Shown here: positions 1 to 64,000 of the stretch, in pieces
Numbering within the stretch: position 1 is the first letter of the stretch
How the letters are laid out: each line of letters opens with the position of its first letter
Source of the DNA: Caulobacteraceae bacterium
GTDB lineage: Bacteria; Pseudomonadota; Alphaproteobacteria; Caulobacterales; Caulobacteraceae
Assembly (NCBI GenBank): GCA_947441065.1
Contig: CANESI010000001.1
Location: 124,001 to 188,000 of the forward strand
DNA length: 64,000 nt
Direction: 5' to 3'
Made by a program: the position numbers and the translations under genes
Notes under the pieces: generated by a model
Databases searched by the model: none
Seen by the model: only the letters and a program-made list of their open reading frames with translations
Told to the model about the DNA's origin: nothing

Positions 1-355
1 TTTCCCCACCACCTCGCTTGGCCTCTGGAGCAAGGGCGATAGGGCTGGGCGCAAGATCGCGATTGAGACCCTGATCCATGGCTATACCCGCCGCAATGCC
101 GAGCATGTCGGCTGGCACGACCGGGGGCTTCTGGCGCCGGGGATGCTGGCCGATATCAATGTCATCGATCAGGACGCCCTGTCGCTCAGCCCGCCAGAGA
201 TTGTCCAGGATCTGCCTGCGGGTGGAACCCGGCTCTTGCAAAAGGCCCACGGCTATCGCTGGACCCTCAAGAGCGGGATCGTCACCTTCGAAAATGGCCA
301 ATGGACCGGCGAACTGCCCGGGCGTCTGGTGCGAGGCGATCAGGTCGCCGCCTAG
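1..355 (+). CDS. Amidohydrolase family 3 / N-acyl-D-amino-acid deacylase, C-terminal part (partial at window start)
   Basis: This is the last ~117 codons of a gene that begins before the window. The frame is open from base 2 to a TAG at 353-355. The translation contains HGYTRRNAEH, then RGLLAPGMLADINVID and DLPAGGTRLLQKAHGYRWT. This arrangement is typical of the end of D-aminoacylase-like amidohydrolases, where the composite beta-sandwich closes with a G-x-x-ADxxVxD motif followed by a PAGG-R-xxQ-A-GY segment. Family members are zinc hydrolases that remove N-acyl groups from D-amino acids or act on related amides. The metal-binding HxH lies outside the window, so substrate and activity cannot be judged. 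Confidence 0.8.
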   Translation, partial: FPTTSLGLWSKGDRAGRKIAIETLIHGYTRRNAEHVGWHDRGLLAPGMLADINVIDQDALSLSPPEIVQDLPAGGTRLLQKAHGYRWTLKSGIVTFENGQWTGELPGRLVRGDQVAA

Positions 356-378
356 GCTGAACGGGGGGGGCAGGCTCT

Positions 379-942
379 GTGGGATCAGATCATCGCCATA
401 TTGTGTGGAGTTTTCTGATCGCTGCCCTTGGTAATGGGGCGGTCCTCTGGCTGCTGTCCCAGACCGCTGATGAGCCGCCGCCCGTGGCCGACCCCGCCAT
501 GGTGGTCAGCCTCTATCAGCCGTTCAAGATTGCGCCGACCCCAACGGTAAAGACCAAGCCGCAAGGTCGGGCGAAAGGCCCTAGGCCATCGCTTGAGCGT
601 CCAGCCCTGCCCACAACCGAGACAGCGGTGCCCATGGCCAATGAACCAGACGCAAAGCCCGCAGCCTATGTCTTGCCCTTTAAGGGGTTGGTTGGCTGCT
701 CAGACGCCTTGCAGTCTCTAAGGTCTGACGCGGACAAGACCCGCTGCCTGCAACAGTGGGGCCGCACGGCTAGGGATCAGACCGCCCCAGAGCGGCTGGC
801 CCCCATCGATCCGCGCAAGCGGGCAGAATATGACCAGATTGCGCGCCAGCAGGCCCGGTTTAAAGATCGGACCTTGCCCAACCCGATTGTGCCTTGCAAA
901 GGTCCCGGGTCGAACTTCGGCTTGGGCTGTAACGCGCCCTAA
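379..942 (+). CDS. Unrecognised proline-rich protein with N-terminal membrane anchor
   Basis: 187 codons from a GTG. I do not recognise a family. Residues about 7-27 form one hydrophobic segment. It is followed by a proline/lysine-rich linker (PPPVADPA, TPTVKTKPQGRAKGPRP) and then a compact C-terminal part with four cysteines (GCSDALQS, TRCLQQW, VPCKGPG, LGCNAP). The layout resembles a periplasmic protein anchored by an uncleaved signal, as in TonB-like or envelope-spanning proteins, but no TonB C-terminal domain is visible. It follows the amidohydrolase by 23 bases, so co-transcription is likely. Its stop overlaps the convergent stop of the symporter gene by 3 bases. Confidence 0.6.
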   Translation: MGSDHRHIVWSFLIAALGNGAVLWLLSQTADEPPPVADPAMVVSLYQPFKIAPTPTVKTKPQGRAKGPRPSLERPALPTTETAVPMANEPDAKPAAYVLPFKGLVGCSDALQSLRSDADKTRCLQQWGRTARDQTAPERLAPIDPRKRAEYDQIARQQARFKDRTLPNPIVPCKGPGSNFGLGCNAP

Positions 943-2189
943 CTCTTGACGGCTTCTGGCTCTGGCGTCTCTAACTGATTTTCCCACTTGGCGACGACAA
1001 CGGAGGCCACCGAATTGCCGACCACATTGGTGGCGCTGCGGCCCATATCGAGCAGGTGATCGACCGCGAGGATTAGGAGCAGGCCCGCTTCGGGAATCTT
1101 GAAATAGCCCAGGGTCGCGGCGATGACGACGAGCGAGGCGCGCGGCACCCCGGCAATGCCCTTTGACGTGATCATCAAGAGCAGCAGCATCATGATCTGC
1201 TGACCGATGCTGAGCTCAATGCCATAGGCCTGCGCGATGAACAGGGTCGCGAAGGTGCAGTACATCATCGAGCCATCGAGATTGAACGAATAGCCGAGCG
1301 GCAGAACAAAGCTGGCAATCTTGCGCGACACGCCAAATTTCTGGAGCTGTTCGAGGGTGCGCGGATAGGCGGCCTCCGAACTGGCGGTCGAGAAGGCCAG
1401 AAGGACCGGCTCGCGGACCATAGCAAAGAGGCCCACACCCCTTGCGCCAACCACGGCCACGGCGGCCAGAAGCAACAGGCCCCAAAGGACGCCAAGCGAC
1501 AGATAGAAACCGCCGACAAACTTGGCATAGCTGAGCAGGACCATAAGACCCTGTGTGGCCACGGTCGAGGCGAGGGCAGCAAAGATCGCAAAGGGGGCGA
1601 ACAGCATCACATAGCCGGTGATCTTGAGCATGACCTGAGACACCTGCTCAGCCAGCTGCAGGACCGCCGGGGCCTTGTCGTCGATGGAGGCGATGGCGGT
1701 GCCGACAAAGATCGAGAAAACGACAATCTGCAAGATCTCGTTGTTGGCCATGGCCTCAACGATGGATTTGGGCACCAGATGGGTGATAAAATCCTTGAGG
1801 GACAGGGTCGTGGCATCGACTGAACTGGCCGCTGTCACATCCGGCAGGGGGATGTTCAGGCCAACGCCCGGCGAAATCAGTTGGACCATGATCAGGCCGA
1901 TGGACAGGGAAACGACCGAGGCGGTGATGAACCAGCCCATGGTCTTGGCGCCGACCCGCCCGATGGCGGCGGCATCCTCCATGTGGGCGATCCCGACCAC
2001 GAGGGTGGAGAAGACCAGAGGGGCGATGATCATCTTAATCAGGCGAAGGAAAATGTCGGTGACGACATTAAAGCCCCCGGCCACAGCCTTGACCTGAGCA
2101 GGATCAGTAATGTTCTGGTTGACTAAAAACCCAACCAGAATGCCTAGGACCATGGACCCTGCGACAAAATAGGAAAACCGCCGCTGCAT
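939..2189 (-). CDS. dctA: Dicarboxylate/amino acid:cation symporter (DAACS family)
   Basis: 416 residues from an ATG at 2189. An upstream in-frame start at 2231 exists, but the first hydrophobic helix starts soon after 2189 and AGAGG precedes that ATG. This is a multi-pass inner-membrane Na+ or H+ coupled carrier for C4-dicarboxylates or acidic amino acids. Family hallmarks are the serine-rich reentrant loop STASSEAAYPRTL, the substrate/cation motif GYSFNLDGSMMYCTFATLF, and ITSKGIAGVPRASLVV near the second reentrant loop. Length and repeated hydrophobic segments match DctA/GltP. Which substrate is used cannot be told from sequence. The stop is convergent with the preceding gene. Confidence 0.9.
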   Translation of the reverse strand: MQRRFSYFVAGSMVLGILVGFLVNQNITDPAQVKAVAGGFNVVTDIFLRLIKMIIAPLVFSTLVVGIAHMEDAAAIGRVGAKTMGWFITASVVSLSIGLIMVQLISPGVGLNIPLPDVTAASSVDATTLSLKDFITHLVPKSIVEAMANNEILQIVVFSIFVGTAIASIDDKAPAVLQLAEQVSQVMLKITGYVMLFAPFAIFAALASTVATQGLMVLLSYAKFVGGFYLSLGVLWGLLLLAAVAVVGARGVGLFAMVREPVLLAFSTASSEAAYPRTLEQLQKFGVSRKIASFVLPLGYSFNLDGSMMYCTFATLFIAQAYGIELSIGQQIMMLLLLMITSKGIAGVPRASLVVIAATLGYFKIPEAGLLLILAVDHLLDMGRSATNVVGNSVASVVVAKWENQLETPEPEAVKS

Positions 2190-2271
2190 AGAAATCGCCT
2201 CTAAACTGTCTTGAACCGTGACATTGCACAAACTTGCCCCACTTGTCGCGGGCCAGTTGCGGGCTAGGCCT

Positions 2272-2484
2272 TCAAGCCTTCTTGACGAACTCGGTGCGCA
2301 GGACTAGGCCCTTGACCTTTTCCACCCGACATTCGATCTCATCGGGGTCGCCGGTCAGGCGGATGCCCTTCACCAGCGTGCCGCGCTTGAGGGTGACGGA
2401 GGTGCCCTTGACCTTCAAATCCTTGATCAGGCTAACATTGTCACCATCGGCCAAGATCGTGCCGTTACTGTCGCGGGTTTCCAT
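2272..2484 (-). CDS. PhnA-domain (YjdM-type) small protein without the zinc ribbon
   Basis: 70 residues from ATG. The protein is almost entirely the C-terminal PhnA domain: ADGDNVSLIKDLKVKGTS, LKRGTLVKGIRL, and the ending LRTEFVKKA. E. coli YjdM (formerly PhnA) carries an N-terminal zinc ribbon before this SH3-like domain, and here that ribbon is absent. Despite the historical name there is no good evidence that the domain alone takes part in phosphonate breakdown, so the function is best left open. It sits 82 bases upstream of dctA on the same strand. GC-rich repeats begin about 45 bases upstream of its start. Confidence 0.8.
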   Translation of the reverse strand: METRDSNGTILADGDNVSLIKDLKVKGTSVTLKRGTLVKGIRLTGDPDEIECRVEKVKGLVLRTEFVKKA

Positions 2485-2529
2485 GGGGCACTCCTATGGG
2501 GTGGTTAGAGCCTGTGCTGGGGCGTGTCA

Positions 2530-2785
2530 CAACCCCCACCCCCGCTTCGCGGGTACTTCCCCCAGAGGGGGAAGATTTCGCTGTAATAGATCTTCCCCCT
2601 CTGGGGGAAGTGGCGCGCAGCGCCGAAGGGGGCCTAGTTTTGTTATTTCCGTCGTTCCCGCGAAGGCGGGCAATGTGGCGCAGAGAGCATGGATGACCCC
2701 CTCACCCAACCCTCTCCCCCTGAAGGGGGCGAGGGCTTATCCGCTTTAGCCCTCTCCCTGTGGGAGAGGGTTGGGTGAGGGCCTT
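2530..2785. repeat. GC-rich intergenic inverted-repeat block, copy 1
   Basis: This is the non-coding stretch between the PhnA-domain gene and the methyltransferase gene. It holds two short hairpins with CTTCCCCC/GGGGGAAG arms (2556-2574 and 2592-2610). A CGCGAAGGCGGG-type segment follows. A large inverted repeat then has perfect 20-base arms at 2699-2718 and 2762-2781 (CCCTCACCCAACCCTCTCCC and its complement). The same modules in the same order recur at 7055-7365 and in reduced form at 35695-35790. Open frames here are translations of the repeats and look spurious. Confidence 0.85.
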
Positions 2786-2797
2786 TTTCGGACTTTC

Positions 2798-3448
2798 TTA
2801 CTCCGGGAAGGTCCAGACGCCCGTCCGTTTGACCTCTTGGTCTTCCAGTTCACGCGTCGTGGCGACCTGATAGTCGGCAAGCCGCACGAGGCCCTCTTTG
2901 GGGAAATAGGTGCGGCCGGGGTCGCCGATCAGCACGCGGGTGCCCTGATCGTGGGCCGCCTGCAGCCAAGCCAAGACTCGCTCAGCCAAGGGCTTTTCAT
3001 AACAGATATCCCCGGCGCAGATCAGATCGACCTTGGGCGGGGGGCTGTCCAGAAGGTCAGCATCGGTGAAGGCAACCTCGACGCCATTGGCCAGAGCATT
3101 GGCCGCAACCGCCGCCGCGCAAAAGGGATCGATGTCGGAGCCCAGCGCATGGGCTGCCCCGGCCTTCATGGCGGCAATGGCGACCATGCCCGAGCCGGTG
3201 GCAAAGTCGATGCAGGTCCGGCCCGCAGCCTCATGGGGATGATCGAGCAGATAGCGCGCGATGGCCTGCCCGCCTGCCCAAGCAAAGGCCCAGAACGGCG
3301 GTGCCAGACCCAATTCGCCCAGCGCCTCTTCGGTCATGCGCCAGATCGGCGTGATCTCATCGGCCAGATGTAGGATTAGTTCCGGCGCATGGGGCGGGTG
3401 CTGCAGCCTTGTATTATCGAGGATGAAGGCGCGCGGATCGGTGATCAT
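2798..3448 (-). CDS. Class I SAM-dependent methyltransferase (ETF-beta/L11 lysine methyltransferase-like)
   Basis: 216 residues from the ATG at 3448; an in-frame ATG at 3475 would overlap the end of ubiA. Motif I of Rossmann methyltransferases appears as [20 protein letters not shown], the acidic post-motif as GSDIDPFC, and the catalytic-side motif as ICAGDICYE. The pattern of a [12 protein letters not shown] lead-in followed by a TGSG motif is typical of the METTL20/PrmA-like branch that methylates lysines of proteins such as electron transfer flavoprotein beta or ribosomal protein L11. It is probably co-transcribed with ubiA. The exact protein substrate is an inference. Confidence 0.8.
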
Positions 3449-3458
3449 GATGGCTCTT

Positions 3459-4409
3459 CTATCCGCCCGCGCCAAGGTGCCAAAGCCCCGCGATCAGGGC
3501 CGCGCAGAGCAGCAATCCGGCATCGCGGTTTGAGCGGAACAGGACCAGCGCGCCAGCCGGGTCATCCACCCTGAGCGACCGGGCTTGGCGTACCAGATGC
3601 AGCGCGAACAGGGCCAGTAGTGGCAGGCTCAAGGGGCCGAGGTGCGCCGTGTAGAGACTGGCAAGGGCAAGGGCGATGGCGACCAGATAAAAGCCCATCA
3701 CCGCCTTGGGGGCCGCTGTGCCCAGCCGCCGCGCCGATGACTTGATCCCGGCCAGAGCGTCATCCTCAAGGTCCTGCACCGCATAGATGGTGTCATAGCC
3801 CAGGGTCCAGAAGATGCCGCTGGCATAGAGGAGCAGGGCCGGGACCGATAGGCCGCCGGTCGCTGCCGCAAAGCCAAGCAGAACGCCCCAGTTAAAGGTC
3901 AGCCCCAGCCAAGCCTGCGGCCACCAGGTGATGCGCTTCATAAAGGGATAGGCGGCGACCAGCGCCAGCGACCCAACCCCTAAGGCGATGGCCACTGGCG
4001 GTAGGCTGATCAGGATGAAAAAGCTTAAGAGGCAGCAGCCGAGCGTGAAGGCCCAGGCCTGTTTGACGCTGATGCGCCCTGAAGGGATCGGCCGACCCAC
4101 CGTTCGCGCCACCTTGGCATCAAAATCCCGGTCGACAATATCGTTATAGGCGCAGCCCGCCGCCCGCATCAGGGCCGAGCCTAGAGCAAAAAGGACCATC
4201 AGCTTGAGGTCCGGACCCTTACCCGCCATGGCTCCGGCCAGCCCTATGGCCTGCCAGCCGGGCAGTAGCAAAAGCCAGATGCCCGCAGGCCGATCAAACC
4301 GTCCAAGCTGCAGCCAAGGCCGCAAGGCCGCCGGGGCCCACCGGTCGACCCAGTTGGCAGCCACCGCATCGGGCAAGGGCTCGGTTTGAGGGGAGGGAGG
4401 CTGGGTCAT
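3459..4409 (-). CDS. ubiA: 4-hydroxybenzoate polyprenyltransferase
   Basis: 316 residues from ATG 4409. This integral membrane enzyme transfers the polyprenyl chain to 4-hydroxybenzoate, the membrane-committing step of ubiquinone synthesis. The first Mg-diphosphate motif is NDIVDRDFD at about residues 89-97, followed by RPIPSGRIS. The second aspartate motif is [13 protein letters not shown]. Eight to nine hydrophobic helices are visible. The conserved [16 protein letters not shown] stretch lies near the N-terminus. A TTG at 4418 could also open the frame but has no advantage. The ubiquinone gene coq7 lies 40 kb away in this same window. Confidence 0.93.
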
Positions 4410-4432
4410 GGTCCTCAATCTAGCCCGAAGAC

Positions 4433-6229
4433 CTAGGCCAGTCCCTCGCGTTTTTCTTCAAGCGCCAGCCATTCCTCTTCGGCGCTGGCGAGGGTCTTTC
4501 GCATGTGGGCGGCATTGCCCATGATCTTGTCAAAGCCCTTGGGGTCGCGCGCAAACAGGCCGGGATCTTCCAGCTTTTGCTCGAGCGCGGCAATGTCGCC
4601 GGGCAGCTTGGCGATCAGGGCATCAAGCTCTTCTAGGCGGCGTTGGTCCTTATAGGTCAACTTAACCGGCTTTTTGGCCACGGGCGCAGGCGTAGGGGCA
4701 GGGGTCGACTTGACCGGAATCTTGATCCGCACCTTGTCGAAGAAGCCGGGATTTTGGCCCAGAAGGTCGGTCCAGCCGCCCGGCGTCTCGACGATCTTGC
4801 CACTGCCATTGAGGGCGATGGTCGAGGTGGCGAGACGGTCGATAAAGTCGCGGTCGTGGCTGACGAGGATCAAGGTGCCGTCATAGTCCGACAGCATGTC
4901 TTCGAGCAGGTCCAGCGTATCCATATCCAGATCGTTGGTCGGCTCATCGAGGATCATCAGATTGGCGGGCGTGGCCAAGGCCTTGGCCAGCAAGAGGCGG
5001 TTACGCTCGCCGCCCGACAGGCTGGAGACCGGCTGTCGCAGTTGGCTGTCGCGGAACAGGAAGTCCTTGGCATAGGCGGCAATGTGGCGAGGATTGCCGC
5101 GCACCATGATCTGGTCGCCGCCATCCGGGGCCATCACGTCCCAGAGGGTGTCGCTTTCCGTCAGTCCGGCGCGGGCCTGATCGACATAGAGAATTTCGAG
5201 GTTAGAGCCGAGCTTGACCGATCCCTCATCGCAAGCGATCTGGCCGAGCAAGAGCTTGACCAAGGTGGTCTTGCCCGCCCCGTTCGGACCAGCCACAGCG
5301 ATGCGGTCGCCGCGTTGGATGCGGGTGGAGAAGTTCTCGAAAATGACCCGCTCGCCCCAGCGCTTGGTGACGCCCTTGGCCTCGATCACTCGCTGGCCAG
5401 ACTGAGAGCCGGAATCGACGCCCATGATCATCGGGCCGCGCTGATCGCGCATATTTTCTTTGCGCAGTTCACGCAGGGCCACCAGCTTGCGGCGACGCCC
5501 CTCATTGCGGGCACGGCGGGCGGTGACGCCGCGCAGCATCCAGTGATTTTCCTTCTCGATCTGCTTGTCGAGGCGCCGAGCCTCGTCGGCCTCTTGATCG
5601 GCGACCTTTTCGCTCCAGTCGTCAAAAGCAGTGAAGCCCTTGTCGAGGCGGCGGACCTTGCGGTTTTCAAGCCAGAAACAGCGCTGGGTGACCCGCTCAA
5701 GGAAGGCGCGGTCGTGGCTGACGATCAGGGCGGCGCAGCGGCTGGCGGCTAGCTCGGCCTCCAGTGTCTGGATCGCGAAAATGTCCATATGGTTGGTCGG
5801 CTCGTCGAGCATCAGCACGTCGGGCTGTTCGGCAAAGGCGCGGGCCAGAGCGGCGCGGCGTATCTCTCCGCCCGATAGGCCCTTGGTGCCCCGCTCAGGA
5901 TCAAGGCCAAAGGTCTCGAGGGCGGCGTCCGCCTCATAGTCCTGCGCCCCGCCTTGGGTGGCATAGTCGCGCAAGGTCTCGCCGGTCACGACCGGCTCTT
6001 GCGGAACAATGACCATCTTGGTGCCGGGTGTCAGGACCCGCACCCCAGCATCGGGCAAGATCTCGCCCGCCAGCATTCGCAGCAGGGTCGATTTTCCCGC
6101 TCCATTGCGACCGACCAGACAGGCGCGAACGCGGCTTTCTAGGGCCAGATCAACCCCATCAAACAGCATGACCGATCCATCGGCCAGATTGACATCTTTT
6201 AGAGCAACAATGGGGGCGCGGGCGTTCAG
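4433..6229 (-). CDS. uup: ABC-F family ATPase (Uup type), apparent CTG start
   Basis: This soluble protein has two ATP-binding cassettes and no membrane domain. Cassette 1 has GRNGAGKST, LSGGEIRRAALARA and VLMLDEPTNH. Cassette 2 has GPNGAGKTT, LSGGERNRLLLAKA and MILDEPTND. A charged C-terminal tail (YKDQRRLEELDAL ... LEEKREGLA) fits the coiled coil of Uup. ABC-F proteins act on the ribosome E site or in recombination-linked processes. The first ATG (6169) would remove the first strands of cassette 1. Upstream in frame the sequence still reads NARAPIVALKDVNLADGSV, which is clearly homologous, and no ATG, GTG or TTG lies between the upstream stop (6263-6265) and 6169. CTG at 6227-6229 is preceded by AGGA at an 8-base spacing. 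Confidence 0.88.
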   Translation of the reverse strand: MNARAPIVALKDVNLADGSVMLFDGVDLALESRVRACLVGRNGAGKSTLLRMLAGEILPDAGVRVLTPGTKMVIVPQEPVVTGETLRDYATQGGAQDYEADAALETFGLDPERGTKGLSGGEIRRAALARAFAEQPDVLMLDEPTNHMDIFAIQTLEAELAASRCAALIVSHDRAFLERVTQRCFWLENRKVRRLDKGFTAFDDWSEKVADQEADEARRLDKQIEKENHWMLRGVTARRARNEGRRRKLVALRELRKENMRDQRGPMIMGVDSGSQSGQRVIEAKGVTKRWGERVIFENFSTRIQRGDRIAVAGPNGAGKTTLVKLLLGQIACDEGSVKLGSNLEILYVDQARAGLTESDTLWDVMAPDGGDQIMVRGNPRHIAAYAKDFLFRDSQLRQPVSSLSGGERNRLLLAKALATPANLMILDEPTNDLDMDTLDLLEDMLSDYDGTLILVSHDRDFIDRLATSTIALNGSGKIVETPGGWTDLLGQNPGFFDKVRIKIPVKSTPAPTPAPVAKKPVKLTYKDQRRLEELDALIAKLPGDIAALEQKLEDPGLFARDPKGFDKIMGNAAHMRKTLASAEEEWLALEEKREGLA

Positions 6230-6442
6230 GGGGAAATGTCCTAGGCTTGAGGGTCTATGGTGTCATCCGAGTATCATTTCGGAAAACGGGTCTGAACGGG
6301 CTAAAGGCCGCCGACGGGGTCTCTTAGAAGGTCTGGAGCCAATCGGAAATGGCGCGCAGTGATTTTTGCATGTTTCATTTTGCCGATCACACGGCCCTAG
6401 AGGCTTGGTATTTGTTAGGTCAGGGGTTAGGACGCTGAAATC

Positions 6443-6919
6443 ATGGCCAAGAAACCGTTCTGGGAAACCAAGTCGCTTAAGCAAATGACCGTTGCGGAGT
6501 GGGAAAGCCTCTGTGACGGATGTGGGCTTTGCTGCTTGGTGCGGTTTGAGGAAGAGACGACAGGCGAGGTGACCCCGACCCGGGTGGCCTGCAAGCTGTT
6601 CGACTCGGCGACCTGCCGTTGTAGTGATTATGAACAGCGCCACAAATCGGTCCCTGATTGCGTCAAGCTGACCCCGAACAATATCGAAGAGCTGGCCTGG
6701 ATGCCGTTCAGTTGCGCCTATCGACGTCTGAGCGAAGATAAGGGCCTGCCCGACTGGCATCCTTTGATCACCGGCAACCCAGAAAGCGTCCATAAGGCGG
6801 GTGTGAGCATCCGCGGCAAGACGATCAGCGAACGCTCCTTGCCGCGGACTGAAGACGCCCTCGATTTTCCCGCCCCTGATTTCCTGATCGATCGCGGTGA
6901 CGACACCTACGAGGGCTGA
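6443..6919 (+). CDS. YcgN/UPF0260 cysteine-cluster protein
   Basis: 158 residues from ATG, with AGGA 10 bases upstream. The family signature is complete: the N-terminal FWETKSLKQMT segment, CDGCGLCCLVRFE (four cysteines), ACKLFD, TCRCSDYEQR, DCVKL and SCAYRRL, ending with PLITG and VSIRGKTISE. This cysteine pattern is thought to bind a metal or Fe-S centre. The biological role of UPF0260 proteins is not established. The gene is divergent from the ABC-F gene, with 213 bases between the two starts that hold both promoters; I see no clear operator there. Confidence 0.9.
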   Translation: MAKKPFWETKSLKQMTVAEWESLCDGCGLCCLVRFEEETTGEVTPTRVACKLFDSATCRCSDYEQRHKSVPDCVKLTPNNIEELAWMPFSCAYRRLSEDKGLPDWHPLITGNPESVHKAGVSIRGKTISERSLPRTEDALDFPAPDFLIDRGDDTYEG

Positions 6920-7054
6920 GGGACCGTCACTCAAAACCCTGTTCCTCGCGAAGGCGTGGACCCAGACCCATTCACTCAGGCGGGAAACGGCCCGCCGGAC
7001 CCCGGCCTTCGCGGGGAATTCCGCGGAGTGATCGCGGATGAAAATCCCCTACCC

Positions 7055-7365
7055 CGGCTGCGCCGGTACTTCCCCCAGAGGGGGAAGATTTCGCCGTCGT
7101 TAATCTTCCCCCTCTGGGGGAAGTGGCGCGTAGCGCCGAAGGGGGACTTGTTTCTTCATTCCGTCTTCCCCGCGAAGGCGGGGATCTAGAACCTTGCACA
7201 CAGATCGAAAGCGGCCATCGAATATCATGCGGAGCGGGAGCGGGAGCGGGAGCGGGAGCGGGGAGCGGATGAACACCCCCCACTCCCAACCCTCTCCCCC
7301 TCAAGGGGGGAAAGGGCTTTATTTCTTAGCCCTCTCCCCGTGGGAGAGGGTTGGGTGAGGGCCTT
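7055..7365. repeat. GC-rich intergenic inverted-repeat block, copy 2
   Basis: It carries the same modules as 2530-2785 in the same order and orientation. Two CTTCCCCC/GGGGGAAG hairpins lie at 7069-7087 and 7105-7123. The shared stretch AAGTGGCGCG-TAGCGCCGAAGGGGG follows (copy 1 has C in place of T at one base), then the CCGCGAAGGCGGGG segment. A large inverted repeat has matching arms at 7285-7298 and 7342-7355 (CCCAACCCTCTCCC and its complement). The hexamer array at 7231 is inserted between the modules and is absent from copy 1. Confidence 0.85.
7231..7268. repeat. GGAGCG hexanucleotide tandem repeat
   Basis: GGAGCG is repeated five times without error from 7231 to 7260 and is followed by a shifted partial copy. 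It lies inside the repeat block upstream of the GTA cluster. Such arrays can change length by slippage. No frame across it looks coding. Confidence 0.85.
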
Positions 7366-7466
7366 GTTTGCCCCCCATCCCCCCACCAATCCCCAAAAAT
7401 CACAATCAAAACAAACCCGCCCCAGAAAGTTCTGCCCCTGTCCCGGTAAGCCCCCATTCTTTGCCC

Positions 7467-7853
7467 ATGACGAGACGACGCCAAACCGACCGGCCTGACG
7501 GCAATAGCAAAAGGCTGGCCAGAATGTTGAAGGCTCAGATCGAGGCGGTGGAGGCTCTGGCCCCCGGCGCGGACCATGTGACGGCGGAACGGGCGGCGAA
7601 GATGATCGCGGCCTTGGCCAAGACCGCCGAGACCTTAGGCGACCTGAAGGTCCAGGAGGACAGGGTGCAGAACGACAATGAACCGGGACGACTGCCCGAC
7701 GATGATGACGCCATCGAGCGACTGCGCGCCGATCTGGAGCGCCGATTGGCTCGCCTCTCTGCCAGCTTCGAACAGAAGCGCGATGCTGGCCAAGCTGAGC
7801 CTGAGCGACCTGCGTCTGATGGATCGCCATTGGGGCTTCTGGGCCCGTCCTGA
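7467..7853 (+). CDS. GTA gp1, putative small terminase subunit
   Basis: 128 residues from the ATG at 7467; the frame is open further upstream, but that part is repeat-flank sequence. The protein begins MTRRRQTDRPDGNSKRLARM and is mainly helical and charged. Its helical N-terminal half (KAQIEAVEALAPG, AAKMIAALAKTAETLG) and acidic, charged C-terminal helix fit a small DNA-recognition terminase. GTA gp1 has been proposed as the small terminase by position directly before the large subunit. Its last ~150 bases overlap the start region of the large subunit gene in another frame. Confidence 0.65.
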   Translation: MTRRRQTDRPDGNSKRLARMLKAQIEAVEALAPGADHVTAERAAKMIAALAKTAETLGDLKVQEDRVQNDNEPGRLPDDDDAIERLRADLERRLARLSASFEQKRDAGQAEPERPASDGSPLGLLGPS

Positions 7854-9012
7854 GCAATTGGCCCCGCCGGGCGACTGGCGCACCTGGCTCTTTCTGGGCG
7901 GGCGCGGCGCGGGCAAGACCCGGGCTGGGGCCGAATGGCTGGCCGCAGCGTCTCGGCGCAATGACCGGTTGGCTCTGGTTGGACCCACCCTGCACGATGT
8001 TCGAGAGGTCATGATCGATGGACTGTCTGGACTTTGCGCCTGCGCTTGGATTGGCGGCGCGCCACGGTTTGAAAGCTCACGGCGGCGTCTGCTCTTTTCC
8101 AATGGGGCCGTGGCCTATGCCTTTTCCGCCGAAGACCCTGAAAGCCTGCGCGGACCGCAGTTCGGGGCGGCCTGGGCCGATGAATATTGTGCTTGGACCT
8201 ATGCAGAGGACACCCTCGCCATGTTGAGAATGGGAATGCGCCTAGGCGATGACCCCCGGCTGGTCATGACCACCACGCCCAAGCCGACCTTGGCCCTGCG
8301 TCGGCTGATGGCCGAGGATGGAGTGGTGGTGACGCGGGCCGGGACCTTGGCCAATCGGGCCAACCTCTCCCCCGGCTTTATCGACGGTCTGCAGGCCATC
8401 TATGGCGGCACCCGTCTTGCGGCTCAGGAACTGGATGGACAGGTGGTTGAGGGGCTGGAGGGCGCGCTTTGGCGGGCGCAGAACCTCCTTCGGGCGCGAG
8501 GCCCGAAGCCCGACCACCTGGATCAGGTGATTGTCGCGGTCGATCCTCCGGCCAGCGCGGGCGGGGATGCCTGCGGGCTTGTGGTGGCGGGGCGCCTAGA
8601 CGAACGCGGCTATGTGCTGGCCGATTTGACCCTGAGCGGGGCCTCGCCGCTGGGCTGGGCCGGACGAGCGGTACAGGCGGCCAAGGATTTTGACGCGGCC
8701 TTTGTGGTCGCGGAGGCAAACCAAGGCGGCGATATGGTCCGCACCGTGCTGACCATGGCCGGATGTCCCGTGCCCGTACGGCTGGTCCATGCCCGCCTTG
8801 GCAAAAGGGCCAGAGCCGAGCCCGTGGCCGCCCTCTATGAGCAGGGCCGCATCACCCATTGCGGGGCTTTCGGGGCCTTAGAGGAGGAGCTGATGGCGCT
8901 GGGCACTGAGGGGATGGATCACAGTCCCGACCGCGCCGACGCCCTGGTCTGGGCCCTGTCGGAACTGTTGCTGAACCGGCGTGCCAGCGCGCCGCGACTT
9001 TCGGTGCTCTGA
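7702..9012 (+). CDS. GTA gp2, large terminase subunit (DNA-packaging ATPase/nuclease)
   Basis: 436 residues if started at 7702. ATGs at 7678, 7705 and 7783 share the frame. The stretch DWLASLPASNRSAMLAK lies before 7783 and resembles the start of other GTA terminases, so 7783 looks too late. Walker A is GGRGAGKT at about residues 66-73, directly after PPGDWRTWL. Walker B is AAWADEYCAW. The nuclease half has VIVAVDPPASAGGD, VVAEANQGGDM and DRADALVWALSEL, giving the acidic metal-binding residues. The enzyme cuts host DNA and pumps it into the capsid by headful packaging. Confidence 0.93.
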   Translation: MMTPSSDCAPIWSADWLASLPASNRSAMLAKLSLSDLRLMDRHWGFWARPEQLAPPGDWRTWLFLGGRGAGKTRAGAEWLAAASRRNDRLALVGPTLHDVREVMIDGLSGLCACAWIGGAPRFESSRRRLLFSNGAVAYAFSAEDPESLRGPQFGAAWADEYCAWTYAEDTLAMLRMGMRLGDDPRLVMTTTPKPTLALRRLMAEDGVVVTRAGTLANRANLSPGFIDGLQAIYGGTRLAAQELDGQVVEGLEGALWRAQNLLRARGPKPDHLDQVIVAVDPPASAGGDACGLVVAGRLDERGYVLADLTLSGASPLGWAGRAVQAAKDFDAAFVVAEANQGGDMVRTVLTMAGCPVPVRLVHARLGKRARAEPVAALYEQGRITHCGAFGALEEELMALGTEGMDHSPDRADALVWALSELLLNRRASAPRLSVL

Positions 9013-9042
9013 ACCGAACCGCCGATCTAGAGGATGAATGAG

Positions 9043-10236
9043 ATGGCCCTTTTTCAACGCGCCCAAAGGCGTGATCGCGCTCCTGTGCCTGAAACCAAGG
9101 ACAGCAAGGTCCAGCGCCTGATCGCCCTGACCCTGTCGGGCCGTCCGCAATGGACGCCGCGAAACTATGAGGCGTTGGCGCGGGAGGGCTTTGCCCGCAA
9201 TCCGGTAGCCTATCGCTGCGTACGCCTAATCGCCGAGGCCGCCGCCTCTGTGCCCTTGGTCGTGTTTGAGGCCGGGCGGCGCAGTCCAAACCACCCCCTG
9301 ATGCGTCTCTTGGAGCGGCCCAACCCAGAGCAGGGACTGCCAGATCTGTTGGAGGCCTTCTTTGGTGGGCTGCAGACAGCGGGCAATGGCTATCTGGAGG
9401 CCGTGCAGGACGATCAGGGTCAGCCGTTTGAGCTCTATGCCCTGCGCTCGGACCGCATGAAGGTCGTGCCCGGTGCGCGCGGTTGGCCCGAAGCCTATGA
9501 CTATTCTGTAGGCGAACGAAATGTTCGACTGACCCGTCAGGCTGATGGCTGGATGCCGGTCCTGCATCTGAAACTGCTCAATCCCTTAAACGACTATTAT
9601 GGCTTTTCGCCCCTAGAGGCAGCCGCCTTTGCCGTGGATGTGCACAATGCGTCCGGCGCTTGGAACAAGGCCCTGCTCGACAATGCCGCCCGGCCGTCTG
9701 GCGCTCTGGTCTATGGCGGCGGCGAGGGCGGGGAGCGGCTGACCGACGATCAGTTCGAACGACTAAAGGCCGAGTTGACCGAAACCCATAGCGGCACGGC
9801 GGCTGCCGGTCGGCCCCTGTTGCTGGAAGGCGGTCTGGACTGGAAGCCCATGTCGCTCAGTCCGGCTGACATGGACTTTATCGACGGCAAACATGCCGCC
9901 GCGCGCGAGATCGCCTTGGCCTTTGGCGTCCCGCCGCCCCTGCTTGGCATTCCGGGGGACAGTACCTATGCCAATTTCAAGGAGGCCAATTCCGCCTTCT
10001 GGCGCCATGCCGTTGTGCCCCTGACCGAGCGGTTGGCCAGAGCCCTGACCGGCTGGCTGGGGGCTCAGTTTGCCAATGTTCGCATCGGCTGTGATCTCGA
10101 TGCGGTTCCAGCCCTAGCGCCCGAGCGCGAGGCCCTGTGGGCTCGGCTCGAGGCAGCCACATTTCTCACCCCGCAGGAGCGCCGTCAGATGGCGGGGCTG
10201 GGTGACGGGGCCGTGGTCAAGGATGCCGCCCCATGA
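9043..10236 (+). CDS. GTA gp3, portal protein (HK97 family)
   Basis: 397 residues from ATG 9043, which has AGAGG nine bases upstream; ATG 9034 is in frame but abuts that ribosome site. Hallmarks of HK97-type portals are AYRCVRLIAEAAASVPLVVFE near the N-terminus, GNGYLEAVQDDQGQP, YGFSPLEAAAFAVDVHNA, and the C-terminal AFGVPPPLLGIPGDSTYANFKEANSAFWRHAVVPL. Twelve copies form the channel through which DNA enters and leaves the head. The gene overlaps gp3.5 through ATGA. Confidence 0.93.
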   Translation: MALFQRAQRRDRAPVPETKDSKVQRLIALTLSGRPQWTPRNYEALAREGFARNPVAYRCVRLIAEAAASVPLVVFEAGRRSPNHPLMRLLERPNPEQGLPDLLEAFFGGLQTAGNGYLEAVQDDQGQPFELYALRSDRMKVVPGARGWPEAYDYSVGERNVRLTRQADGWMPVLHLKLLNPLNDYYGFSPLEAAAFAVDVHNASGAWNKALLDNAARPSGALVYGGGEGGERLTDDQFERLKAELTETHSGTAAAGRPLLLEGGLDWKPMSLSPADMDFIDGKHAAAREIALAFGVPPPLLGIPGDSTYANFKEANSAFWRHAVVPLTERLARALTGWLGAQFANVRIGCDLDAVPALAPEREALWARLEAATFLTPQERRQMAGLGDGAVVKDAAP

Positions 10237-10496
10237 TGGCCCGCACACCCACGCCGCCGCGCTGGCGGCTTGATCGACAGATCACCACCGGGGTCATTTT
10301 GGCCGCCGTGCTCCAGACCGGCGGCCTGTTGATCTGGGCCGGAAAGGAGGCGGCGCGGGTCGATCTGATCGAGCGCCGCCTCGACGGCCAATCCAGCGTC
10401 TCCGAACGGCTCGCCCGGCTTGAAGAACAGGTCGCCGGGGCCCGCGCTGCCTTGGAACGCGTGGAGCACAAGCTAGACCGGGCGGAGGCACGCTGA
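10233..10496 (+). CDS. GTA gp3.5, small membrane-associated coiled-coil protein
   Basis: 87 residues, ATG overlapping the portal stop. A basic N-terminus (MARTPTPPRWRLDRQ) precedes one hydrophobic segment (ITTGVILAAVLQTGGLLIWAG). A heptad-like helix rich in E, R and L follows (VSERLARLEEQVAGARAALERVEHKLDRAEAR). The same small gene sits between portal and protease in other GTA clusters. Its role is not settled; a place in head assembly or membrane contact is possible. The stop overlaps the protease start by one base. Confidence 0.8.
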   Translation: MMARTPTPPRWRLDRQITTGVILAAVLQTGGLLIWAGKEAARVDLIERRLDGQSSVSERLARLEEQVAGARAALERVEHKLDRAEAR

Positions 10497-10948
10497 TGGT
10501 GGGGAACTTCCAAGGCGACCTGCAGATCGAGGGCTATGCCTCGCTCTTTTGGACCCGCGATCTGAATGATGACGTCACCGCCGCAGGAGCCTTTGCCGCG
10601 TCCCTGCGCCGGACCGGGCCTGAGGGCCTGCGGATGCTGCACCAGCATGATAGCCGCGCGCCGATTGGGGTCTGGGACCTGGCTCAAGAAGACCATCGCG
10701 GTCTGTTCGTCCGGGGGCGGATCTTAGGCCTGACGCCTGAGGCGCGGCTTTGCGCGGCCCTGGTGCGTGCCGGTGCGCTGGACGGCCTGTCCATTGGCTT
10801 TCGCACCCTCAAGGCCCGCCCCGATGAGAGCGGACGGCTGCGGGTGCTCACCGAGGTCGAGCTTTGGGAGGTGTCGATCGTGACCTTCCCCATGCTGTCC
10901 CAAGCGAGGATCAGCCAGTTCCAAACCCTTCAACCACAGGCGGCCTAG
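10496..10948 (+). CDS. GTA gp4, HK97-family prohead protease
   Basis: 150 residues from ATG. The order GYASLFWTRDLNDDVTAAGAF, then MLHQHDSRAPIGVWDL, then ALDGLSIGFRTLKAR is that of the prohead serine proteases of family U35/HK97. The His of LHQHD and the Ser of LSIGF are the probable catalytic pair. The C-terminal ELWEVSIVTFPMLSQARI is also typical. The enzyme trims the capsid precursor during head maturation. It lies directly upstream of the capsid gene, as in HK97-like phages. Confidence 0.92.
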   Translation: MVGNFQGDLQIEGYASLFWTRDLNDDVTAAGAFAASLRRTGPEGLRMLHQHDSRAPIGVWDLAQEDHRGLFVRGRILGLTPEARLCAALVRAGALDGLSIGFRTLKARPDESGRLRVLTEVELWEVSIVTFPMLSQARISQFQTLQPQAA

Positions 10949-10984
10949 GCCCCTGTCTTCGCCTTCTCAAACCCTGGAGTGACC

Positions 10985-12229
10985 ATGACCCAAGAGAACA
11001 AGCAGGTGGCCCATTCACCTGAAACCCGCGCCGCCCTGCATGAGGTGCTGGCGACCTTTGAGGCCTATAAGGCCAGCAATGATCAGCGGCTCAGCGCCAT
11101 CGAGACCAAGCGCGCGGATATCTTGCTTGAGGAACAGCTCGCACGGATTGACGCCAGTCTGACCGCCGCTCAAGGCCGGTTTGATCGGGCCTCTGCGGCC
11201 CTGCGCCGTCCGTCCCTCGGCGATGATCCGCGGTTGGCTGAACCGAACGAGCGTAAGGCCGCTTGGGATGGCTATGTGAAGTCTGGCGCAGTTGCAGCAT
11301 CCTTGATCGAGGCCAAGGGCCTGTCGCAGGGGAGCCCCGTATCGGGGACGGAAACGGGGGCCGGCTTTCTTGCTCCGACGGAGTTGGAACAGCAGATCTT
11401 GCGGCGCTTGGCCATCGCCAGTCCCTTGCGTGACATCTGTCAGGTCCAAACCATTTCCGGATCGACCTATCGCAAGCCCGTCTCGGCCAAAGGCTTGACG
11501 GCCAGTTGGGTCGCTGAGACGGCATCACGGGCGGAAACGACTGGCTTGACCTTGGATATTCTGGATTTCCCAGCCAGCGAGCTCTATGCCGCGCCCGCTG
11601 CGACCCAGGCCCTGCTCGATGATGCTCTAGTCAATATGGACGAATGGCTGGCCGCCGAGGTGGAAGATGCTTTCGCCGCTCAAGAAACCACGGCCTTCAT
11701 CAATGGCACGGGTACCAACCAGCCCAAGGGGCTGCTGAACCATTCCATCGTCGCTGAGTCGTCTCATGAGTGGAACAAGATTGGCTATCTGGCCTCCGGT
11801 TTGAGCGGGAACTTCCCTGCGACCAACCCAACCGACAAGTTGATCGATCTGGTCTATGCGCCAAAGGTCCAGTTTCGCCCTAATGGCCGGTTCATGATGA
11901 ACCGTAAGACGGTTTCAGCGGTTCGCAAGTTCAAGGACTCGACGGGCAACTATATCTGGAACGCGGCGCTGCAGCCGGGCGCTTCTGCGACCCTGCTTGG
12001 CTATCCCGTGGCCGAGATTGAGACCATGCCCGACATGGCGGCGAACAGCTATTCCGTCGCCTTTGGAGACTTCCAGCGCGGCTATCTGATCGTGGATCGG
12101 GCCGGTATTCGGGTCCTGCGCGACCCCTATACCTCCAAGCCCAATGTCCTGTTCTACACCACCAAGCGCGTCGGCGGTGGGGTGCAGAACTTCGATGCCA
12201 TCAAGCTCTTAAAGTTCGCCGCCTCCTAA
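10985..12229 (+). CDS. GTA gp5, major capsid protein (HK97 fold)
   Basis: 414 residues from ATG 10985, with GGAG five bases upstream; a GTG at 10979 overlaps that site. Residues 1-~100 are charged and helical (scaffold-like delta domain). The mature domain begins near GSPVSGTETGAGFLAPTELE, a likely protease cleavage region. Then come SGSTYRKPVSAKG, the E-loop-like segment ASWVAETASRAETTGL, NGTGTNQPKGLL, FMMNRKTVSAVRKFKD, and the C-terminal FGDFQRGYLIVDRAGIRVLRDPY. All are classical HK97 capsid features. It is the most abundant structural protein of the particle. Confidence 0.95.
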   Translation: MTQENKQVAHSPETRAALHEVLATFEAYKASNDQRLSAIETKRADILLEEQLARIDASLTAAQGRFDRASAALRRPSLGDDPRLAEPNERKAAWDGYVKSGAVAASLIEAKGLSQGSPVSGTETGAGFLAPTELEQQILRRLAIASPLRDICQVQTISGSTYRKPVSAKGLTASWVAETASRAETTGLTLDILDFPASELYAAPAATQALLDDALVNMDEWLAAEVEDAFAAQETTAFINGTGTNQPKGLLNHSIVAESSHEWNKIGYLASGLSGNFPATNPTDKLIDLVYAPKVQFRPNGRFMMNRKTVSAVRKFKDSTGNYIWNAALQPGASATLLGYPVAEIETMPDMAANSYSVAFGDFQRGYLIVDRAGIRVLRDPYTSKPNVLFYTTKRVGGGVQNFDAIKLLKFAAS

Positions 12230-12314
12230 ATTCCTTGCCTCCCCCCAACTGTCTTCGCACCCGGTTTGGGCCGGGTGCGAAGGCCTCTTTGATCCTTTGA
12301 CAGGGACCCTTCCC

Positions 12315-12884
12315 ATGACCCTTCAAGTCCTCGTGCCCCCTGTGGCCGAGCCTGTAATACTGGATGAGGCTAAGGCGGTCCTTCGGGTGACGGAGGTCGC
12401 TGAAGATGCCTTGATCCTTCGGCTGATCCGCGCCGCGCGCCAGCGGATCGAGGCGGCGCTGGGCTTGAGCCTGATCACCACCAGCTATCGCGAAACCCTC
12501 GACCTTTGGAGCGATAGCCTCACCCCCAATGGCTATATCCGCCTGCAAAGGGGCCCGCTGCTCGGTGTCGACGCGGTCAAGATTGTGAACGCGAACGGCA
12601 CCCTCGATACGCTCGACCCGTCCCGCTACCGCCCACGCCTCGATAGTCGTCCGGGATTGATCGTCCCCCTTGGCGCAGGCCTGCCGCCGTCCGCCCAGCC
12701 CGTCAGTGGTCTCGAGATCACCTATCGCTGCGGCTTTGGCGATAGGGCTGACACTGTGCCGGAGCCTCTGCGCCAAGCGGTCTTGGCTCTGGTGGCCCAC
12801 AGTTTTGAACATCGGGAAGCGGCAGACCTGCCCTTAGCCCTGGTCGAGCCTTGGCTCGCGCCCTTTCGGCGGGTGCGGCTGTGA
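12315..12884 (+). CDS. GTA gp6, head-tail connector
   Basis: 189 residues from ATG 12315 with AGGGA eight bases upstream. The opening VPPVAEPVILDEAKAVLRV, then ALILRLIRAARQRIEAALG and the YRETLDLW strand fit the gp6-like connector family that forms the ring below the portal. The helical C-terminus (LRQAVLALVAHSFEHREAAD) follows. It overlaps the next gene by GTGA at 12881, indicating coupled translation. Confidence 0.88.
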   Translation: MTLQVLVPPVAEPVILDEAKAVLRVTEVAEDALILRLIRAARQRIEAALGLSLITTSYRETLDLWSDSLTPNGYIRLQRGPLLGVDAVKIVNANGTLDTLDPSRYRPRLDSRPGLIVPLGAGLPPSAQPVSGLEITYRCGFGDRADTVPEPLRQAVLALVAHSFEHREAADLPLALVEPWLAPFRRVRL

Positions 12885-13201
12885 TTGCGTCTCGCCGCGT
12901 CCTTGCGACCCTTTATGCGGTCACAGAGACCCAAACCGCGTTCGGCGGTCAGGCCCGAAGTTGGACCTCCCTCGCCAGCCTTTGGGTCAGCCTGTCGCCG
13001 ATCAGTTCCAGCCTGATCACGAGCCCCAATCAGCCACCGCAGCGGCGCGAGCAGGTCAGGGCGCAGGCGCGCAACATGGCTGTGGTCGCCGTGGGACAGC
13101 GCCTGTCGATTGGCCCGCGTCATTGGCGGATCACCGCTGTGGATCGCGGTCAGCCTGAGCCCGGCCTGATGGTCCTTGATCTTGAAAGTGACGCGATATG
13201 A
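12881..13201 (+). CDS. GTA gp7, head closure protein
   Basis: 106 residues from GTG 12881, which overlaps the gp6 stop by four bases; the frame is open further upstream, but that is the gp6 coding tail. The strand-rich protein contains RRVLATLYAVTETQTAFGG, SLWVSLSPISS, RREQVRAQARNMAVV and HWRITAVDRGQPEPGLMVLDLE, a pattern of SPP1 gp16/HK97 gp10-like head completion proteins. It likely seals the head between connector and tail. ATGA overlap with gp8. Confidence 0.85.
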   Translation: MIASRRVLATLYAVTETQTAFGGQARSWTSLASLWVSLSPISSSLITSPNQPPQRREQVRAQARNMAVVAVGQRLSIGPRHWRITAVDRGQPEPGLMVLDLESDAI

Positions 13202-13623
13202 GCCTTGATCCCGAACGGGCCCTGCAACAGGCGCTGCTCACCAAACTCAGAGGCAATGGCGACCTTACGGCCCTGCTCGGCAACCCGCCGAGGGTCTATG
13301 ACGAGCCGCCCGCCGATCTTGTCTATCCCTATGTCAGCTTGGGTCGCAGCGAGACCCGGCCCTGGGGCGGTCTTGATGGCGAGGGGCTGGAACATGTTCT
13401 GAGCCTGACGGTCGTGTCGGTCTTTGGCGGCTCCGAAGAGGCCAAGGCGGTGATGGCGCTGGTGCGGCTTAGCCTGCACGGGGCCGCGCTCAGTCTCGAC
13501 GGCCATCGCCTGATCAATCTGCGCGTCACCTATGCCGACCTCTTTAAGGCGGCCGATTGGCGCTCGACCTACGGCGTCCTGCGTCTGCGGGCCGTCACCG
13601 AACCTCTCAATCCCACACCCTAA
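13198..13623 (+). CDS. GTA gp8, tail terminator (DUF3168)
   Basis: 141 residues. The family pattern is complete: LQQALLTKLRGNGDLTALLG, PPRVYDEPPADLVYPYVSLG, the HVLSLTVVSVFGGSEEAK strand-loop, and LINLRVTYADLFKAADWRSTYGVLRLRAVTEP. DUF3168 proteins cap the end of the tail tube and join it to the head. It starts at an ATGA overlap with gp7 and is followed by AAAGGAG and gp9. Confidence 0.9.
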   Translation: MSLDPERALQQALLTKLRGNGDLTALLGNPPRVYDEPPADLVYPYVSLGRSETRPWGGLDGEGLEHVLSLTVVSVFGGSEEAKAVMALVRLSLHGAALSLDGHRLINLRVTYADLFKAADWRSTYGVLRLRAVTEPLNPTP

Positions 13624-13634
13624 AGGAGCCCCCC

Positions 13635-14051
13635 ATGGCGGCGCAAAAAGGCAAGGATATCCTCCTCAAGATCGGCGACGGCGCCCAGACGGAGAGCTTC
13701 ACTTCCGTGGCGGGCCTTCGGGCGCGCACCCTGTCGCTCAATGCCAAGTCGGTGGATGCGACCGACTCCGACAGCGCCGGACGCTGGCGCGAATTGCTGG
13801 CAGGCGCAGGGGTCAGGTCCGTGGCCGTCAGCGGGTCCGGGGTCTTTCGCGACAGTGCCGCCGACGCCCTCGTGCGCGACGCGTTCTTTGCGCAGGATGC
13901 GCGCAATTGGCAGCTGATCATCCCCGATTTTGGCACCCTCAAAGGGCCGTTCCTGATCGCCAGTCTGGACTATGCCGGGGACCATGAGGGCGAGGTGACC
14001 TTTGCCCTGTCGCTGGCCTCGGCCGGTCCCGTCAGCTTTACGGCGTCCTAG
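13635..14051 (+). CDS. GTA gp9, major tail tube protein (TP901-1 family)
   Basis: 138 residues from ATG 13635, with AAAGGAG directly upstream; upstream in-frame codons belong to the gp8 end in another frame. It begins MAAQKGKDILLKIGDG and has SVDATDSDSAGRWRELLAGAGVRSVAVSGSG, then LIIPDFGTLKGPFLIASLDYAG and EVTFALSLASAGPVSF. These are typical of TP901-1-like tail tube proteins. Stacked hexamers build the short tail tube. Confidence 0.92.
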   Translation: MAAQKGKDILLKIGDGAQTESFTSVAGLRARTLSLNAKSVDATDSDSAGRWRELLAGAGVRSVAVSGSGVFRDSAADALVRDAFFAQDARNWQLIIPDFGTLKGPFLIASLDYAGDHEGEVTFALSLASAGPVSFTAS

Positions 14052-14053
14052 CG

Positions 14054-14362
14054 ATGGGTGCGATCGTTGCGAACCGGGCGCGAGGCCAAGTGGTTCAGCC
14101 GGTCGGCGGCACGCCCCGTCGGCTTTGCCTGACACTTGGGGCCTTGGCCGAGTTGGAAACCGCCTTTGGCCTAGAGGGCTGGGAGGCCCTGTCTGAACGG
14201 CTGCGCAACCTATCGGCCAAGGACATGCTGCTGGTCCTCGCGGCGCTCCTACGCGGGGGTGGCGAGGATCAGGCGGCGGCAGAGCTGGCCACCCTTCCTG
14301 TCGATTTTCGGGAAGCGGCGCTCGCAGTCGCTGCGGCCTTTATGGCGGCGGGCGAGGGGTGA
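14054..14362 (+). CDS. GTA gp10, tail assembly chaperone-like protein
   Basis: 102 residues, two bases after the gp9 stop. It begins MGAIVANRARGQVVQPVGG, followed by LCLTLGALAELETAFGLEGWEALSERL and LVLAALLRGGGED. This is the GTA gp10 family, found between tail tube and tape measure, which is the place of tail assembly chaperones in long-tailed phages. The helical C-terminus overlaps gp10.1 by GTGA. Confidence 0.88.
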   Translation: MGAIVANRARGQVVQPVGGTPRRLCLTLGALAELETAFGLEGWEALSERLRNLSAKDMLLVLAALLRGGGEDQAAAELATLPVDFREAALAVAAAFMAAGEG

Positions 14363-14535
14363 GCCCTTGGCCGGATCTTTTGCGCCTCGGCGTCCTTCGC
14401 CTTGGCCTGTCGCCGGACGCGTTCTGGCGGCTGTCCTTGGCCGAGTGGCGCGCCCTGACCGCTGCGCCGCCGCAGGACGCCCCTTTGAGTCGCCCTGAAC
14501 TTGAGGCCCTCCTCGCCCTCTATCCGGATCAATGA
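14359..14535 (+). CDS. GTA gp10.1, small tail assembly chaperone partner
   Basis: 58 residues from a GTG that overlaps the gp10 stop (GTGA). It ends with TGA inside the ATGA start of gp11. The protein reads MSPWPDLLRLGVLRLGLSPD, then AFWRLSLAEWRAL and RPELEALLALYPDQ. The FW-x-L-x-x-E-W-R motif and the length match the small phage tail assembly chaperone family seen at the same place in other GTA clusters. In many phages the two chaperones come from one mRNA by frameshifting. Here they are two overlapping cistrons. Confidence 0.88.
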   Translation: MSPWPDLLRLGVLRLGLSPDAFWRLSLAEWRALTAAPPQDAPLSRPELEALLALYPDQ

Positions 14536-15092
14536 CCATGAGCACACCTTCAGCCTTTCCCGACGCCAACGGCCTTGGCGGCCTAATGTCTCAAACTGCA
14601 GAGGCCGCAGCGGCGTTGGAGTCCCTCAAGGGTCCGGCCCAGAGCGCGGCCAAGTCTATCGACGAGGCCTTTTCACGCGCCGGAAGCAGCCTCGCCCAAA
14701 GCCTCACCCGCGCGGCGGCCGATGGACGGATCAGTCTGCAGGAGCTGGCCCGTGGGGTGCTCGATGCGGTCAATGGGGCGGCGGGGATCGGCGCAGGCGG
14801 CAAGGGTGGTTCGGGGCTCGGCGACATCCTGTCCAAGGTCTTGACCCAGACCTTTGCGGGCGCGCGCGCCGATGGCGGATCGGTGACGGCAGGCGGGGCC
14901 TATCTGGTCGGTGAGCGCGGGCCAGAAATCTTCCGTCCACAGACGAATGGTCAAATCGAGAGCCAAGGCGCGGGAGGCGCCATGACCGTCAACATCGCTG
15001 TCAGCCCCTCCGACGGCGGGCTTTTGCGCTCTGACGCGCAGCTGGCTCAGGCCTTGGCGCGGGCGGTCTCGCTCGGCGCGCGCAAACTTTAG
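14532..15092 (+). CDS. GTA gp11, short tape measure protein
   Basis: 186 residues from ATG 14532 (ATGA overlap); ATG 14538 is an alternative. The protein is rich in Ala, Ser and Gly with long helical stretches (LMSQTAEAAAALESLKG, GSSLAQSLTRAAADG). It ends with the tape measure signature GSVTAGGAYLVGERGPEIFRP. The length sets the tail length, and the short size agrees with the short GTA tail. A conserved hydrophobic plug region as in long phages is not obvious. Confidence 0.85.
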   Translation: MTMSTPSAFPDANGLGGLMSQTAEAAAALESLKGPAQSAAKSIDEAFSRAGSSLAQSLTRAAADGRISLQELARGVLDAVNGAAGIGAGGKGGSGLGDILSKVLTQTFAGARADGGSVTAGGAYLVGERGPEIFRPQTNGQIESQGAGGAMTVNIAVSPSDGGLLRSDAQLAQALARAVSLGARKL

Positions 15093-15104
15093 GAGCTGCA
15101 CACC

Positions 15105-15734
15105 ATGGCTTTTCATGATGTCAGATTGCCCGCCCGCTTGGCCTTTGGCTCCAGCGGCGGGGTGGAACGGCGCACCGAGGTGGTGACGCTGGCCTCTGGC
15201 TTTGAGCGCCGCTCGACGCCCTGGGCCCATGGTCGGCGCCGCTATCTGGTGGGAGCAGGCATCAGGTCGCTGGATGATGTCGCGGCCCTGACTGCCTTCT
15301 TTGAGGCGCGGCGCGGGCGGCTTCATGGCTTTCGGTTCAAGGACTTTGCCGACTGGAAGTCCTGCCCGCCCTCTCAGACCCCTGCACCGACCGATCAGAA
15401 CTTGGGTGTGGGCGACGGCGCGACCACCCGCTTTGTCCTGATCAAGCGCTATGGCACGGGCGTGGAGGCCTATGTTCGTACCCTGACCAAGCCCGTCGCA
15501 GGCACCTTGCGAGTGGCGGTGGCGGGCGGCGAATTGAACGGCTCGGCCTTTAGTCTCGACGCCTTGACCGGGGCCGTGACCCTGTCCTCCGCGCCCGCCC
15601 GTGGGGCCGCCGTGACCGCAGGCTTTGCCTTCGACACGCCCGTGCGGTTCGACACCGATCGGCTCGATGTGACGCTTGAGGGGTTCGAGGCCGGACGGAT
15701 GGTCGCCGCGCCCCTGATTGAGGTGAGGCTCTAG
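15105..15734 (+). CDS. GTA gp12, distal tail protein (DUF2460)
   Basis: 209 residues from ATG. The order matches DUF2460/TIGR02217 proteins, which form the distal tail ring that begins the baseplate: FHDVRLPARLAFGSSGGVERRTEVV, FERRSTPWAHGRRRYLVG, FFEARRGRLHGFRFKDFADWKS, FDTPVRFDTDRLDV, and the end GRMVAAPLIEVRL. The gene is one base away from gp13. Confidence 0.92.
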   Translation: MAFHDVRLPARLAFGSSGGVERRTEVVTLASGFERRSTPWAHGRRRYLVGAGIRSLDDVAALTAFFEARRGRLHGFRFKDFADWKSCPPSQTPAPTDQNLGVGDGATTRFVLIKRYGTGVEAYVRTLTKPVAGTLRVAVAGGELNGSAFSLDALTGAVTLSSAPARGAAVTAGFAFDTPVRFDTDRLDVTLEGFEAGRMVAAPLIEVRL

Positions 15735-15735
15735 G

Positions 15736-16401
15736 ATGCGCGCGGTCCCTGATGAGTTGGCCAAGCGCATCGAAAGCGGCTCGGCATGCCTTTGTCACGT
15801 CTGGATCTTGACCCGCAAGGACGGCGTCAAGCTGGGCTTTACCGACCATGATCAGGACCTGACCGTGGCGGGTGTCCTGTGCCGCGCGGCTAGCGGTTGG
15901 AGCGGAGGGGTGGCCCATAGCGCGCTCGGCTTTGCGCCGGGGTCCCTCGCCGCCGAGGGGGCGCTCGATAGCGATGCCATTACGGAGGCTGATATTGCCG
16001 CCGGGCTCTATGATGAAGCGCGTGTGGAGCAGCGCCGGGTGGACTGGACGGCACCAGATCTCGAGGTCCTAATCTGGCGCGGCGTCATTGCGCGGCTGGT
16101 GCGCGAGGGCGAGCATTTTATCGCTGAGATCGAAGGGCCCTTGGCGGCGCTGGACCGTGTGGTGGGCCGAACCTTTGGGCGGCTTTGCGACGCGGATCTC
16201 GGGGACAATCGCTGCCGCGCGGTGGTGAGCCTTGGTCAAGATGGCGCAAGGCCGACCTGTGATAAGCGTTACAGCACCTGTCAGACCCAGTTTTCCAATG
16301 GCGTGAACTTCCAAGGTTTCCCCCATATTCCGGGCGATGATTTCCTGACCCTCTATCCGGGGGAGGGGGCGCGCCATGACGGCGGCTCTCGGCGCGCGTG
16401 A
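15736..16401 (+). CDS. GTA gp13, baseplate hub protein (DUF2163), internally shortened
   Basis: 221 residues. The N-terminal part is a normal DUF2163 domain: CHVWILTRKDGVKLGFTDHD, GFAPGSLAAEGAL, AGLYDEARVEQRRVDW and FIAEIEGPLAALDRVVGRTFG. The C-terminal part keeps CDKRYSTCQTQF and NFQGFPHIPGDDFL. Family members are usually around 270-300 residues, with an extra stretch between the two cysteine pairs; here only about 14 residues separate them. The four cysteines (C-x8-C, then C-x6-C) remain, and in phage lambda gpL such cysteines hold an Fe-S cluster. Both halves are in frame, so the gene need not be broken. GTGA overlap with gp14. Confidence 0.88.
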   Translation: MRAVPDELAKRIESGSACLCHVWILTRKDGVKLGFTDHDQDLTVAGVLCRAASGWSGGVAHSALGFAPGSLAAEGALDSDAITEADIAAGLYDEARVEQRRVDWTAPDLEVLIWRGVIARLVREGEHFIAEIEGPLAALDRVVGRTFGRLCDADLGDNRCRAVVSLGQDGARPTCDKRYSTCQTQFSNGVNFQGFPHIPGDDFLTLYPGEGARHDGGSRRA

Positions 16402-16895
16402 GCCCGGCCTTGAGACCCCCCTTGCGCCCCCCCTTGCGGCCCTTGCTAAGGGCCGAGATCGTGGCGGCGGCGCGGGGCTGGATCGGAACGCCCTATCAGC
16501 ATCAGGCCAGCCTAAAGGGGGCGGGCTGCGACTGTCTGGGCCTTTTGCGCGGGGTCTGGCGCGATCTCTATGGGTTTGAGCCCGAACCGCCGCCGCCCTA
16601 CCGCTCCGATTGGGCCGAGCTTGGACCGGACGAGCCTCTGCTATTGGCCGCCCAGCGTCATTTTGTTCGCGCTCCCGATCAAGCGGTTCTCCTGCCCGGA
16701 GATCTGCTGCTCTTTCGGATGGCCCCAGAGGCGGTGACCAAACATTGCGCGCTGGTGTCTGTGGGCTCTGGCGGGTCGGACTATGGCCGGATCATCCACG
16801 CCTATTGGGGCCGCGCCGCTGTCGAAAGCTGGCTTGGGCCTTGGTGGCAAAGGCGGCTGGCGGCGCGTTTCTTCTTTCCCAATCTGAGGGACTGA
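16398..16895 (+). CDS. GTA gp14, NlpC/P60 family peptidase
   Basis: 165 residues from a GTG that overlaps the gp13 stop. After a proline/arginine-rich start (RPPLRPPLRPLLRAEIV) come the NlpC/P60 motifs: WIGTPYQHQASLKGAGCDCLGLL with the nucleophile Cys, PGDLLLFRM, KHCALVSVG with the catalytic His region, and RIIHAYWGRAAVESW. This is the phage tail NlpC family that probably cuts cell-wall peptides during DNA delivery. The proline-rich start is a tandem PLRPP repeat and may be variable. Confidence 0.92.
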   Translation: MSPALRPPLRPPLRPLLRAEIVAAARGWIGTPYQHQASLKGAGCDCLGLLRGVWRDLYGFEPEPPPPYRSDWAELGPDEPLLLAAQRHFVRAPDQAVLLPGDLLLFRMAPEAVTKHCALVSVGSGGSDYGRIIHAYWGRAAVESWLGPWWQRRLAARFFFPNLRD

Positions 16896-16896
16896 T

Positions 16897-19800
16897 ATGG
16901 CTCAACTTGTTCTCACCACCCTCGGCACGGCCCTTGGCGGTCCGCTCGGCGGGGCGATTGGCTCGGCCATTGGGGCCTCGATCGACAATGCCGCCCTGCA
17001 AAGTCTGTCGCCTGCCCGTCAGGTCGGGCCGCGTCTGACCCAAGTGCGCCTAACCTCTGTTTCTGAAGGGGCGCCGATTGCCGCCGTCTTTGGCCGGGCG
17101 CGGGTTTCGGGTCAGGTGATCTGGGCGGCGCAGTTCAAGGAGACCCGCAAGACCAGCGGCGGCGGTAAGGGCAGTCCACGCACCCAGTCCTATAGCTTCA
17201 GCCTGTCCTTCGCGGTAGCCCTGTGCGAGGGGCCGATTGATGGCTTGGGTCGGGTCTGGGCCGATGGGCAGCCGCTGGACCTGACCGGGGCGGTCATGCG
17301 GCTCTATCGCGGCGAGGCCGATCAGGCCCCCGATCCCTTGATCGAGGCGGTCGAGGGGCAGGCCCCTGCCTATCGCGGCCTGGCCTATGTGGTGTTCGAA
17401 GACCTGCCCTTGGCCGCCTATGGCAACCGCCCGCCGCAGCTCAGCTTTGAGGTCATGCGCCGGGTGACGCCCAGCAATGGTCCAGCACTGGAGGATAGGC
17501 TGCAAGGGGTCTGCATGATCCCCGGAGCGGGCGAGTTTGTCTATGCGACCAGCCCCGTCTTTCGCCGTCAGAGCCTGACCCGCACCGTTTCAGAGACGGT
17601 GAACAATAGCGATGGCCGTCCGGATTTTTTGGTGTCGCTGGATCATCTGCAGGCGCAGCTTCCCAAGGTTAAATCGGTGATGTTGGTGGTCTCTTGGTTC
17701 GGCACGGACCTGCGCTGCGGCTCCTGCCAAATCCTGCCAGGGGTCGAGCGGCGGGACCGGGTGACCGAGCCGGTTAGCTGGACCGTCGCGGGCTTGGATC
17801 GGGCCTCTGCTCACCTGATCTCGACCCACGAGGGTGGCCCAGCCTATGGCGGAACGCCAACCGACGCTTCCGTTCTCGAGGCCATCCTTGAGCTTAAGGC
17901 CAGAGGCTACAAGGTCGGGCTCTACCCCTTCATCCTGATGGATGTCCCGGCCAACTCTAGCCTGCCCGATCCCTATGGCGCAGCGCAGCAGGGGGCCTAT
18001 CCTTGGCGCGGGCGGATCACCTGTCATCCGGCGCCCGGTCTTAGCGGTTCGGTGGATGGGACGTCTGCGGCCACATCGCAGGTTCAGAGTTTTTTCGGTC
18101 CGGGCGCTGGGGATTTGGGTTTGCGCCGGATGGTGCTTCACTATGCCAATCTGGTCGAGCAGGCCGGGGGCGTGGATACGTTTCTGATTGGTTCAGAATT
18201 GCGCGGCGTGACCCAGGTGCGCGGCGCGGGGGGAACCTATCCTGCCGTCGAGGCTCTTCGCACTCTGGCCCAAGAGGTTCGCACCATTGTCGGGGCAAGA
18301 ACGGCCCTGTCCTATGCCGCCGACTGGAGCGAATATTATGGTCATCAGCCGCAGGATGGATCAGGCGAGGTGCGGTTTCATCTCGACCCGCTTTGGGCTG
18401 ACCCGGCCATCAGCTTTGTCGGTATCGACTGGTACGCGCCCATGGCCGATTGGCGTGATGGGGAGGAGCATCTGGACCATTTGGCGGGCTATGGCGGGCC
18501 GACGGACCCGGCCTATCTGGCGGCCAATATGTTCGGCGGCGAGGGGGCGGACTGGTACTATGCCAGTGACGCAGACCGCGTGGCCCAGAGGCGAAGGCCC
18601 ATCACCGACGGGGCCTATGGCGAGCCTTGGATCTATGCTCCAAAGGCCCTGAAAAGCTGGTGGAGTAAGGCGCATTATGACCGCCCGCGAGGGGTCAGGT
18701 TGGCCAGCCCGACCGCATGGGTGCCGCAGTCCAAGCCGGTGCGGCTGATCGAGTTTGGCTGTCCCGCCGTCGATAAGGGGGCCAACAGTCCCAACCTCTT
18801 TGTCGATGCCAAGAGCGCCGAAAGCGCCCTGCCGCCCTTTTCCAATGGGGCGCGCGATGATCTGGGGCAAAGGCGCGCCATTGAGGCGGTGCTCAGCGCC
18901 TTTGCCGATCCGGTGAACAATCCCTCATCATCGGTCTATGGCGGGCCGATGGTGGCGTCCGACAGCCTGCATGTCTGGTGTTGGGACGCGCGGCCCTATC
19001 CTGACTTTCCCGCGCGGGCCTCGCTTTGGGCCGATGCGGTCAACTGGGCGCGGGGGCATTGGCTGAACGGGCGAGCCGGGGCCATGACCTTGCCGGACCT
19101 CGCCATGGCCCTGACCGCACGCGGCGGCGTGGATGTGCGGATCGAAGGGGTGAAGGGCCTGATCAGCGGCTATGTGGTCGAGCGCCCCATGCGGCTTCGC
19201 GACGCCTTGGAGCCCCTGTCTGTGGCCTATGGGTTTGAGGGGGGCGAACGTCACGGTCAGGTGACCTTGATCGCCCGCGAGGGCCAACCCATCCGCCGCC
19301 TGACCGCCTCTGATCTCGCCAGCGTCGAGGGGGCGATGGGGCTGGGTAAGATCACACGCGATCTGGAGCCGGTGGTCGATCAGGTCCGCGCCCGCTTTAT
19401 CGACGAACGGGCCGACTATCAGGTCGGGGCGGTGCTCTATCGGCGCGACCCTTCAAGCGGGACCGGCTCGAGCGATATGGACCTGCCGATGGTGATTTCG
19501 GAGGCGGTAGCGCTTAAGACTGCGCGCCGCCTTCTGGCCAATCTCGAGGCCGACCGCGATCATCTGACCGTGCCGGTCGGGCCTCTGCTGTCGCTAAGGG
19601 CCGAGGCGGGGGATGTGGTCGAGGTCGAGGGTTTTGAGGGGACTTGGCGGGTGATCCGCGTCAATGGCGACGAGCAGCCCAGCCTAGCTCTGACACGGGT
19701 TGCCGCCTTCGAGGATGATCTGGCCCTTGACGACACGCCTTGGCAGGTCTCTGCGCCTCTGCAGCGTACCGCCCCTCCGATCTTTCACCTGCTCGACCTG

Positions 19801-20706
19801 CCGCCGCTGAACGGGCAGGAATCTGACGTTCGTCCCATCGCCGCTGTCGCCGGAGAGCCTTGGCGCAGGATGGAGCTTTGGGCGGGGCCCAGCGCTCAGG
19901 CCCTGATCTCGCGGGGCTTGGTTGACCGTGCCGCAACCCTTGGTCAGACCCTCACAGCCCTGCCGCGCGGTCCCCTGCACCGGATCGATCGTGCCGCGCG
20001 CCTATCGGTCCAGATCGAGGGTGAGGCCTTAGAGAGCCGAAGCCTGATTGAGGTCTTGGCCGGGGCCAATAGCTTGGCCGTGCAAAGTGCAAGCGGCGAC
20101 TGGGAGATCGTGCAATTTCTCAATGCGACCTTGGTGGGAGCCTCTCACTATGTCCTGTCAGGCCTCATGCGAGGGCAGGGGGGCAGCGATGGGGCCATGG
20201 CCGATCTGACCCCGGCTGGGGCGGCGGTGGTGGCCCTGTCATCGGACCTGCCGCGTGTGGGCCTGTCGCGGTCAGAGCGTGGCCTGCCGCTGGTTTGGCG
20301 CGCGGCCTTGGCTGGAGGTCCAGCCTCTGGTGAGGCCATGAGCGAGGTGGCCTTTACGTGGCAGGGCCTGGCCGAGCGTCCTTGGTCGCCCTGTCATCTT
20401 CGGATCAGTCCGGGTCCCTTGGGCGGGGTGCAGATTCGATGGACGCGGCGCACGCGGATTGGCGGGGATGATTGGGGATCGGCTGAGGTGCCCTTGTCTG
20501 AGGCCCGAGAGGTCTATCGGGTGGAGGTGATCAACGGGGATACGGTGCAGCGAACCCTCGAGGTCAATCAGACCGAGTGGCTCTATAGCACGGCGGATCA
20601 GTCAGCAGATTTCGCGGCCAATGAACGGTCCCTGATCCAAATCCGTGTGTCTCAGGGCTCAGACAGCTATGGGTGGGGTGTTCCGACGCAGGCCAGTCTG
20701 TTGTAA
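16897..20706 (+). CDS. GTA gp15, tail tip / host specificity protein with TIM-barrel-like domain
   Basis: 1269 residues. The N-terminus is glycine-rich and hydrophobic (LTTLGTALGGPLGGAIGSAIGAS). Residues about 60-210 form a tail domain (FGRARVSGQVIWAAQFKET, FSLSFAVALCEGPI). A glycoside-hydrolase-like TIM barrel of the GTA type covers roughly 240-600, with ISFVGIDWYAPMADWR and WWSKAHYDRPRGVR. The segment KPVRLIEFGCPAVDKGANSPNLF is nearly invariant in the family. A phage-tail-3 part and a beta-rich C-terminus follow. Length is close to the R. capsulatus protein, so it appears intact. It is the largest GTA protein and likely forms the tip that contacts recipient cells. Confidence 0.93.
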   Translation: MAQLVLTTLGTALGGPLGGAIGSAIGASIDNAALQSLSPARQVGPRLTQVRLTSVSEGAPIAAVFGRARVSGQVIWAAQFKETRKTSGGGKGSPRTQSYSFSLSFAVALCEGPIDGLGRVWADGQPLDLTGAVMRLYRGEADQAPDPLIEAVEGQAPAYRGLAYVVFEDLPLAAYGNRPPQLSFEVMRRVTPSNGPALEDRLQGVCMIPGAGEFVYATSPVFRRQSLTRTVSETVNNSDGRPDFLVSLDHLQAQLPKVKSVMLVVSWFGTDLRCGSCQILPGVERRDRVTEPVSWTVAGLDRASAHLISTHEGGPAYGGTPTDASVLEAILELKARGYKVGLYPFILMDVPANSSLPDPYGAAQQGAYPWRGRITCHPAPGLSGSVDGTSAATSQVQSFFGPGAGDLGLRRMVLHYANLVEQAGGVDTFLIGSELRGVTQVRGAGGTYPAVEALRTLAQEVRTIVGARTALSYAADWSEYYGHQPQDGSGEVRFHLDPLWADPAISFVGIDWYAPMADWRDGEEHLDHLAGYGGPTDPAYLAANMFGGEGADWYYASDADRVAQRRRPITDGAYGEPWIYAPKALKSWWSKAHYDRPRGVRLASPTAWVPQSKPVRLIEFGCPAVDKGANSPNLFVDAKSAESALPPFSNGARDDLGQRRAIEAVLSAFADPVNNPSSSVYGGPMVASDSLHVWCWDARPYPDFPARASLWADAVNWARGHWLNGRAGAMTLPDLAMALTARGGVDVRIEGVKGLISGYVVERPMRLRDALEPLSVAYGFEGGERHGQVTLIAREGQPIRRLTASDLASVEGAMGLGKITRDLEPVVDQVRARFIDERADYQVGAVLYRRDPSSGTGSSDMDLPMVISEAVALKTARRLLANLEADRDHLTVPVGPLLSLRAEAGDVVEVEGFEGTWRVIRVNGDEQPSLALTRVAAFEDDLALDDTPWQVSAPLQRTAPPIFHLLDLPPLNGQESDVRPIAAVAGEPWRRMELWAGPSAQALISRGLVDRAATLGQTLTALPRGPLHRIDRAARLSVQIEGEALESRSLIEVLAGANSLAVQSASGDWEIVQFLNATLVGASHYVLSGLMRGQGGSDGAMADLTPAGAAVVALSSDLPRVGLSRSERGLPLVWRAALAGGPASGEAMSEVAFTWQGLAERPWSPCHLRISPGPLGGVQIRWTRRTRIGGDDWGSAEVPLSEAREVYRVEVINGDTVQRTLEVNQTEWLYSTADQSADFAANERSLIQIRVSQGSDSYGWGVPTQASLL

Positions 20707-20784
20707 ATTTATCACTAATGACTTGCGCATGGCCGGGAATGGCTTAACTGAGGCAAGCAGTTTTGTTGAATCGAGGCCTTTCCC

Positions 20785-21711
20785 TTGGCGCAGGATCCCT
20801 ATCTGGAACTTGGTGTGTCGCGCTCAGCCACGACGAGCGAGATCAGGCGTGCCTTTCACAAGCTCGCCAAACAACATCACCCTGACCAAAATCCCGGCAA
20901 TAAGGCGTCGGAAGAGCGGTTCAAGCGTGTCTCCGCCGCCTTTGACATCATCGGTGACGAGGCCAAGCGCAAGAAGTTCGATGCTGGTCAGATCGATGCC
21001 GACGGACGCGAGTCGATGCGCGGCTATGGCGGCGGCGCTGGACCGGGCGGGCGAGGCCAAGCGGGCGGCGGCTTTGGCGGGGCTCAGTTTGACGGTGTCG
21101 ATCTAAACGACATCTTTGGCGACATGTTTGGATCGCGCGGTGGCCGCGGCGGCGGCGGCTTCGGCAATGGTGGCCCCTTTGCTGCCAAGGGCGCGGATGT
21201 ACGCGCCAAGCTCGATATTGATCTGGAAGACGCCATTTTTGGCGGTAAGAAGCGCATTGCCTTTGGCGACGGCAAGACCATCGATGCCTCCATCCCAGTT
21301 GGCGCGGTCGACGGCCAGACCATCCGCTTGCGCGGCCAAGGGACTGCCGGTCGCGGAGGGCCAGGCGACGCCCTCATCGAACTGACCATCCGGCCCCATC
21401 CTCTCTTTCGCCGCGAGGGCGATAGTCTGGTCATGGACCTGCCCGTCAGTGTTCCAGATGCGGTTCTGGGTGCCAAGGTTCAGGCCCAGACGCCCGATGG
21501 TCCTGTCACCCTGACCGTACCGCGCGGTGCCAATTCTGGGGCCTTGCTCAGGCTCAAGGGCCGAGGCCTGTCTGACGTCCGTGGTAATCGCGGCGATCTG
21601 CTGGCCAAGTTGGTGGTGACCTTACCCGAAAAACCGGACGCTGAACTCGAACGGTTTGCCGAGGCTTGGCGCAAGGATCGGCCCTATCAGCCTGCCAAAC
21701 GCCGCACCTAG
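20785..21711 (+). CDS. DnaJ/CbpA-type J-domain co-chaperone
   Basis: 308 residues from a TTG with GAGG eight bases upstream; no better start exists. The J domain occupies residues 1-~65 with HPD at 32-34 (KQHHPDQNPGNK). A glycine-rich linker follows (GYGGGAGPGGRGQAGGGFGG ...). The protein then goes directly to the C-terminal substrate-binding domain (VRAKLDIDLEDAIFGGKK, PVGAVDGQTIRLRGQG, RRGRGLS-like GRGLSDVRGNRGDLLAKLVV). There is no CxxCxGxG zinc region, so it is a class B (CbpA-like) partner of DnaK. It is the first gene after the GTA cluster on the same strand, with a 78-base spacer. Confidence 0.92.
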   Translation: MAQDPYLELGVSRSATTSEIRRAFHKLAKQHHPDQNPGNKASEERFKRVSAAFDIIGDEAKRKKFDAGQIDADGRESMRGYGGGAGPGGRGQAGGGFGGAQFDGVDLNDIFGDMFGSRGGRGGGGFGNGGPFAAKGADVRAKLDIDLEDAIFGGKKRIAFGDGKTIDASIPVGAVDGQTIRLRGQGTAGRGGPGDALIELTIRPHPLFRREGDSLVMDLPVSVPDAVLGAKVQAQTPDGPVTLTVPRGANSGALLRLKGRGLSDVRGNRGDLLAKLVVTLPEKPDAELERFAEAWRKDRPYQPAKRRT

Positions 21712-21721
21712 TCTGTGTAGT

Positions 21722-21740
21722 CTATTCAGGTCCTATTCAG
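21722..21740. promoter_or_regulatory. Direct repeat with 11-base period upstream of the PepSY/two-component operon
   Basis: CTATTCAG occurs at 21722-21729 and again at 21733-21740, exactly one helical turn apart and 25 bases before the first ATG. OmpR/PhoP-class regulators bind tandem half-sites with an 11-base period. The operon behind it encodes such a regulator, so autoregulation is plausible. The half-site is not the enterobacterial PhoP box. Confidence 0.5.
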
Positions 21741-21764
21741 CCATCAGGGCCTAGGGTCGTTCTC

Positions 21765-22154
21765 ATGAACCGGATGTCATCGCCTCTGTTGGTCCTTTTT
21801 GCGGTCGCCGCCGTCATAGCGGTGCCAAGCGCAGCCTCGGCCCGTCCGCATGGACTGGCGGATGCAGCGATGGGGGTCATGATGGCTGCGGCTGCTCCAG
21901 ACTCGCTTGGGGCCGGTTGGCGCCAACAGCAGGGTGAGGCGCGTGAGGCGGTTCAGTCTGGCCGCGCCATTCCTCTTGGCCGCGTCATGGAACAGATTCG
22001 CCGCCGCACGCCGGGCCGTCCCCTCGATGCCGGGATGGAGCAATCGGGCAGCCGCCCTGTCTATCGCGTGCGCTGGGCAGCGGAGGACGGCCGACGGATT
22101 GACTATATTGTCGATGCAGAAACCGGTTCCATCCTTCGGGCTGATGGAGAATAG
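21765..22154 (+). CDS. Secreted PepSY-domain protein
   Basis: 129 residues from ATG 21765. Residues 1-~27 are a signal peptide (MSSPLLVLFAVAAVIAVPSAASA). After a spacer, the PepSY fold is visible: GRAIPLGRVMEQIRRRTPG, PVYRVRWAAEDGRRIDYIVDAETGSIL. PepSY proteins are periplasmic, often thought to inhibit proteases or modulate sensor kinases. The gene lies three bases before a PhoP-like response regulator and its kinase. This is a common arrangement in which the PepSY protein may influence the sensor. Confidence 0.85.
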   Translation: MNRMSSPLLVLFAVAAVIAVPSAASARPHGLADAAMGVMMAAAAPDSLGAGWRQQQGEAREAVQSGRAIPLGRVMEQIRRRTPGRPLDAGMEQSGSRPVYRVRWAAEDGRRIDYIVDAETGSILRADGE

Positions 22155-22157
22155 ACC

Positions 22158-22829
22158 ATGCGGATCTTGCTCGCCGAAGATGACAAGGACCTGTCGCGCC
22201 AGCTGAAAATGGCCCTCGCCGATGCGGGCTATGTGGTCGATCATGCCCCGGATGGGGAAGAGGCCCATTATCTGGGGGCCAATGAGCCCTATGATGCGGT
22301 GATCCTCGATCTGGGCCTGCCCAAGATCGATGGGGTGTCGGTGTTGGAGCGCTGGCGCCGTGAGGGCATGGCTGTGCCGGTCCTGATCCTCACTGCCCGC
22401 AGTGCCTGGAGCGAAAAGGTGGCGGGGTTTGACGCCGGCGCCGATGACTATCTGACCAAGCCCTTTCATACAGAGGAACTTTTGGCGCGGCTGCGGGCCT
22501 TGCTGCGGCGCACGGCAGGCCATGCCACAGCGACACTCCAGAGCGGTGCCCTGAGGCTGGACCCAAGGGCGGCGCGGGCGTCGGTGGATGGAGAGCCTTT
22601 GCGGCTGACCTCGCTGGAATATCGGCTGCTGCACTATGTCTTGATGCATCAGGGCCGGGTGATCAGCCGCACCGAACTGGTCGAGCATCTCTATGATCAG
22701 GATTTTGATCGGGATTCCAATACGATTGAGGTCTTTATCGGCCGCCTGCGCAAGAAGATCGGACCGGATCGGATCGAGACGGTCCGGGGGCTGGGCTATC
22801 GTATTGTTCCCCTCGCCGGTGAGGCCTAG
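22158..22829 (+). CDS. OmpR/PhoP-family response regulator
   Basis: 223 residues. The receiver domain has the acidic pair D8/D9, phospho-acceptor D51 (VILDLGLP), the T of LILTARS and K of LTKPFH. The winged-helix output has SLEYRLLHYVLMHQGRVISRTELVEHLYDQ and NTIEVFIGRLRKKIG, ending GLGYRIVPLA. Sequence style is close to PhoP/QseB. It forms an operon with the PepSY gene (3-base gap) and the histidine kinase (5-base gap). The direct repeat at 21722-21740 may be its own target. Confidence 0.93.
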   Translation: MRILLAEDDKDLSRQLKMALADAGYVVDHAPDGEEAHYLGANEPYDAVILDLGLPKIDGVSVLERWRREGMAVPVLILTARSAWSEKVAGFDAGADDYLTKPFHTEELLARLRALLRRTAGHATATLQSGALRLDPRAARASVDGEPLRLTSLEYRLLHYVLMHQGRVISRTELVEHLYDQDFDRDSNTIEVFIGRLRKKIGPDRIETVRGLGYRIVPLAGEA

Positions 22830-22834
22830 GGCCT

Positions 22835-24238
22835 ATGAGTTTGCGCACTCAGCGCCGCCCCTCTCTGGTCCGCCGATTGGTGCTTTTGGCTTCGGTCTGG
22901 AGCTTGGTGGCTCTGGTTGTGACCGGACTGGTTCTGACCGCCCTCTTTCAGCAAGCGGCCTTGAGCCGCTTTGATCAGGGGCTCAATGATGTGGTGCAGG
23001 GGCTCTATTCGGGATCCAGCGTCGAGGCCGATGGCCGGGTTGCCGCTCCGCCGATCACGGATGTCCGGTCCTTGCGCGCCTATTCGGGTCGCTATTGGCA
23101 GGTCGCAGAACCCAGTTCTGGTGGTCGGCTAACCGCCCTGATCCGGTCGCGCAGTCTTTTTGATGCTGAGTTAAAGGTCCCCGATGGGTTCTTGACGCGT
23201 CTTCAGAAGAGCCCGGGTACGGTGGTCTATGATGATACGCGTGGTCCCGATGGAGAGGTCCTGCGCATCGGAGGCCTGTTGTCGCGCTTACCGGGACGGA
23301 CCGTGCCGGTGGTGTTCTTGGCTGCAGAGGATCGCTCGCCCGTTGATCGGGATGCGCGGCGCTTTGCCGTGGTGACCCTTGCTGCGCTTCTGCTCCTCGG
23401 CATTGGTTTGATTGCCGCGGTGGTTTTGCAGGTCCGTATTGGCTTGCGGCCCCTGTTTGAGCTGCGAGGGGAAATTGCCGAGATCCGCGCCGGTAAGACT
23501 GATCGTCTGTCCAAGGACTATCCCACTGAACTGTCACCGGTCGCCGATGAACTCAATGGCCTTCTGGCCCATAATCAAGAGGTGGTCGAGCGCCAACGAA
23601 CCCATGTTGGCAACCTGGCCCATGCCTTAAAGACCCCCCTGTCGGTCATCCAAGCCGAAGCCGAACGCTATCCTGGCCCCTTGGCCGACCTCGTTCAAAG
23701 GCAGGCGGACACTATGCGAGAACAGGTCGAGCATCACCTGCGCCGCGCACGGGCCGCTGCGCGCTCGCAAGGTAGCGGCGAGCGCACCTTTGTTGAACCT
23801 GTAGTTGATGAATTATCTCGCGCGCTCGAAAGTATTTTTGGTCACAAAAAGGTTGAAATTGACTGGATCTGCCCGCCGGAGCTTATCTTTCTAGGTGAGC
23901 GGCAAGATTTAATGGAGATGGTCGGTAATCTTCTAGAAAATGCCTGCAAATGGAGCCGCGGCTATGTCCGGGTCAGTTGCCGCGCAGAAAGCCCTGGCCG
24001 GTTGATCATTACCGTCGAAGATAATGGTGTCGGCCTTCCCATCGAGCGCCAAAATGAGATGTTAAAACGGGGGGTTAGGCTCGACGAAACCTCACCGGGG
24101 TCTGGTCTCGGGCTATCGATTGTTGATGAATTGGCGCGCGCTTACGGCGGAACCATGACGCTTTTTTCGTCAGATCTGAAAGGCTTGGGCGTCGTGCTCG
24201 TGCTTCCCGCGCTCAGTTTGAGCACTAGGTTTCGATAG
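22835..24238 (+). CDS. PhoQ-type sensor histidine kinase
   Basis: 467 residues. Two membrane helices (about residues 14-38 and 175-200) enclose a ~135-residue periplasmic sensor region, followed by a HAMP segment (LRPLFELRGEIAEIRAGKT). The phospho-acceptor His is in NLAHALKTPLSVIQAEAERY. The ATPase part has the N box (LLENACKWS), G1 (EDNGVGLP) and G2 (GSGLGLSIVDELA). A change to more A/T-rich codons begins near base 23800, inside the gene between the dimerisation and ATPase parts, and continues into the next gene. The protein is nonetheless complete. Confidence 0.92.
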   Translation: MSLRTQRRPSLVRRLVLLASVWSLVALVVTGLVLTALFQQAALSRFDQGLNDVVQGLYSGSSVEADGRVAAPPITDVRSLRAYSGRYWQVAEPSSGGRLTALIRSRSLFDAELKVPDGFLTRLQKSPGTVVYDDTRGPDGEVLRIGGLLSRLPGRTVPVVFLAAEDRSPVDRDARRFAVVTLAALLLLGIGLIAAVVLQVRIGLRPLFELRGEIAEIRAGKTDRLSKDYPTELSPVADELNGLLAHNQEVVERQRTHVGNLAHALKTPLSVIQAEAERYPGPLADLVQRQADTMREQVEHHLRRARAAARSQGSGERTFVEPVVDELSRALESIFGHKKVEIDWICPPELIFLGERQDLMEMVGNLLENACKWSRGYVRVSCRAESPGRLIITVEDNGVGLPIERQNEMLKRGVRLDETSPGSGLGLSIVDELARAYGGTMTLFSSDLKGLGVVLVLPALSLSTRFR

Positions 24239-24262
24239 TTAAGAATATTTCCTTGAAATTAA

Positions 24263-24282
24263 TAAACCTGACAGTAAACCTG
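24263..24282. promoter_or_regulatory. 8-base direct repeat upstream of the unknown 448-residue gene
   Basis: TAAACCTG is found at 24263-24270 and 24275-24282 (12-base period), within the A/T-rich 99-base gap before the next gene. It may be a regulator site or chance. No clear sigma-70 boxes can be assigned. Confidence 0.3.
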
Positions 24283-24337
24283 CCGTTAGTGATGTTGGCG
24301 TGCGGGGGGCTTCGCGCCCATCGCGTAGGAAAATTGG

Positions 24338-25684
24338 ATGCCGGGCCTTACAGAGAGTCAGGGTAAGATCGTAAGATCGATCGTCCAAACGGTCCCAGAT
24401 GCGGGCCTTGGACAACTGACCGCTGTGCTTTCCGCCCAGATGGGCGAACATACCATGGCCGATGTGCGTGACATCGTCATGGTGGAGATGAGGGACCGAA
24501 AGGTTCGGGCTATCGTGTTCAGCCCCATTGTGAGCCTCTGTGAAAAAAACCAACCCGGCAAGACGAGAAGCCGTTTCCCCTTTGAGCTCCCGACATTGCT
24601 GTGGAATGCTCTGGTGGACACTGCGCCCAAGTTGATGACGCAGGCGCGGGAAATGGCCTTGCGGTCGGAGTCCGAAGACGTCCTGCCCTACATATTCAAC
24701 CAAGTCTGTGATTCTGCCTTGGTCGGCTTACAGAACAACGATCCGAATTTTCAGCCTGTTATCGACTGTCTCGGGAAATCTTCGCCAGATGCAGCCCGAG
24801 AGTTGATGGGCTTTCTGAAAATGTCTTCAGTTCTGCGTGACGTTCTCATTGAATTGCCGCTTTGGGTTGACCGGATGAACTCAGATGATGAGTTGTCGGT
24901 GCGCCTAGCCTATCGTGATGCGGCCAAGCTTACGGCAAATGGCCCGGCGCGACTGTTTGAGTTCATCCATATCAATTTGGACGCACCACAGAAAATCTTG
25001 CGCATTATCTCGGCGGCATTAGATCGACCCTCAGACCTATCGACCGAAGGCACGTCCCTCTTTGCGTTTGGTGATTTGCTTCTGACACAATGCGAGACTT
25101 CACTTGCGTCGATCAATGAGATTGATCTTTACCAGGGAGCCACAGCAGGTGCTGCGCTCGCTAATGCCGCCAAATCAATTATTGGCATGATTACCGAATT
25201 TGAAGAAAGCATTGCCTTGAGCAAAAATGGCCCTTGGGGTCGGCGGGTTGCGCGCATCAAGCGTGATATCTCCGTCGCCTTTGAGAAGCTGATTTTTCAA
25301 GTCGAAATACTGATACCAAAAGCCTTGCCCGTGGCAGCGGGCGCGCAAAATCAAAAGGCTTTGAACCGCTCGCCCAATATGATTGTTGCGCCAGACCCGT
25401 CGGCTGTGGCGCGCTTAGAGGCCATATTGACGTTCATTGCTCAAATCCGGCCCATCGCCAGCGCAACGGGCGTAGGCGTCCTGCGATCGCGGGTTATCAC
25501 CGACACCCAAGAGTTCTTGGAATATTACTCGAATGGTTTGTTCGCGTTGATTGCGGACTTCAATCAAGACCCAGATGCTGTGCGTGAGCGGGTTGATCTG
25601 GTCGCCAAATATGTTGCCCTTGTCCACGATGATGAGGCCGCTGAACGTTTGCGCAGACGAAGCCTAACCGCGCTGCGGCGGTGA
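24338..25684 (+). CDS. Unrecognised 448-residue, probably cytosolic helical protein
   Basis: I do not recognise a family. ATG start with GGAAAATTGG just upstream. No signal peptide, no long hydrophobic segment and no nucleotide-binding motif is visible. The sequence is helical throughout, with acidic/aliphatic repeats such as GQLTAVLSAQMGEHTMADV, LPTLLWNALVDTAPKLMTQA, and AAKSIIGMITEFEESIALS. It ends in an arginine-rich tail (RLRRRSLTALRR). Codons are more A/T-rich than in most neighbours, a trait shared with the end of the preceding kinase gene. It could be co-transcribed with that kinase (99-base gap) or stand alone. ccmI follows after 53 bases. Confidence 0.75.
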   Translation: MPGLTESQGKIVRSIVQTVPDAGLGQLTAVLSAQMGEHTMADVRDIVMVEMRDRKVRAIVFSPIVSLCEKNQPGKTRSRFPFELPTLLWNALVDTAPKLMTQAREMALRSESEDVLPYIFNQVCDSALVGLQNNDPNFQPVIDCLGKSSPDAARELMGFLKMSSVLRDVLIELPLWVDRMNSDDELSVRLAYRDAAKLTANGPARLFEFIHINLDAPQKILRIISAALDRPSDLSTEGTSLFAFGDLLLTQCETSLASINEIDLYQGATAGAALANAAKSIIGMITEFEESIALSKNGPWGRRVARIKRDISVAFEKLIFQVEILIPKALPVAAGAQNQKALNRSPNMIVAPDPSAVARLEAILTFIAQIRPIASATGVGVLRSRVITDTQEFLEYYSNGLFALIADFNQDPDAVRERVDLVAKYVALVHDDEAAERLRRRSLTALRR

Positions 25685-25737
25685 TGTCGCAGCCCTTTGG
25701 GGTCGCCTAAGGTCTTAAGATCAGCTAGGGGTTTGGG

Positions 25738-26841
25738 ATGATCGGATTTTGGATCACCGCTGCCCTTCTGTCCGCTGCCGCGTCCTATTTCGTGGTCAGC
25801 CGCGCCGCGCGTTTGGAGACCCAAACCGAGGGCGCTGAAGATCCCAGCCTAGAGGTCTATCGTCGCCAAATTCGTGAAATGGATGATCTGGCAGATCGCG
25901 GTTTGCTCACCGAAGAAGATCATCGTTCGGCCAAAACTGAAGCTTCACGGCGATTGCTGGGCGCGGCGGCCCAGACCTCATCTCCCAGCAAGGCCGCACC
26001 GCTCGCGCGCCGCTGGGTCTTTATCATCGCCGCTGTCCTGCCCCTGATGGCGGTCGCCGCTTACGGCATCATTGGCACGCCGGGTTTCCCTGACCAGTCC
26101 TTTGCTAGCCGCCTTGCCCAGTGGCGTAAGGTCGACCCTGCGAGCTTGGCGGGCCCCGAACTGGTGGCTGTTCTGCAGCAGGTCGTGGCCGAGCGACCCA
26201 CCGACCCCCAACCCCTGATGTTTCTGGCGCGAATTCAGGCGGCGATGGGCGATGAGATCAGCGCCATTCGCAATCTGGAAACGGCGATCCGATTGGCCCC
26301 CGAACGGGCTGATCTCAAGACCGTCTTGGGAGAGACCTTGGTCATTCAAGCCAAGGGCGATGTCAGCCCCGATGCCCTGCAGGCCTTCAAGTCTGCCCTT
26401 GCCATTGATCCGTCAGATCCATCGGCGCGCTATCATATTGGCCGGGCCATGATGGCCGGGGGTGATTTTGCCGGTGGCCTGCAGATCTGGCGTTCGGTTC
26501 TGGCCTCTTTGCCCGCAGGCGATGATCGCGCTGGCAGCCTCAGCGAAGAAATTGCCACCGTCGTTAAAAATGGCGGCTTGCCCCAGCCCGTGGCCGCCCA
26601 GGTTCCCACCGGCGGGGCGGATCAGGCCGCCTTCATTCGCAGTATGGTCGATAGCCTTGCTGCCCGCCTCAAGACCTCGCCTGATGATCCTGCCGGTTGG
26701 GCGCGGCTGGTGCGGTCCTACGGCGTGCTCGGTGAGACTGACGCTCAGGCCAAGGCGCTGGCCGAGGCAAGGCGTCTGTACATGGATCGTCCGGACCTGT
26801 TGAAAACCATCGAAGACAGTGCCAAGCCCGCGTCGAACTGA
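25738..26841 (+). CDS. ccmI: Cytochrome c biogenesis protein CcmI
   Basis: 367 residues. An N-terminal membrane helix (FWITAALLSAAASYFVVS) precedes the cytoplasmic leucine-zipper-like part (VYRRQIREMDDLADRGLLTEEDHRSAKTEASRRLL). A second helix (RRWVFIIAAVLPLMAVAAYGIIG) leads to a periplasmic TPR region (PLMFLARIQAAMGDEISAIRNLETAI; RYHIGRAMMAGGDFAGGLQIW). CcmI holds unfolded apocytochrome c and hands it to CcmF/CcmH for haem attachment. It starts a ccmI-ccmE-ccmF-ccmH block. Confidence 0.93.
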   Translation: MIGFWITAALLSAAASYFVVSRAARLETQTEGAEDPSLEVYRRQIREMDDLADRGLLTEEDHRSAKTEASRRLLGAAAQTSSPSKAAPLARRWVFIIAAVLPLMAVAAYGIIGTPGFPDQSFASRLAQWRKVDPASLAGPELVAVLQQVVAERPTDPQPLMFLARIQAAMGDEISAIRNLETAIRLAPERADLKTVLGETLVIQAKGDVSPDALQAFKSALAIDPSDPSARYHIGRAMMAGGDFAGGLQIWRSVLASLPAGDDRAGSLSEEIATVVKNGGLPQPVAAQVPTGGADQAAFIRSMVDSLAARLKTSPDDPAGWARLVRSYGVLGETDAQAKALAEARRLYMDRPDLLKTIEDSAKPASN

Positions 26842-26931
26842 TCCGAGAAGGATCTGTCTGCGCCCTTGGGCTAGGCCAGATCGCACCCTATCTATGAGAT
26901 ACCCGCGCAGCCATTAAGAGTGAACAGATTC

Positions 26932-27420
26932 ATGGGTTGGATGCCAAGATCGAAGAAAGCGCGGCGCAGACTGCTGGTGGTGGCGGTAGCGGCCCCAATC
27001 CTTAGTTTGGCGGCGGCGCTGGCCTTTTTTGCCATGGGCGACGCCGTGTCGTTTTTCTATTCACCGGCCCAGGCCAAGGCGGCGCAACTGGTGCCGGGCA
27101 AGACCATTCAATTGGGCGGCTTGGTGGCCAAGGGGAGTGTAACCAAACATCCCGATGGCTCGGTTGAGTTCGTGATCATGGACCATGCCGCCTCCGAGAA
27201 GGTGGTCTATCAGGGCGATCTGCCGGACCTGTTTCGCGAAGGCCAAGGGGTCGTGACCAAGGGCTCTTTCGAAGCCTCTGGCCAGTTCCGTGCCACCGAG
27301 GTGCTGGCCAAACATGATGAAAAATACATGCCGCGCGAAGTGACCAAGGCGCTGAAGGCGTCGGGCGAATGGCGCGGCGATGACGCGAAGGCCGCGCCAG
27401 CCGGGGCGACCAAGGGATGA
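26932..27420 (+). CDS. ccmE: Haem chaperone CcmE
   Basis: About 162 residues from ATG 26932; GTG 26920 and ATG 26941 are alternatives, and AAGAG at 26915-26920 favours 26932. A basic N-terminus and one membrane anchor (LLVVAVAAPILSLAAALAFFAM) precede the OB-fold domain. The haem-binding motif is LAKHDEKYMPREV, in which the His forms the covalent haem bond and the Tyr assists. The protein carries haem from CcmABCD to CcmF in the periplasm. Its stop overlaps the ccmF start (ATGA). Confidence 0.93.
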   Translation: MGWMPRSKKARRRLLVVAVAAPILSLAAALAFFAMGDAVSFFYSPAQAKAAQLVPGKTIQLGGLVAKGSVTKHPDGSVEFVIMDHAASEKVVYQGDLPDLFREGQGVVTKGSFEASGQFRATEVLAKHDEKYMPREVTKALKASGEWRGDDAKAAPAGATKG

Positions 27421-29414
27421 TTATTGAGATCGGGGCCTTTTGTCTGATCCTGTCGCTGATCCTGTCGGCGGCGCAGGTTGGTCTGTCCGTGATCGGGCGC
27501 GTCCGGCGCTCTGTGGTCTTTTACGGCGCCGGTGAGGGGGCAGCGGGTGCTGCGTTCCTGATGGTGCTGATCGCCTTTGCCGCCCTGATGTATGCCTTTG
27601 TCACCTCTGACTTCTCGGTGGCCAATGTCGCGGCCAACTCCCATTCGGCCAAGCCGATGCTCTATAAGGTCGCCGGGGTTTGGGGCAGCCATGAGGGCTC
27701 GATGCTGCTCTGGTGCTTAGCCCTTACCGGGTTTGGAGCCATTGTCGCCCTGATGGCAAGGGGTCTGCCCGCTGCCATGAAATCGGTCGTGGTGGCCAGC
27801 CAAGGTAGCCTTGGCGTCCTGTTCTTGGCCTACACCGTCTTTGCCTCCAATCCTTTCGTGCGATTGCTTCAGGCCCCTGTCGAGGGGCGCTCGCTCAATC
27901 CGTTGCTGCAAGACCCGGCCTTGGCCTTCCATCCTCCGTTCCTCTATGGCGGCTATGTCGGCTTTTCGATTGTCTTTTCCTTCGCCATTGCCGCCCTCAT
28001 TGAGGGACGTGTCGATGCGGCTTGGGCCCGGTGGGTTCGGCCTTGGAGCTTGGCGGCTTGGAGCCTTTTGACCGTTGGCATCACCTTGGGGGCCTTTTGG
28101 GCCTATTATGAGCTCGGATGGGGCGGTTGGTGGTTCTGGGACCCGGTTGAAAATGCCAGCTTCATGCCTTGGCTGATCGGCACGGCCCTGCTCCATTCCG
28201 CCGTGGTCACCGAAAAGCGCGGCGCCTTGCCCGGCTGGACCGTCTTTCTGGCGCTGGGCTCCTTTACCTTCTCAATGCTCGGGGCCTTTTTGGTCCGTTC
28301 GGGCGTGCTGACCTCGGTCCATGCCTTTGCCGTTGATCCAGAGCGCGGGATCTTACTGTTGACCATCCTCGGCCTTGCGGCTGGTGCAGGCTTTGGCCTC
28401 TTTGCTTGGCGCGCGCCCAAGCTGGCTCCGGGGGGGCTCTTTGCCCCGATCAGCCGTGAAGGCGCTCTGGTGATCAATAATCTGATCCTGTCGGCCGCGA
28501 CCGTGACCGTTCTGCTCGGCACGCTCTATCCCCTGATCAAGGAGGCCCTGACCGGGCAGAGCCTGTCGGTGGGAACGCCCTATTTCAACCTGACCTTCGC
28601 CCCCCTTATGGCCCTTGCCTTTTTGGTCCTGCCCATTGGCCCCCTGCTCAGTTGGAAACGCGGCGATGGCTTGGGCGCCTTGCAGCGCCTTTGGGCGGCG
28701 GCAGTTCTTGCGGTGGTGGTCGCGCTCTTGGTCCTGTGGCTTCAAAAGCCGACCCATGCTGCGGCGTCCGTCGGGATGGGTCTTGGCGTTTGGCTGATTG
28801 TTGGCGTGTTTGTTGAGATCGCCGAGCGGATCCACCTTGGCCGGGCCAGCCCAGCCGAGGTGCGCCGCCGACTTGGCGGGCTTCCGCGCGGGGCGTGGGG
28901 TATGAGCCTGGCCCATGCGGGTCTGGGTGTCTTCACCCTCGGGGCCTGTTTTGAGACCGCCTACAAGATTGAGGCTGCTCAGGCCTTGACGATCAACCAA
29001 GCGATCACGGTCGGGGCCTATCAGGTCCAACTGAGCGATGTCGTGGCCGCCAATGGCCCCAACTATATTGCCGAGCGCGGTTTGGTCACGGTGACCAAGA
29101 ATGGCAAGCCCGTCTGCGATGCCAAGCCTGAACGGCGCTTCTATCCGGCCAATAGCCAGACCACCTCTGAGGTCGCCCTTTGCCTTGAAGGTCTGGACGA
29201 TGTCTATCTGGTCTTGGGCGAGCGCCGCGTGGGTAGCGAGGCCCAACCGGCCTGGTTGGTGCGGGCCTATTGGAACCCGCTCGCGCGCCTGATTTTCTTG
29301 GGTCCGCTCTTGATGGCCTTGGGTGGGGCCGTGTCCCTATCCGATCGCCGCCTTCGCTTTGCCGCCCCGCGCCGCGCCACCGAGGCGGGGGCCGTTCCGG
29401 TGCCTGCCGAATGA
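27417..29414 (+). CDS. ccmF: Cytochrome c haem lyase subunit CcmF
   Basis: 665 residues with many membrane helices. The WWD haem-handling motif is GWGGWWFWDPVENASFMPW at about residues 233-250. It is preceded by LAFHPPFLYGGYVGFS and followed by FLVRSGVLTSVHAFAVDPERG, both with conserved histidines that ligate haem. A periplasmic C-terminal domain is bounded by a last helix (LIFLGPLLMALGGAVS). With CcmH and CcmI it joins haem to the CxxCH motif of apocytochromes. ATGA overlaps both upstream and downstream indicate coupled translation. Confidence 0.95.
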   Translation: MIIEIGAFCLILSLILSAAQVGLSVIGRVRRSVVFYGAGEGAAGAAFLMVLIAFAALMYAFVTSDFSVANVAANSHSAKPMLYKVAGVWGSHEGSMLLWCLALTGFGAIVALMARGLPAAMKSVVVASQGSLGVLFLAYTVFASNPFVRLLQAPVEGRSLNPLLQDPALAFHPPFLYGGYVGFSIVFSFAIAALIEGRVDAAWARWVRPWSLAAWSLLTVGITLGAFWAYYELGWGGWWFWDPVENASFMPWLIGTALLHSAVVTEKRGALPGWTVFLALGSFTFSMLGAFLVRSGVLTSVHAFAVDPERGILLLTILGLAAGAGFGLFAWRAPKLAPGGLFAPISREGALVINNLILSAATVTVLLGTLYPLIKEALTGQSLSVGTPYFNLTFAPLMALAFLVLPIGPLLSWKRGDGLGALQRLWAAAVLAVVVALLVLWLQKPTHAAASVGMGLGVWLIVGVFVEIAERIHLGRASPAEVRRRLGGLPRGAWGMSLAHAGLGVFTLGACFETAYKIEAAQALTINQAITVGAYQVQLSDVVAANGPNYIAERGLVTVTKNGKPVCDAKPERRFYPANSQTTSEVALCLEGLDDVYLVLGERRVGSEAQPAWLVRAYWNPLARLIFLGPLLMALGGAVSLSDRRLRFAAPRRATEAGAVPVPAE

Positions 29415-29875
29415 GGCGCCTTGGCCTTTTGGGATGGCTCTTGGTGGCGGTGCTCAGCATGGGCGCTGCGGCTGATCCGTCGGAGCGCTTGGCCGATCCG
29501 GTCCTAGAGGCGCGGGCCAAGGCCCTGTTTCCTCAAATCCGCTGCATGGTCTGCCAAAATGAGTCGATCGACGATTCGCAGGCCGATCTGGCCGTAGACC
29601 TGCGCCAGATCGTGCGTGAAGAGGTGGCGGCTGGGCGTTCAGACGCTGAGGTTCGGACCTATCTGGTCCAGCGCTACGGCGAATTTGTCATGCTCAAGCC
29701 GGCCTTTAGCCTAACCAATGCCGCGCTGTGGGTGACGCCCTTTGCCATTGTCTTTCTGGGGTTGTTCGCCTTTTTTGGGCCCAAGAGATCGGCACCGGCT
29801 CAGGACCAAGAGACGGCCCTTACGCCTTCTGAACAGGCTCTTTTGACAAAATTGCAGGCGTCTGGGTCTGAATGA
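29411..29875 (+). CDS. ccmH: Cytochrome c biogenesis thiol oxidoreductase CcmH/CcmL
   Basis: 154 residues from ATG 29411, overlapping the ccmF stop. Signal peptide (LGLLGWLLVAVLSMGAAA), then the catalytic motif RCMVCQNESIDDSQADLAVDLR, and VRTYLVQRYGEFVMLKP. A membrane anchor (ALWVTPFAIVFLGLFAFFG) and a short cytoplasmic tail follow. The CxxC pair reduces apocytochrome cysteines before haem attachment. The thioredoxin-like ccmG, which often lies between ccmF and ccmH, is not present here and must be elsewhere if used. Confidence 0.93.
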   Translation: MRRLGLLGWLLVAVLSMGAAADPSERLADPVLEARAKALFPQIRCMVCQNESIDDSQADLAVDLRQIVREEVAAGRSDAEVRTYLVQRYGEFVMLKPAFSLTNAALWVTPFAIVFLGLFAFFGPKRSAPAQDQETALTPSEQALLTKLQASGSE

Positions 29876-29880
29876 CACGG

Positions 29881-29902
29881 TTGTGCCGCAGTTGCGCCAC
29901 AA
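29881..29902. promoter_or_regulatory. Imperfect 22-base palindrome between ccmH and the HtrA gene
   Basis: TTGTG-C-CGCA-GT-TGCG-C-CACAA: the outer and inner arms pair perfectly around one C/C mismatch on each side. It starts five bases after the ccmH stop and 124 bases before the protease ATG. It could be a regulator site for the protease promoter or an RNA hairpin at the end of the ccm transcript. No T-run follows, so it is not a classical terminator. Confidence 0.4.
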
Positions 29903-30025
29903 GATTCTCCAGATGGATGACACAAAGGTAACTTGAGATCATTGGCGTGAACGGGCATTCGCTCTTAAGCTGAGGGGTGAAGGGCTCGATCCAAGCCTTG
30001 GAGTCGAGAACGAGGAAGATTGAAC

Positions 30026-31606
30026 ATGGTTGATAAGAAACGCGGATATGTTTTGGGTGCCGTGGCCGGGGTTGGTTTGACCTTGGCAGCCATGGTTGGA
30101 ACCGGCCTAGCCTTGCCGCCCGCCGCTGCTCAGTCCGGCGAAGTCAAACTCTATAAGGCCTCTGGCCTGCCCGTCTTTGCGCCGCCGCCCGGTGCGCCAC
30201 TGTCCTTTGCCGACATTTTCGACAAGGTGGCTCCGGCGGTGGTGTCCATCGACGTGACCTCGAAGGTCGCGCCTCAAGTCAGGGGTCGGCCCGGCCTTCG
30301 CATGATCCCGGCTCCTCCCGGTGCTGAAGGCTTCCCCTTCGCCATTCCCGGTGTCCCTCAGCAGGGCGAGGGCGAGGATGGACCCGATGATGGATCGCAG
30401 CAAATTCCCGGCGCGCGTCCCACCCAGTCCGCAGGCTCGGGCTTCTTCATTTCGGCTGACGGCTACATCGTCACCAACAATCACGTCATTGAAAATGCCG
30501 CTGAGATCAAGGTTGTGCTCAAGGATGAGCGCGAGCTGAAGGCGACCGTTGTTGGCCGCGACGAGGCCACCGATCTGGCCGTGCTCAAGGTCGAGGGCAA
30601 GGATTTTGCCTTTGTCAGCTTCGAGAAATCGGCCAAGCCCCGCGTTGGTGACTGGGTCATCGCCGTTGGCAATCCCTTCGGTCTGGGCGGCACGGCCACC
30701 TCTGGCATCGTGTCTGCCTTTGGACGTGAACTGGGTGAGACCTTTGTCGATTACATCCAACTGGACGCCCCGATCAATCGCGGCAATTCCGGTGGTCCGA
30801 CCTTTGACATCTATGGCCGGGTGATTGGGGTCAATACAGCGATCTTCTCGCCTTCGGGGGGGTCGGTCGGTATTGGTTTTGCCATCCCTGCCGATATTGC
30901 CGAATCGGTCACCAAGCAGCTGATTAAGACCGGTAAGGTCTCACGCGGCTATATGGGCGCGGTGATTCAGAACTTTGACGCTGAGATGGCGGCGGCTCAG
31001 GGCATCAATGTGCGTAAGGGTGCCATTGTCGCTGAGGTGGTGCCCGGTGGCCCGGCCGAAAAGGCCGGTGTTCAGCCCGGAGACGTGGTCTTGAGCGTCA
31101 ATGGCAAGTCGGTGTCCTCCTCGTCTGAAATGACCCGTGAAGTGGCCAAGACCTTGGCTGGCAACACCATGACCCTGAACATTTTGCGCGAGGGCAAGCC
31201 TAAGACAATTGAGGTCAAGGCCGGTGTTCGCCCCTCCGAAGCGCAATTGAACGGTAGGACCCCCAGCGCCCCTGAAGCGGCTGAACCTGAAGGGTCCAAG
31301 TCCCAGCGTCCTTCAGTGCTGGGCATGACCCTCGGCACTCTCGATGGGGCTGCACGCGCGCGCTACCGCGTGCCCGAAACGATGCGCGGCGTGCTGATCG
31401 AGGGGGTCAATCAGGCCTCTGACGCCGGGATTAAGGAAATTAAGGCCGGTGACGTGCTGGTGCGGGTGGCCGACAAGGCCGTCTCTACGCCGCAGGATGT
31501 GGTTGCTGCCGTCGATGGGGCCAAGGCATCAGGTCGTGAAAGCGTCCTGCTGCTGGTCTATCGCGACGGTCAGACCCGGTTCGTCCTGATCAAGATGGCC
31601 AAGTGA
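30026..31606 (+). CDS. degP: HtrA/DegP-family periplasmic serine protease
   Basis: 526 residues from ATG 30026 with GAGGA nine bases upstream; TTG 30020 is less likely. An N-terminal signal/anchor (LGAVAGVGLTLAAMVGTGLA) is followed by the trypsin-like domain with catalytic His153 (TNNHVIENA), Asp183 (DEATDLAVLKV) and Ser255 (NRGNSGGPTF). Two PDZ domains follow (GYMGAVIQ ... VQPGDVVLSVNG; GVLIEGVNQASDAGIKEIKAGDVLV). It degrades or refolds damaged envelope proteins. It directly precedes a two-component system, with the regulator ATG 56 bases after the stop, which suggests a stress-linked operon. Confidence 0.95.
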   Translation: MVDKKRGYVLGAVAGVGLTLAAMVGTGLALPPAAAQSGEVKLYKASGLPVFAPPPGAPLSFADIFDKVAPAVVSIDVTSKVAPQVRGRPGLRMIPAPPGAEGFPFAIPGVPQQGEGEDGPDDGSQQIPGARPTQSAGSGFFISADGYIVTNNHVIENAAEIKVVLKDERELKATVVGRDEATDLAVLKVEGKDFAFVSFEKSAKPRVGDWVIAVGNPFGLGGTATSGIVSAFGRELGETFVDYIQLDAPINRGNSGGPTFDIYGRVIGVNTAIFSPSGGSVGIGFAIPADIAESVTKQLIKTGKVSRGYMGAVIQNFDAEMAAAQGINVRKGAIVAEVVPGGPAEKAGVQPGDVVLSVNGKSVSSSSEMTREVAKTLAGNTMTLNILREGKPKTIEVKAGVRPSEAQLNGRTPSAPEAAEPEGSKSQRPSVLGMTLGTLDGAARARYRVPETMRGVLIEGVNQASDAGIKEIKAGDVLVRVADKAVSTPQDVVAAVDGAKASGRESVLLLVYRDGQTRFVLIKMAK

Positions 31607-31662
31607 TCCTTGGGTTGGCCAGAGGAAGCTCTGGCCAGCCTGTCGATCCTGCCGGGGGGCTC

Positions 31663-32334
31663 ATGCGTATTCTAATCGTTGAAGATGATGTTGAAGCCGC
31701 CGGGGCTATGGCTCGTGGTCTTTCTGAGGCCGGAATAGAGACCGTTCATGCTGCCGATGGGGTCCTAGGCCTGGCGGCAGCTCAGGCGGGCGGCTTTCAC
31801 GTCCTCGTCGTTGACCGCATGATGCCCAATATGGATGGCCTGACTCTGGTCGAGACCCTGCGCCGTGAGGGCGACCAAACGCCGGTCCTCTTCCTATCGG
31901 CCCTTGGGGAGATCGATGATCGTGTGGCGGGCCTCAAGGCAGGCGGCGATGACTATCTGGTCAAGCCCTACGCCTTTGCCGAACTGTCAGCGCGGGTCGA
32001 GGCTCTGGCCCGGCGGCGCGAAACCGGCTCGGTCCAGACCATCATTAAGGTCGGTGATCTGGAAATGGACCTGATCGGCCGCGTGGTTCACAGGCAGGGC
32101 AAGGAGATTGATCTTCAGCCACGCGAGTTCCAACTGCTGGAATATCTGATGCGCCATGCAGGCCAATCGGTGACCCGCACCATGCTGCTCGAGAAGGTCT
32201 GGGAATATCACTTCGATCCCCAGACCAATGTCATCGATGTCCATATTTCGCGTCTGCGGGCCAAGATCGATAGGGGCTTTGACCATCCCATGCTGCAGAC
32301 TGTGCGCGGCGCAGGCTATCGGTTGGAGGCCTAA
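31663..32334 (+). CDS. OmpR-family response regulator
   Basis: 223 residues from ATG 31663. Receiver domain with D8/D9, phospho-acceptor D51 (LVVDRMMPNMDG), LFLSALG and LVKPYAFAELSARV. Output winged helix: LQPREFQLLEYLMRHAGQ, RTMLLEKVWEYHFDPQTNVIDVHISRLRAKID, then VRGAGYRLEA. The sequence style is of the CusR/QseB/TctD class. It follows the HtrA-type protease and precedes a kinase by five bases, so a role in envelope-stress control is a reasonable inference. Confidence 0.93.
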   Translation: MRILIVEDDVEAAGAMARGLSEAGIETVHAADGVLGLAAAQAGGFHVLVVDRMMPNMDGLTLVETLRREGDQTPVLFLSALGEIDDRVAGLKAGGDDYLVKPYAFAELSARVEALARRRETGSVQTIIKVGDLEMDLIGRVVHRQGKEIDLQPREFQLLEYLMRHAGQSVTRTMLLEKVWEYHFDPQTNVIDVHISRLRAKIDRGFDHPMLQTVRGAGYRLEA

Positions 32335-32339
32335 GGCTC

Positions 32340-33749
32340 GTGGCGATTGCCCTGCCGCGGGTCTTTCGCACGACCCCCTTTCGGTTGACCCTGCTGTTCC
32401 TAATGGTCTTCGCCGCGGCGGCCAGCATCTTTTTGGGCTATATCTATGTCGCGACCGCCGGGGAGGCGACGAGCCGCGCGGATCGGGCTATTGGTCAAGA
32501 GATCCAGTCCCTGACCGGCCTCTATCGCCAAGGCGGTATCAAGGCGCTGAACCAGTCCATGGTCGAGCGGTCGGCGGGGGATCGCCCCTTCCTTTACCTG
32601 TTGCTTGATAGGTCCGGGCAAAAGATCACAGGAACCATCGAGGCTTCACCGGTTGAGCGCTTCATCGGCTCACCAACCAGCGTCAATTTCAAGGTCACAG
32701 ACACCGATCCCAATGGCGCTGAGGTCCGCCATTCGGCCCGTGGTCAACAGGTCCGTCTCCAGGGCGGCGAGATGCTGTTCGTCGGGGCCGATGTCAGCGA
32801 GGCCGAATCCTTTGTGCTCAAGATCTTGCGGGCCATCTGGGGAGCGGGGGCCTTGGTCATTCTGCTGGGTCTGGCAGGCGGAACCCTGATGAGCCGTAAT
32901 GTCAATGAGACCATGGTAGGCCTTAATCGGGTGGTGATGGCCGTGCGCGGCGGCGACATTGCCGCGCGGGCCAAACTGCGCGGCGTCGATGATGAGTTTG
33001 ACGAACTGGCTTCGGGTCTGAATGACATGCTCGACCGTCTAGAGCGATCCATGGGCGGCCTACGCCATGTTGGCGACGCCATTGCCCACGATCTACGCTC
33101 GCCCTTGAGCCGCCTGCGCTCGCGGCTGGAATTGGCGCTGATCGAGGCCGAGGCTGGCAAAGGCAATGCTGAGGCCGCCTTGGCGCAAGCGCTGGAGGAT
33201 GCCGATGGCGTGCTGGCCACCTTTAACGCGGTCCTAGCCATTACCCGTCTGCAGTCAGCGGTGGAGGCCCCCGATCAGGTCCGGTTTGACCCAGGTGATC
33301 TGGCAGCCGGTGTGGCAGAGCTTTATGAGCCCCTGTGCGAAGACAAGGCCATCGAGTTCAAGCTGGAGGCAACGCCCGCTTTGGCCGTGCGCGGCAATCG
33401 CGAATTCATCGCCCAAGCCTTGGCCAACATCCTCGACAATGCAGTGAAATACACACCCAAAGAGGGGGCCGTACGCCTGCGCGTCCGGCGCCGGGCCTCC
33501 GGGGAGGTGGAGTTTTCAGTGACCGACACCGGCCCCGGCGTGCCGGAACTGGACCGGCCCCGCGTGGTGCAAAGATTCGTGCGTCTGGAACATAGCCGCA
33601 GTCAGCCGGGGGCGGGCCTTGGGCTGGCGCTGGTCGCCGCTGTGGCGGAGGCCCATGGCGGGCGGCTGGAGCTGGACGAGGGTCCAGGTACCTTGAACGG
33701 CAGTGGTCCGGGCCTTCGGGTGGCGCTGGTTCTGCCAAGGTTGGCCTAG
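32340..33749 (+). CDS. Sensor histidine kinase with HAMP domain
   Basis: 469 residues from GTG 32340. First helix at about residues 14-38 (FRLTLLFLMVFAAAASIFLG), a ~120-residue periplasmic part, and the second helix ILRAIWGAGALVILLGLAGGTLM, then HAMP (VVMAVRGGDIAARAKLRGVDDEFDEL). The phospho-acceptor His is in GDAIAHDLRSPLSRLRSRLE. N box LANILDNAVKYTP, G1 TDTGPGVP and G2 PGAGLGLALVAAVAEAHGG complete the ATPase domain. It pairs with the regulator directly upstream. Confidence 0.92.
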   Translation: MAIALPRVFRTTPFRLTLLFLMVFAAAASIFLGYIYVATAGEATSRADRAIGQEIQSLTGLYRQGGIKALNQSMVERSAGDRPFLYLLLDRSGQKITGTIEASPVERFIGSPTSVNFKVTDTDPNGAEVRHSARGQQVRLQGGEMLFVGADVSEAESFVLKILRAIWGAGALVILLGLAGGTLMSRNVNETMVGLNRVVMAVRGGDIAARAKLRGVDDEFDELASGLNDMLDRLERSMGGLRHVGDAIAHDLRSPLSRLRSRLELALIEAEAGKGNAEAALAQALEDADGVLATFNAVLAITRLQSAVEAPDQVRFDPGDLAAGVAELYEPLCEDKAIEFKLEATPALAVRGNREFIAQALANILDNAVKYTPKEGAVRLRVRRRASGEVEFSVTDTGPGVPELDRPRVVQRFVRLEHSRSQPGAGLGLALVAAVAEAHGGRLELDEGPGTLNGSGPGLRVALVLPRLA

Positions 33750-33838
33750 GATCACATCGGTCTCAGGTGGCCATTGCTGAATCCCGCCAAGGCCTTGCGT
33801 CATCGCCCCATTTCCCTTAGAAGCTCCGGTTCTTACAA

Positions 33839-33869
33839 GTCGCCTGGCCATTAGGCATGCCATGGCGAC
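33839..33869 (+). promoter_or_regulatory. Leader hairpin upstream of rpmI
   Basis: GTCGCCTGGC (33839-33848) pairs with GCCATGGCGAC (33859-33869) around a 10-base loop, with one bulged base. It lies in the 168-base gap between the kinase gene and rpmI, about 50 bases before the rpmI ATG. It may be a regulatory leader for the L35/L20 operon, which is feedback-controlled by L20 in other bacteria, or a weak terminator for the upstream operon. Only TCTTAG follows, not a T-run. Confidence 0.4.
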
Positions 33870-33917
33870 TCTTAGTGCACCATCAGAGGACAGGGCTGTT
33901 AAAGGCTCTGCAGCAAA

Positions 33918-34115
33918 ATGCCGAAGTTGAAGACCAAATCTGGCGTTAAAAAGCGCTTCAAGATCACTGCGACCGGCCGGATCAAGGCTGGCGTTGCGGG
34001 CAAGCGTCACCGCTTGATGAGCCACAATGCCAAATATATCCGCCAAAACCGCGGGACGAAGGTGATGTCGGATGCCGACACCAAAATCATCAAGCTGTTC
34101 ATGCCCTACGCCTGA
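33918..34115 (+). CDS. rpmI: 50S ribosomal protein L35
   Basis: 65 residues, [20 protein letters not shown] to [16 protein letters not shown], with the usual central [20 protein letters not shown]. This is a small basic protein of the large ribosomal subunit. It is co-transcribed with rplT 41 bases downstream. infC, which precedes rpmI in many bacteria, is absent here; the upstream gene is a histidine kinase. Confidence 0.97.
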
Positions 34116-34156
34116 CCGGCGCTTGTTCCTGCAATTTCAATTCAAGGTGATCTCAT

Positions 34157-34513
34157 ATGGCGCGCGTTAAACGGGGCGTAGTCTCCCACGCTAGACACAA
34201 AAAAGTTCTCGAGCAGGCCAAGGGTTTCTCTGGCCGCCGCAAGAATACCATCAAGACGGCTAAGGCCGCCGTCGACCGCGCTGGGCAATATGCCTATCGC
34301 GACCGTCGCAATAAGAAGCGCTCGTTCCGGGCCCTGTGGATTCAGCGCATCAACGCTGCGGCCCGCTTGGAAGGCTTCACTTACTCGCAATTCGTGCACG
34401 GCCTCGATCTGGCTGGCATCGAGATGGACCGTAAGGTTCTGTCCGACGTCGCCGCAGCCGATCCTGCCGCGTTCAAGGCCATCGCTGACAAGGTTCGTGC
34501 AGCCCTGGCCTAA
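34157..34513 (+). CDS. rplT: 50S ribosomal protein L20
   Basis: 118 residues, [20 protein letters not shown], then [45 protein letters not shown] and [18 protein letters not shown]. This is an early assembly protein that binds 23S rRNA through its long basic N-terminal helix. In several bacteria L20 represses its own operon by binding the mRNA leader. Confidence 0.97.
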
Positions 34514-34549
34514 GGCTTGTTGAGCTTTGGCTCTTCCCATAGACCTTGA

Positions 34550-34588
34550 CGGCGCGGGCGCTTATAGCCCCGCGCCGTTTGGCGTTTT
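34550..34588 (+). terminator. Terminator-like hairpin after rplT
   Basis: CGGCGCGGG (34550-34558) pairs perfectly with CCCGCGCCG (34569-34577) around a 10-base loop and is followed by TTTGGCGTTTT. It lies between rplT and pheS. It would end or reduce transcription from the ribosomal operon before pheST, allowing separate expression of the synthetase. Confidence 0.75.
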
Positions 34589-34612
34589 ACCCGACCTCAA
34601 TAGGTGCTTTTC

Positions 34613-35686
34613 ATGACTGACCTCGCGACCCTAGAAGCCGAGATCGTCTCGGCAGTCCAAGCATCGGCCGATCTGGCGGGGCTAGATGCTGTGCGCGTCA
34701 CGGTGTTGGGCAAGTCGGGCTCGATCTCAGCCCTGTTGAAGGGGCTCGGGTCTATGGGCCCAGATGAGCGCCGCGAGCAGGGGCCACTGATCAATGGCCT
34801 GCGCGATCGGGTTCAGGCCGCGCTGACCGAGCGCAAGACCGCGTTGGAAGCCGCAGCCCTTGATGCCCAACTGGCTGCCGAGCGTCTCGACCTGACCTTG
34901 CCCGCGCCGCCGCGCCGCCGGGGCAGTGTCCATCCCACCATGCAGGTGATGGACGAGATGACCGCCATCTTTGCCGAGATGGGCTTTGCCGTCGCCGATG
35001 GCCCGGACATTGAAGACGACTTCCACAACTTCACCGCCTTGAACTTTCCGCCCAAGCATCCGGCGCGTGAGACCCACGACACCTTCTTCTTCTCGCCTAA
35101 TGAGGCGGGAGAACGGATGTTGCTGCGCACCCACACAAGCCCGGTCCAGATCCGCACCATGGTCTCGCAGACCCCGCCCATCCGCATCATCGCGCCGGGC
35201 CGGACCTATCGTAAAGATTCAGACCAGACCCACACGCCGATGTTCCATCAGGTCGAGGGTCTGGTGATTGATCGCAACATCCATATGGGCCACCTGAAAT
35301 GGACCTTGGAGACCTTTGTCGGCCGGTTCTTTGAGACCAGCGATGTCGTCACCCGCTTTCGGCCCCACCACTTCCCCTTCACTGAACCTTCTGCCGAGTT
35401 GGATGTTCAGTGCGACCGCACGGGCGGCGAACTGAAGGTGGGTCAAGGCTCTAGCTGGCTAGAGGTTCTAGGCTGCGGCATGGTCCATCCCAATGTCATC
35501 AAGAACTGCGGCCTTGATCCAGACGAGTGGCAGGGCTTTGCCTTTGGCATGGGCGTCGACCGTCTGGCCATGTTGAAATATGGCGTTCCTGACCTGCGCG
35601 ATATGTTTGCCAGCGATGTGCGCTGGTTGGCCCACTATGGCTTTAGTCCCTTTGCAGCGCCTAGCGCGGCGGGTGGTTTGAGCTAG
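34613..35686 (+). CDS. pheS: Phenylalanyl-tRNA synthetase alpha subunit
   Basis: 357 residues from ATG 34613; an in-frame GTG at 34604 overlaps the ribosome site TAGGTG. N-terminal coiled coil, then the class II catalytic core: [38 protein letters not shown]-type motif 1 region, motif 2 [21 protein letters not shown], and motif 3 [20 protein letters not shown]. It charges tRNA-Phe as an alpha2beta2 enzyme with PheT. Confidence 0.96.
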
Positions 35687-35694
35687 AGACAAAA

Positions 35695-35790
35695 GGCCCC
35701 CTCCGTCGCTTTGCGACACGTCCCCCTAAGGGTAGGATCTGAAATCTAGATCTTCCCCCTTTGGGGGAAGTCCCGGCAAGGCCGGGGAAG
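35695..35790. repeat. GC-rich intergenic inverted-repeat block, copy 3 (reduced)
   Basis: The 149-base gap between pheS and pheT contains GTCGCTTTGCGAC, a CTTCCCCC/GGGGGAAG hairpin at 35752-35770 with the same arms as copies 1 and 2, and CCCGGCAAGGCCGGG at 35772-35786. The large outer inverted repeat is missing. Since pheS and pheT are co-expressed, the block is probably transcribed. Confidence 0.75.
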
Positions 35791-35835
35791 GGGGTCTCGT
35801 TCCTCCGGCCCCGCTCGCAAGTTTGAGATGAGAAG

Positions 35836-38220
35836 ATGAAATTCACCCTGTCCTGGCTCAAGCAGCACCTGGAAACCACGGCGAGCGCGCAAGAGATTGT
35901 TGACGCCATGACCATGGCGGGCCTTGAGGTCGAGCATGTCGAAAATCCAGCCCAGAAGCTGGCGGCCTTCACCGTCGCGCGCATTGTCAGTGCCGAGCAG
36001 CATCCCAATGCTGACCGTTTGCGGGTCTGTCAGGTCGATACGGTTGATGGCCGTAAGGAGATTGTCTGCGGCGCGCCCAATGCCAGAGCCGGTCTGACCA
36101 CCATCTACGCCCCCATCGGGGCCTATGTGCCCGGTCTTGACGTGACTCTGGTGGAAAAGCCGGTTCGAGGCGTGGTCTCCAACGGCATGCTCTGTTCGGC
36201 GGCGGAGCTGGAAACGGCTGAAGAGTCTGACGGCATTATGGAGCTTTCCGGCGATCTGGCTGTCGGAACCCCCGTTGCGGAGGCGCTGGGCCTCGAAGCC
36301 GTCATTGATTTCGAAGTCACCCCCAATCGTCCCGATTGGCTGGGCGTCGCTGGCATTGCCCGCGATCTGGCCGCCACGGGTATTGGCACCTTGAAGGACC
36401 TAAGTGTCGCATCCGTTGCGGGCAGCTTCCCCTGTCCGATCCAGATTAGCCTGACCGCCCCGCAGGCCTGCCCCCTGTTCGCGGGCCGGGTGATCAAGGG
36501 CGTCAAGAATGGCCCCTCGCCAGAGTGGCTGCAGGCCAAGCTGAAGTCGGTCGGGCTGCGCTCGATCAATGCGCTGGTCGATGTTACCAACCTTCTGTCC
36601 TATGACCGCGCCCGCCCGCTGCACGTCTATGATGTCGACAAGCTGACCGGCAAGGTGATCGAGGCCCGCATGGGCATCGAGGGCGAAAGCCTCGAGGCGC
36701 TGGATAGCAAGACCTACACCCTGACCGCAGATATGTGCGTCATTGCTGATGGCTCTGGCCCCCTGGGCCTTGGCGGCGTGATGGGCGGCGAGAGCACGGG
36801 CTGTTCAGAGACGACCACCAGCGTCTTCATCGAGAGCGCCTGGTTTGATCCCCTCATCACCGCCCAGACGGGCCGGGCGACCGGCATCTCTTCGGACGCG
36901 CAATATCGCTTTGCCCGCACGGTCGATACGGGCTTTGTCGTGCCCGGTCTCGAACTGGCCACAAAGCTGATCCTTGAGCTTTGCGGCGGTGAGGCATCAG
37001 ACATCTTGGTCGCCGGTGCTGCGCCTGCAGCGTCCGGTGCCATCAGCTTTGATCCGGACTATGTCCAGCGCCTGTCAGGCCTGTCGGTCACGCGCGAGCG
37101 AACCTTCGAGATCCTGTCTCACCTTGGCTTTGCCATAGAGGGCGCGGGCACCACGGTTCAGGTCACCCCGCCAAGCTGGCGTCGCGATGTCGAGGGCAAG
37201 GCCGATCTGGTCGAGGAAGTGGCCCGTATTGCAGGCTATGGCGCGCTGCCCTCCACACCCTTGCCGCCGGTCATCAGTGCGGCGAGCGGCATCCTCACCG
37301 TCAGGCAAAACCGCGCCCGGATGGGGCGTCGGGCCATGGCCGCTCTGGGCTATGCCGAGGCCCTGACCTGGTCCTTCACCTCTCGTAAGACCGCCAGCCT
37401 GTTTGGCGGCGGTGATGAGGCTGTGGTCCTATCAAATCCGATTGCATCGGATCTGGACTCTATGCGCCCCTCGATCCTGCCTAACCTGATTGAGGCGGCG
37501 GGCCGCAATGCCAAGCGCGGCTTTGCCGATCTGGCCCTGTTCGAGGTCGGCCCCGTCTTTGCCGGGGATCGGCCCAAGGATCAGCGCACCGCCATTACTG
37601 GCCTGATCGCCCCCCATGCGCCTCGCCGTTGGGATCAGGGCGCGGCGGAAGATGTCTTTACGGTCAAGAGCGACCTGATGGCCCTCTTGGAAGAGCTTGG
37701 AGCGCCCGTAGCCTCGCTTCAGACCGCGCAGGGCAGCAATTCGCCCTGGTGGCACCCTGGCCGCTCAGCGCGCCTTCAGCTTGGCCCAAAGGCCGTGGTT
37801 GCAGAGTTCGGAGCCCTGCACCCCAGCGTTCTGAAGGCGCTCGATGTTGACGGTCCGGTCTATGGCTTTGAGCTGTGGCTCGATGCGGTGCCGGAACCCA
37901 AGCGCAAGGGCAAGTCCAAGCCCGGCTATGAGGCCTCCAGCCTGATGCCGCTCAGCCGCGACTATGCCTTCATTGTCGAGCAGGACAAGGCGGCTGGTGA
38001 TCTGATCAAGGCGGTGTTGGGTGCGGACAAGGCCCTGATCGCCCTTGCCCGTGTCTTCGACGTCTATCAAGGCCAAGGCGTTGCCGCCGGATGCAAGTCC
38101 GTGGCCCTTGAGGTCACGATCCAGCCTAAGGACCAGACCCTGACCGAGGCCGATATCGAGGCCCTGTCAGCCAAGATCATCGCAGCGGTGCAAAAGGCAG
38201 GCGGAACCCTACGCGGCTAG
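35836..38220 (+). CDS. pheT: Phenylalanyl-tRNA synthetase beta subunit
   Basis: 794 residues, the normal length. Domains in order are: N-terminal [20 protein letters not shown], the tRNA-binding EMAP-like fold ([25 protein letters not shown]), the B3/B4 editing domain ([19 protein letters not shown]), the B5 domain ([21 protein letters not shown]), the pseudo-catalytic core, and the C-terminal FDX-ACB anticodon-binding domain ([20 protein letters not shown]). It edits mischarged Tyr-tRNA-Phe and completes the PheRS tetramer. Its stop converges with the next gene after six bases. Confidence 0.96.
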
Positions 38221-38226
38221 GACCGG

Positions 38227-38727
38227 TTAAGGCGCGGGCGGCGGCGGACCCCGGTCATCGGGGCCCTTCCCGCGGCGACGCATGGCGCTGGGCGGTGGAC
38301 GCCTAAAGCTTTCGGCAATCAGAGCCCGATCTTCTGGGCTAACGGTCAAGGCATAGGACACCGCTGCGGTTTCCATCCCAGCCCTTGCCCGCATCTCGGA
38401 TTCCCGCGCCTTTTGCAGATTGCGGTCGATCAGGGCGCGGTCAGGCGTGGCAGCGGCCAAGCTATCGGCAGCGGCGATGCGCGCAACATGGGCCGTCTTG
38501 AGGTCTGGCATGGTGGCCACAACCGCCTCTCGCAAGACGCGGCGCATGGCCTTGCGGCTTTCGGGTGGCATATCCTTGCTCAGACGTATGATCGAGTTGG
38601 GTCTCTCCCCGCGACCATTGTCCATCAGCTTGTGACGCATGAGGATCGCCCCGCCGACGGCCATCACCAGAAAGATGTTCAGGACCAGCGATAGGGCCAG
38701 ACCGATTTTCAAAGTGCGCGGGCTCAT
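38227..38727 (-). CDS. Periplasmic heavy-metal-sensor-like protein (CpxP/CnrX/Metal_resist type)
   Basis: 166 residues. N-terminal membrane anchor (IGLALSLVLNIFLVMAVGGAIL), then a helical periplasmic part: LSKDMPPESRKAMRRVLREA, RIAAADSLAAATPDRALIDRNLQKARESEMRAR, and YALTVSPEDRALIAESFRRPPP. The tail is rich in Pro and Arg. This helical hairpin layout is that of CnrX/CpxP-like metal or stress sensors that act on anti-sigma partners. ATGA overlap with the upstream membrane protein. It is the last gene of the EF-hand/sigma group. Confidence 0.8.
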   Translation of the reverse strand: MSPRTLKIGLALSLVLNIFLVMAVGGAILMRHKLMDNGRGERPNSIIRLSKDMPPESRKAMRRVLREAVVATMPDLKTAHVARIAAADSLAAATPDRALIDRNLQKARESEMRARAGMETAAVSYALTVSPEDRALIAESFRRPPPSAMRRRGKGPDDRGPPPPAP

Positions 38728-39161
38728 AGTTTCTCCTCCGCACCGAAGGCGACGGCCTCCGAATAGACCGATTGACCATCTAGGGCGCTGGCGACCGTCA
38801 CATCAGTCGATTGATCGGCGATCATTAGACTGACCGAGCCGATACCCACCATCAGACCCGCAACGCCTGCAGCCGCCAAGCCCATGCCCCAGCCGCGCCA
38901 TTCGCCCAACAGTTTGGACAACAGGGACCGCTGGGGTCTAGGGGCCATCGCCACCACCTGCTCTCGCAGGGCCATCGATGGGGCCTCAACGCGATAGAGG
39001 CCTAGAAGGTCGTCCAGATCCGCTGCCTCGTCTAGACATTGACGGGCCCAGACCGGGCGCTCTTGGCGCAGTTGCTCGGCCTTAGCCTGCTCGGCCTGTG
39101 GCCAGCGGCGAAGGTCAGAGCCATAGGCCTCAGCCAACTGTTCAAACCGTTCCGGGGTCAT
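38724..39161 (-). CDS. Membrane protein, candidate anti-sigma factor
   Basis: 145 residues. The cytoplasmic N-terminus (MTPERFEQLAEAYGSDLRRW, then EADLDDLLGLYRV-like acidic segment) is followed by one membrane helix (GWGMGLAAAGVAGLMVGIGSVSLMIA) and a short periplasmic tail. There is no zinc-binding HxxxCxxC motif. Position is the main evidence: it overlaps the ECF sigma gene upstream by ATGA and the metal-sensor-like gene downstream by ATGA. This is the classical sigma/anti-sigma/sensor arrangement. Confidence 0.7.
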   Translation of the reverse strand: MTPERFEQLAEAYGSDLRRWPQAEQAKAEQLRQERPVWARQCLDEAADLDDLLGLYRVEAPSMALREQVVAMAPRPQRSLLSKLLGEWRGWGMGLAAAGVAGLMVGIGSVSLMIADQSTDVTVASALDGQSVYSEAVAFGAEEKL

Positions 39162-39730
39162 GCGAGGCCCTCCAATCGACGATCATTCAGGGGATTAAGA
39201 AGCAGACGAAGGGCGCGGCGTCCACGAGACAGCAGGCTTTCGAGCGCCTCGACACTGATCTCCATCAGCGCCGCCGCCTCGATATTGCCAAGCTCCTGAT
39301 AGTGACACAGCACAATCGCCTCCCTCTGACGCTCTGGTAATTTGGCGATGGCCGCCTCGACCTGATCCTTGATCTCCATTCCCATAAGTCCAGCATCAGG
39401 GGCAGGACCCGGGTCAATCTGGTCAGGGGGCTCTGCCATCGGTCGTTCGCGTTGGCGACGGAGCCGATCATAGCAAAGGTTCAGGGCCACCCTGTGCATC
39501 CAACTGTCAAACCGCGCGGCGCCCGGCTGCCAGGTCGGGGCCTGACGCCAAGCCCGCACCATCACCTCCTGCGCCACATCCTCTGCCTCCGACGCGTCGC
39601 CCAACATCCGCCGCGCTAAGGCCAGCATCCGGGGCAGTTTTCGTGCCATCAGGGCCTGAACCGCAGCCGGATCACCGCGTCCAACCCGAAGGACCAGGTC
39701 GGCGTCAGGATCAGGCGGGCGGTCGGTCAA
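39158..39730 (-). CDS. ECF-type RNA polymerase sigma factor
   Basis: 190 residues. Region 2 is RMLGDASEAEDVAQEVMVRAWRQAP followed by WMHRVALNLCYDRLRRQRER. Region 4 is IAKLPERQREAIVLCHYQELGNIEAAALMEISVEALESLLSRGRRALR. These are all features of ECF sigma-70 factors. It is coupled by overlap to the candidate anti-sigma gene. A secreted EF-hand protein is encoded 75 bases upstream on the same strand, with a strong hairpin between them. It likely directs its own cluster in response to an envelope signal such as a metal. Confidence 0.92.
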   Translation of the reverse strand: MTDRPPDPDADLVLRVGRGDPAAVQALMARKLPRMLALARRMLGDASEAEDVAQEVMVRAWRQAPTWQPGAARFDSWMHRVALNLCYDRLRRQRERPMAEPPDQIDPGPAPDAGLMGMEIKDQVEAAIAKLPERQREAIVLCHYQELGNIEAAALMEISVEALESLLSRGRRALRLLLNPLNDRRLEGLA

Positions 39731-39756
39731 GGATTGCCTCTTTGCATCGGTAGAGT

Positions 39757-39795
39757 GGCTCGCACAGACAGCCCCCCAGCGAACCTGTGCGAGCC
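39757..39795 (-). terminator. Perfect 11-bp inverted repeat between the EF-hand gene and the sigma gene
   Basis: GGCTCGCACAG (39757-39767) and its exact complement (39785-39795) enclose 17 bases. On the minus strand it follows the EF-hand stop (39806) by about ten bases and precedes the sigma ATG by 26. No T-run follows, so it may act as a partial terminator, an mRNA stabiliser that lets the first gene be expressed more strongly, or a regulator site. Confidence 0.55.
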
Positions 39796-39805
39796 TGTCG
39801 TTGGG

Positions 39806-40300
39806 TTAGTGTGAACCGTGATGGCCGCGGCGACCACCCTTCATGGGTGGCTTGGGCAATTCATCGCCGGTCAGGACATTGTCACTGTTTTTATCCATAC
39901 GTTTGAAACGCTTGGCCGTCATGCGATCAAGTTCGGCTTTGGCCACCGCACCATCATCATTGGCGTCGAGCATATCAAACATCATGCCCTGACGCTCGCC
40001 GTGCTTCTTTTCCATCATTTCGCGGTGCTGAGGACGGTCCTTGCCCTGTTGGCCTTCAGCCTTTGGCGGAGGCGGACCATCGTGACCCATCATGCCAGGA
40101 CGCGCCTTAAACTCGGCGTCGGTAATCTTGCCGTCCTTATTGGCGTCGAGCTTCATCATCTGGTCGGCATGGCTTTGCTGGAACTCTGCAAGCGTCACCT
40201 TGCCATCACCATTGGTGTCTGGCTTTGGCATGGCAGGGTGGGCAAAGGCGACGCCGCTCAGCACAAGGCTGAAGCCAGCCGCATAGAGGAACTTTTTCAT
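39806..40300 (-). CDS. Secreted EF-hand protein with Met/His-rich linker
   Basis: 164 residues. Signal peptide (MKKFLYAAGFSLVLSGVAFA). Four EF-hand loops are visible: DTNGDGKVTLAE, DANKDGKITDAE, DANDDGAVAKAE and DKNSDNVLTGDE. Between loops 2 and 3 lies a stretch rich in Met, His, Pro and Gln (PGMMGHDGPPPP, HREMMEKKHGERQGMMFDM). The C-terminus is RRGHHGSH. The EF-hands suggest Ca binding in the periplasm; the Met/His segments suggest a second kind of metal. It is the first gene of the sigma/anti-sigma/metal-sensor group. Confidence 0.88.
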   Translation of the reverse strand: MKKFLYAAGFSLVLSGVAFAHPAMPKPDTNGDGKVTLAEFQQSHADQMMKLDANKDGKITDAEFKARPGMMGHDGPPPPKAEGQQGKDRPQHREMMEKKHGERQGMMFDMLDANDDGAVAKAELDRMTAKRFKRMDKNSDNVLTGDELPKPPMKGGRRGHHGSH

Positions 40301-40403
40301 CAGAAATCTCCGTTTGGGGGAACGTGTTTTGACCGTTCATAGGATCAAACGTGCGCCCAAACCAAATCCGTCGCTTTGATGGAAGAGGTTCCCATCGTGC
40401 GAC

Positions 40404-43316
40404 CTATCGCTGTAGGTCCTTGGCAATCTGCTCGAAGGCTTCGCGCGCCGACTGTTGGATCAGGGCCAAATAGGCCGGAACCGATTTGAAGTTCCGCACC
40501 CCCGCGGCCTTGGCCAGAAGGGTGCGAAAGGGGGCGGGCTCGAGCAGGGGGTCCGCATCATCATCGAGCGCCACCTTGAGCAGTTGGGTCAGGTTCTGCT
40601 GCAGCTTCCAGCCCGCCTCTAGGGCCGCGATCTGATCGGCTCCGGCTAGGCCCCCGGCCTTCGCGGTCGCCAAGGCCTTAGCCGTATTGACCTCCAACGG
40701 CCCGCCATGGGGGGCGTGGATGATCTGCAGGAGCTGCGCGATAAACTCGATATCGACCAGCCCACCCTTGGCCAGCTTGAGGTCCCAATCGCCCTTGGGC
40801 GGGCGTTCCTCTTCCATCAGGCGGCGCATGTCGAGCATGTCGCGCACGGCCTGCTTGGGATCACGCGGTCGGCGAAGGGCGATCTCAATGGCGGCGGTTG
40901 CGACCACTGCAAATTCTGGACTACTGGCCCAGACCACCCGGGCACGGGTCAGGGCGAGGATTTCCCAAGTCTCAGCCTCGCCGTCTGACTGCCCCGCATA
41001 GTAGCCATCAAAGGCCGTGCGGCTGACGGCGACGGGGCCAGCCGTTCCCGAAGGGCGCAGTTGTAGATCCACCTCATAGAGCCCGCCCTCGCCCGTCGGG
41101 GCCGACAGGGCGGCGACCAGCCTTTGGGTAAATCGAGCATAGAAGGTCTCGGCCCCCCAAGCCTTGGTTTCAGACATGCCCGCTGGATCATCGGCCTGAT
41201 AGAGGGTCATCAGATCAAGGTCCGAGCGGGCTGTCATCTCGCCGGACCCGCACTTGCCCAGCGCCACCACGGCGACCTGACCAGCAAAGGCCCCGCCGAT
41301 CCGCACCGTCTCAGTCAGAGCCACAGGAGCGAGGCTGCGAACCACCATATCGGCCAGTCCGGCAAAGGCGCGGCCGGCCTCTTCAGCGCTGGCCGCCCCA
41401 CTCATGACCTGAAGGCCGATACGGAAGGCCTGTTCGCGGTGCATGACCCGGGCCGCGTCCATCGCCCCTTCAAAGCCCTCGGTGCGGGCCATCACATGGG
41501 CAAAGGCCTGCGCCTCCGCATCGACATCAAAGGGCTCAAAAAAACTGTGGTCGAGCAGGGCATCGAGGGCGGCGGGCCTGCGGGCCAGGGTGCTGGCCAG
41601 CCGAGGGGCGAAGGCCATGACCTGCACCAACAGCTTGAGCAATTTGGGCTGGGCCAGCATCAGGGATTGAAGCTGAACCCCTGAGGACAGCCGCGAAAAA
41701 AAGTCGCCAAACCGCAGGAAGGCGGCGTCCGGGGCTCCGGTGGCGTTGGTGGCGTCGAGCAGGCGCGGCGCAAGCTGGGTGAAGAGCTCACGGCCCCGCT
41801 CGGTACGGGTGGCATTGATATGGCCGTGATGCCAAGAGCGGATGGTCGCGGCCACTTGCGGCGGGTTGGAGAACCCCATCCTCGCCAGGGTGGCAAGGGT
41901 CTCAGGATCATCCTCAACCCCGGTAAAGACCAGACTGCCAAAGGATGAGGACAGGTCCTCGCCGTCGGGAAATAGCTCGCCATAATGCTGGTTTACCTGT
42001 TTGAGCAGGCGCGTGACCTGGGCATCAAAGCGGCGCAGGTCCGGTGCCCCCGACAGGGCCGCGACGCGCCGCCGGTCGCCATCGCTTTCGGGCAGGCGAT
42101 GGGTCTGTTCGTCATGCAGCATCTGTATCCGATGTTCCCACCCGCGCAGGTGCAGATAGGCGCGGTGCAGCTCAGCGGCGGTCTCGGCTGTAACCTGACC
42201 GGCGACACACAGGGCTGTCAGAGCATCCAAGGTGCGGTTCGAGCGCAGGGCCGGATTGCGGCCGCCAAGGATCAGTTGCTGGGTCTGGACGTAGAACTCA
42301 ATCTCGCGAATGCCGCCGCGTCCCAGCTTGAGATTGGCCCCCTTGGCGGTGAGCCGATCATCGACCTTGTGGATGTGGATCTGTCGCTTGATCGAATGGA
42401 TGTCAGCAATGGCGGCAAAATCGAGGTTCTTGCGCCAGATAAAGCCCGACAGCTCCTCAAGAAAGCCTTGGCCCAGCGGCACGTCTCCGGCCATGGCACG
42501 GGCCTTGATGAAGGCTGCCCGTTCCCAGTTCTGGCCGACGGTCTGGTAATAGTCGAGGGCTGCAGCCACGGACACGGCGGGCGGCGTCGAGCTAGGATCG
42601 GGACGCAGGCGCAGATCGACCCGAAAGACATAGCCCTCTGCCGTGCGCTCTTGCAGGAGCTGCGCCAAGGACCTTGTCACGGCCAATGCGACAGCCTGCG
42701 CATCGCCGCCTTCCGGGATCAGCATCTGGCCTGGATCGTAAAAGATCGAGATGTCGATATCGCTGGAATAGTTCAGCTCAAAGGCCCCGTGCTTGCCCAT
42801 GGCAATGCAGAACAGTCCCGGAATGGGGCCTGCTGCCTCGTTCGGCGCAGGCAATAGGCGGCCCTTGGTCACCTCAGTGCGAACGGCCATAGCCAAGGCC
42901 GATTGAACGGCCAGATCAGCAAATTCGGTGATGTTGCCGGTGACGGCGGTCAGGTCCCAAACCCCGCCCAGATCGGCCAAGGCTATGGTCAGGTGGGCAT
43001 CGGCCTTGAGGGCGCGCAGGGTCTTGGCACCCGCAATCAGATCGGTCTCGTCCGCCACCGCTTGGGTTTGGCGCAGAATGTCAGCGATGGGATCTTCGGC
43101 CTCAAGGGCTTGGCGAAGCTGCCCCGGCGCGCGCCTCATCAGTCCGGCCAGATAGGGCGAGGCTCCGGCAATCGGTTCTAGGGACGGCCAGACCTGTTTG
43201 AGCCGCGCACTCCAGCCGTCACGGTCCGCGGCCTTGGACAGTACCTCATAGAGCCGCTCGGCGGCGGCGGCATCAACAAGTGGCCCGCAAGGGCGAAGGA
43301 AGTCTGCCAAGCTCAT
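40404..43316 (-). CDS. glnE: Bifunctional glutamine synthetase adenylyltransferase/adenylyl-removing enzyme
   Basis: 970 residues, typical length. Two nucleotidyltransferase domains are visible. The N-terminal one, for deadenylylation, has MGKHGAFELNYSSDIDISIFY. The C-terminal one, for adenylylation, has ALGKCGSGEMTARSDLDLMTLY. Other conserved parts are GRGGIREIEFYVQTQQLILGG and the C-terminal AKGGLVDIEFIAQLLQI. The enzyme switches glutamine synthetase activity off and on in response to PII and glutamine. It lies 38 bases downstream of coq7 on the same strand. Confidence 0.96.
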   Translation of the reverse strand: MSLADFLRPCGPLVDAAAAERLYEVLSKAADRDGWSARLKQVWPSLEPIAGASPYLAGLMRRAPGQLRQALEAEDPIADILRQTQAVADETDLIAGAKTLRALKADAHLTIALADLGGVWDLTAVTGNITEFADLAVQSALAMAVRTEVTKGRLLPAPNEAAGPIPGLFCIAMGKHGAFELNYSSDIDISIFYDPGQMLIPEGGDAQAVALAVTRSLAQLLQERTAEGYVFRVDLRLRPDPSSTPPAVSVAAALDYYQTVGQNWERAAFIKARAMAGDVPLGQGFLEELSGFIWRKNLDFAAIADIHSIKRQIHIHKVDDRLTAKGANLKLGRGGIREIEFYVQTQQLILGGRNPALRSNRTLDALTALCVAGQVTAETAAELHRAYLHLRGWEHRIQMLHDEQTHRLPESDGDRRRVAALSGAPDLRRFDAQVTRLLKQVNQHYGELFPDGEDLSSSFGSLVFTGVEDDPETLATLARMGFSNPPQVAATIRSWHHGHINATRTERGRELFTQLAPRLLDATNATGAPDAAFLRFGDFFSRLSSGVQLQSLMLAQPKLLKLLVQVMAFAPRLASTLARRPAALDALLDHSFFEPFDVDAEAQAFAHVMARTEGFEGAMDAARVMHREQAFRIGLQVMSGAASAEEAGRAFAGLADMVVRSLAPVALTETVRIGGAFAGQVAVVALGKCGSGEMTARSDLDLMTLYQADDPAGMSETKAWGAETFYARFTQRLVAALSAPTGEGGLYEVDLQLRPSGTAGPVAVSRTAFDGYYAGQSDGEAETWEILALTRARVVWASSPEFAVVATAAIEIALRRPRDPKQAVRDMLDMRRLMEEERPPKGDWDLKLAKGGLVDIEFIAQLLQIIHAPHGGPLEVNTAKALATAKAGGLAGADQIAALEAGWKLQQNLTQLLKVALDDDADPLLEPAPFRTLLAKAAGVRNFKSVPAYLALIQQSAREAFEQIAKDLQR

Positions 43317-43354
43317 GGGCGCACTCTTGGTGCAAATGGGCGCAAAGGAAAGGC

Positions 43355-43918
43355 CTAGATGCGCTCGCTGATCTTGATGGCGACGCGGCAGCCTGCGCGG
43401 ATCAGACCGGCCAGCAACGGATAGCCCGGCGTCTCTAGCGCCCCTTCGGCCACGGCCAGATCGCGGTGGGACAGTTCCTCGTCGCGAAATCGGCTCAGTT
43501 CGGCGGCCAGTTCGGGGCGGTCAGTGGCAATCTCGGCGATCTGGGCGGCGTAATGTTCTTCGATCACGGTCTCGACCGCAGCGGTGCAGGCATGGGCCGC
43601 TTTCTCGCCGAGCAGGGCGGTTCCGGCTCCGAGCGCAAAGCCTGCCACGCGCCAGAGGGGGGCCATTAGGGTGGGGCGGACCTGATGGCGGGTCAGGAGC
43701 TGATCAAAGGCGGCCAGATGCACGGCCTCATGACCCTCCATCTCTGCGAGCTGTCCGGCAATCCGATCCTTATCCTTGGCCTTGGCAAAGACCGCCCTTT
43801 GGCCGCGATAGATATGGACCGCGCCCAGCTCTCCGGCATGGTCAACGCGCAGGATCTCGCCGAGCCGCGCATCGGAGGCCCCAAGGCCGGGACGGGGCGG
43901 GATGGGCTTGTCGCTCAT
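43355..43918 (-). CDS. coq7: Demethoxyubiquinone hydroxylase (Coq7)
   Basis: 187 residues from the ATG at 43918; the longer open frame upstream is the DsbB-like gene in another frame. Di-iron ligands are clear: the Glu in VDHAGELGAVHIYRG, the first ExxH in EGHEAVH (E64/H67), the Glu region AAVETVIEEHY, and the second ExxH in RDEELSHRD. The enzyme hydroxylates demethoxyubiquinone in the penultimate step of ubiquinone synthesis. It starts four bases after the DsbB-like gene, so the two are co-translated. Confidence 0.93.
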   Translation of the reverse strand: MSDKPIPPRPGLGASDARLGEILRVDHAGELGAVHIYRGQRAVFAKAKDKDRIAGQLAEMEGHEAVHLAAFDQLLTRHQVRPTLMAPLWRVAGFALGAGTALLGEKAAHACTAAVETVIEEHYAAQIAEIATDRPELAAELSRFRDEELSHRDLAVAEGALETPGYPLLAGLIRAGCRVAIKISERI

Positions 43919-43922
43919 AGCC

Positions 43923-44432
43923 TTAAGCCTTCTTATAAAGGGCGCTGGCGGCGCTGTAGGCCGCGAGCGCCAGATAGACCAGAAAGTTCCACCCGGCCAT
44001 GGACAGGCCCAGCCAGGCCCAGGCCGCTTCGTCACAGCGCGGCGGCTCAATCTTGGCACCATTGAGCAGATCGGCCATGGCGGCGGCGCTGACGCTTGTT
44101 CCCACGCCCGAACAGGTGCTCGGCCCCGGCCACCATTTCCACTCGGCGCCTGCATGATAGGCGGCCAGATAGGCCCCGTAGGCAAAGACGATGGTCAGTG
44201 CGATCGCGACCCCGCGCCGGATGCGATCCGACCCGCTCAGACGACTGAAGGCCAAGCCCATCAGGCCCAGACCCAGCGCCACCCAATAGACCTCTCGCTG
44301 TTTCAAACAGAGGGTGCAGGGAGCAAGGCCACCAAACCGCTCAAACCCATGGGCCACGGCCAGCAGCGCCGCCGAGGCGAGGGCTGCGATGGGGGGCTGC
44401 CAAAGGGCAAGGGGACGGATCAGGGAACGCAT
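43923..44432 (-). CDS. Disulfide bond formation protein B family
   Basis: 169 residues from ATG 44432; an in-frame upstream start at 44468 lacks support. Four membrane helices. The first periplasmic CxxC is APCTLCLKQRE (Cys39/Cys42), the redox pair that passes electrons to ubiquinone. The second pair is PSTCSG and RCDEAAW. DsbB reoxidises DsbA using quinone, so the tight coupling with coq7 makes functional sense. Spacing of the second pair differs from E. coli DsbB but is usual for alphaproteobacterial DsbB-like proteins. Confidence 0.88.
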   Translation of the reverse strand: MRSLIRPLALWQPPIAALASAALLAVAHGFERFGGLAPCTLCLKQREVYWVALGLGLMGLAFSRLSGSDRIRRGVAIALTIVFAYGAYLAAYHAGAEWKWWPGPSTCSGVGTSVSAAAMADLLNGAKIEPPRCDEAAWAWLGLSMAGWNFLVYLALAAYSAASALYKKA

Positions 44433-44491
44433 AGGGATTAATCTAGTCCATCCGTGCGGCGAGCCCAAGGGGCAGATGGCCTACCCCTCGC

Positions 44492-45070
44492 CTAGCTCAG
44501 CAGCTTGACCGCGACAAATCCGCCGACAAGGACGATCAGAACGATGCTGGTGATCAGCATCATCCGGCGCTCGATCATCTCTTGCATCTGGGGTCCGAAA
44601 TGTTTGATCAGGCCCGCGACCAGAAAGAACCTTGCGCCGCGTGTGATGACGGAGGCGATGATGAACATGGGAAAGCTGAAGGCGGCAAGGCCCGAAGCGA
44701 TGGTCACCAGCTTATAGGGGATGGGCGTCAGGCCCTTGATCAGGATCAGCCAGATGCCCCACTCGGCAAACCATGCCTGAAACTGCGCCACGCCGCCCGA
44801 ATGGCCGGTCAGGGCCAAGACCCAATGGCCGACGGGCTCCAGATAGAAGCCGATTGCATAGCCCAAAATGCCCCCGGCCACTGAGGCGGCGGTGCAGATC
44901 GCGGCATAGTGATAGGCCCTATCGGGTCGCGCCAGGACCATCGGTGCCAGCATGACATCGGGCGGAATGGGAAAGAACGAGCTCTCTGCAAAGGCGACAA
45001 TGGCCAGCCAGAGACCTGCGAGCCGATGGCCCGCAAGGGCTAGGACCTGGTGATAGAGGCGGTGCAGCAT
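44492..45070 (-). CDS. DedA-family (YqaA-type) membrane protein
   Basis: 192 residues. Features are the early acidic motif FAESSFFPIPPDVMLAPMVL, GGILGYAIGFYLEPVG, and the C-terminal VITRGARFFLVAGLIKHFG with the conserved arginines. Four to five membrane helices. DedA-superfamily proteins are thought to move lipids or help maintain the proton motive force. It is divergent from the FAH-family gene, with 170 bases between the starts. Confidence 0.9.
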   Translation of the reverse strand: MLHRLYHQVLALAGHRLAGLWLAIVAFAESSFFPIPPDVMLAPMVLARPDRAYHYAAICTAASVAGGILGYAIGFYLEPVGHWVLALTGHSGGVAQFQAWFAEWGIWLILIKGLTPIPYKLVTIASGLAAFSFPMFIIASVITRGARFFLVAGLIKHFGPQMQEMIERRMMLITSIVLIVLVGGFVAVKLLS

Positions 45071-45240
45071 GGAGGCTCCCGGAACTGAACCCTTCCGCTA
45101 CCAGAGTCTGACCAGCCTGTCTTGTGCCCCGGCGCCACAGGGTGGGACTTTAATGCCTCTGGTGGAACGGAAAAATACGTGTCCACATTCCGAAAGCCAC
45201 CAAGTCCGCGCCCCTTGAGGGCCCATAGGGAAGATGTTCC

Positions 45241-46260
45241 ATGAAGCTTGCATCGCTTAAATCCGGTTCTGCCGCTGGCCGAGATGGTCGTCTGGTCGTC
45301 GTGTCCAATGACTTGGCTTGGTATGTTTTGGCCGATGAGGTTGCGCCGACCCTTCAGGCCGCCCTCGACAATTGGGACCGCTGTGAGCCGATGTTGCGGG
45401 CGCTGGCCCACAGTCTGGAGACCGGTGGCCTGCCCCGCACGCGGTTTCACGAACATGAGGCCGCCAGCCCCTTGCCGCGCGCCTTTCAGTGGGCCGATGG
45501 CTCAGCCTATGTGAACCATGTCGCCCTGCTGCGGCAGGCAGCGGGTGCAGACCTGCCCGACAGCTTTTGGACCGATCCCCTCATGTACCAAGGCGGGTCC
45601 GACGGCTTTCTGGGTCCGCGCGATCCGATCCCCTTGGCGGATGAGGCCTTTGGCTGTGACCTCGAAGGCGAGATCGCGGTCATTACCGGGGACGTGCCGA
45701 TGGGGGCGGGGCGAGATGAGGCCCTCGCCGCCGTGCGTCTCGTCATGCTGACCAATGATGTCAGCCTGCGAAACCTGATGCCCGGTGAACTGGCCAAGGG
45801 CTTTGGCTTCTTCCACTCCAAGCCCGCCAGTGCCTTTTCCCCGGTCGCGGTGACGCCCGATGGGCTGGGTGCTGCTTGGTCAGACGGCAAGCTACACGGC
45901 GCCCTTGAGGTGGCGGTCAATGGCCAACCGTTGGGCGAGCCTGATGCAGGGGTCGACATGACCTTTGATTTTGGCACCCTGATCGCCCATGCGGCCAAGA
46001 CCCGCGCCTTGGGTGCTGGAACCATCATTGGCTCGGGGACCGTGTCAAACCGCGAGCCGTCGGGCGCGCCGGCCAAGACCCTCAAGGCTGGCGGCGTTGG
46101 CTATGCCTGCCTAGCCGAGGTGCGAACGGTGGAGACCTTGACCGATGGACAGGCCACAACGCCCTTTTTGAAATATGGCGATGTCGTCCGTATCGAGATG
46201 AGGGATGCCAAACGCCATAGCCTGTTTGGCGCCATTGAACAGACGGTCGAGCCGCGCTGA
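45241..46260 (+). CDS. Fumarylacetoacetate hydrolase (FAH) family protein
   Basis: 339 residues. N-terminal part KLASLKSGSAAGRDGRLVVV resembles a subgroup of FAH proteins with a lid domain. The catalytic domain has FGCDLEGEIAVITGD, whose acidic residues bind Mg/Ca, LMTNDVSLRNLMP, FFHSKPASAFSPVAVTPD and IGSGTVSNREPSG. Members hydrolyse fumarylacetoacetate in tyrosine breakdown or act on similar beta-diketo acids. No other tyrosine pathway gene is adjacent, so the substrate is open. Good ribosome site GGGAAG upstream. Confidence 0.88.
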   Translation: MKLASLKSGSAAGRDGRLVVVSNDLAWYVLADEVAPTLQAALDNWDRCEPMLRALAHSLETGGLPRTRFHEHEAASPLPRAFQWADGSAYVNHVALLRQAAGADLPDSFWTDPLMYQGGSDGFLGPRDPIPLADEAFGCDLEGEIAVITGDVPMGAGRDEALAAVRLVMLTNDVSLRNLMPGELAKGFGFFHSKPASAFSPVAVTPDGLGAAWSDGKLHGALEVAVNGQPLGEPDAGVDMTFDFGTLIAHAAKTRALGAGTIIGSGTVSNREPSGAPAKTLKAGGVGYACLAEVRTVETLTDGQATTPFLKYGDVVRIEMRDAKRHSLFGAIEQTVEPR

Positions 46261-46355
46261 TCTGTTCGGGTCACAATCCCTGACCAAGGGACTTGTTCAG
46301 GCCGGTGGGCATTGCTAGAAGGTCCCCGCAGCCCACAAGGCTCGCCCCCTCGGTC

Positions 46356-46439
46356 GCCCCCGTGGTGGAATGGTAGACGCGCTCGACTCAAAATCGAGTA
46401 CTGAAAGGTGTGTCAGTTCGAGTCTGACCGGGGGCACCA
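46356..46439 (+). tRNA. tRNA-Leu (anticodon CAA)
   Basis: Acceptor arm GCCCCCG (46356-46362) pairs with CGGGGGC (46429-46435). The D-arm is GTGGAATGGTAGAC. The anticodon arm is CTCGA-CTCAAAA-TCGAG, with anticodon CAA. A long class II variable region (TACTGAAAGGTGT) follows. The T arm is GTCAG-TTCGAGT-CTGAC. CCA is encoded (46437-46439). All stems are perfect. It reads UUG codons. Confidence 0.96.
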
Positions 46440-46475
46440 AACTTCCGACAATGCCCGTTATGGCGGCAAGCAGGC

Positions 46476-47198
46476 TTAGACTTGCGAACGCAAGCGATTG
46501 ATTGTTTGGCGTTCAAATTCCTGTGGGTTCTGAGCTGCGGCTTTTAGCGTCACAGTGTCGAGTGTCAGCGCGACCTTGCCGTCGGCCAACATGAGGCCTG
46601 CATCACATGCGGTGGCAAGGGTGCCCAAATCGTGCAGCGCCGTCACCAATGTCAGTCCATCAGCAACCCGTTCTCGCAGGACCTGACGCAGATCGAAGAC
46701 CGCTACAGGGTCAAGCCAGTTAAAAGGCTCGTCCAAGATCACATGGGTATGCCCGCCCACAAAGGCTGCGGCGATTGCGATCCTCTGTCTCATCCCAGCC
46801 GAGCAGTCGCCGATCCACCGATCGAGCAATGGGGTCAAGCCCAGCGCAAGGTCCAGCGACCCTAAGCGGGAGCGGACATCGTCTTTTGCGCCACTGGCCA
46901 GTTCGAGTACGTCACGGCCTCGCAAAGCGTTCGGAAGCATGTCGGCGGGCGGTGAGAACCCAAACCGCAGTGCCCGGCCTTTGCGATCATGACCCAAGGG
47001 TTCGCCATCCACCCAACAGGCTCCGTCGGCGAATGGGAGTCGGCCAGCCAAGGCGCGTAAGAGACTGGTCTTGCCTGATCCATTGGCCCCAATCAGCCCG
47101 AACCATGAGCCCCGCTCAACATTGAGATCGACCTCGTGGACAACCCGTTGCCCGCCGCGATCAACACAGGCTTGGGCAAGGCGAACACTGATTGTCAT
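46476..47198 (-). CDS. ABC transporter ATP-binding protein
   Basis: 240 residues from ATG 47198, which overlaps the permease stop (ATGA); an in-frame start at 47210 is less likely. Walker A is GANGSGKTS, Walker B is VILDEPFNWLD. The signature is degenerate (CSAGMRQRIAIA in place of LSGGQ). Switch His is in TALHDLGTLA. The cargo is unknown. The permease partner lies directly upstream. Base composition is more A/T-rich than the surrounding core genes, and the pair lies beside a tRNA gene, which suggests acquisition by transfer. Confidence 0.85.
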   Translation of the reverse strand: MTISVRLAQACVDRGGQRVVHEVDLNVERGSWFGLIGANGSGKTSLLRALAGRLPFADGACWVDGEPLGHDRKGRALRFGFSPPADMLPNALRGRDVLELASGAKDDVRSRLGSLDLALGLTPLLDRWIGDCSAGMRQRIAIAAAFVGGHTHVILDEPFNWLDPVAVFDLRQVLRERVADGLTLVTALHDLGTLATACDAGLMLADGKVALTLDTVTLKAAAQNPQEFERQTINRLRSQV

Positions 47199-48178
47199 GC
47201 CAGCAACCACCTTTTCGCTGCGCTTTTATGCTGTAATCGCCAAAGAACGGCCACCACGCAGAATGGCATGGCGACCGGCACCGTGAACGCCAAGAGCGTC
47301 AAAAGACCGGTTGTGACGAAAAGGACGAGTTCCGCGAGCCTTCGATTATAGAGGCTATAGGTGAGGATGCGGAAAGCAAGAAGTAGGAGCGCTGCCCCTG
47401 AAATTGCAAAGACTGCACCGGCCACGGCAGGGGTTATCACAAGCCAACAGCTCGTCACGGCCAAGGCGACGAACACGACAAAACCCTTAGCGTGATGCGC
47501 CAGTGTTGAACCTGTACCAAGACCGACCGTCGACATAAAGCGAATGACCCGGTCATTGACTGCCGTGAGCGCGAGGGTGAACAGAACCGTTAGGATGACG
47601 GCGACGGTCATCACCGCATCTGCCCCCCGCTCGCGCACCAATAGAAGCGACAAGAGCAAAACTAGGGCCAAAGCGATCCCGGTACCGGGTCTATGACAGG
47701 CGTCTAATAGGTTGAAACCAAGCCGCATCCTGCTGACCACAGGGCTCGCCTTCCAAACGATGGCGATCAACAGGACACAAAGTCCCCCGGCGACATAGCC
47801 GAAAAGGCCTATTGGTAGCGTCGATGGGCGAACAATGAGGGTCAGGACCGCCAATGTTGTCATGGCAAGTCCATGCCAGACACCCCCGTAGAATAGGCGT
47901 GTCGAACGGTGCAGCGCATCAGCCGCTAGGACCCCATGGTCACTGTGGTAGACCAGACGTTCCAATACCAGCCGTCCCACGGCGATCCCGCAACCAAGCC
48001 CTCCAGCCAAGGCCGCCCCGGCTATGATTGCCCAAGGCTTATCGGCGAACAAGACCTTGAGCATGGGAGGGAAGGCGAGAAAAAAGAGCGAAATCAACAA
48101 CCCATCTTGCCATCGACCAAATATGCGCCGGATCTGATTGACCACGATCTGACCATCATGACGCACTAGGCTGTTCAT
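47195..48178 (-). CDS. Multi-pass membrane protein, ABC permease partner
   Basis: 327 residues. I recognise no specific family. At least eight hydrophobic segments are visible, for example LLISLFFLAFPPMLKVLFA, AIIAGAALAGGLGCGIAVGRLVL, ALALVLLLSLLLV, AVMTVAVILTVLFTLALTAV and FVVFVALAVTSCWLVITPAVAGAVF. It shares an ATGA junction with the ATPase gene, so it is very likely the membrane part of a two-gene ABC exporter. No substrate-binding protein is present, which fits export. A shift to more A/T-rich composition is visible across the pair. Confidence 0.72.
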   Translation of the reverse strand: MNSLVRHDGQIVVNQIRRIFGRWQDGLLISLFFLAFPPMLKVLFADKPWAIIAGAALAGGLGCGIAVGRLVLERLVYHSDHGVLAADALHRSTRLFYGGVWHGLAMTTLAVLTLIVRPSTLPIGLFGYVAGGLCVLLIAIVWKASPVVSRMRLGFNLLDACHRPGTGIALALVLLLSLLLVRERGADAVMTVAVILTVLFTLALTAVNDRVIRFMSTVGLGTGSTLAHHAKGFVVFVALAVTSCWLVITPAVAGAVFAISGAALLLLAFRILTYSLYNRRLAELVLFVTTGLLTLLAFTVPVAMPFCVVAVLWRLQHKSAAKRWLLA

Positions 48179-48321
48179 CTATTTGACCCAGTCGGAAGCC
48201 GCTTCTTCAGAGAGCTTATTGTTCGGCTGAAAACCAAAAACGGCAATAGTTGTTTTACATTTCTAAATTGTTTCTGCGCCGCTCGAAGCTCTATGGATCG
48301 GACGAGCCTCGAACTCTCAAA

Positions 48322-48630
48322 TCAAGCGGCTTGAAGCTTTCTGATCATCGATATGTCCGTGTCGCGTTCGGCGATCCATAGGTCGTGGGCGGTCTGCATC
48401 CTCAGCCAGATGCCGCCACCATTTCCAAAAAACGCGCCCAGCTTTACCGCGACAGATGGCGATACCGGTTTGCGCCCATTCATCAAATCATAGACATGTT
48501 GCCGGGAGATGGAGAGGCGTGCGGCGAGTTCCACCTTCGTCAGCCCATTTATATCGGCGGCGTCGGCGAGCATTGCGCCGGGGTGGGGTGGGCAACGTGA
48601 GGTGTCGCGCTTTGCATAACATTCGATCAT
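48322..48630 (-). CDS. higA: HigA-type antitoxin (XRE family), apparently orphan
   Basis: 102 residues from ATG 48630, whose ATGA overlaps the stop of a 21-codon higB remnant. GAGG lies six bases upstream. The HigA order is visible: PPHPGAMLADA, the helix-turn-helix LTKVELAARLSISRQHVYDLMNGRKPVSPSVAVKLGAFF, and the C-terminal WLRMQTAHDLWIAERD. It should bind the palindrome upstream of the module and repress it. Only the first residues of the RelE-like toxin remain, so this antitoxin has no toxin partner here. Confidence 0.88.
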   Translation of the reverse strand: MIECYAKRDTSRCPPHPGAMLADAADINGLTKVELAARLSISRQHVYDLMNGRKPVSPSVAVKLGAFFGNGGGIWLRMQTAHDLWIAERDTDISMIRKLQAA

Positions 48631-48692
48631 ATCGCCCTCAATGATATTGCCCAAAGCTGGGCGACGGGTTTGCTGCGGAACGATTTGATCAT
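48627..48692 (-). pseudogene. higB: Remnant of HigB toxin gene (first 21 codons)
   Basis: The open frame reads MIKSFRSKPVAQLWAISLRAI and then stops. MIKSFRSK-x-x-x-x-LW is the start of RelE/HigB toxins, which are normally about 90 residues. The remainder, including the catalytic C-terminal region, is missing, which points to a large in-frame or junction deletion. The remaining ORF still couples to higA by ATGA and might now act only as a leader peptide. Confidence 0.75.
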
Positions 48693-48698
48693 GATTGT

Positions 48699-48721
48699 AA
48701 TGTAAGCCATTTGCTTACATT
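48699..48721. promoter_or_regulatory. Perfect palindromic operator of the hig module
   Basis: AATGTAAGC-CATTT-GCTTACATT: nine-base arms with no mismatch around five bases, ending seven bases before the higB remnant ATG. HigA proteins bind such palindromes over their own promoter. The site lies on the minus-strand side of the 130-base gap to the divergent acetyltransferase gene. Confidence 0.8.
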
Positions 48722-48824
48722 CGGCAAACTTTCTGTCAAAAATGATCCAAATGGCAAGGTCTTCCAAATTGTTATCAGGGCGATAGTGTGAGGCGATCCT
48801 AGGTCGCACGTCGAGAGACTCCAC

Positions 48825-49325
48825 ATGATCCAGATCAGACCTGAACGCCCTGAGGACGTGGTGACGATCCACGCCCTTACGGTCTCAGCCTTTAAGCCCA
48901 TGGCCTATAGCAGCCAGACGGAGGCTCGGATCGTCGATGGTTTGAGGGCGGCTGGGGCCTTAACCCTCTCGCTCGTGGCGTTTCAGGATGAGGTCCTTGT
49001 CGGCCACGTGGCCTTTTCACCGGTTAGGATCAATGACATCCAAGGCGATTGGTATGGTCTTGGACCGGTCTCAGTTTGGCCAGAGCGCCAGCGGCAGGGC
49101 ATAGGCCAAGCCCTCATTCGCGAAGGATTGGGCAGGCTAAAGGCCCTACCTGCCTCGGGCTGCGTCTTGCTTGGCGATCCGAAATATTATGGTCGCTTTG
49201 GGTTCGAGCATGATCCGGATCTTATCTATCGGGGTGCCCCTTCGCGATATTTCCAGCGTCTGACGCTCAGCGGTTCAACACCAAAAGGTGAGGTGCGCTA
49301 TCATCTGAGCTTTGAGCAGTCGTAG
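48825..49325 (+). CDS. GNAT-family N-acetyltransferase (YhbS type)
   Basis: 166 residues. The acetyl-CoA motif A is GLGPVSVWPERQRQGIGQALIREGL with the R/Q-x-x-G-x-G/A pattern. Also present are EARIVDGLRAAGALTLSLVA, LVGHVAFSPV and the C-terminal GCVLLGDPKYYGRFGFEHDP, which is typical of the YhbS subgroup. The acceptor is unknown. It is divergent from the hig module. It is close to, but not clearly part of, the A/T-rich accessory stretch. Confidence 0.9.
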   Translation: MIQIRPERPEDVVTIHALTVSAFKPMAYSSQTEARIVDGLRAAGALTLSLVAFQDEVLVGHVAFSPVRINDIQGDWYGLGPVSVWPERQRQGIGQALIREGLGRLKALPASGCVLLGDPKYYGRFGFEHDPDLIYRGAPSRYFQRLTLSGSTPKGEVRYHLSFEQS

Positions 49326-49412
49326 AAAGAGCGGCTCCGGATTGCACCGCGACCTCATCTTAGAATTCCCTTACATGTTAAGCTGTTGGGAACCTGATTT
49401 CGGTTTTAATAG

Positions 49413-49428
49413 CGATAACTAATTATCG
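49413..49428. promoter_or_regulatory. Short palindrome upstream of the chemoreceptor gene
   Basis: CGATAA-CTAA-TTATCG: six-base perfect arms in an A/T-rich part of the 162-base gap between the acetyltransferase and the chemoreceptor gene, 60 bases before its ATG. It may be a regulator site. Confidence 0.35.
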
Positions 49429-49487
49429 TGCATTCGCTTGGCCTCACGGCGTCAAGGGTTCTCGATTGATCGCTAAGGAAGCCTGCG

Positions 49488-51278
49488 ATGAAAACCACCT
49501 CGATCAACCAGACGGTCATGGCCGCCTGTATCGGTCTGATGATCCTATTTGCGGCCAGTGTGGGCGCAGGGATCTGGGTCGCGGTGGATCTGGCGGGAGA
49601 GCTTCGAGAGACCTCTCTGTCCTCGAAAATCTTGCAGACCCATCAGCAGGCCGACATGGGGCATGATGCCTTGCGCGCCGACGTGCTCCTGGCCTTCCAG
49701 ACCCAGACCCCCGGGTCGGTGAACAAGATTGCCGATGTCCGCAAGGATCTCGCTGAGCATGCGGCGGACTTCAATAGCGCCATCGACACCAACCTAAAGC
49801 TCGCCAAGAACCCTGAAATTCGCACCGCCCTGACCGAGGTCGCCGCGCCGCTTGCCGACTATGTCGCGGCGGCTCAGGCCATTGTTGCCAAGGTCGATAC
49901 CCAGCCTGAAGCAGCGGCCAATGATATGGGCCCCTTCATGGAGAAGTTCCTCGTCCTTGAAGAGGCGATGGCCAAGGTTTCGGAACGGATCGAGGCCCTG
50001 TCCAAAAGGGATGTCGAACATGCCGCCCAACGGGCGCTGTTTTCTGAAATCTTGATGGTTGTGATCCTGATCATCGGCCTGTCCTCCTGCGTGCTGTTGA
50101 TGATCCTGGCGCGCCGGGTTCTGGTTCAGCCCATTGCCGAGGTCACGCGGGTTGTGGATCGCTTGGCCAAAGGGGATTTGACGGTGGCGGTGCCGACGAC
50201 GACACGCACCGATGAGATCGGGCTCCTGACCCGCGCCCTGCACACCTTCAAGCAGGCCATCGCCGACCGGGCCAGCGAAGTCGAAGCGGCCGAACAGCGC
50301 CGCATGCTCGAAGAAGAGCGCCGCCAGAACGAAGAGCGCCGCCTCGCCGCTGAACGCGAGCAGCAGCATATGGTTGAGGCCATTGCGGGCGGTTTGGAAA
50401 GCCTGTCCAATGGCGACCTCACCGTCACCTTGAACGAGCCTTTTGCGCCGGAATATGAGCGTCTGCGTACCGACTTTAACGGGGCGATCCAGCGTCTGCG
50501 CCAGACCGTTCAGTCGATCATCGACACCTCTGGCAGCATGTCGACGGGTACTGACGAGATCAGCCGCGCCTCGGACGACCTGTCGCGCCGCACCGAGCAA
50601 CAGGCCGCCAGTCTGGAACAGACCGCCGCCGCCCTGAATGAAATCACCAACACCGTCCGGCGCACCGCCGATGGCTCGACCGAAGCCAGCCAAGTGGTCA
50701 CCAAGGCCACCAAGGAGGCGCAAGAGGGCGGCCTGATCGTTAGCCGCGCCGTCGAGGCCATGAGCGAAATTTCCAAATCGGCCAATCAGATCAGCCAGAT
50801 CATCGGGGTCATTGACGAGATCGCCTTCCAGACCAACCTTCTGGCCCTCAATGCGGGCGTCGAGGCGGCGCGGGCGGGGGATGCAGGACGCGGCTTTGCG
50901 GTGGTGGCCTCCGAAGTGCGAGCCTTGGCCCAGCGGTCTGCCGAGGCGGCGAAGGAAATTAAGGCCCTGATCTCAGCCAGTTCGCGTCAGGTCAGCCAAG
51001 GCGTGGATCTGGTCGGTCAGACCGGCACGGCACTGCAGCGGATCATGGAGATGGTCGCTGGGGTCAATGGGGTGGTTACCGCCATCGCCTCATCAGCCAA
51101 GGATCAGGCCGTCGGCCTTCACGAGATCAATTCTGCCGTCAATCAGATGGATCAGGTGACACAGCAGAACGCGGCCATGGTTGAAGAGACCACAGCCGCC
51201 AGCCATGCCTTAGCGCAGGAGGCGGCCAGCCTTTCGCGCCTCATGTCCAGCTTCAACGTCGGTGCCAGCTATCGCTAA
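49488..51278 (+). CDS. Methyl-accepting chemotaxis protein
   Basis: 596 residues. TM1 at about residues 9-35 (TVMAACIGLMILFAASVGAGIW) and TM2 at about 185-208 (ILMVVILIIGLSSCVLLMI) enclose a helical periplasmic domain. A HAMP domain follows (VLVQPIAEVTRVVDRLAKGDLTV) and then a second HAMP-like unit (GGLESLSNGDLTVTLNEPF). The signalling hairpin tip is IDEIAFQTNLLALNAGVEAARAGDAGRGFAVVASEVR. It binds CheA/CheW through this tip. No NWETF-like tail for CheR/CheB is seen at the end (FNVGASYR). No other chemotaxis gene is nearby. Confidence 0.93.
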   Translation: MKTTSINQTVMAACIGLMILFAASVGAGIWVAVDLAGELRETSLSSKILQTHQQADMGHDALRADVLLAFQTQTPGSVNKIADVRKDLAEHAADFNSAIDTNLKLAKNPEIRTALTEVAAPLADYVAAAQAIVAKVDTQPEAAANDMGPFMEKFLVLEEAMAKVSERIEALSKRDVEHAAQRALFSEILMVVILIIGLSSCVLLMILARRVLVQPIAEVTRVVDRLAKGDLTVAVPTTTRTDEIGLLTRALHTFKQAIADRASEVEAAEQRRMLEEERRQNEERRLAAEREQQHMVEAIAGGLESLSNGDLTVTLNEPFAPEYERLRTDFNGAIQRLRQTVQSIIDTSGSMSTGTDEISRASDDLSRRTEQQAASLEQTAAALNEITNTVRRTADGSTEASQVVTKATKEAQEGGLIVSRAVEAMSEISKSANQISQIIGVIDEIAFQTNLLALNAGVEAARAGDAGRGFAVVASEVRALAQRSAEAAKEIKALISASSRQVSQGVDLVGQTGTALQRIMEMVAGVNGVVTAIASSAKDQAVGLHEINSAVNQMDQVTQQNAAMVEETTAASHALAQEAASLSRLMSSFNVGASYR

Positions 51279-51288
51279 GGGGCGCGGG

Positions 51289-53214
51289 CTAGATCTCTGG
51301 CCCGTGCCAACCGCCCTTGATCAGGCCCCGGTCGCGTAGTCGCTCGACAATCAGATCGGCAGCCTGTTCGGGGGACATCTTGGTGGTGACGATGTGGATT
51401 TCGGGGGTGATGGGCGCCTCATAGGGGCTGTCGATCCCGGTGAAGTTCTTCAAGGCCCCGCTGCGGGCCTTTTTATAGAGGCCCTTCACGTCCCGCTCTT
51501 CGGCCACGGCCAGCGGCGTATCGACGAAGATCTCGATAAATTCGCTGGTCTCAACCAGATCGCGGGCCATTTGCCGCTCGGACCGGAAGGGCGAGATGAA
51601 CGAGACGAGGGTGATCAGCCCGGCCTCGACCATCAGCTTGGACACCTCGGCCACGCGGCGGATATTTTCCACCCGGTCAGCATCGGTAAAGCCCAGATCG
51701 CGGTTCAGGCCATGGCGAACATTGTCGCCGTCCAGAACGGTGGTGTGACGGCCCAGCGCAAAGAGCTGCTTTTCCACCAGGTTGGCGATGGTCGACTTGC
51801 CCGAGCCCGATAGGCCCGTGAACCACAAGATCGCAGAACGTTGGCCCTTGAGGTCGGCGCGGCTGGTCTTGTTGACGTCCAGAGCCTGCCAATGGATGTT
51901 TTGCGAACGGCGCAAAGCAAAGTTGATCAGGCCCGCGCCGATAGTGGCATTGGTCATCCGGTCGATCAGGATGAACCCGCCCGTATCGGCATTGTCCTTA
52001 TAGGGATCAAAGGCGATCTGCTGGTCAAGGCTGATATTGCAGACGCCGATCTCGTTGAGAGTCAGCGACTTGGCCGCCAGACGTTCCAGAGTATTGACGT
52101 TGATCTTATATTTCGGCTCGGTGACGGTTGCGGCCACCAGTTTGGCCCCGATCTTCAGCCAGTAGGAGCGGCCCGGCAGCATGGGCTCTTCGGCCATCCA
52201 GATCAGGGTGGTCTCGAACTGGTCGGCCACTTCGGGCGGATTGCCCGAGGCGATAATGTCGCCGCGCGAGCAGTCGATCTCGTCTTCCAGCGTCAGGGTG
52301 ACGGACTGTCCTGCCACGGCCAGATCAAGGTCGCCATCATAGGTGACAATCCGCGCCACCTTGCTCTGCTTGCCCGAGGGCAGGACGCGAACCACATCGC
52401 CGGGGCGGACCACGCCGCTGGCGATCTGGCCGGTAAAGCCTCTGAAATCGAGATTGGGCCGATTGACCCACTGGACGGGCAGGCGCAGGTCGCCCTGCTG
52501 GCGGCGGGCCTCGTCCAGCGGCACGGTCTCCAGATGATCGATCAGCACAGGGCCATCAAACCAGGGCGTAGCCTCGCTGCGTGAGGCAATATTGTCGCCG
52601 CGCAGGCCCGAAATGGGGATCGCCGTAACATCGTCTAGGCCGATCTGGGCGGCAAAGGCGCGGTAGTCGCTGACGATCTGGTCAAAGATCGCCTGATCAA
52701 AGCCGACCAGATCCATCTTATTGACCGCCAAAACCACCTTGCGGATGCCAATCAGCGAGACGAGGAAGCTGTGGCGGCGGGTCTGGGTCAAGATGCCCTT
52801 GCGCGCATCGACCAAGATCACGGCCAGATCCGCCGTCGAGGCTCCGGTGACCATATTGCGGGTATATTGCTCGTGGCCGGGGGTGTCGGCGACGATGAAC
52901 TTGCGCCGGTCGGTCGAGAAGAAGCGATAGGCCACATCGATGGTGATGCCCTGCTCGCGCTCGGCGGCCAGCCCATCGACCAGAAGGGCGAAATCGATCT
53001 CGCCGCCCTGGGTGCCGACGCGCTTGGAGTCCGCCTCCAAGGCCGCCATCTGATCTTCGAAGATCATTTTTGAATCATAGAGCAGCCGCCCGATCAGGGT
53101 GGACTTGCCGTCGTCGACACTGCCGCAGGTGATGAAGCGGAGTAGGCTCTTATGCTGATGCTGGAGCAGATAGGCGTCAATATCGGTGCCGATGAGATCA
53201 GAGATGTGGGCCAT
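51289..53214 (-). CDS. cysNC: Bifunctional sulfate adenylyltransferase subunit 1 / APS kinase
   Basis: 641 residues, a fusion. The N-terminal GTPase part (CysN) has [20 protein letters not shown] (G1), [12 protein letters not shown] (G3) and AVNKMD (G4). The C-terminal APS kinase part (CysC) has [15 protein letters not shown] near residue 467, [15 protein letters not shown] and [21 protein letters not shown]. With CysD it makes APS and then PAPS, used for sulfate assimilation or sulfation. Its start overlaps the cysD stop by one base. Confidence 0.96.
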
Positions 53215-54170
53215 CAGAAGTAGCCCTCCTGTTTCTTCTTCTCCATCGAGGCGGCCTGGTCATGGTCAATGACCCGCCCCTGACGTTCAGAAGTGGTGGT
53301 CAGCAACATTTCTTGGATGATATCGGGCAAGGTCGCCGCCGTGCTCTCGACCGCGCCGGTCAGGGGGTAGCAACCAAGTGTACGGAACCGTACCATTTTC
53401 TGATCAGGCACCTCGCCGGGGCGCAGGGGCATGCGGTCATCATCGACCATGATCAGCGTGCCGTCACGCTCGACCACAGGCCGCTCTGCCGCGAAATAAA
53501 GTGGCACCAACGGGATGTTCTCCAGATGGATATATTGCCAGATATCCAGCTCGGTCCAGTTGGACAGGGGGAAGACCCGGATGCTCTCCCCCTTTTGCTT
53601 GCGGGCATTATAGGTGCGCCATAGCTCTGGCCGCTGCTGTTTGGGGTCCCAGCGATGTTGCGCCGAGCGGAACGAGAAGATGCGCTCCTTAGCGCGGGAC
53701 TTTTCCTCGTCCCGGCGCGCGCCGCCAAAGGCCACATCAAAACCGTGCTGGTCCAGCGCCTGCTTCAGGCCCTGGGTCTTCATGATGTCCGTATGGACCG
53801 CAGAGCCGTGGGTGAAGGGACCAACGCCTTGGGCGACACCCTCGGGGTTGGTGTGGGTCAAAAGGGTCAGGCCCAGCTTGGCCACAATATCATCGCGAAA
53901 GGCGATCATTTCGCGGAACTTCCAGCCCGTATCGACATGCAGCAGGGGGAAGGGCGGCAGGGCCGGATAGAAGGCCTTGATCGCGAGATGCAGCATCACC
54001 GCACTGTCCTTGCCGATGGAATAGAGCATCACCGGATTGTCGCTCTCGGCCACAACCTCACGCATGATGTGGATGCTCTCTGCCTCCAACCTTTGAAGGT
54101 GGGTCAGGGCCACGGGGGACAGCAGGGGCTTTGGCTCGTTTTCAGACACGGTTGCGCTTTCGGTGGTCAT
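53214..54170 (-). CDS. cysD: Sulfate adenylyltransferase subunit 2
   Basis: About 318 residues from ATG 54170; in-frame ATG 54206 and 54236 give longer versions without homologous sequence. The adenylation P-loop is [60 protein letters not shown] and [15 protein letters not shown] are also diagnostic. It activates sulfate with ATP to APS, driven by the GTPase CysN. Operon order is cysQ-cysD-cysNC. No PAPS reductase gene is adjacent. Confidence 0.95.
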
Positions 54171-54260
54171 AGGCGGTTCTATTAGCGCCGATGACGTATG
54201 ATATCGCATAAGCTTTTCTAAGGCACCTCGCAGCAAACCAAGAGGCGCTTAAGCCAAGCC

Positions 54261-55112
54261 CTAGTCCATGAAGGGGGTGGCGGCGATTGGATCGAGCGGA
54301 CCAGCGGCCAAAAATCCCGGATTAAAGAAGTTCGGCTTGCCATAGAGAAGGGGGCTGGCATCGAGGGCAAGGACCTTGCCTCCCGCCGCCGACAGGACCG
54401 CATGGCCCGCGCCTGTATCCCACTCGCAGGTCGGGGACAGGCGCGGATAGAGGTCGGCTTCCCCTGCCGCCACCAGACAGAACTTCAAGGACGAGCCGAC
54501 CGAGACCCGGTCAAGGATGGGATAGGCGGCCAGATAGGCATCGGTCTGGGGCGTATTGTGCGACTTGGAGGCCACCGCCGTCAGGCCTTCGCTCGGCGGG
54601 GTGCGCACGGCCAAGGGGCGGCGAGCAGTAGCAGTGCTGAGTGCGGCATCTGGCGAGACCTCAAGGGTCCAAGCGATCTTGGCCGTCACGTCACCGGCGA
54701 ACATCCGATCTTTTGCCGGGGCATAGACGATGCCGAGGGTGGGGTGGCCGTCCTCGATCAGGGCAATATTGACGGTGAAGTCGCCGCGCCTTTGCACGAA
54801 CTCCTTGGTGCCATCGAGCGGATCAACGACGAAGAACTGACGGCCCACATTGGGGATGCGTCCGGCGGCAGCCTCTTCTTCGGCCACGACCGGGATCAGG
54901 GGGGCGAGGCGGGCCAGATCGGCCAAGATGATCGCCTCGGCGGCGGTATCGGCCAAGGTCACGGGCGAGGCATCGGCCTTCACCGTCACATCAAAGGCCG
55001 AATTATAGATGTCCCAGATCGCCTTGCCCGCCGCATGGGCACTGATCACCAGACCCTCAAGCAGGGCTGTGCGGTCGATAGGGGTCAAGTCAGCGGTCTG
55101 GTCAGCGGTCAT
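54261..55112 (-). CDS. cysQ: 3'(2'),5'-bisphosphate nucleotidase
   Basis: 283 residues. This is an inositol-monophosphatase-type fold with PVVAEEEAAAGR, the metal motif VDPLDGTKEFVQRRGDFTVN and the second motif CEWDTGAGHAVLSAAGGKVL. CysQ removes the 3'-phosphate of PAP, the by-product of PAPS use. Its place at the head of the cysD-cysNC group fits this. The gap to cysD is 90 bases, enough for an additional signal. Confidence 0.93.
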   Translation of the reverse strand: MTADQTADLTPIDRTALLEGLVISAHAAGKAIWDIYNSAFDVTVKADASPVTLADTAAEAIILADLARLAPLIPVVAEEEAAAGRIPNVGRQFFVVDPLDGTKEFVQRRGDFTVNIALIEDGHPTLGIVYAPAKDRMFAGDVTAKIAWTLEVSPDAALSTATARRPLAVRTPPSEGLTAVASKSHNTPQTDAYLAAYPILDRVSVGSSLKFCLVAAGEADLYPRLSPTCEWDTGAGHAVLSAAGGKVLALDASPLLYGKPNFFNPGFLAAGPLDPIAATPFMD

Positions 55113-55230
55113 GATCGAGGTCCTCTTGCGCCTTCTTCCTAGGCACTTATCCAGCCCGGTTCAATTTGTCTCTTTTCGGGTTTGAGGCGGAACCTCGCCC
55201 AGACTCCTGTTGACTCTCTCAGCAAAAAGA

Positions 55231-55245
55231 GAACAAAATAAGAAC
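55231..55245. promoter_or_regulatory. LexA box (GAAC-N7-GAAC)
   Basis: GAAC at 55231-55234 and GAAC at 55242-55245 are separated by exactly seven bases (AAAATAA). This is the known alphaproteobacterial LexA site, GTTC-N7-GTTC, read on the other strand. It lies 15 bases before the imuA ATG, so LexA should block transcription of the mutagenesis cassette until DNA damage. Confidence 0.9.
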
Positions 55246-55260
55246 AACAAAGGTTCCAGC

Positions 55261-55989
55261 ATGTCCGATCTACCGACATTTCCAGAGGGGTTCCCCGTGC
55301 CCGAAAGGGGGCTGGAGGAGGTGGCGGCGGCTGAGCCTCAGGACCTTGCGGCGGCGCTGGCCTTTGCTCTGCTTCGGGTGTCGCCAGAACCAGACAAGGG
55401 CGTGCCGCGTCCGGGCCTGTTCGTTGCGGCCAAGGCTTGGTTGCGCGAGCGGGGACGGCCCTTCGCGCAGGGCTGGCAGATGCCGACCCCCTCTGGCGGC
55501 GGCCTGATCGTGGTGGCGGTGGCCGATGAGCGTCAGGTGATTTGGGCGCTGGAAGAGGCCTTGAAGTCGGGGGCGGTGGGCGGCGCGGTGGCGGCCCTGT
55601 CGGCACCTGATTTTGTCGCCACGCGGCGTCTGGCCTTTGCCGCAAAGGCGGGCGGGGCGGCAGCGGCGATCTTGCGCACGACGGGTGCAGAGGGCCTGAG
55701 CGCGGCCTGGCGGCGCTGGCGGATCGGGTCCTTGGCCTCGGCCCCGCAGGCCTTTGATGTGCGCGCGCCCGGCCCGGCGCGACTGAGAGCGGAACTGACC
55801 CGGCGGCGGGATGGCTTGCCGGGGGTGTGGGAGTTGGAGTGGGACGATGACCGGCGCATCTGGCGCGACGCAAAATCTGGCCCGGCCGCAGCCCAACAGG
55901 CGCGTGGCCTGCGTTTGGCTGCCGGATTGGCCCGTGACGGTCTGGACCCGTTCGGCCCTTCATCAGAAGGCTCCCGTCAGGTCGGCTGA
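55261..55989 (+). CDS. imuA: SOS mutagenesis protein ImuA
   Basis: 242 residues from ATG 55261, directly behind the LexA box. It is a RecA/SulA-like fold with FALLRVSPEPDKGVPRPGLFVAA, ERGRPFAQGWQMPTP, LIVVAVADERQVIWALEEALKSGAVGGAVAAL and FAAKAGGAAAAILRT. It lacks a clear Walker A. ImuA works with ImuB and DnaE2 in damage-induced translesion synthesis. Its last 143 bases overlap imuB in another frame. Confidence 0.92.
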   Translation: MSDLPTFPEGFPVPERGLEEVAAAEPQDLAAALAFALLRVSPEPDKGVPRPGLFVAAKAWLRERGRPFAQGWQMPTPSGGGLIVVAVADERQVIWALEEALKSGAVGGAVAALSAPDFVATRRLAFAAKAGGAAAAILRTTGAEGLSAAWRRWRIGSLASAPQAFDVRAPGPARLRAELTRRRDGLPGVWELEWDDDRRIWRDAKSGPAAAQQARGLRLAAGLARDGLDPFGPSSEGSRQVG

Positions 55990-57496
55990 GGGCTCTGATC
56001 CGGGGCCCATCCCCTTTGCGCTGGTCGAGCGCAATGGCCGCGGCCTTTGCCTGCGAGCGGTCAATGGCGCGGCCCAGAAGCTCGGCCTCTGGCGCGGACA
56101 GTCTCAGGCCGATGCCAGAGCCATGGCTCCGGATCTGGTCACCGTGCCTGCCGATCCGGCGGCGGAGGCCTTGACCCTGAAGCGTCTGGCCCTGTGGGCG
56201 GAGCGGTTTTCGCCCTGCGTGGCCCTGATGGCTGATGGTCCGGGTGTAGAGGGATTGGCGCTAGACATGACCGGCGGCACCCATCTGTTCGGCGGGGAGC
56301 CCGCCTTTATTGCCGCCTTTGAAGCGCGTTTGGCCAAGGCCGGTATCCTCGCCCGTGTGGCCATGGCCGACAGTTTGGGGACGGCTTGGGCTCTGGCCCG
56401 CTTTGGCGCCATGACCCAGATTGCGCCTGCGGGCGGTGCGCGCGAGGCCCTCGCCGATCTGCCCGTCGAGGCCCTGCGGCTAGATCCTGAGGCTGTGACC
56501 CTGCTCAAGCGCTTTGGTCTTCAGCGGATCGGCGATCTCTATCCCCTGCCGCGTGCGGGCCTGGCCCGGCGGTTTCGGGGACCTCGGGCCGGAGCCATGG
56601 GCCTTAAGGTGGTCGAGCGGCTGGATCAGGCCCTTGGCTTTCGCGCCGAGCCGGTGGTGCCCGTGCGCCCGCCGCCCGCCTATCGCAGCTTTCAGGTCTT
56701 TGCCGAACCGATCACCGAGACGGCGGGGGTGGCGCTCTATCTGCCCGATCTGGCCAAGGCCTTGGCAGAGCAGCTTCAGCGCGACGGGCAGGGGGCTCGG
56801 CGCCTGACCTTGACCGGCTATCGGGTGGACGGGGCGACCACCAGCATCGAGGCCGGGCTCAGCGCCGCCTCGGCCCAGCCCAGCCACCTGTTGCGACTGC
56901 TCAAGGAAAAGGGCTTAGAGGCGCTGGATTTGGGCTTTGGCATTGACGCCCTGATGCTCAGTGCGCCGGTCGCCGAAGCCAGCGTCGCGCAGCAAGAGGG
57001 TCTGGACGGTGAGCGGGCGGCGACGGAGGCGGCGGCCTTGGCCGGTCTGATTGATCGTCTGCAGGCCAAGCTTGGCGAGGATGCGGTCCAGACCCCTCGC
57101 CCGCGCGGCAGTTGGTTGCCTGAACGTAGCGAGGGCTGGGATGCGGCTTCGAGCCTCGGCTTCGGGGCCTTCGATCCTGTGTTTCGACCCCGTCCGATCC
57201 TGCTGTTCCATCCGCCTGAACGGGTCGAGGCCATTGCCGAACTGCCCGATTCTGCTCCGGCGCGGTTCACTTGGCGGCGGGTGGCGCGGCGGGTGGTGCG
57301 GGCCGAGGGGCCAGAGCGGATCGCGCCGGAATGGTGGCGGCTGAGCCCGGCCTCACCGCGTCCGCCCCGCACGCGCGACTATTACCGCATCGAGGACGAG
57401 ACCGGGCGGCGCTACTGGCTGTTTCGCGAAGGCCTCTATGGCCGCGAGGATCAGGACCGGACGCCTGAATGGTGGCTGCACGGGGTCTTTGCATGA
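55847..57496 (+). CDS. imuB: ImuB, catalytically inactive Y-family polymerase-like protein
   Basis: 549 residues from ATG 55847 with GGAG upstream. Conserved start RRVACVWLPDWPVTVW lacks the metal-binding Asp found at this place in DinB. Then come FALVERNGRGLCLRAVN, LDMTGGTHLFGGE and LKRFGLQRIGDLYPLPRAGLARRFRG, a helix-hairpin-helix part, and a C-terminal region ending RDYYRIEDETGRRYWLFREGL. ImuB serves as the hub that brings DnaE2 to the beta clamp. Confidence 0.93.
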   Translation: MTGASGATQNLARPQPNRRVACVWLPDWPVTVWTRSALHQKAPVRSAEGSDPGPIPFALVERNGRGLCLRAVNGAAQKLGLWRGQSQADARAMAPDLVTVPADPAAEALTLKRLALWAERFSPCVALMADGPGVEGLALDMTGGTHLFGGEPAFIAAFEARLAKAGILARVAMADSLGTAWALARFGAMTQIAPAGGAREALADLPVEALRLDPEAVTLLKRFGLQRIGDLYPLPRAGLARRFRGPRAGAMGLKVVERLDQALGFRAEPVVPVRPPPAYRSFQVFAEPITETAGVALYLPDLAKALAEQLQRDGQGARRLTLTGYRVDGATTSIEAGLSAASAQPSHLLRLLKEKGLEALDLGFGIDALMLSAPVAEASVAQQEGLDGERAATEAAALAGLIDRLQAKLGEDAVQTPRPRGSWLPERSEGWDAASSLGFGAFDPVFRPRPILLFHPPERVEAIAELPDSAPARFTWRRVARRVVRAEGPERIAPEWWRLSPASPRPPRTRDYYRIEDETGRRYWLFREGLYGREDQDRTPEWWLHGVFA

Positions 57497-57505
57497 GCCG
57501 GTCCC

Positions 57506-60500
57506 ATGGGCGCTGATCTGGCCTATGCCGAGCTGGACCTGCGCAGCAACTTCTCGTTTCTCGAGGGCGCGTCCCATGCCGATGAGTTGGTGCTGACGGC
57601 CAAGGCTCTGGGTTTGGCGGCAATCGGACTGGCGGATCGCAACAGTCTAGCCGGGGTGGTAAGGGCCCATGTGGCGGCCAAGGCTGAGGGCTTTCGGCTG
57701 TTGATCGGCTGTCGTCTGGTGTTTTTGGACGGGACCGAGCTGATCGTCTATCCCCGCGACCGGGCTGCCTATGGCCGTCTTTGCCGTCTCCTGTCGCTTG
57801 GCAAGATGGGGGACATCCCTGAGGGGGCGGAGGATCAAGATCTTGACGCCGATGAGGACCGGATTGCCAAGGGCGATTGCCGCCTGACCTTTGAACAGGC
57901 CGCAGCCCTCGGCGAGGGCCTGATCGGACTGGTTCCCGCGCCGCTGAATCTGACGACCAAGACAGCGGGGGCCTTTGAGGCCCAGATGGCCGCGTGGCAA
58001 AGGGCTTGGCCCGATCAAATCTATCTGGCTGCGGCTCCCTTACGCCAAGGCGATGACCGTGCGCGGCTGAACCGGCTGGCGGGTATAGCCCAGCGGACGG
58101 GCGCGCCCCTGATTGCGACCAATGGCGTGCTCTATCACGACCCCTCGCGCCGCCCCCTTCAGGATGTGCTGGCCTGCGTGCGGCAAGGCTGCCGTCTGGA
58201 TGAGGCCGGTCTGCGCCTGCAGGCTCACGCTGAACGGTTCCTCAAGCGCCCTGCCGAGATGGCGCGTCTGTTTCGCGGTCATGAAGAGGCTCTGGCCCGG
58301 ACGATGGCGGTGGTGGATGCCGCGCGCTTCAGTCTGGACGAGCTACAATATGACTATCCCGAAGAGCCGATCCCGCCGGGCAAGACGGCGGACCAACATC
58401 TGTCCGACTTGACTTGGGCGGGGGCAGAAGACCGCTATCCTGACGGCGTGCCCGCCAAGGTGCAGCAAAGCCTGATCAAGGAGTTGGACCTGATCGCGCG
58501 GGTCAATTACGCGCCCTATTTCCTGACCGTTCATGATCTGGTGACCTTTGCCCGTCGCCAAGCCATCCTCTGTCAGGGGCGCGGCTCAGCGGCCAATTCG
58601 GCGGTCTGCTACTGCCTCGGCATCACGGCGGTGGACCCGGCCCAGATCGATCTGCTGTTCGAGCGGTTCATCTCTGAAGAGCGCCGCGAACCGCCCGATA
58701 TTGATGTGGATTTCGAGCATGAGCGCCGCGAAGAGGTCATCCAATATATCTATCGCCGCTATGGCCGTCACCGCGCCGCCATCGCCGCTACGGTCATTCG
58801 CTACCGCCCCCGCTCGGCCATCCGCGATGTGGGCAAGGTTCTGGGCCTGACCGAAGATGTGACGGCGGCCTTGGCCAATACGGTCTGGGGCAGCCACGGT
58901 GAAGGGGTGGCCGATGAACATGTGCGGGCCGTGGGGCTTGATCCCCATGCGCCGCGTCTGGCCTTGGCGCTGGACCTGGCGCGCCAGCTTTTGGGCTTTC
59001 CGCGTCACCTGTCACAGCATGTCGGCGGCTTCATCCTCACGCGCGGCGATCTGGTCGAGACCGTGCCGGTCGGCAATGCGGCGATGGCGGCGCGGACCTT
59101 TATCGAGTGGGACAAGAACGATATTGACGCCCTCAAGATGATGAAGGTCGATGTGCTGGCCTTGGGCATGCTCAGCGCCATTCGCCGGGGCTTTGATCTG
59201 ATCCGCGATGCCTATGGCCGCGACCTTTGCCTCGCCACCGTGCCGCGCGAGGATCCAGCGGTCTATCAGATGCTCTGTCAGGCCGATTCGGTCGGGGTCT
59301 TTCAGGTCGAGAGCCGGGCGCAGATGAGCATGCTGCCGCGCCTCAAGCCGGTCTGTTTCTATGATCTGGTCATTCAGGTGGCCATTGTCCGTCCCGGACC
59401 TATTCAGGGCAATATGGTCCATCCCTATCTCAACCGCCGGGCCGGGCGCGAGCCGGTGGCCTTTCCCTCGCCCCATCCCGACCACGGTCCGCCCGATGAG
59501 CTCGAACGGGTGCTGGGCAAGACGCTCGGCGTGCCGTTGTTTCAAGAACAGGCCATGCGCATTGCCATGGAGGCGGCGCGCTTTACCGGCGATGAGGCCA
59601 ATGGCCTGCGCAAGGCTATGGCCGCCTTTCGGCGCGTGGGGACCATTGAATTCTATGAGACCATGATGGTCGAGCGCATGGTCGAGCGCGGCTATGGGCG
59701 AGACTTTTCTGAGCGCTGTTTCAACCAGATCAAGGGCTTTGGTGACTATGGCTTCCCAGAGAGCCACGCCGCGTCCTTTGCCCATCTGGTCTATGTTTCG
59801 GCTTGGCTGAAACGCTGGTTCCCAGAGGTGTTTTTAGCCGCCCTGATCAATAGTCAGCCGATGGGGTTCTATGCCCCGGCCCAGCTGGTGCGCGATGCGG
59901 TGGCCCACGGGGTGGTGGTGCGCCCGCCCGATCTCAATGCCAGTGATTGGGACTGTCACCTAGAAGAGAAGGGGCCTGCCCCTGCCGCGCCGACCGCCTC
60001 AGGCCGCCCCCGCCGCCGGGCTGTGCGGCTGGGTCTGCGCCAGATCGATGGCTTTCGCCGCGACTGGGCCTTGGCCATCATGGCCGCGCGGGGTGATCAG
60101 CCCTATGCCGATCTGGAAGATCTTCGCCGTCGCTCGGGCCTTAGCGGCGCGGCCTTGGATGCGCTCGCCGCAGCCGATGGATTGGGCTCGCTGGCCCTGA
60201 CCCGGCGCACGGGCCTTTGGGCGGCAAGGGGCCTGCCGAGGGCTGCGCCTGCGCCCCTTTTCGCGGCCATGGGCTTGGAAGAGGCTGATGGCCCCGCGCC
60301 CCTGCCGCCATCGTCCGCCGCCCAAGAGGTGGTGCAGGACTATCAGACGATGCGCCTGTCGCTGAAGGCCCACCCGCTCAGCTTTCTGCGCCAAGATCTT
60401 GGCCGCCTAGGGGTTCAGACCGCCGCGCAGTTGGCCGTGGCAGCCGATGGGGCTCGCGCGATCTCGGCAGGGGTGGTGCTGGTGCGGCAAAGGCCCGGCT

Positions 60501-60802
60501 CGGCCAAGGGGGTCTGTTTCATGACGCTGGAGGATGAGACCGGCACGGTCAATGTCGTGATCTGGCCCAAGCTGTTCAAGGCCAACCGGCCTGTGGCGAT
60601 GGGCGCGCGGCTGCTGCTGATCCGAGGTCGTATCCAGCGTGCCGAAGGGGTGGTGCATCTGGTTGCCGACAGCCTCGAAGACCGCAGCGCCGATCTGGCC
60701 AGCCTCTCGCAATCCTCCGCCACTCGACCCAGCCCCCAAGCCAGCGGTCATCGCCATCCGCGCGATGTACGCATCCTGCCAAGGTCGCGTGATTTTCATT
60801 AG
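57506..60802 (+). CDS. dnaE2: Error-prone DNA polymerase DnaE2 (ImuC)
   Basis: 1098 residues. The PHP domain begins [22 protein letters not shown]. The polymerase core has [44 protein letters not shown] with the catalytic aspartates, and [18 protein letters not shown]. The finger/thumb motif [28 protein letters not shown] follows. The C-terminal OB fold is [22 protein letters not shown]. It copies past lesions as part of the imuA-imuB-dnaE2 system. The first histidine of the PHP active site is replaced (NFSF), as usual for DnaE2. Confidence 0.95.
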   Translation: [1098 protein letters not shown]

Positions 60803-60874
60803 GCCTTATGGCGTTGAGGCAGCGCGCGGCGCTCTTCACTTGCATCCCCCCCTCTTCCTCTCTACCTCTTGGGC

Positions 60875-61357
60875 ATGAGCCATGACTGTGCACACGATCA
60901 TGAGGACGGCCCCGGCCTATCGGGCGAGACGCTGCAGGCCGAACTGGCGGCGGCGGAGCTGCGCTGTGCGGGCCAAGACCAACGTTTGACCCAGCCGCGT
61001 CGGCGGGCCTTGGAACTGTTGCTGGTCAGTGGTCAGCCGATGAAGGCCTATGACCTGATTGCCAGCTTTGGCGTCGAGGGCCAACCGGCCAAGCCGCCGA
61101 CCGTCTACCGCGCCTTGGATTTTCTCGAAAAGCAGGGCTTCGTCCATCGGATTGAGAGCCTCAATGCCTATGTGGCCTGTCACCATGGCGACCGCGCCCA
61201 TGCAGCGGCCTTTCTGATTTGCGACTGCTGCGGGGCCAGCGCCGAGATCGAACCGGTCGCCGGTCAAGAGATCAACGCCATCGGCGAGCGGACCGGCTTT
61301 TTGGTTCAGGCCCTGACCATCGAGGCCCATGGCCTATGCAAGGCTTGCCGCGCTTAG
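60875..61357 (+). CDS. zur: Fur-family regulator, Zur type
   Basis: 160 residues from ATG 60875. A His/Asp-rich start (MSHDCAHDHEDG) is followed by the winged helix (LTQPRRRALELLLVSGQPMKAYDLI ... KPPTVYRALDFLEKQGFVHRIESLNAYVAC). The structural zinc site is CDCCGA ... CKAC. The absence of the Fur-type HHDH motif and the presence of HHGDRAHAAAF fit Zur, which represses zinc uptake genes when zinc is plentiful. It is 72 bases after dnaE2; no zinc transporter is adjacent. Confidence 0.9.
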   Translation: MSHDCAHDHEDGPGLSGETLQAELAAAELRCAGQDQRLTQPRRRALELLLVSGQPMKAYDLIASFGVEGQPAKPPTVYRALDFLEKQGFVHRIESLNAYVACHHGDRAHAAAFLICDCCGASAEIEPVAGQEINAIGERTGFLVQALTIEAHGLCKACRA

Positions 61358-61438
61358 GGCCTCGCCTCTAACCGCGTGACGAACCGCTGCGACACAGGCT
61401 AGACAGGTCCTTAGAGACAAGCTTTAGGGAACCGGCGC

Positions 61439-62383
61439 GTGGGCGATATTATCTCAATCGGCACAGAAATCTGGCGCGGCGGGGTCAATACCTGGGACTG
61501 CGACGAGATGGGGCACATGAATGTGCGCTTCTATGTCACCCGCGCCACAGAGGGCCTTGCGGGGCTGGCTGCAGAGCTGGGCATGCCCTTTGCCTTTGCG
61601 CTCCACGCCAATGCCACCTTGCTGATCCGTGAACAGCATATCCGCTTCCTGCGCGAGGCCCATGCGGGCGCGTCCTTGCACATGACCGGCGGGGTGATCA
61701 GCATCAGCGAGACTGAGGCTTGGCTGCTGCAGGTCATCTATCACTCCGACAGTGGCGAACCGGCCGCGACCTTCCAGACCCGGGTTGCCCATGTCACCGC
61801 CCGCGACGGCTTGGCCTTTGCTTGGCCAGACGCGATCCTGAAACGGGCCGAGCGCCTGATGGTCGAGGTGCCGCCCTATGCCGCCGTGCGCTCCTTGACC
61901 CTGTCGCCCGTGGAGAGCCAAGCCAGCCTTGCCAAGGCCGACGCTCTGGGCATGCAAAACATCGCGCTGGGGGCCATCATGCCTCAGGAATGCGACGTCT
62001 TTGGCCGTATGAGGCCTGAACAGTTTATCGGCCGGGTCTCTGACGGCATTGGCCGACTGGTCCAGCCCCTGCGCAAGATCGTGTCAGACAATGCCGGGAT
62101 CTCTTTGGGTCCCATCGGCGGCGCAGTGCTGGAATATCGCCTGATCTATCTGGACTGGCCGATGGCAGGGGACCGGGTGACGGTTCGTTCGGGTCTGCAA
62201 GGCGCCGATAGCCGCACCATGCGCGTCTTGCATTGGATCTTGGACCCTGAGACCGGCAAGGCTTGGGGCACGTCCGAGGCGGTGGTCATCACCTTCGATC
62301 TGGACGCCCGCAAGGTCGTGCCGATCAGCGACACTGCCCGCGCGCTCCTGTTGGATCAGGCCACACCGGGCCTGACCCTTTAG
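61439..62383 (+). CDS. Double hot-dog thioesterase-like protein (4HBT/acyl-ACP thioesterase superfamily)
   Basis: 314 residues from GTG with AGGGA upstream. Domain 1 starts WDCDEMGHMNVRFYVTRATE, with the D-x-x-GH-x-N-x-x-Y pattern of 4-hydroxybenzoyl-CoA thioesterase-like enzymes, and continues LIREQHIRFLREAHAGASLH. Domain 2 repeats the fold with ECDVFGRMRPEQFIGRVSDG and LEYRLIYLDWPMAGDRVTVRSG. Such proteins hydrolyse acyl-CoA or acyl-ACP thioesters. The chain length preference is unknown. It is convergent with the alpha/beta hydrolase gene. Confidence 0.85.
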   Translation: MGDIISIGTEIWRGGVNTWDCDEMGHMNVRFYVTRATEGLAGLAAELGMPFAFALHANATLLIREQHIRFLREAHAGASLHMTGGVISISETEAWLLQVIYHSDSGEPAATFQTRVAHVTARDGLAFAWPDAILKRAERLMVEVPPYAAVRSLTLSPVESQASLAKADALGMQNIALGAIMPQECDVFGRMRPEQFIGRVSDGIGRLVQPLRKIVSDNAGISLGPIGGAVLEYRLIYLDWPMAGDRVTVRSGLQGADSRTMRVLHWILDPETGKAWGTSEAVVITFDLDARKVVPISDTARALLLDQATPGLTL

Positions 62384-62387
62384 AGCG

Positions 62388-63326
62388 TTAGGCCGCAGCC
62401 TCAGCCAAGGCTTGGCGCACCAGATCGGGTCGCTCCAGCGGCAGGAAGTGGGTGGTGCCCGGTACGGTGCTGATGTTCAAGACACCGCGCCTGTTGGTTT
62501 TGACAAAGTCCTCATGCGGGCCAACGCGGCAGGTGGAGCCATGTTCGGCCTGAAAGATCCTCACCGGGCGCTGAACCTTGGCCAAGATCGGCCAAGGCCG
62601 GTTGGCCATGGCCGAAAAGTTCGAGGCTTCCCAAGCGGGTGCGCAGGCCAGTTCCACCTTGCCATCGGACCGGTCAACAAAGCCGCCCTCAACATAGTCG
62701 GCCAAGCTCTCGGCAGGCCAGGTCTTGAAGGCTCCGCGCCCGGTATAGGCGGCGAGCACAGCGGCGCGATCATCAAAGACGGACCGGCGCCGAAGCGCGC
62801 CCTGCGCCAAGGGTGACTTGGCCCAATGGTCTGGACCGACCCAAGGCAGGCTGCCAATGAACTGTGTGCGCTTGTCCATGATCACAGGGTCAAACATCAC
62901 CACGCTGCGCACCAAGGCGGGCCGGGCCTCTGCGGCATAGAGGGCGACGGTCGAGCCCATCGAATGGCCCGACAGCACGACAGGCTTAAAGCCCGGCTCT
63001 TTGGCCAAGGTATCGAGAACGGCAATATCGTCATAGCGATGATCATCCCAAGATCGCCGCCCCTCGACATTTGCGGTCAAGGTCGTTTGGCCATGGCCGC
63101 GCTGATCGACGGCTAAGATTCGCAGTTGCTTGGACAGGGGACCCAAGACGGAGCGATAGGTCAGGGCGTTAAAGCCATTGGCATGGAAAAAGACCACATC
63201 GATGGGCCGTGATGGATCGCCAAAATCGAGCGCCGACACCAGGCCCGGTCCCCGGCTTGGATCAAGGGTGATGGTCCGGCGGCGCGGCTCATCAAAGGGG
63301 GCGCTAGGGTTCGGCTCGGACGACAT
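62388..63326 (-). CDS. Alpha/beta-hydrolase fold protein
   Basis: 312 residues from ATG 63326; an upstream in-frame start at 63374 has no support. The oxyanion motif is FFHANGFNALTYRSVL, followed by ILAVDQRGHGQTTL. The nucleophile elbow is VVLSGHSMGSTVALYAAE, and the catalytic His is in TTHFLPLERPDLVRQAL. It is close to esterases and epoxide-hydrolase-like enzymes. No cap-domain feature points to a specific substrate. Confidence 0.9.
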   Translation of the reverse strand: MSSEPNPSAPFDEPRRRTITLDPSRGPGLVSALDFGDPSRPIDVVFFHANGFNALTYRSVLGPLSKQLRILAVDQRGHGQTTLTANVEGRRSWDDHRYDDIAVLDTLAKEPGFKPVVLSGHSMGSTVALYAAEARPALVRSVVMFDPVIMDKRTQFIGSLPWVGPDHWAKSPLAQGALRRRSVFDDRAAVLAAYTGRGAFKTWPAESLADYVEGGFVDRSDGKVELACAPAWEASNFSAMANRPWPILAKVQRPVRIFQAEHGSTCRVGPHEDFVKTNRRGVLNISTVPGTTHFLPLERPDLVRQALAEAAA

Positions 63327-63495
63327 GGGACACCTTAGACACTCAGACGGGGTGATGGGCAGACGGGGACGCAATCTGTACCCTAGGCCTAGACTAAGCA
63401 GGGCTGCCCATCAATTCCATCCCTGACGCGCATTTGTCTTGAGCCCTTTGGTCTGGTGCGTTTAGGTGAAGGTCACAAACCCAAGAGGCTGAGCC

Positions 63496-64000
63496 ATGAC
63501 CCCCACCGCCCTACCTGAATCGACCTGTTTTGACGTCACCATCGAGGGCGGCGTTGCCCACATCCAGATGTCACGGCCTCAAGCCTTCAACAGCATGAAC
63601 CCGGCCTTCTGGAACGAACTGCCGCAGATTGTGCGCCAGATCAATGATCAGGCCTTGGCCCGCTGTATCGTCATCTCGTCGACGGGCAAGCATTTTTCGG
63701 CCGGGATGGAGCTGTCGGTCTTTGATGGGGCGGGCAGCACGGGCGAAAAGACAGACCGTCACACGGCGATGGAATCGTTCCGTCACCATGTGCACCATCT
63801 GCAAGACACCTTCACCTGTCTGGATCAGGCCCGCATGCCGGTTCTGGTCGCCATTCAGGGCGGCTGTATCGGCGGCGCGGTCGACATGGTTTCAGCCTGT
63901 GACATTCGCTATGCCAGCATGGATGCTTGGTTCTGTATCCAAGAGATCAATATCGGCATGACCGCTGATGTCGGCACCTTCCCCCGGCTCTGCGGTTTGA
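63496..64000 (+). CDS. Crotonase family protein, dienoyl-CoA isomerase-like (partial at window end)
   Basis: 168 codons are visible before the window ends. The CoA-binding/oxyanion segment is CIVISSTGKHFSAGMEL. The second oxyanion glycine lies in VAIQGGCIGGAVDMVSACDIRYA. Then FCIQEINIGMTADVGTFPRL follows, with Glu and Asp at the places used by delta(3,5)-delta(2,4)-dienoyl-CoA isomerases (ECH1). The enzyme would shift double bonds during beta-oxidation of unsaturated fatty acids. The C-terminal trimerisation region lies beyond the window, so the assignment is limited to the family and a probable subgroup. Confidence 0.88.
   Translation, partial: MTPTALPESTCFDVTIEGGVAHIQMSRPQAFNSMNPAFWNELPQIVRQINDQALARCIVISSTGKHFSAGMELSVFDGAGSTGEKTDRHTAMESFRHHVHHLQDTFTCLDQARMPVLVAIQGGCIGGAVDMVSACDIRYASMDAWFCIQEINIGMTADVGTFPRLCGL

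Follow-up and report, generated by a model that had tools for sequence, protein, structure and literature searches.

A HigA antitoxin gene left with its probable operator beside a deletion-truncated higB in a Caulobacteraceae genome

The window analysed here, a stretch of 64,000 nucleotides from the draft genome of a Caulobacteraceae bacterium, carries on its minus strand a full-length antitoxin gene of the HigA family. In the order of transcription, a palindrome is followed by an open frame of 21 codons and then by higA (Table 1). HigA scored 67.1 bits against the TIGR02607 profile (cut-off 47.7), and a helix-turn-helix (HTH) DNA-binding domain was recognised with PF01381 (30.5 bits, cut-off 23); both scans were performed on a 110-aa frame that starts at an upstream TTG and contains the 102-aa protein. 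The initial annotation had described higB as reduced to its first ~14 recognisable residues, higA as full length with a good ribosome site, the palindrome as perfect over nine-base arms and the 21-codon frame as linked to higA by ATGA, and in all of this it was correct. The frame holds higB codons 1 to 14, with the same residue also at codon 15, the GAGGG motif stands 4 nt before the ATG of the 102-aa protein, the palindrome is exact (9+5+9), and the TGA of the short frame overlaps the higA ATG in an ATGA at 48630-48627.

Table 1. Features of the higA locus and the nearby tRNA gene, in window coordinates.
Feature	Position	Strand	Basis or remark
tRNA-Leu	46356-46439		
higA, 102-aa HigA-family antitoxin, full length with stop	48322..48630	-	ATG at 48630; TIGR02607 match, orthologues
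21-codon frame: higB codons 1-14/15, then frame-shifted codons; TGA overlaps higA ATG	48627..48692	-	
Shine-Dalgarno-like GAGGG, 4 nt before higA ATG	48635..48639	-	Sequence; same in G001, 1 base different in G006
Last nucleotides of higB with former TGA stop, now out of frame	48638..48646	-	Alignment to G001 and G006
GCAA at deletion junction	48647..48650	-	Breakpoint enumeration against G001
Palindrome AATGTAAGC-N5-GCTTACATT, probable HigA operator	48699..48721	.	Exact; core common to G001 and G006
Probable -10 element TACATT, 6 nt before ATG of 21-codon frame	48699..48704	-	Own reading
Probable -35 element TTGCCG, 17 bp before TACATT	48722..48727	-	Own reading; just outside the region first noted

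The locus was compared within a genus sample of 7 genomes and a family sample of 390 genomes. Close HigA orthologues were present in two of the six other genus genomes, G001 (95% identical) and G006 (89%), whose loci lie on the Caulobacteraceae MAG contigs CAISGS010000558.1 and CANFKD010000027.1, respectively; among the 390 family genomes, the next best HigA match was far weaker (5.7e-16 vs 8.6e-68 or lower). Both sisters carry an intact 92-aa HigB frame followed by HigA, and the HigB of G001, on which the profile was tested, scored 45.1 bits against PF05015. On the far side of the promoter, the same chemoreceptor (MCP) gene is found in the window, G001 and G006. Comparison with these two genomes carrying intact higB bears out the earlier proposal that the toxin was lost and the antitoxin and operator were kept. 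Decay of higA in sister strains had been named as evidence against the initial interpretation; higA is intact in both sister species, both of them toxin-bearing. The other four genus genomes, three of which are less than 90% complete, are uninformative on the locus, since neither the MCP gene (best match 44% identical) nor the 327-aa protein encoded downstream of higA in the window has a close counterpart in them. Since intact higBA is present in both sisters and in plasmid relatives, it would be the ancestral state, as judged on an unrooted triple in which each species is represented by a single draft genome, two of these having a completeness of 83%.

Relative to G001, 224 bp of higB are missing in the window as a single deletion between 4-bp GCAA repeats, for which enumeration gave five equivalent breakpoints, that is, a microhomology of 4 bp. 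What is kept of higB is 42 nt at its start and 9 nt at its end, and the 4-nt GCAA can be assigned to either side; the remainder thus amounts to 14-15 initial codons and 9-13 terminal nt, the latter including the former stop, now out of frame. Since 224 is not divisible by 3, translation enters a new frame after the junction and continues to the TGA that overlaps the higA ATG. In the sisters, the higB stop lies 7 nt before the higA ATG, and the ATGA link is a by-product of the deletion, since the frame shift creates both the 21-codon frame and the overlap. With 224 bp of higB gone, no intact HigB-family toxin gene adjoins higA in the window.

The neighbouring genes were also compared. Between tRNA-Leu and higA, the window contains genes for an ABC-type ATPase and for the 327-aa protein, which has no Pfam match (46476-48178). 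This pair adjoins higA in G006 as well, with a low dS between window and G006 (0.05-0.08) and a dN/dS of 0.53 for the 327-aa gene. It is absent beside higA in G001, since the 118 bases after the end of higA reach sequence of the tRNA-Leu region there, with identity over 47 nt to window positions 46445-46399. On the promoter side, a divergent GNAT acetyltransferase gene (PF13527, 48825-49325) separates the operator from the MCP gene in the window's genome, while in G001 and G006 MCP and higB are ~200 bp apart with no GNAT gene between them. At E<=1e-40, GNAT homologues with up to 70% identity were found in 46 of the 390 family genomes, a count that includes the genome of the window, and the gene itself matched no PADLOC model. 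Known GNAT toxins are paired in operons with RHH antitoxins. Since the gene in the window is divergent from higA, the idea of a GNAT toxin replacing HigB was set aside.

The initial annotation had named a complete toxin encoded nearby in another frame as refuting evidence. Six-frame genome searches with G001 HigB and PF05015 found no complete toxin near the locus in any frame, and none was noticed when the open reading frames around it were inspected by eye. In addition, no match to G001 HigB was obtained at E<=0.001 elsewhere in the window's draft genome, which is 97.5% complete, and within this draft HigA is therefore an orphan, with no cognate toxin. The sole PF05015 gene found in the genome is on contig C38 (104.9 bits), where a HigA of its own follows it; this HigA and the orphan share 34% identity over 70 residues. 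This second higBA pair is complete (L025, 1149-1761), and a different palindrome, TGTACC-GTTGAGT-GGTACA, was seen by eye upstream of it. Regarding a phage origin, two peptide patterns retrieved no HigA relative from viral_contigs; HigB was found at 39% identity in five Mannheimia phage records.

The operator core, GTAAGC-N5-GCTTAC, is shared by the window, G001 and G006 and fills the spacer between the probable -35 and -10 elements. In all three genomes, TTGCCG stands 17 bp before TACATT, and the higB start codon adopted here follows TACATT after 6 nt, so the transcript would probably start at or beside this codon and be nearly leaderless. The promoter scan omitted the TTGCCG/TACATT pair, which has 8 of 12 matches against a threshold of 9; on the minus strand it reported a different site, at 48653-48626. 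The same arrangement was found in all four Rhizobium plasmid loci examined, which were picked from the 10 entries listed out of 444 records: TTGACA is followed at a distance of 17 bp by TACAGT (two loci) or TACAAA (two loci), the start codon is 5-6 nt past the -10 element, and the two half-sites that we read in the spacer, GTCAGC and ACTTAC or close variants of them, are related to those of the operator. Judging by these four loci, a near-leaderless toxin mRNA may be general in the subfamily. The palindrome is the probable operator of HigA, through which expression would be autoregulated. In the window all 9 arm positions are symmetric, vs 7 of 9 in the sisters, and this more perfect palindrome could hint at maintained operator function.

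Further copies of the palindrome were searched for, as had been suggested. At up to 3 mismatches, the window has a single site for it (mean of 0.00 in 100 window shuffles), as does the draft genome as a whole. The core has a single exact copy in each of the three genomes, which argues against a regulon, and the operator copies therefore give no support to the earlier suggestion that HigA regulates other genes. At up to one mismatch, the core has 2 sites in the window's genome, 1 in G001 and 1 in G006, against 1, 2 and 5 sites, respectively, for a reversed-pattern control. Since the one-mismatch counts do not exceed the control overall, only the exact core sites are informative. The extra one-mismatch site of the window's genome, on contig C30, is inside a 540-codon open frame that reaches the end of the fetched stretch. 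With a single operator at up to 3 mismatches and one extra core site at one mismatch, no more than in the control, a multi-site regulon was discarded.

The locus resembles type II higBA modules (HigB PF05015/HigA TIGR02607) in its toxin-then-antitoxin order, its HTH antitoxin and its promoter palindrome. Such modules are intact, with the same promoter layout, in the two sisters and the four Rhizobium plasmid loci, whereas in the window the toxin gene has been destroyed by the frame-shifting deletion. Orphan antitoxins are well known: for 259 Klebsiella genomes, predictions of up to 2253 have been cited, of which a high percentage were judged to have arisen by degradation of intact systems and about 20% to be genuine orphans (PMC7354431). 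For HigA itself, the RASTA-Bacteria paper noted two orphan higA genes and asked whether they are relics or active (PMC2374986), and an orphan HigA was reported in Pseudomonas aeruginosa PA1-Petro (PMC9678696). In the available portions of these two papers, no toxin partner is reported alongside higA, as in the window; in contrast to those cases, both the deletion and the intact sister locus are visible here. E. coli YbaQ (PDB 2eby) is also an HTH protein, matching the window HigA at E=2.7e-5, and it was called most likely a solitary antitoxin on the basis of a VapB-profile match (PMC2374986). It is, however, distant in sequence, and the available portion of that paper mentions no toxin remnant for it.

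Retention of the antitoxin had been taken in the initial annotation to suggest that the repressor is still under selection, a claim that the sequence divergence of higA does not uphold. Between the window and G001, higA differs at 11 of 306 nt and includes an identical run of 207 nt, the longest for this pair in the five genes compared (up to 152 nt in the four flanking genes). For the same pair, dS is 0.078 in higA vs 0.13-0.30 in the flanking genes, and dN/dS is 0.31 vs 0.04-0.13, with small numbers of changes. Since the identical run is long and dS is low, part of higA shares a recent ancestor with a toxin-bearing locus, perhaps by recombination. Long identical runs are also found between other genome pairs, reaching 310 nt in the MCP gene between G001 and G006, and the region therefore looks mosaic. 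On the window branch, higA shows 5 non-synonymous (codons 2, 4, 5, 95 and 100) and 3 synonymous codon changes; the other two branches combined show 6 and 20, respectively (Fisher p=0.079, from few changes in an unrooted triple). The assignment of codon 4 to the window branch was a choice, since this codon is different in each of the three genomes. Among these 8 changes, no non-synonymous one falls in codons 6-94, a stretch that includes the HTH. With so few changes and such a run shared with G001, an intact higA is expected with or without selection.

The explanation that we consider likely is that a chromosomal higBA module lost most of higB in one recent deletion of 224 bp, which left the promoter, the operator and an intact higA, probably serving no need. 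HigA would still be made, by translation from its own ribosome site and possibly by coupling to the 21-codon frame, and would bind the operator between -35 and -10 and repress its own promoter. Without the toxin, such a self-limiting loop most likely meets no need of the cell, and its persistence would be explained by its low cost and by the recency of the loss. The apparent deletion could also be an artefact of assembly or a variant of a minority strain, given that the draft genome is in 83 contigs and that no other genome of the species came to light. We regard this as very improbable, since the locus is inside a 263-kb contig and a 4-bp junction repeat would be too short for assembler collapse; real deletions typically have such repeats at the junction, and an assembly error would be unlikely to leave one.

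Since relatives of the module live on plasmids, it is conceivable, if unlikely, that HigA is kept for anti-addiction, neutralising the related HigB of incoming plasmids so that their loss becomes harmless, a role that has been discussed for orphan antitoxins (PMC7354431). Relatives at E<=1e-5 are indeed common, in 444 of 72,556 plasmid records for the sister HigB and 286 of 72,556 for the window HigA, and the best among those listed are on Rhizobium plasmids, at about 66% identity for HigB and about 57% for HigA. However, no plasmid HigB reaches 80% identity (23 records are at 60-80% and 421 below 60%), the putative cross-neutralisation would have to span that distance, and a test of low power gave no indication of purifying selection after the loss. 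Quite unlikely, too, is the claim that toxin loss made a stand-alone immunity gene, in which HigA, under a sharpened operator, is retained as a defence against plasmid-borne HigB proteins related to the lost one. Co-option of HigA as a regulator of other genes, for example the divergent GNAT gene, would fit with that gene adjoining the operator here and not in G001 or G006, and P. aeruginosa HigA is said to act on other promoters (work cited in PMC9678696). We consider it very unlikely all the same: no second operator was found at up to 3 mismatches, the one extra core site at one mismatch equals the 1 site of the reversed-pattern control, the GNAT start codon is 103 bp downstream of the operator, which overlaps the predicted minus-strand promoter, and GNAT homologues occur in other genomes of the family.

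The window HigA is best read as a recently orphaned antitoxin that is probably still self-repressing, and its locus is a clear but ordinary case of a known type of leftover. It offers a clean case of how an orphan antitoxin originates, by one small deletion in place and with intact sister loci available for comparison. It also illustrates that a full-length antitoxin with its operator is weak evidence for selection when the toxin loss is recent. If anti-addiction were true, the window and sister loci would constitute a natural system in which to test it.
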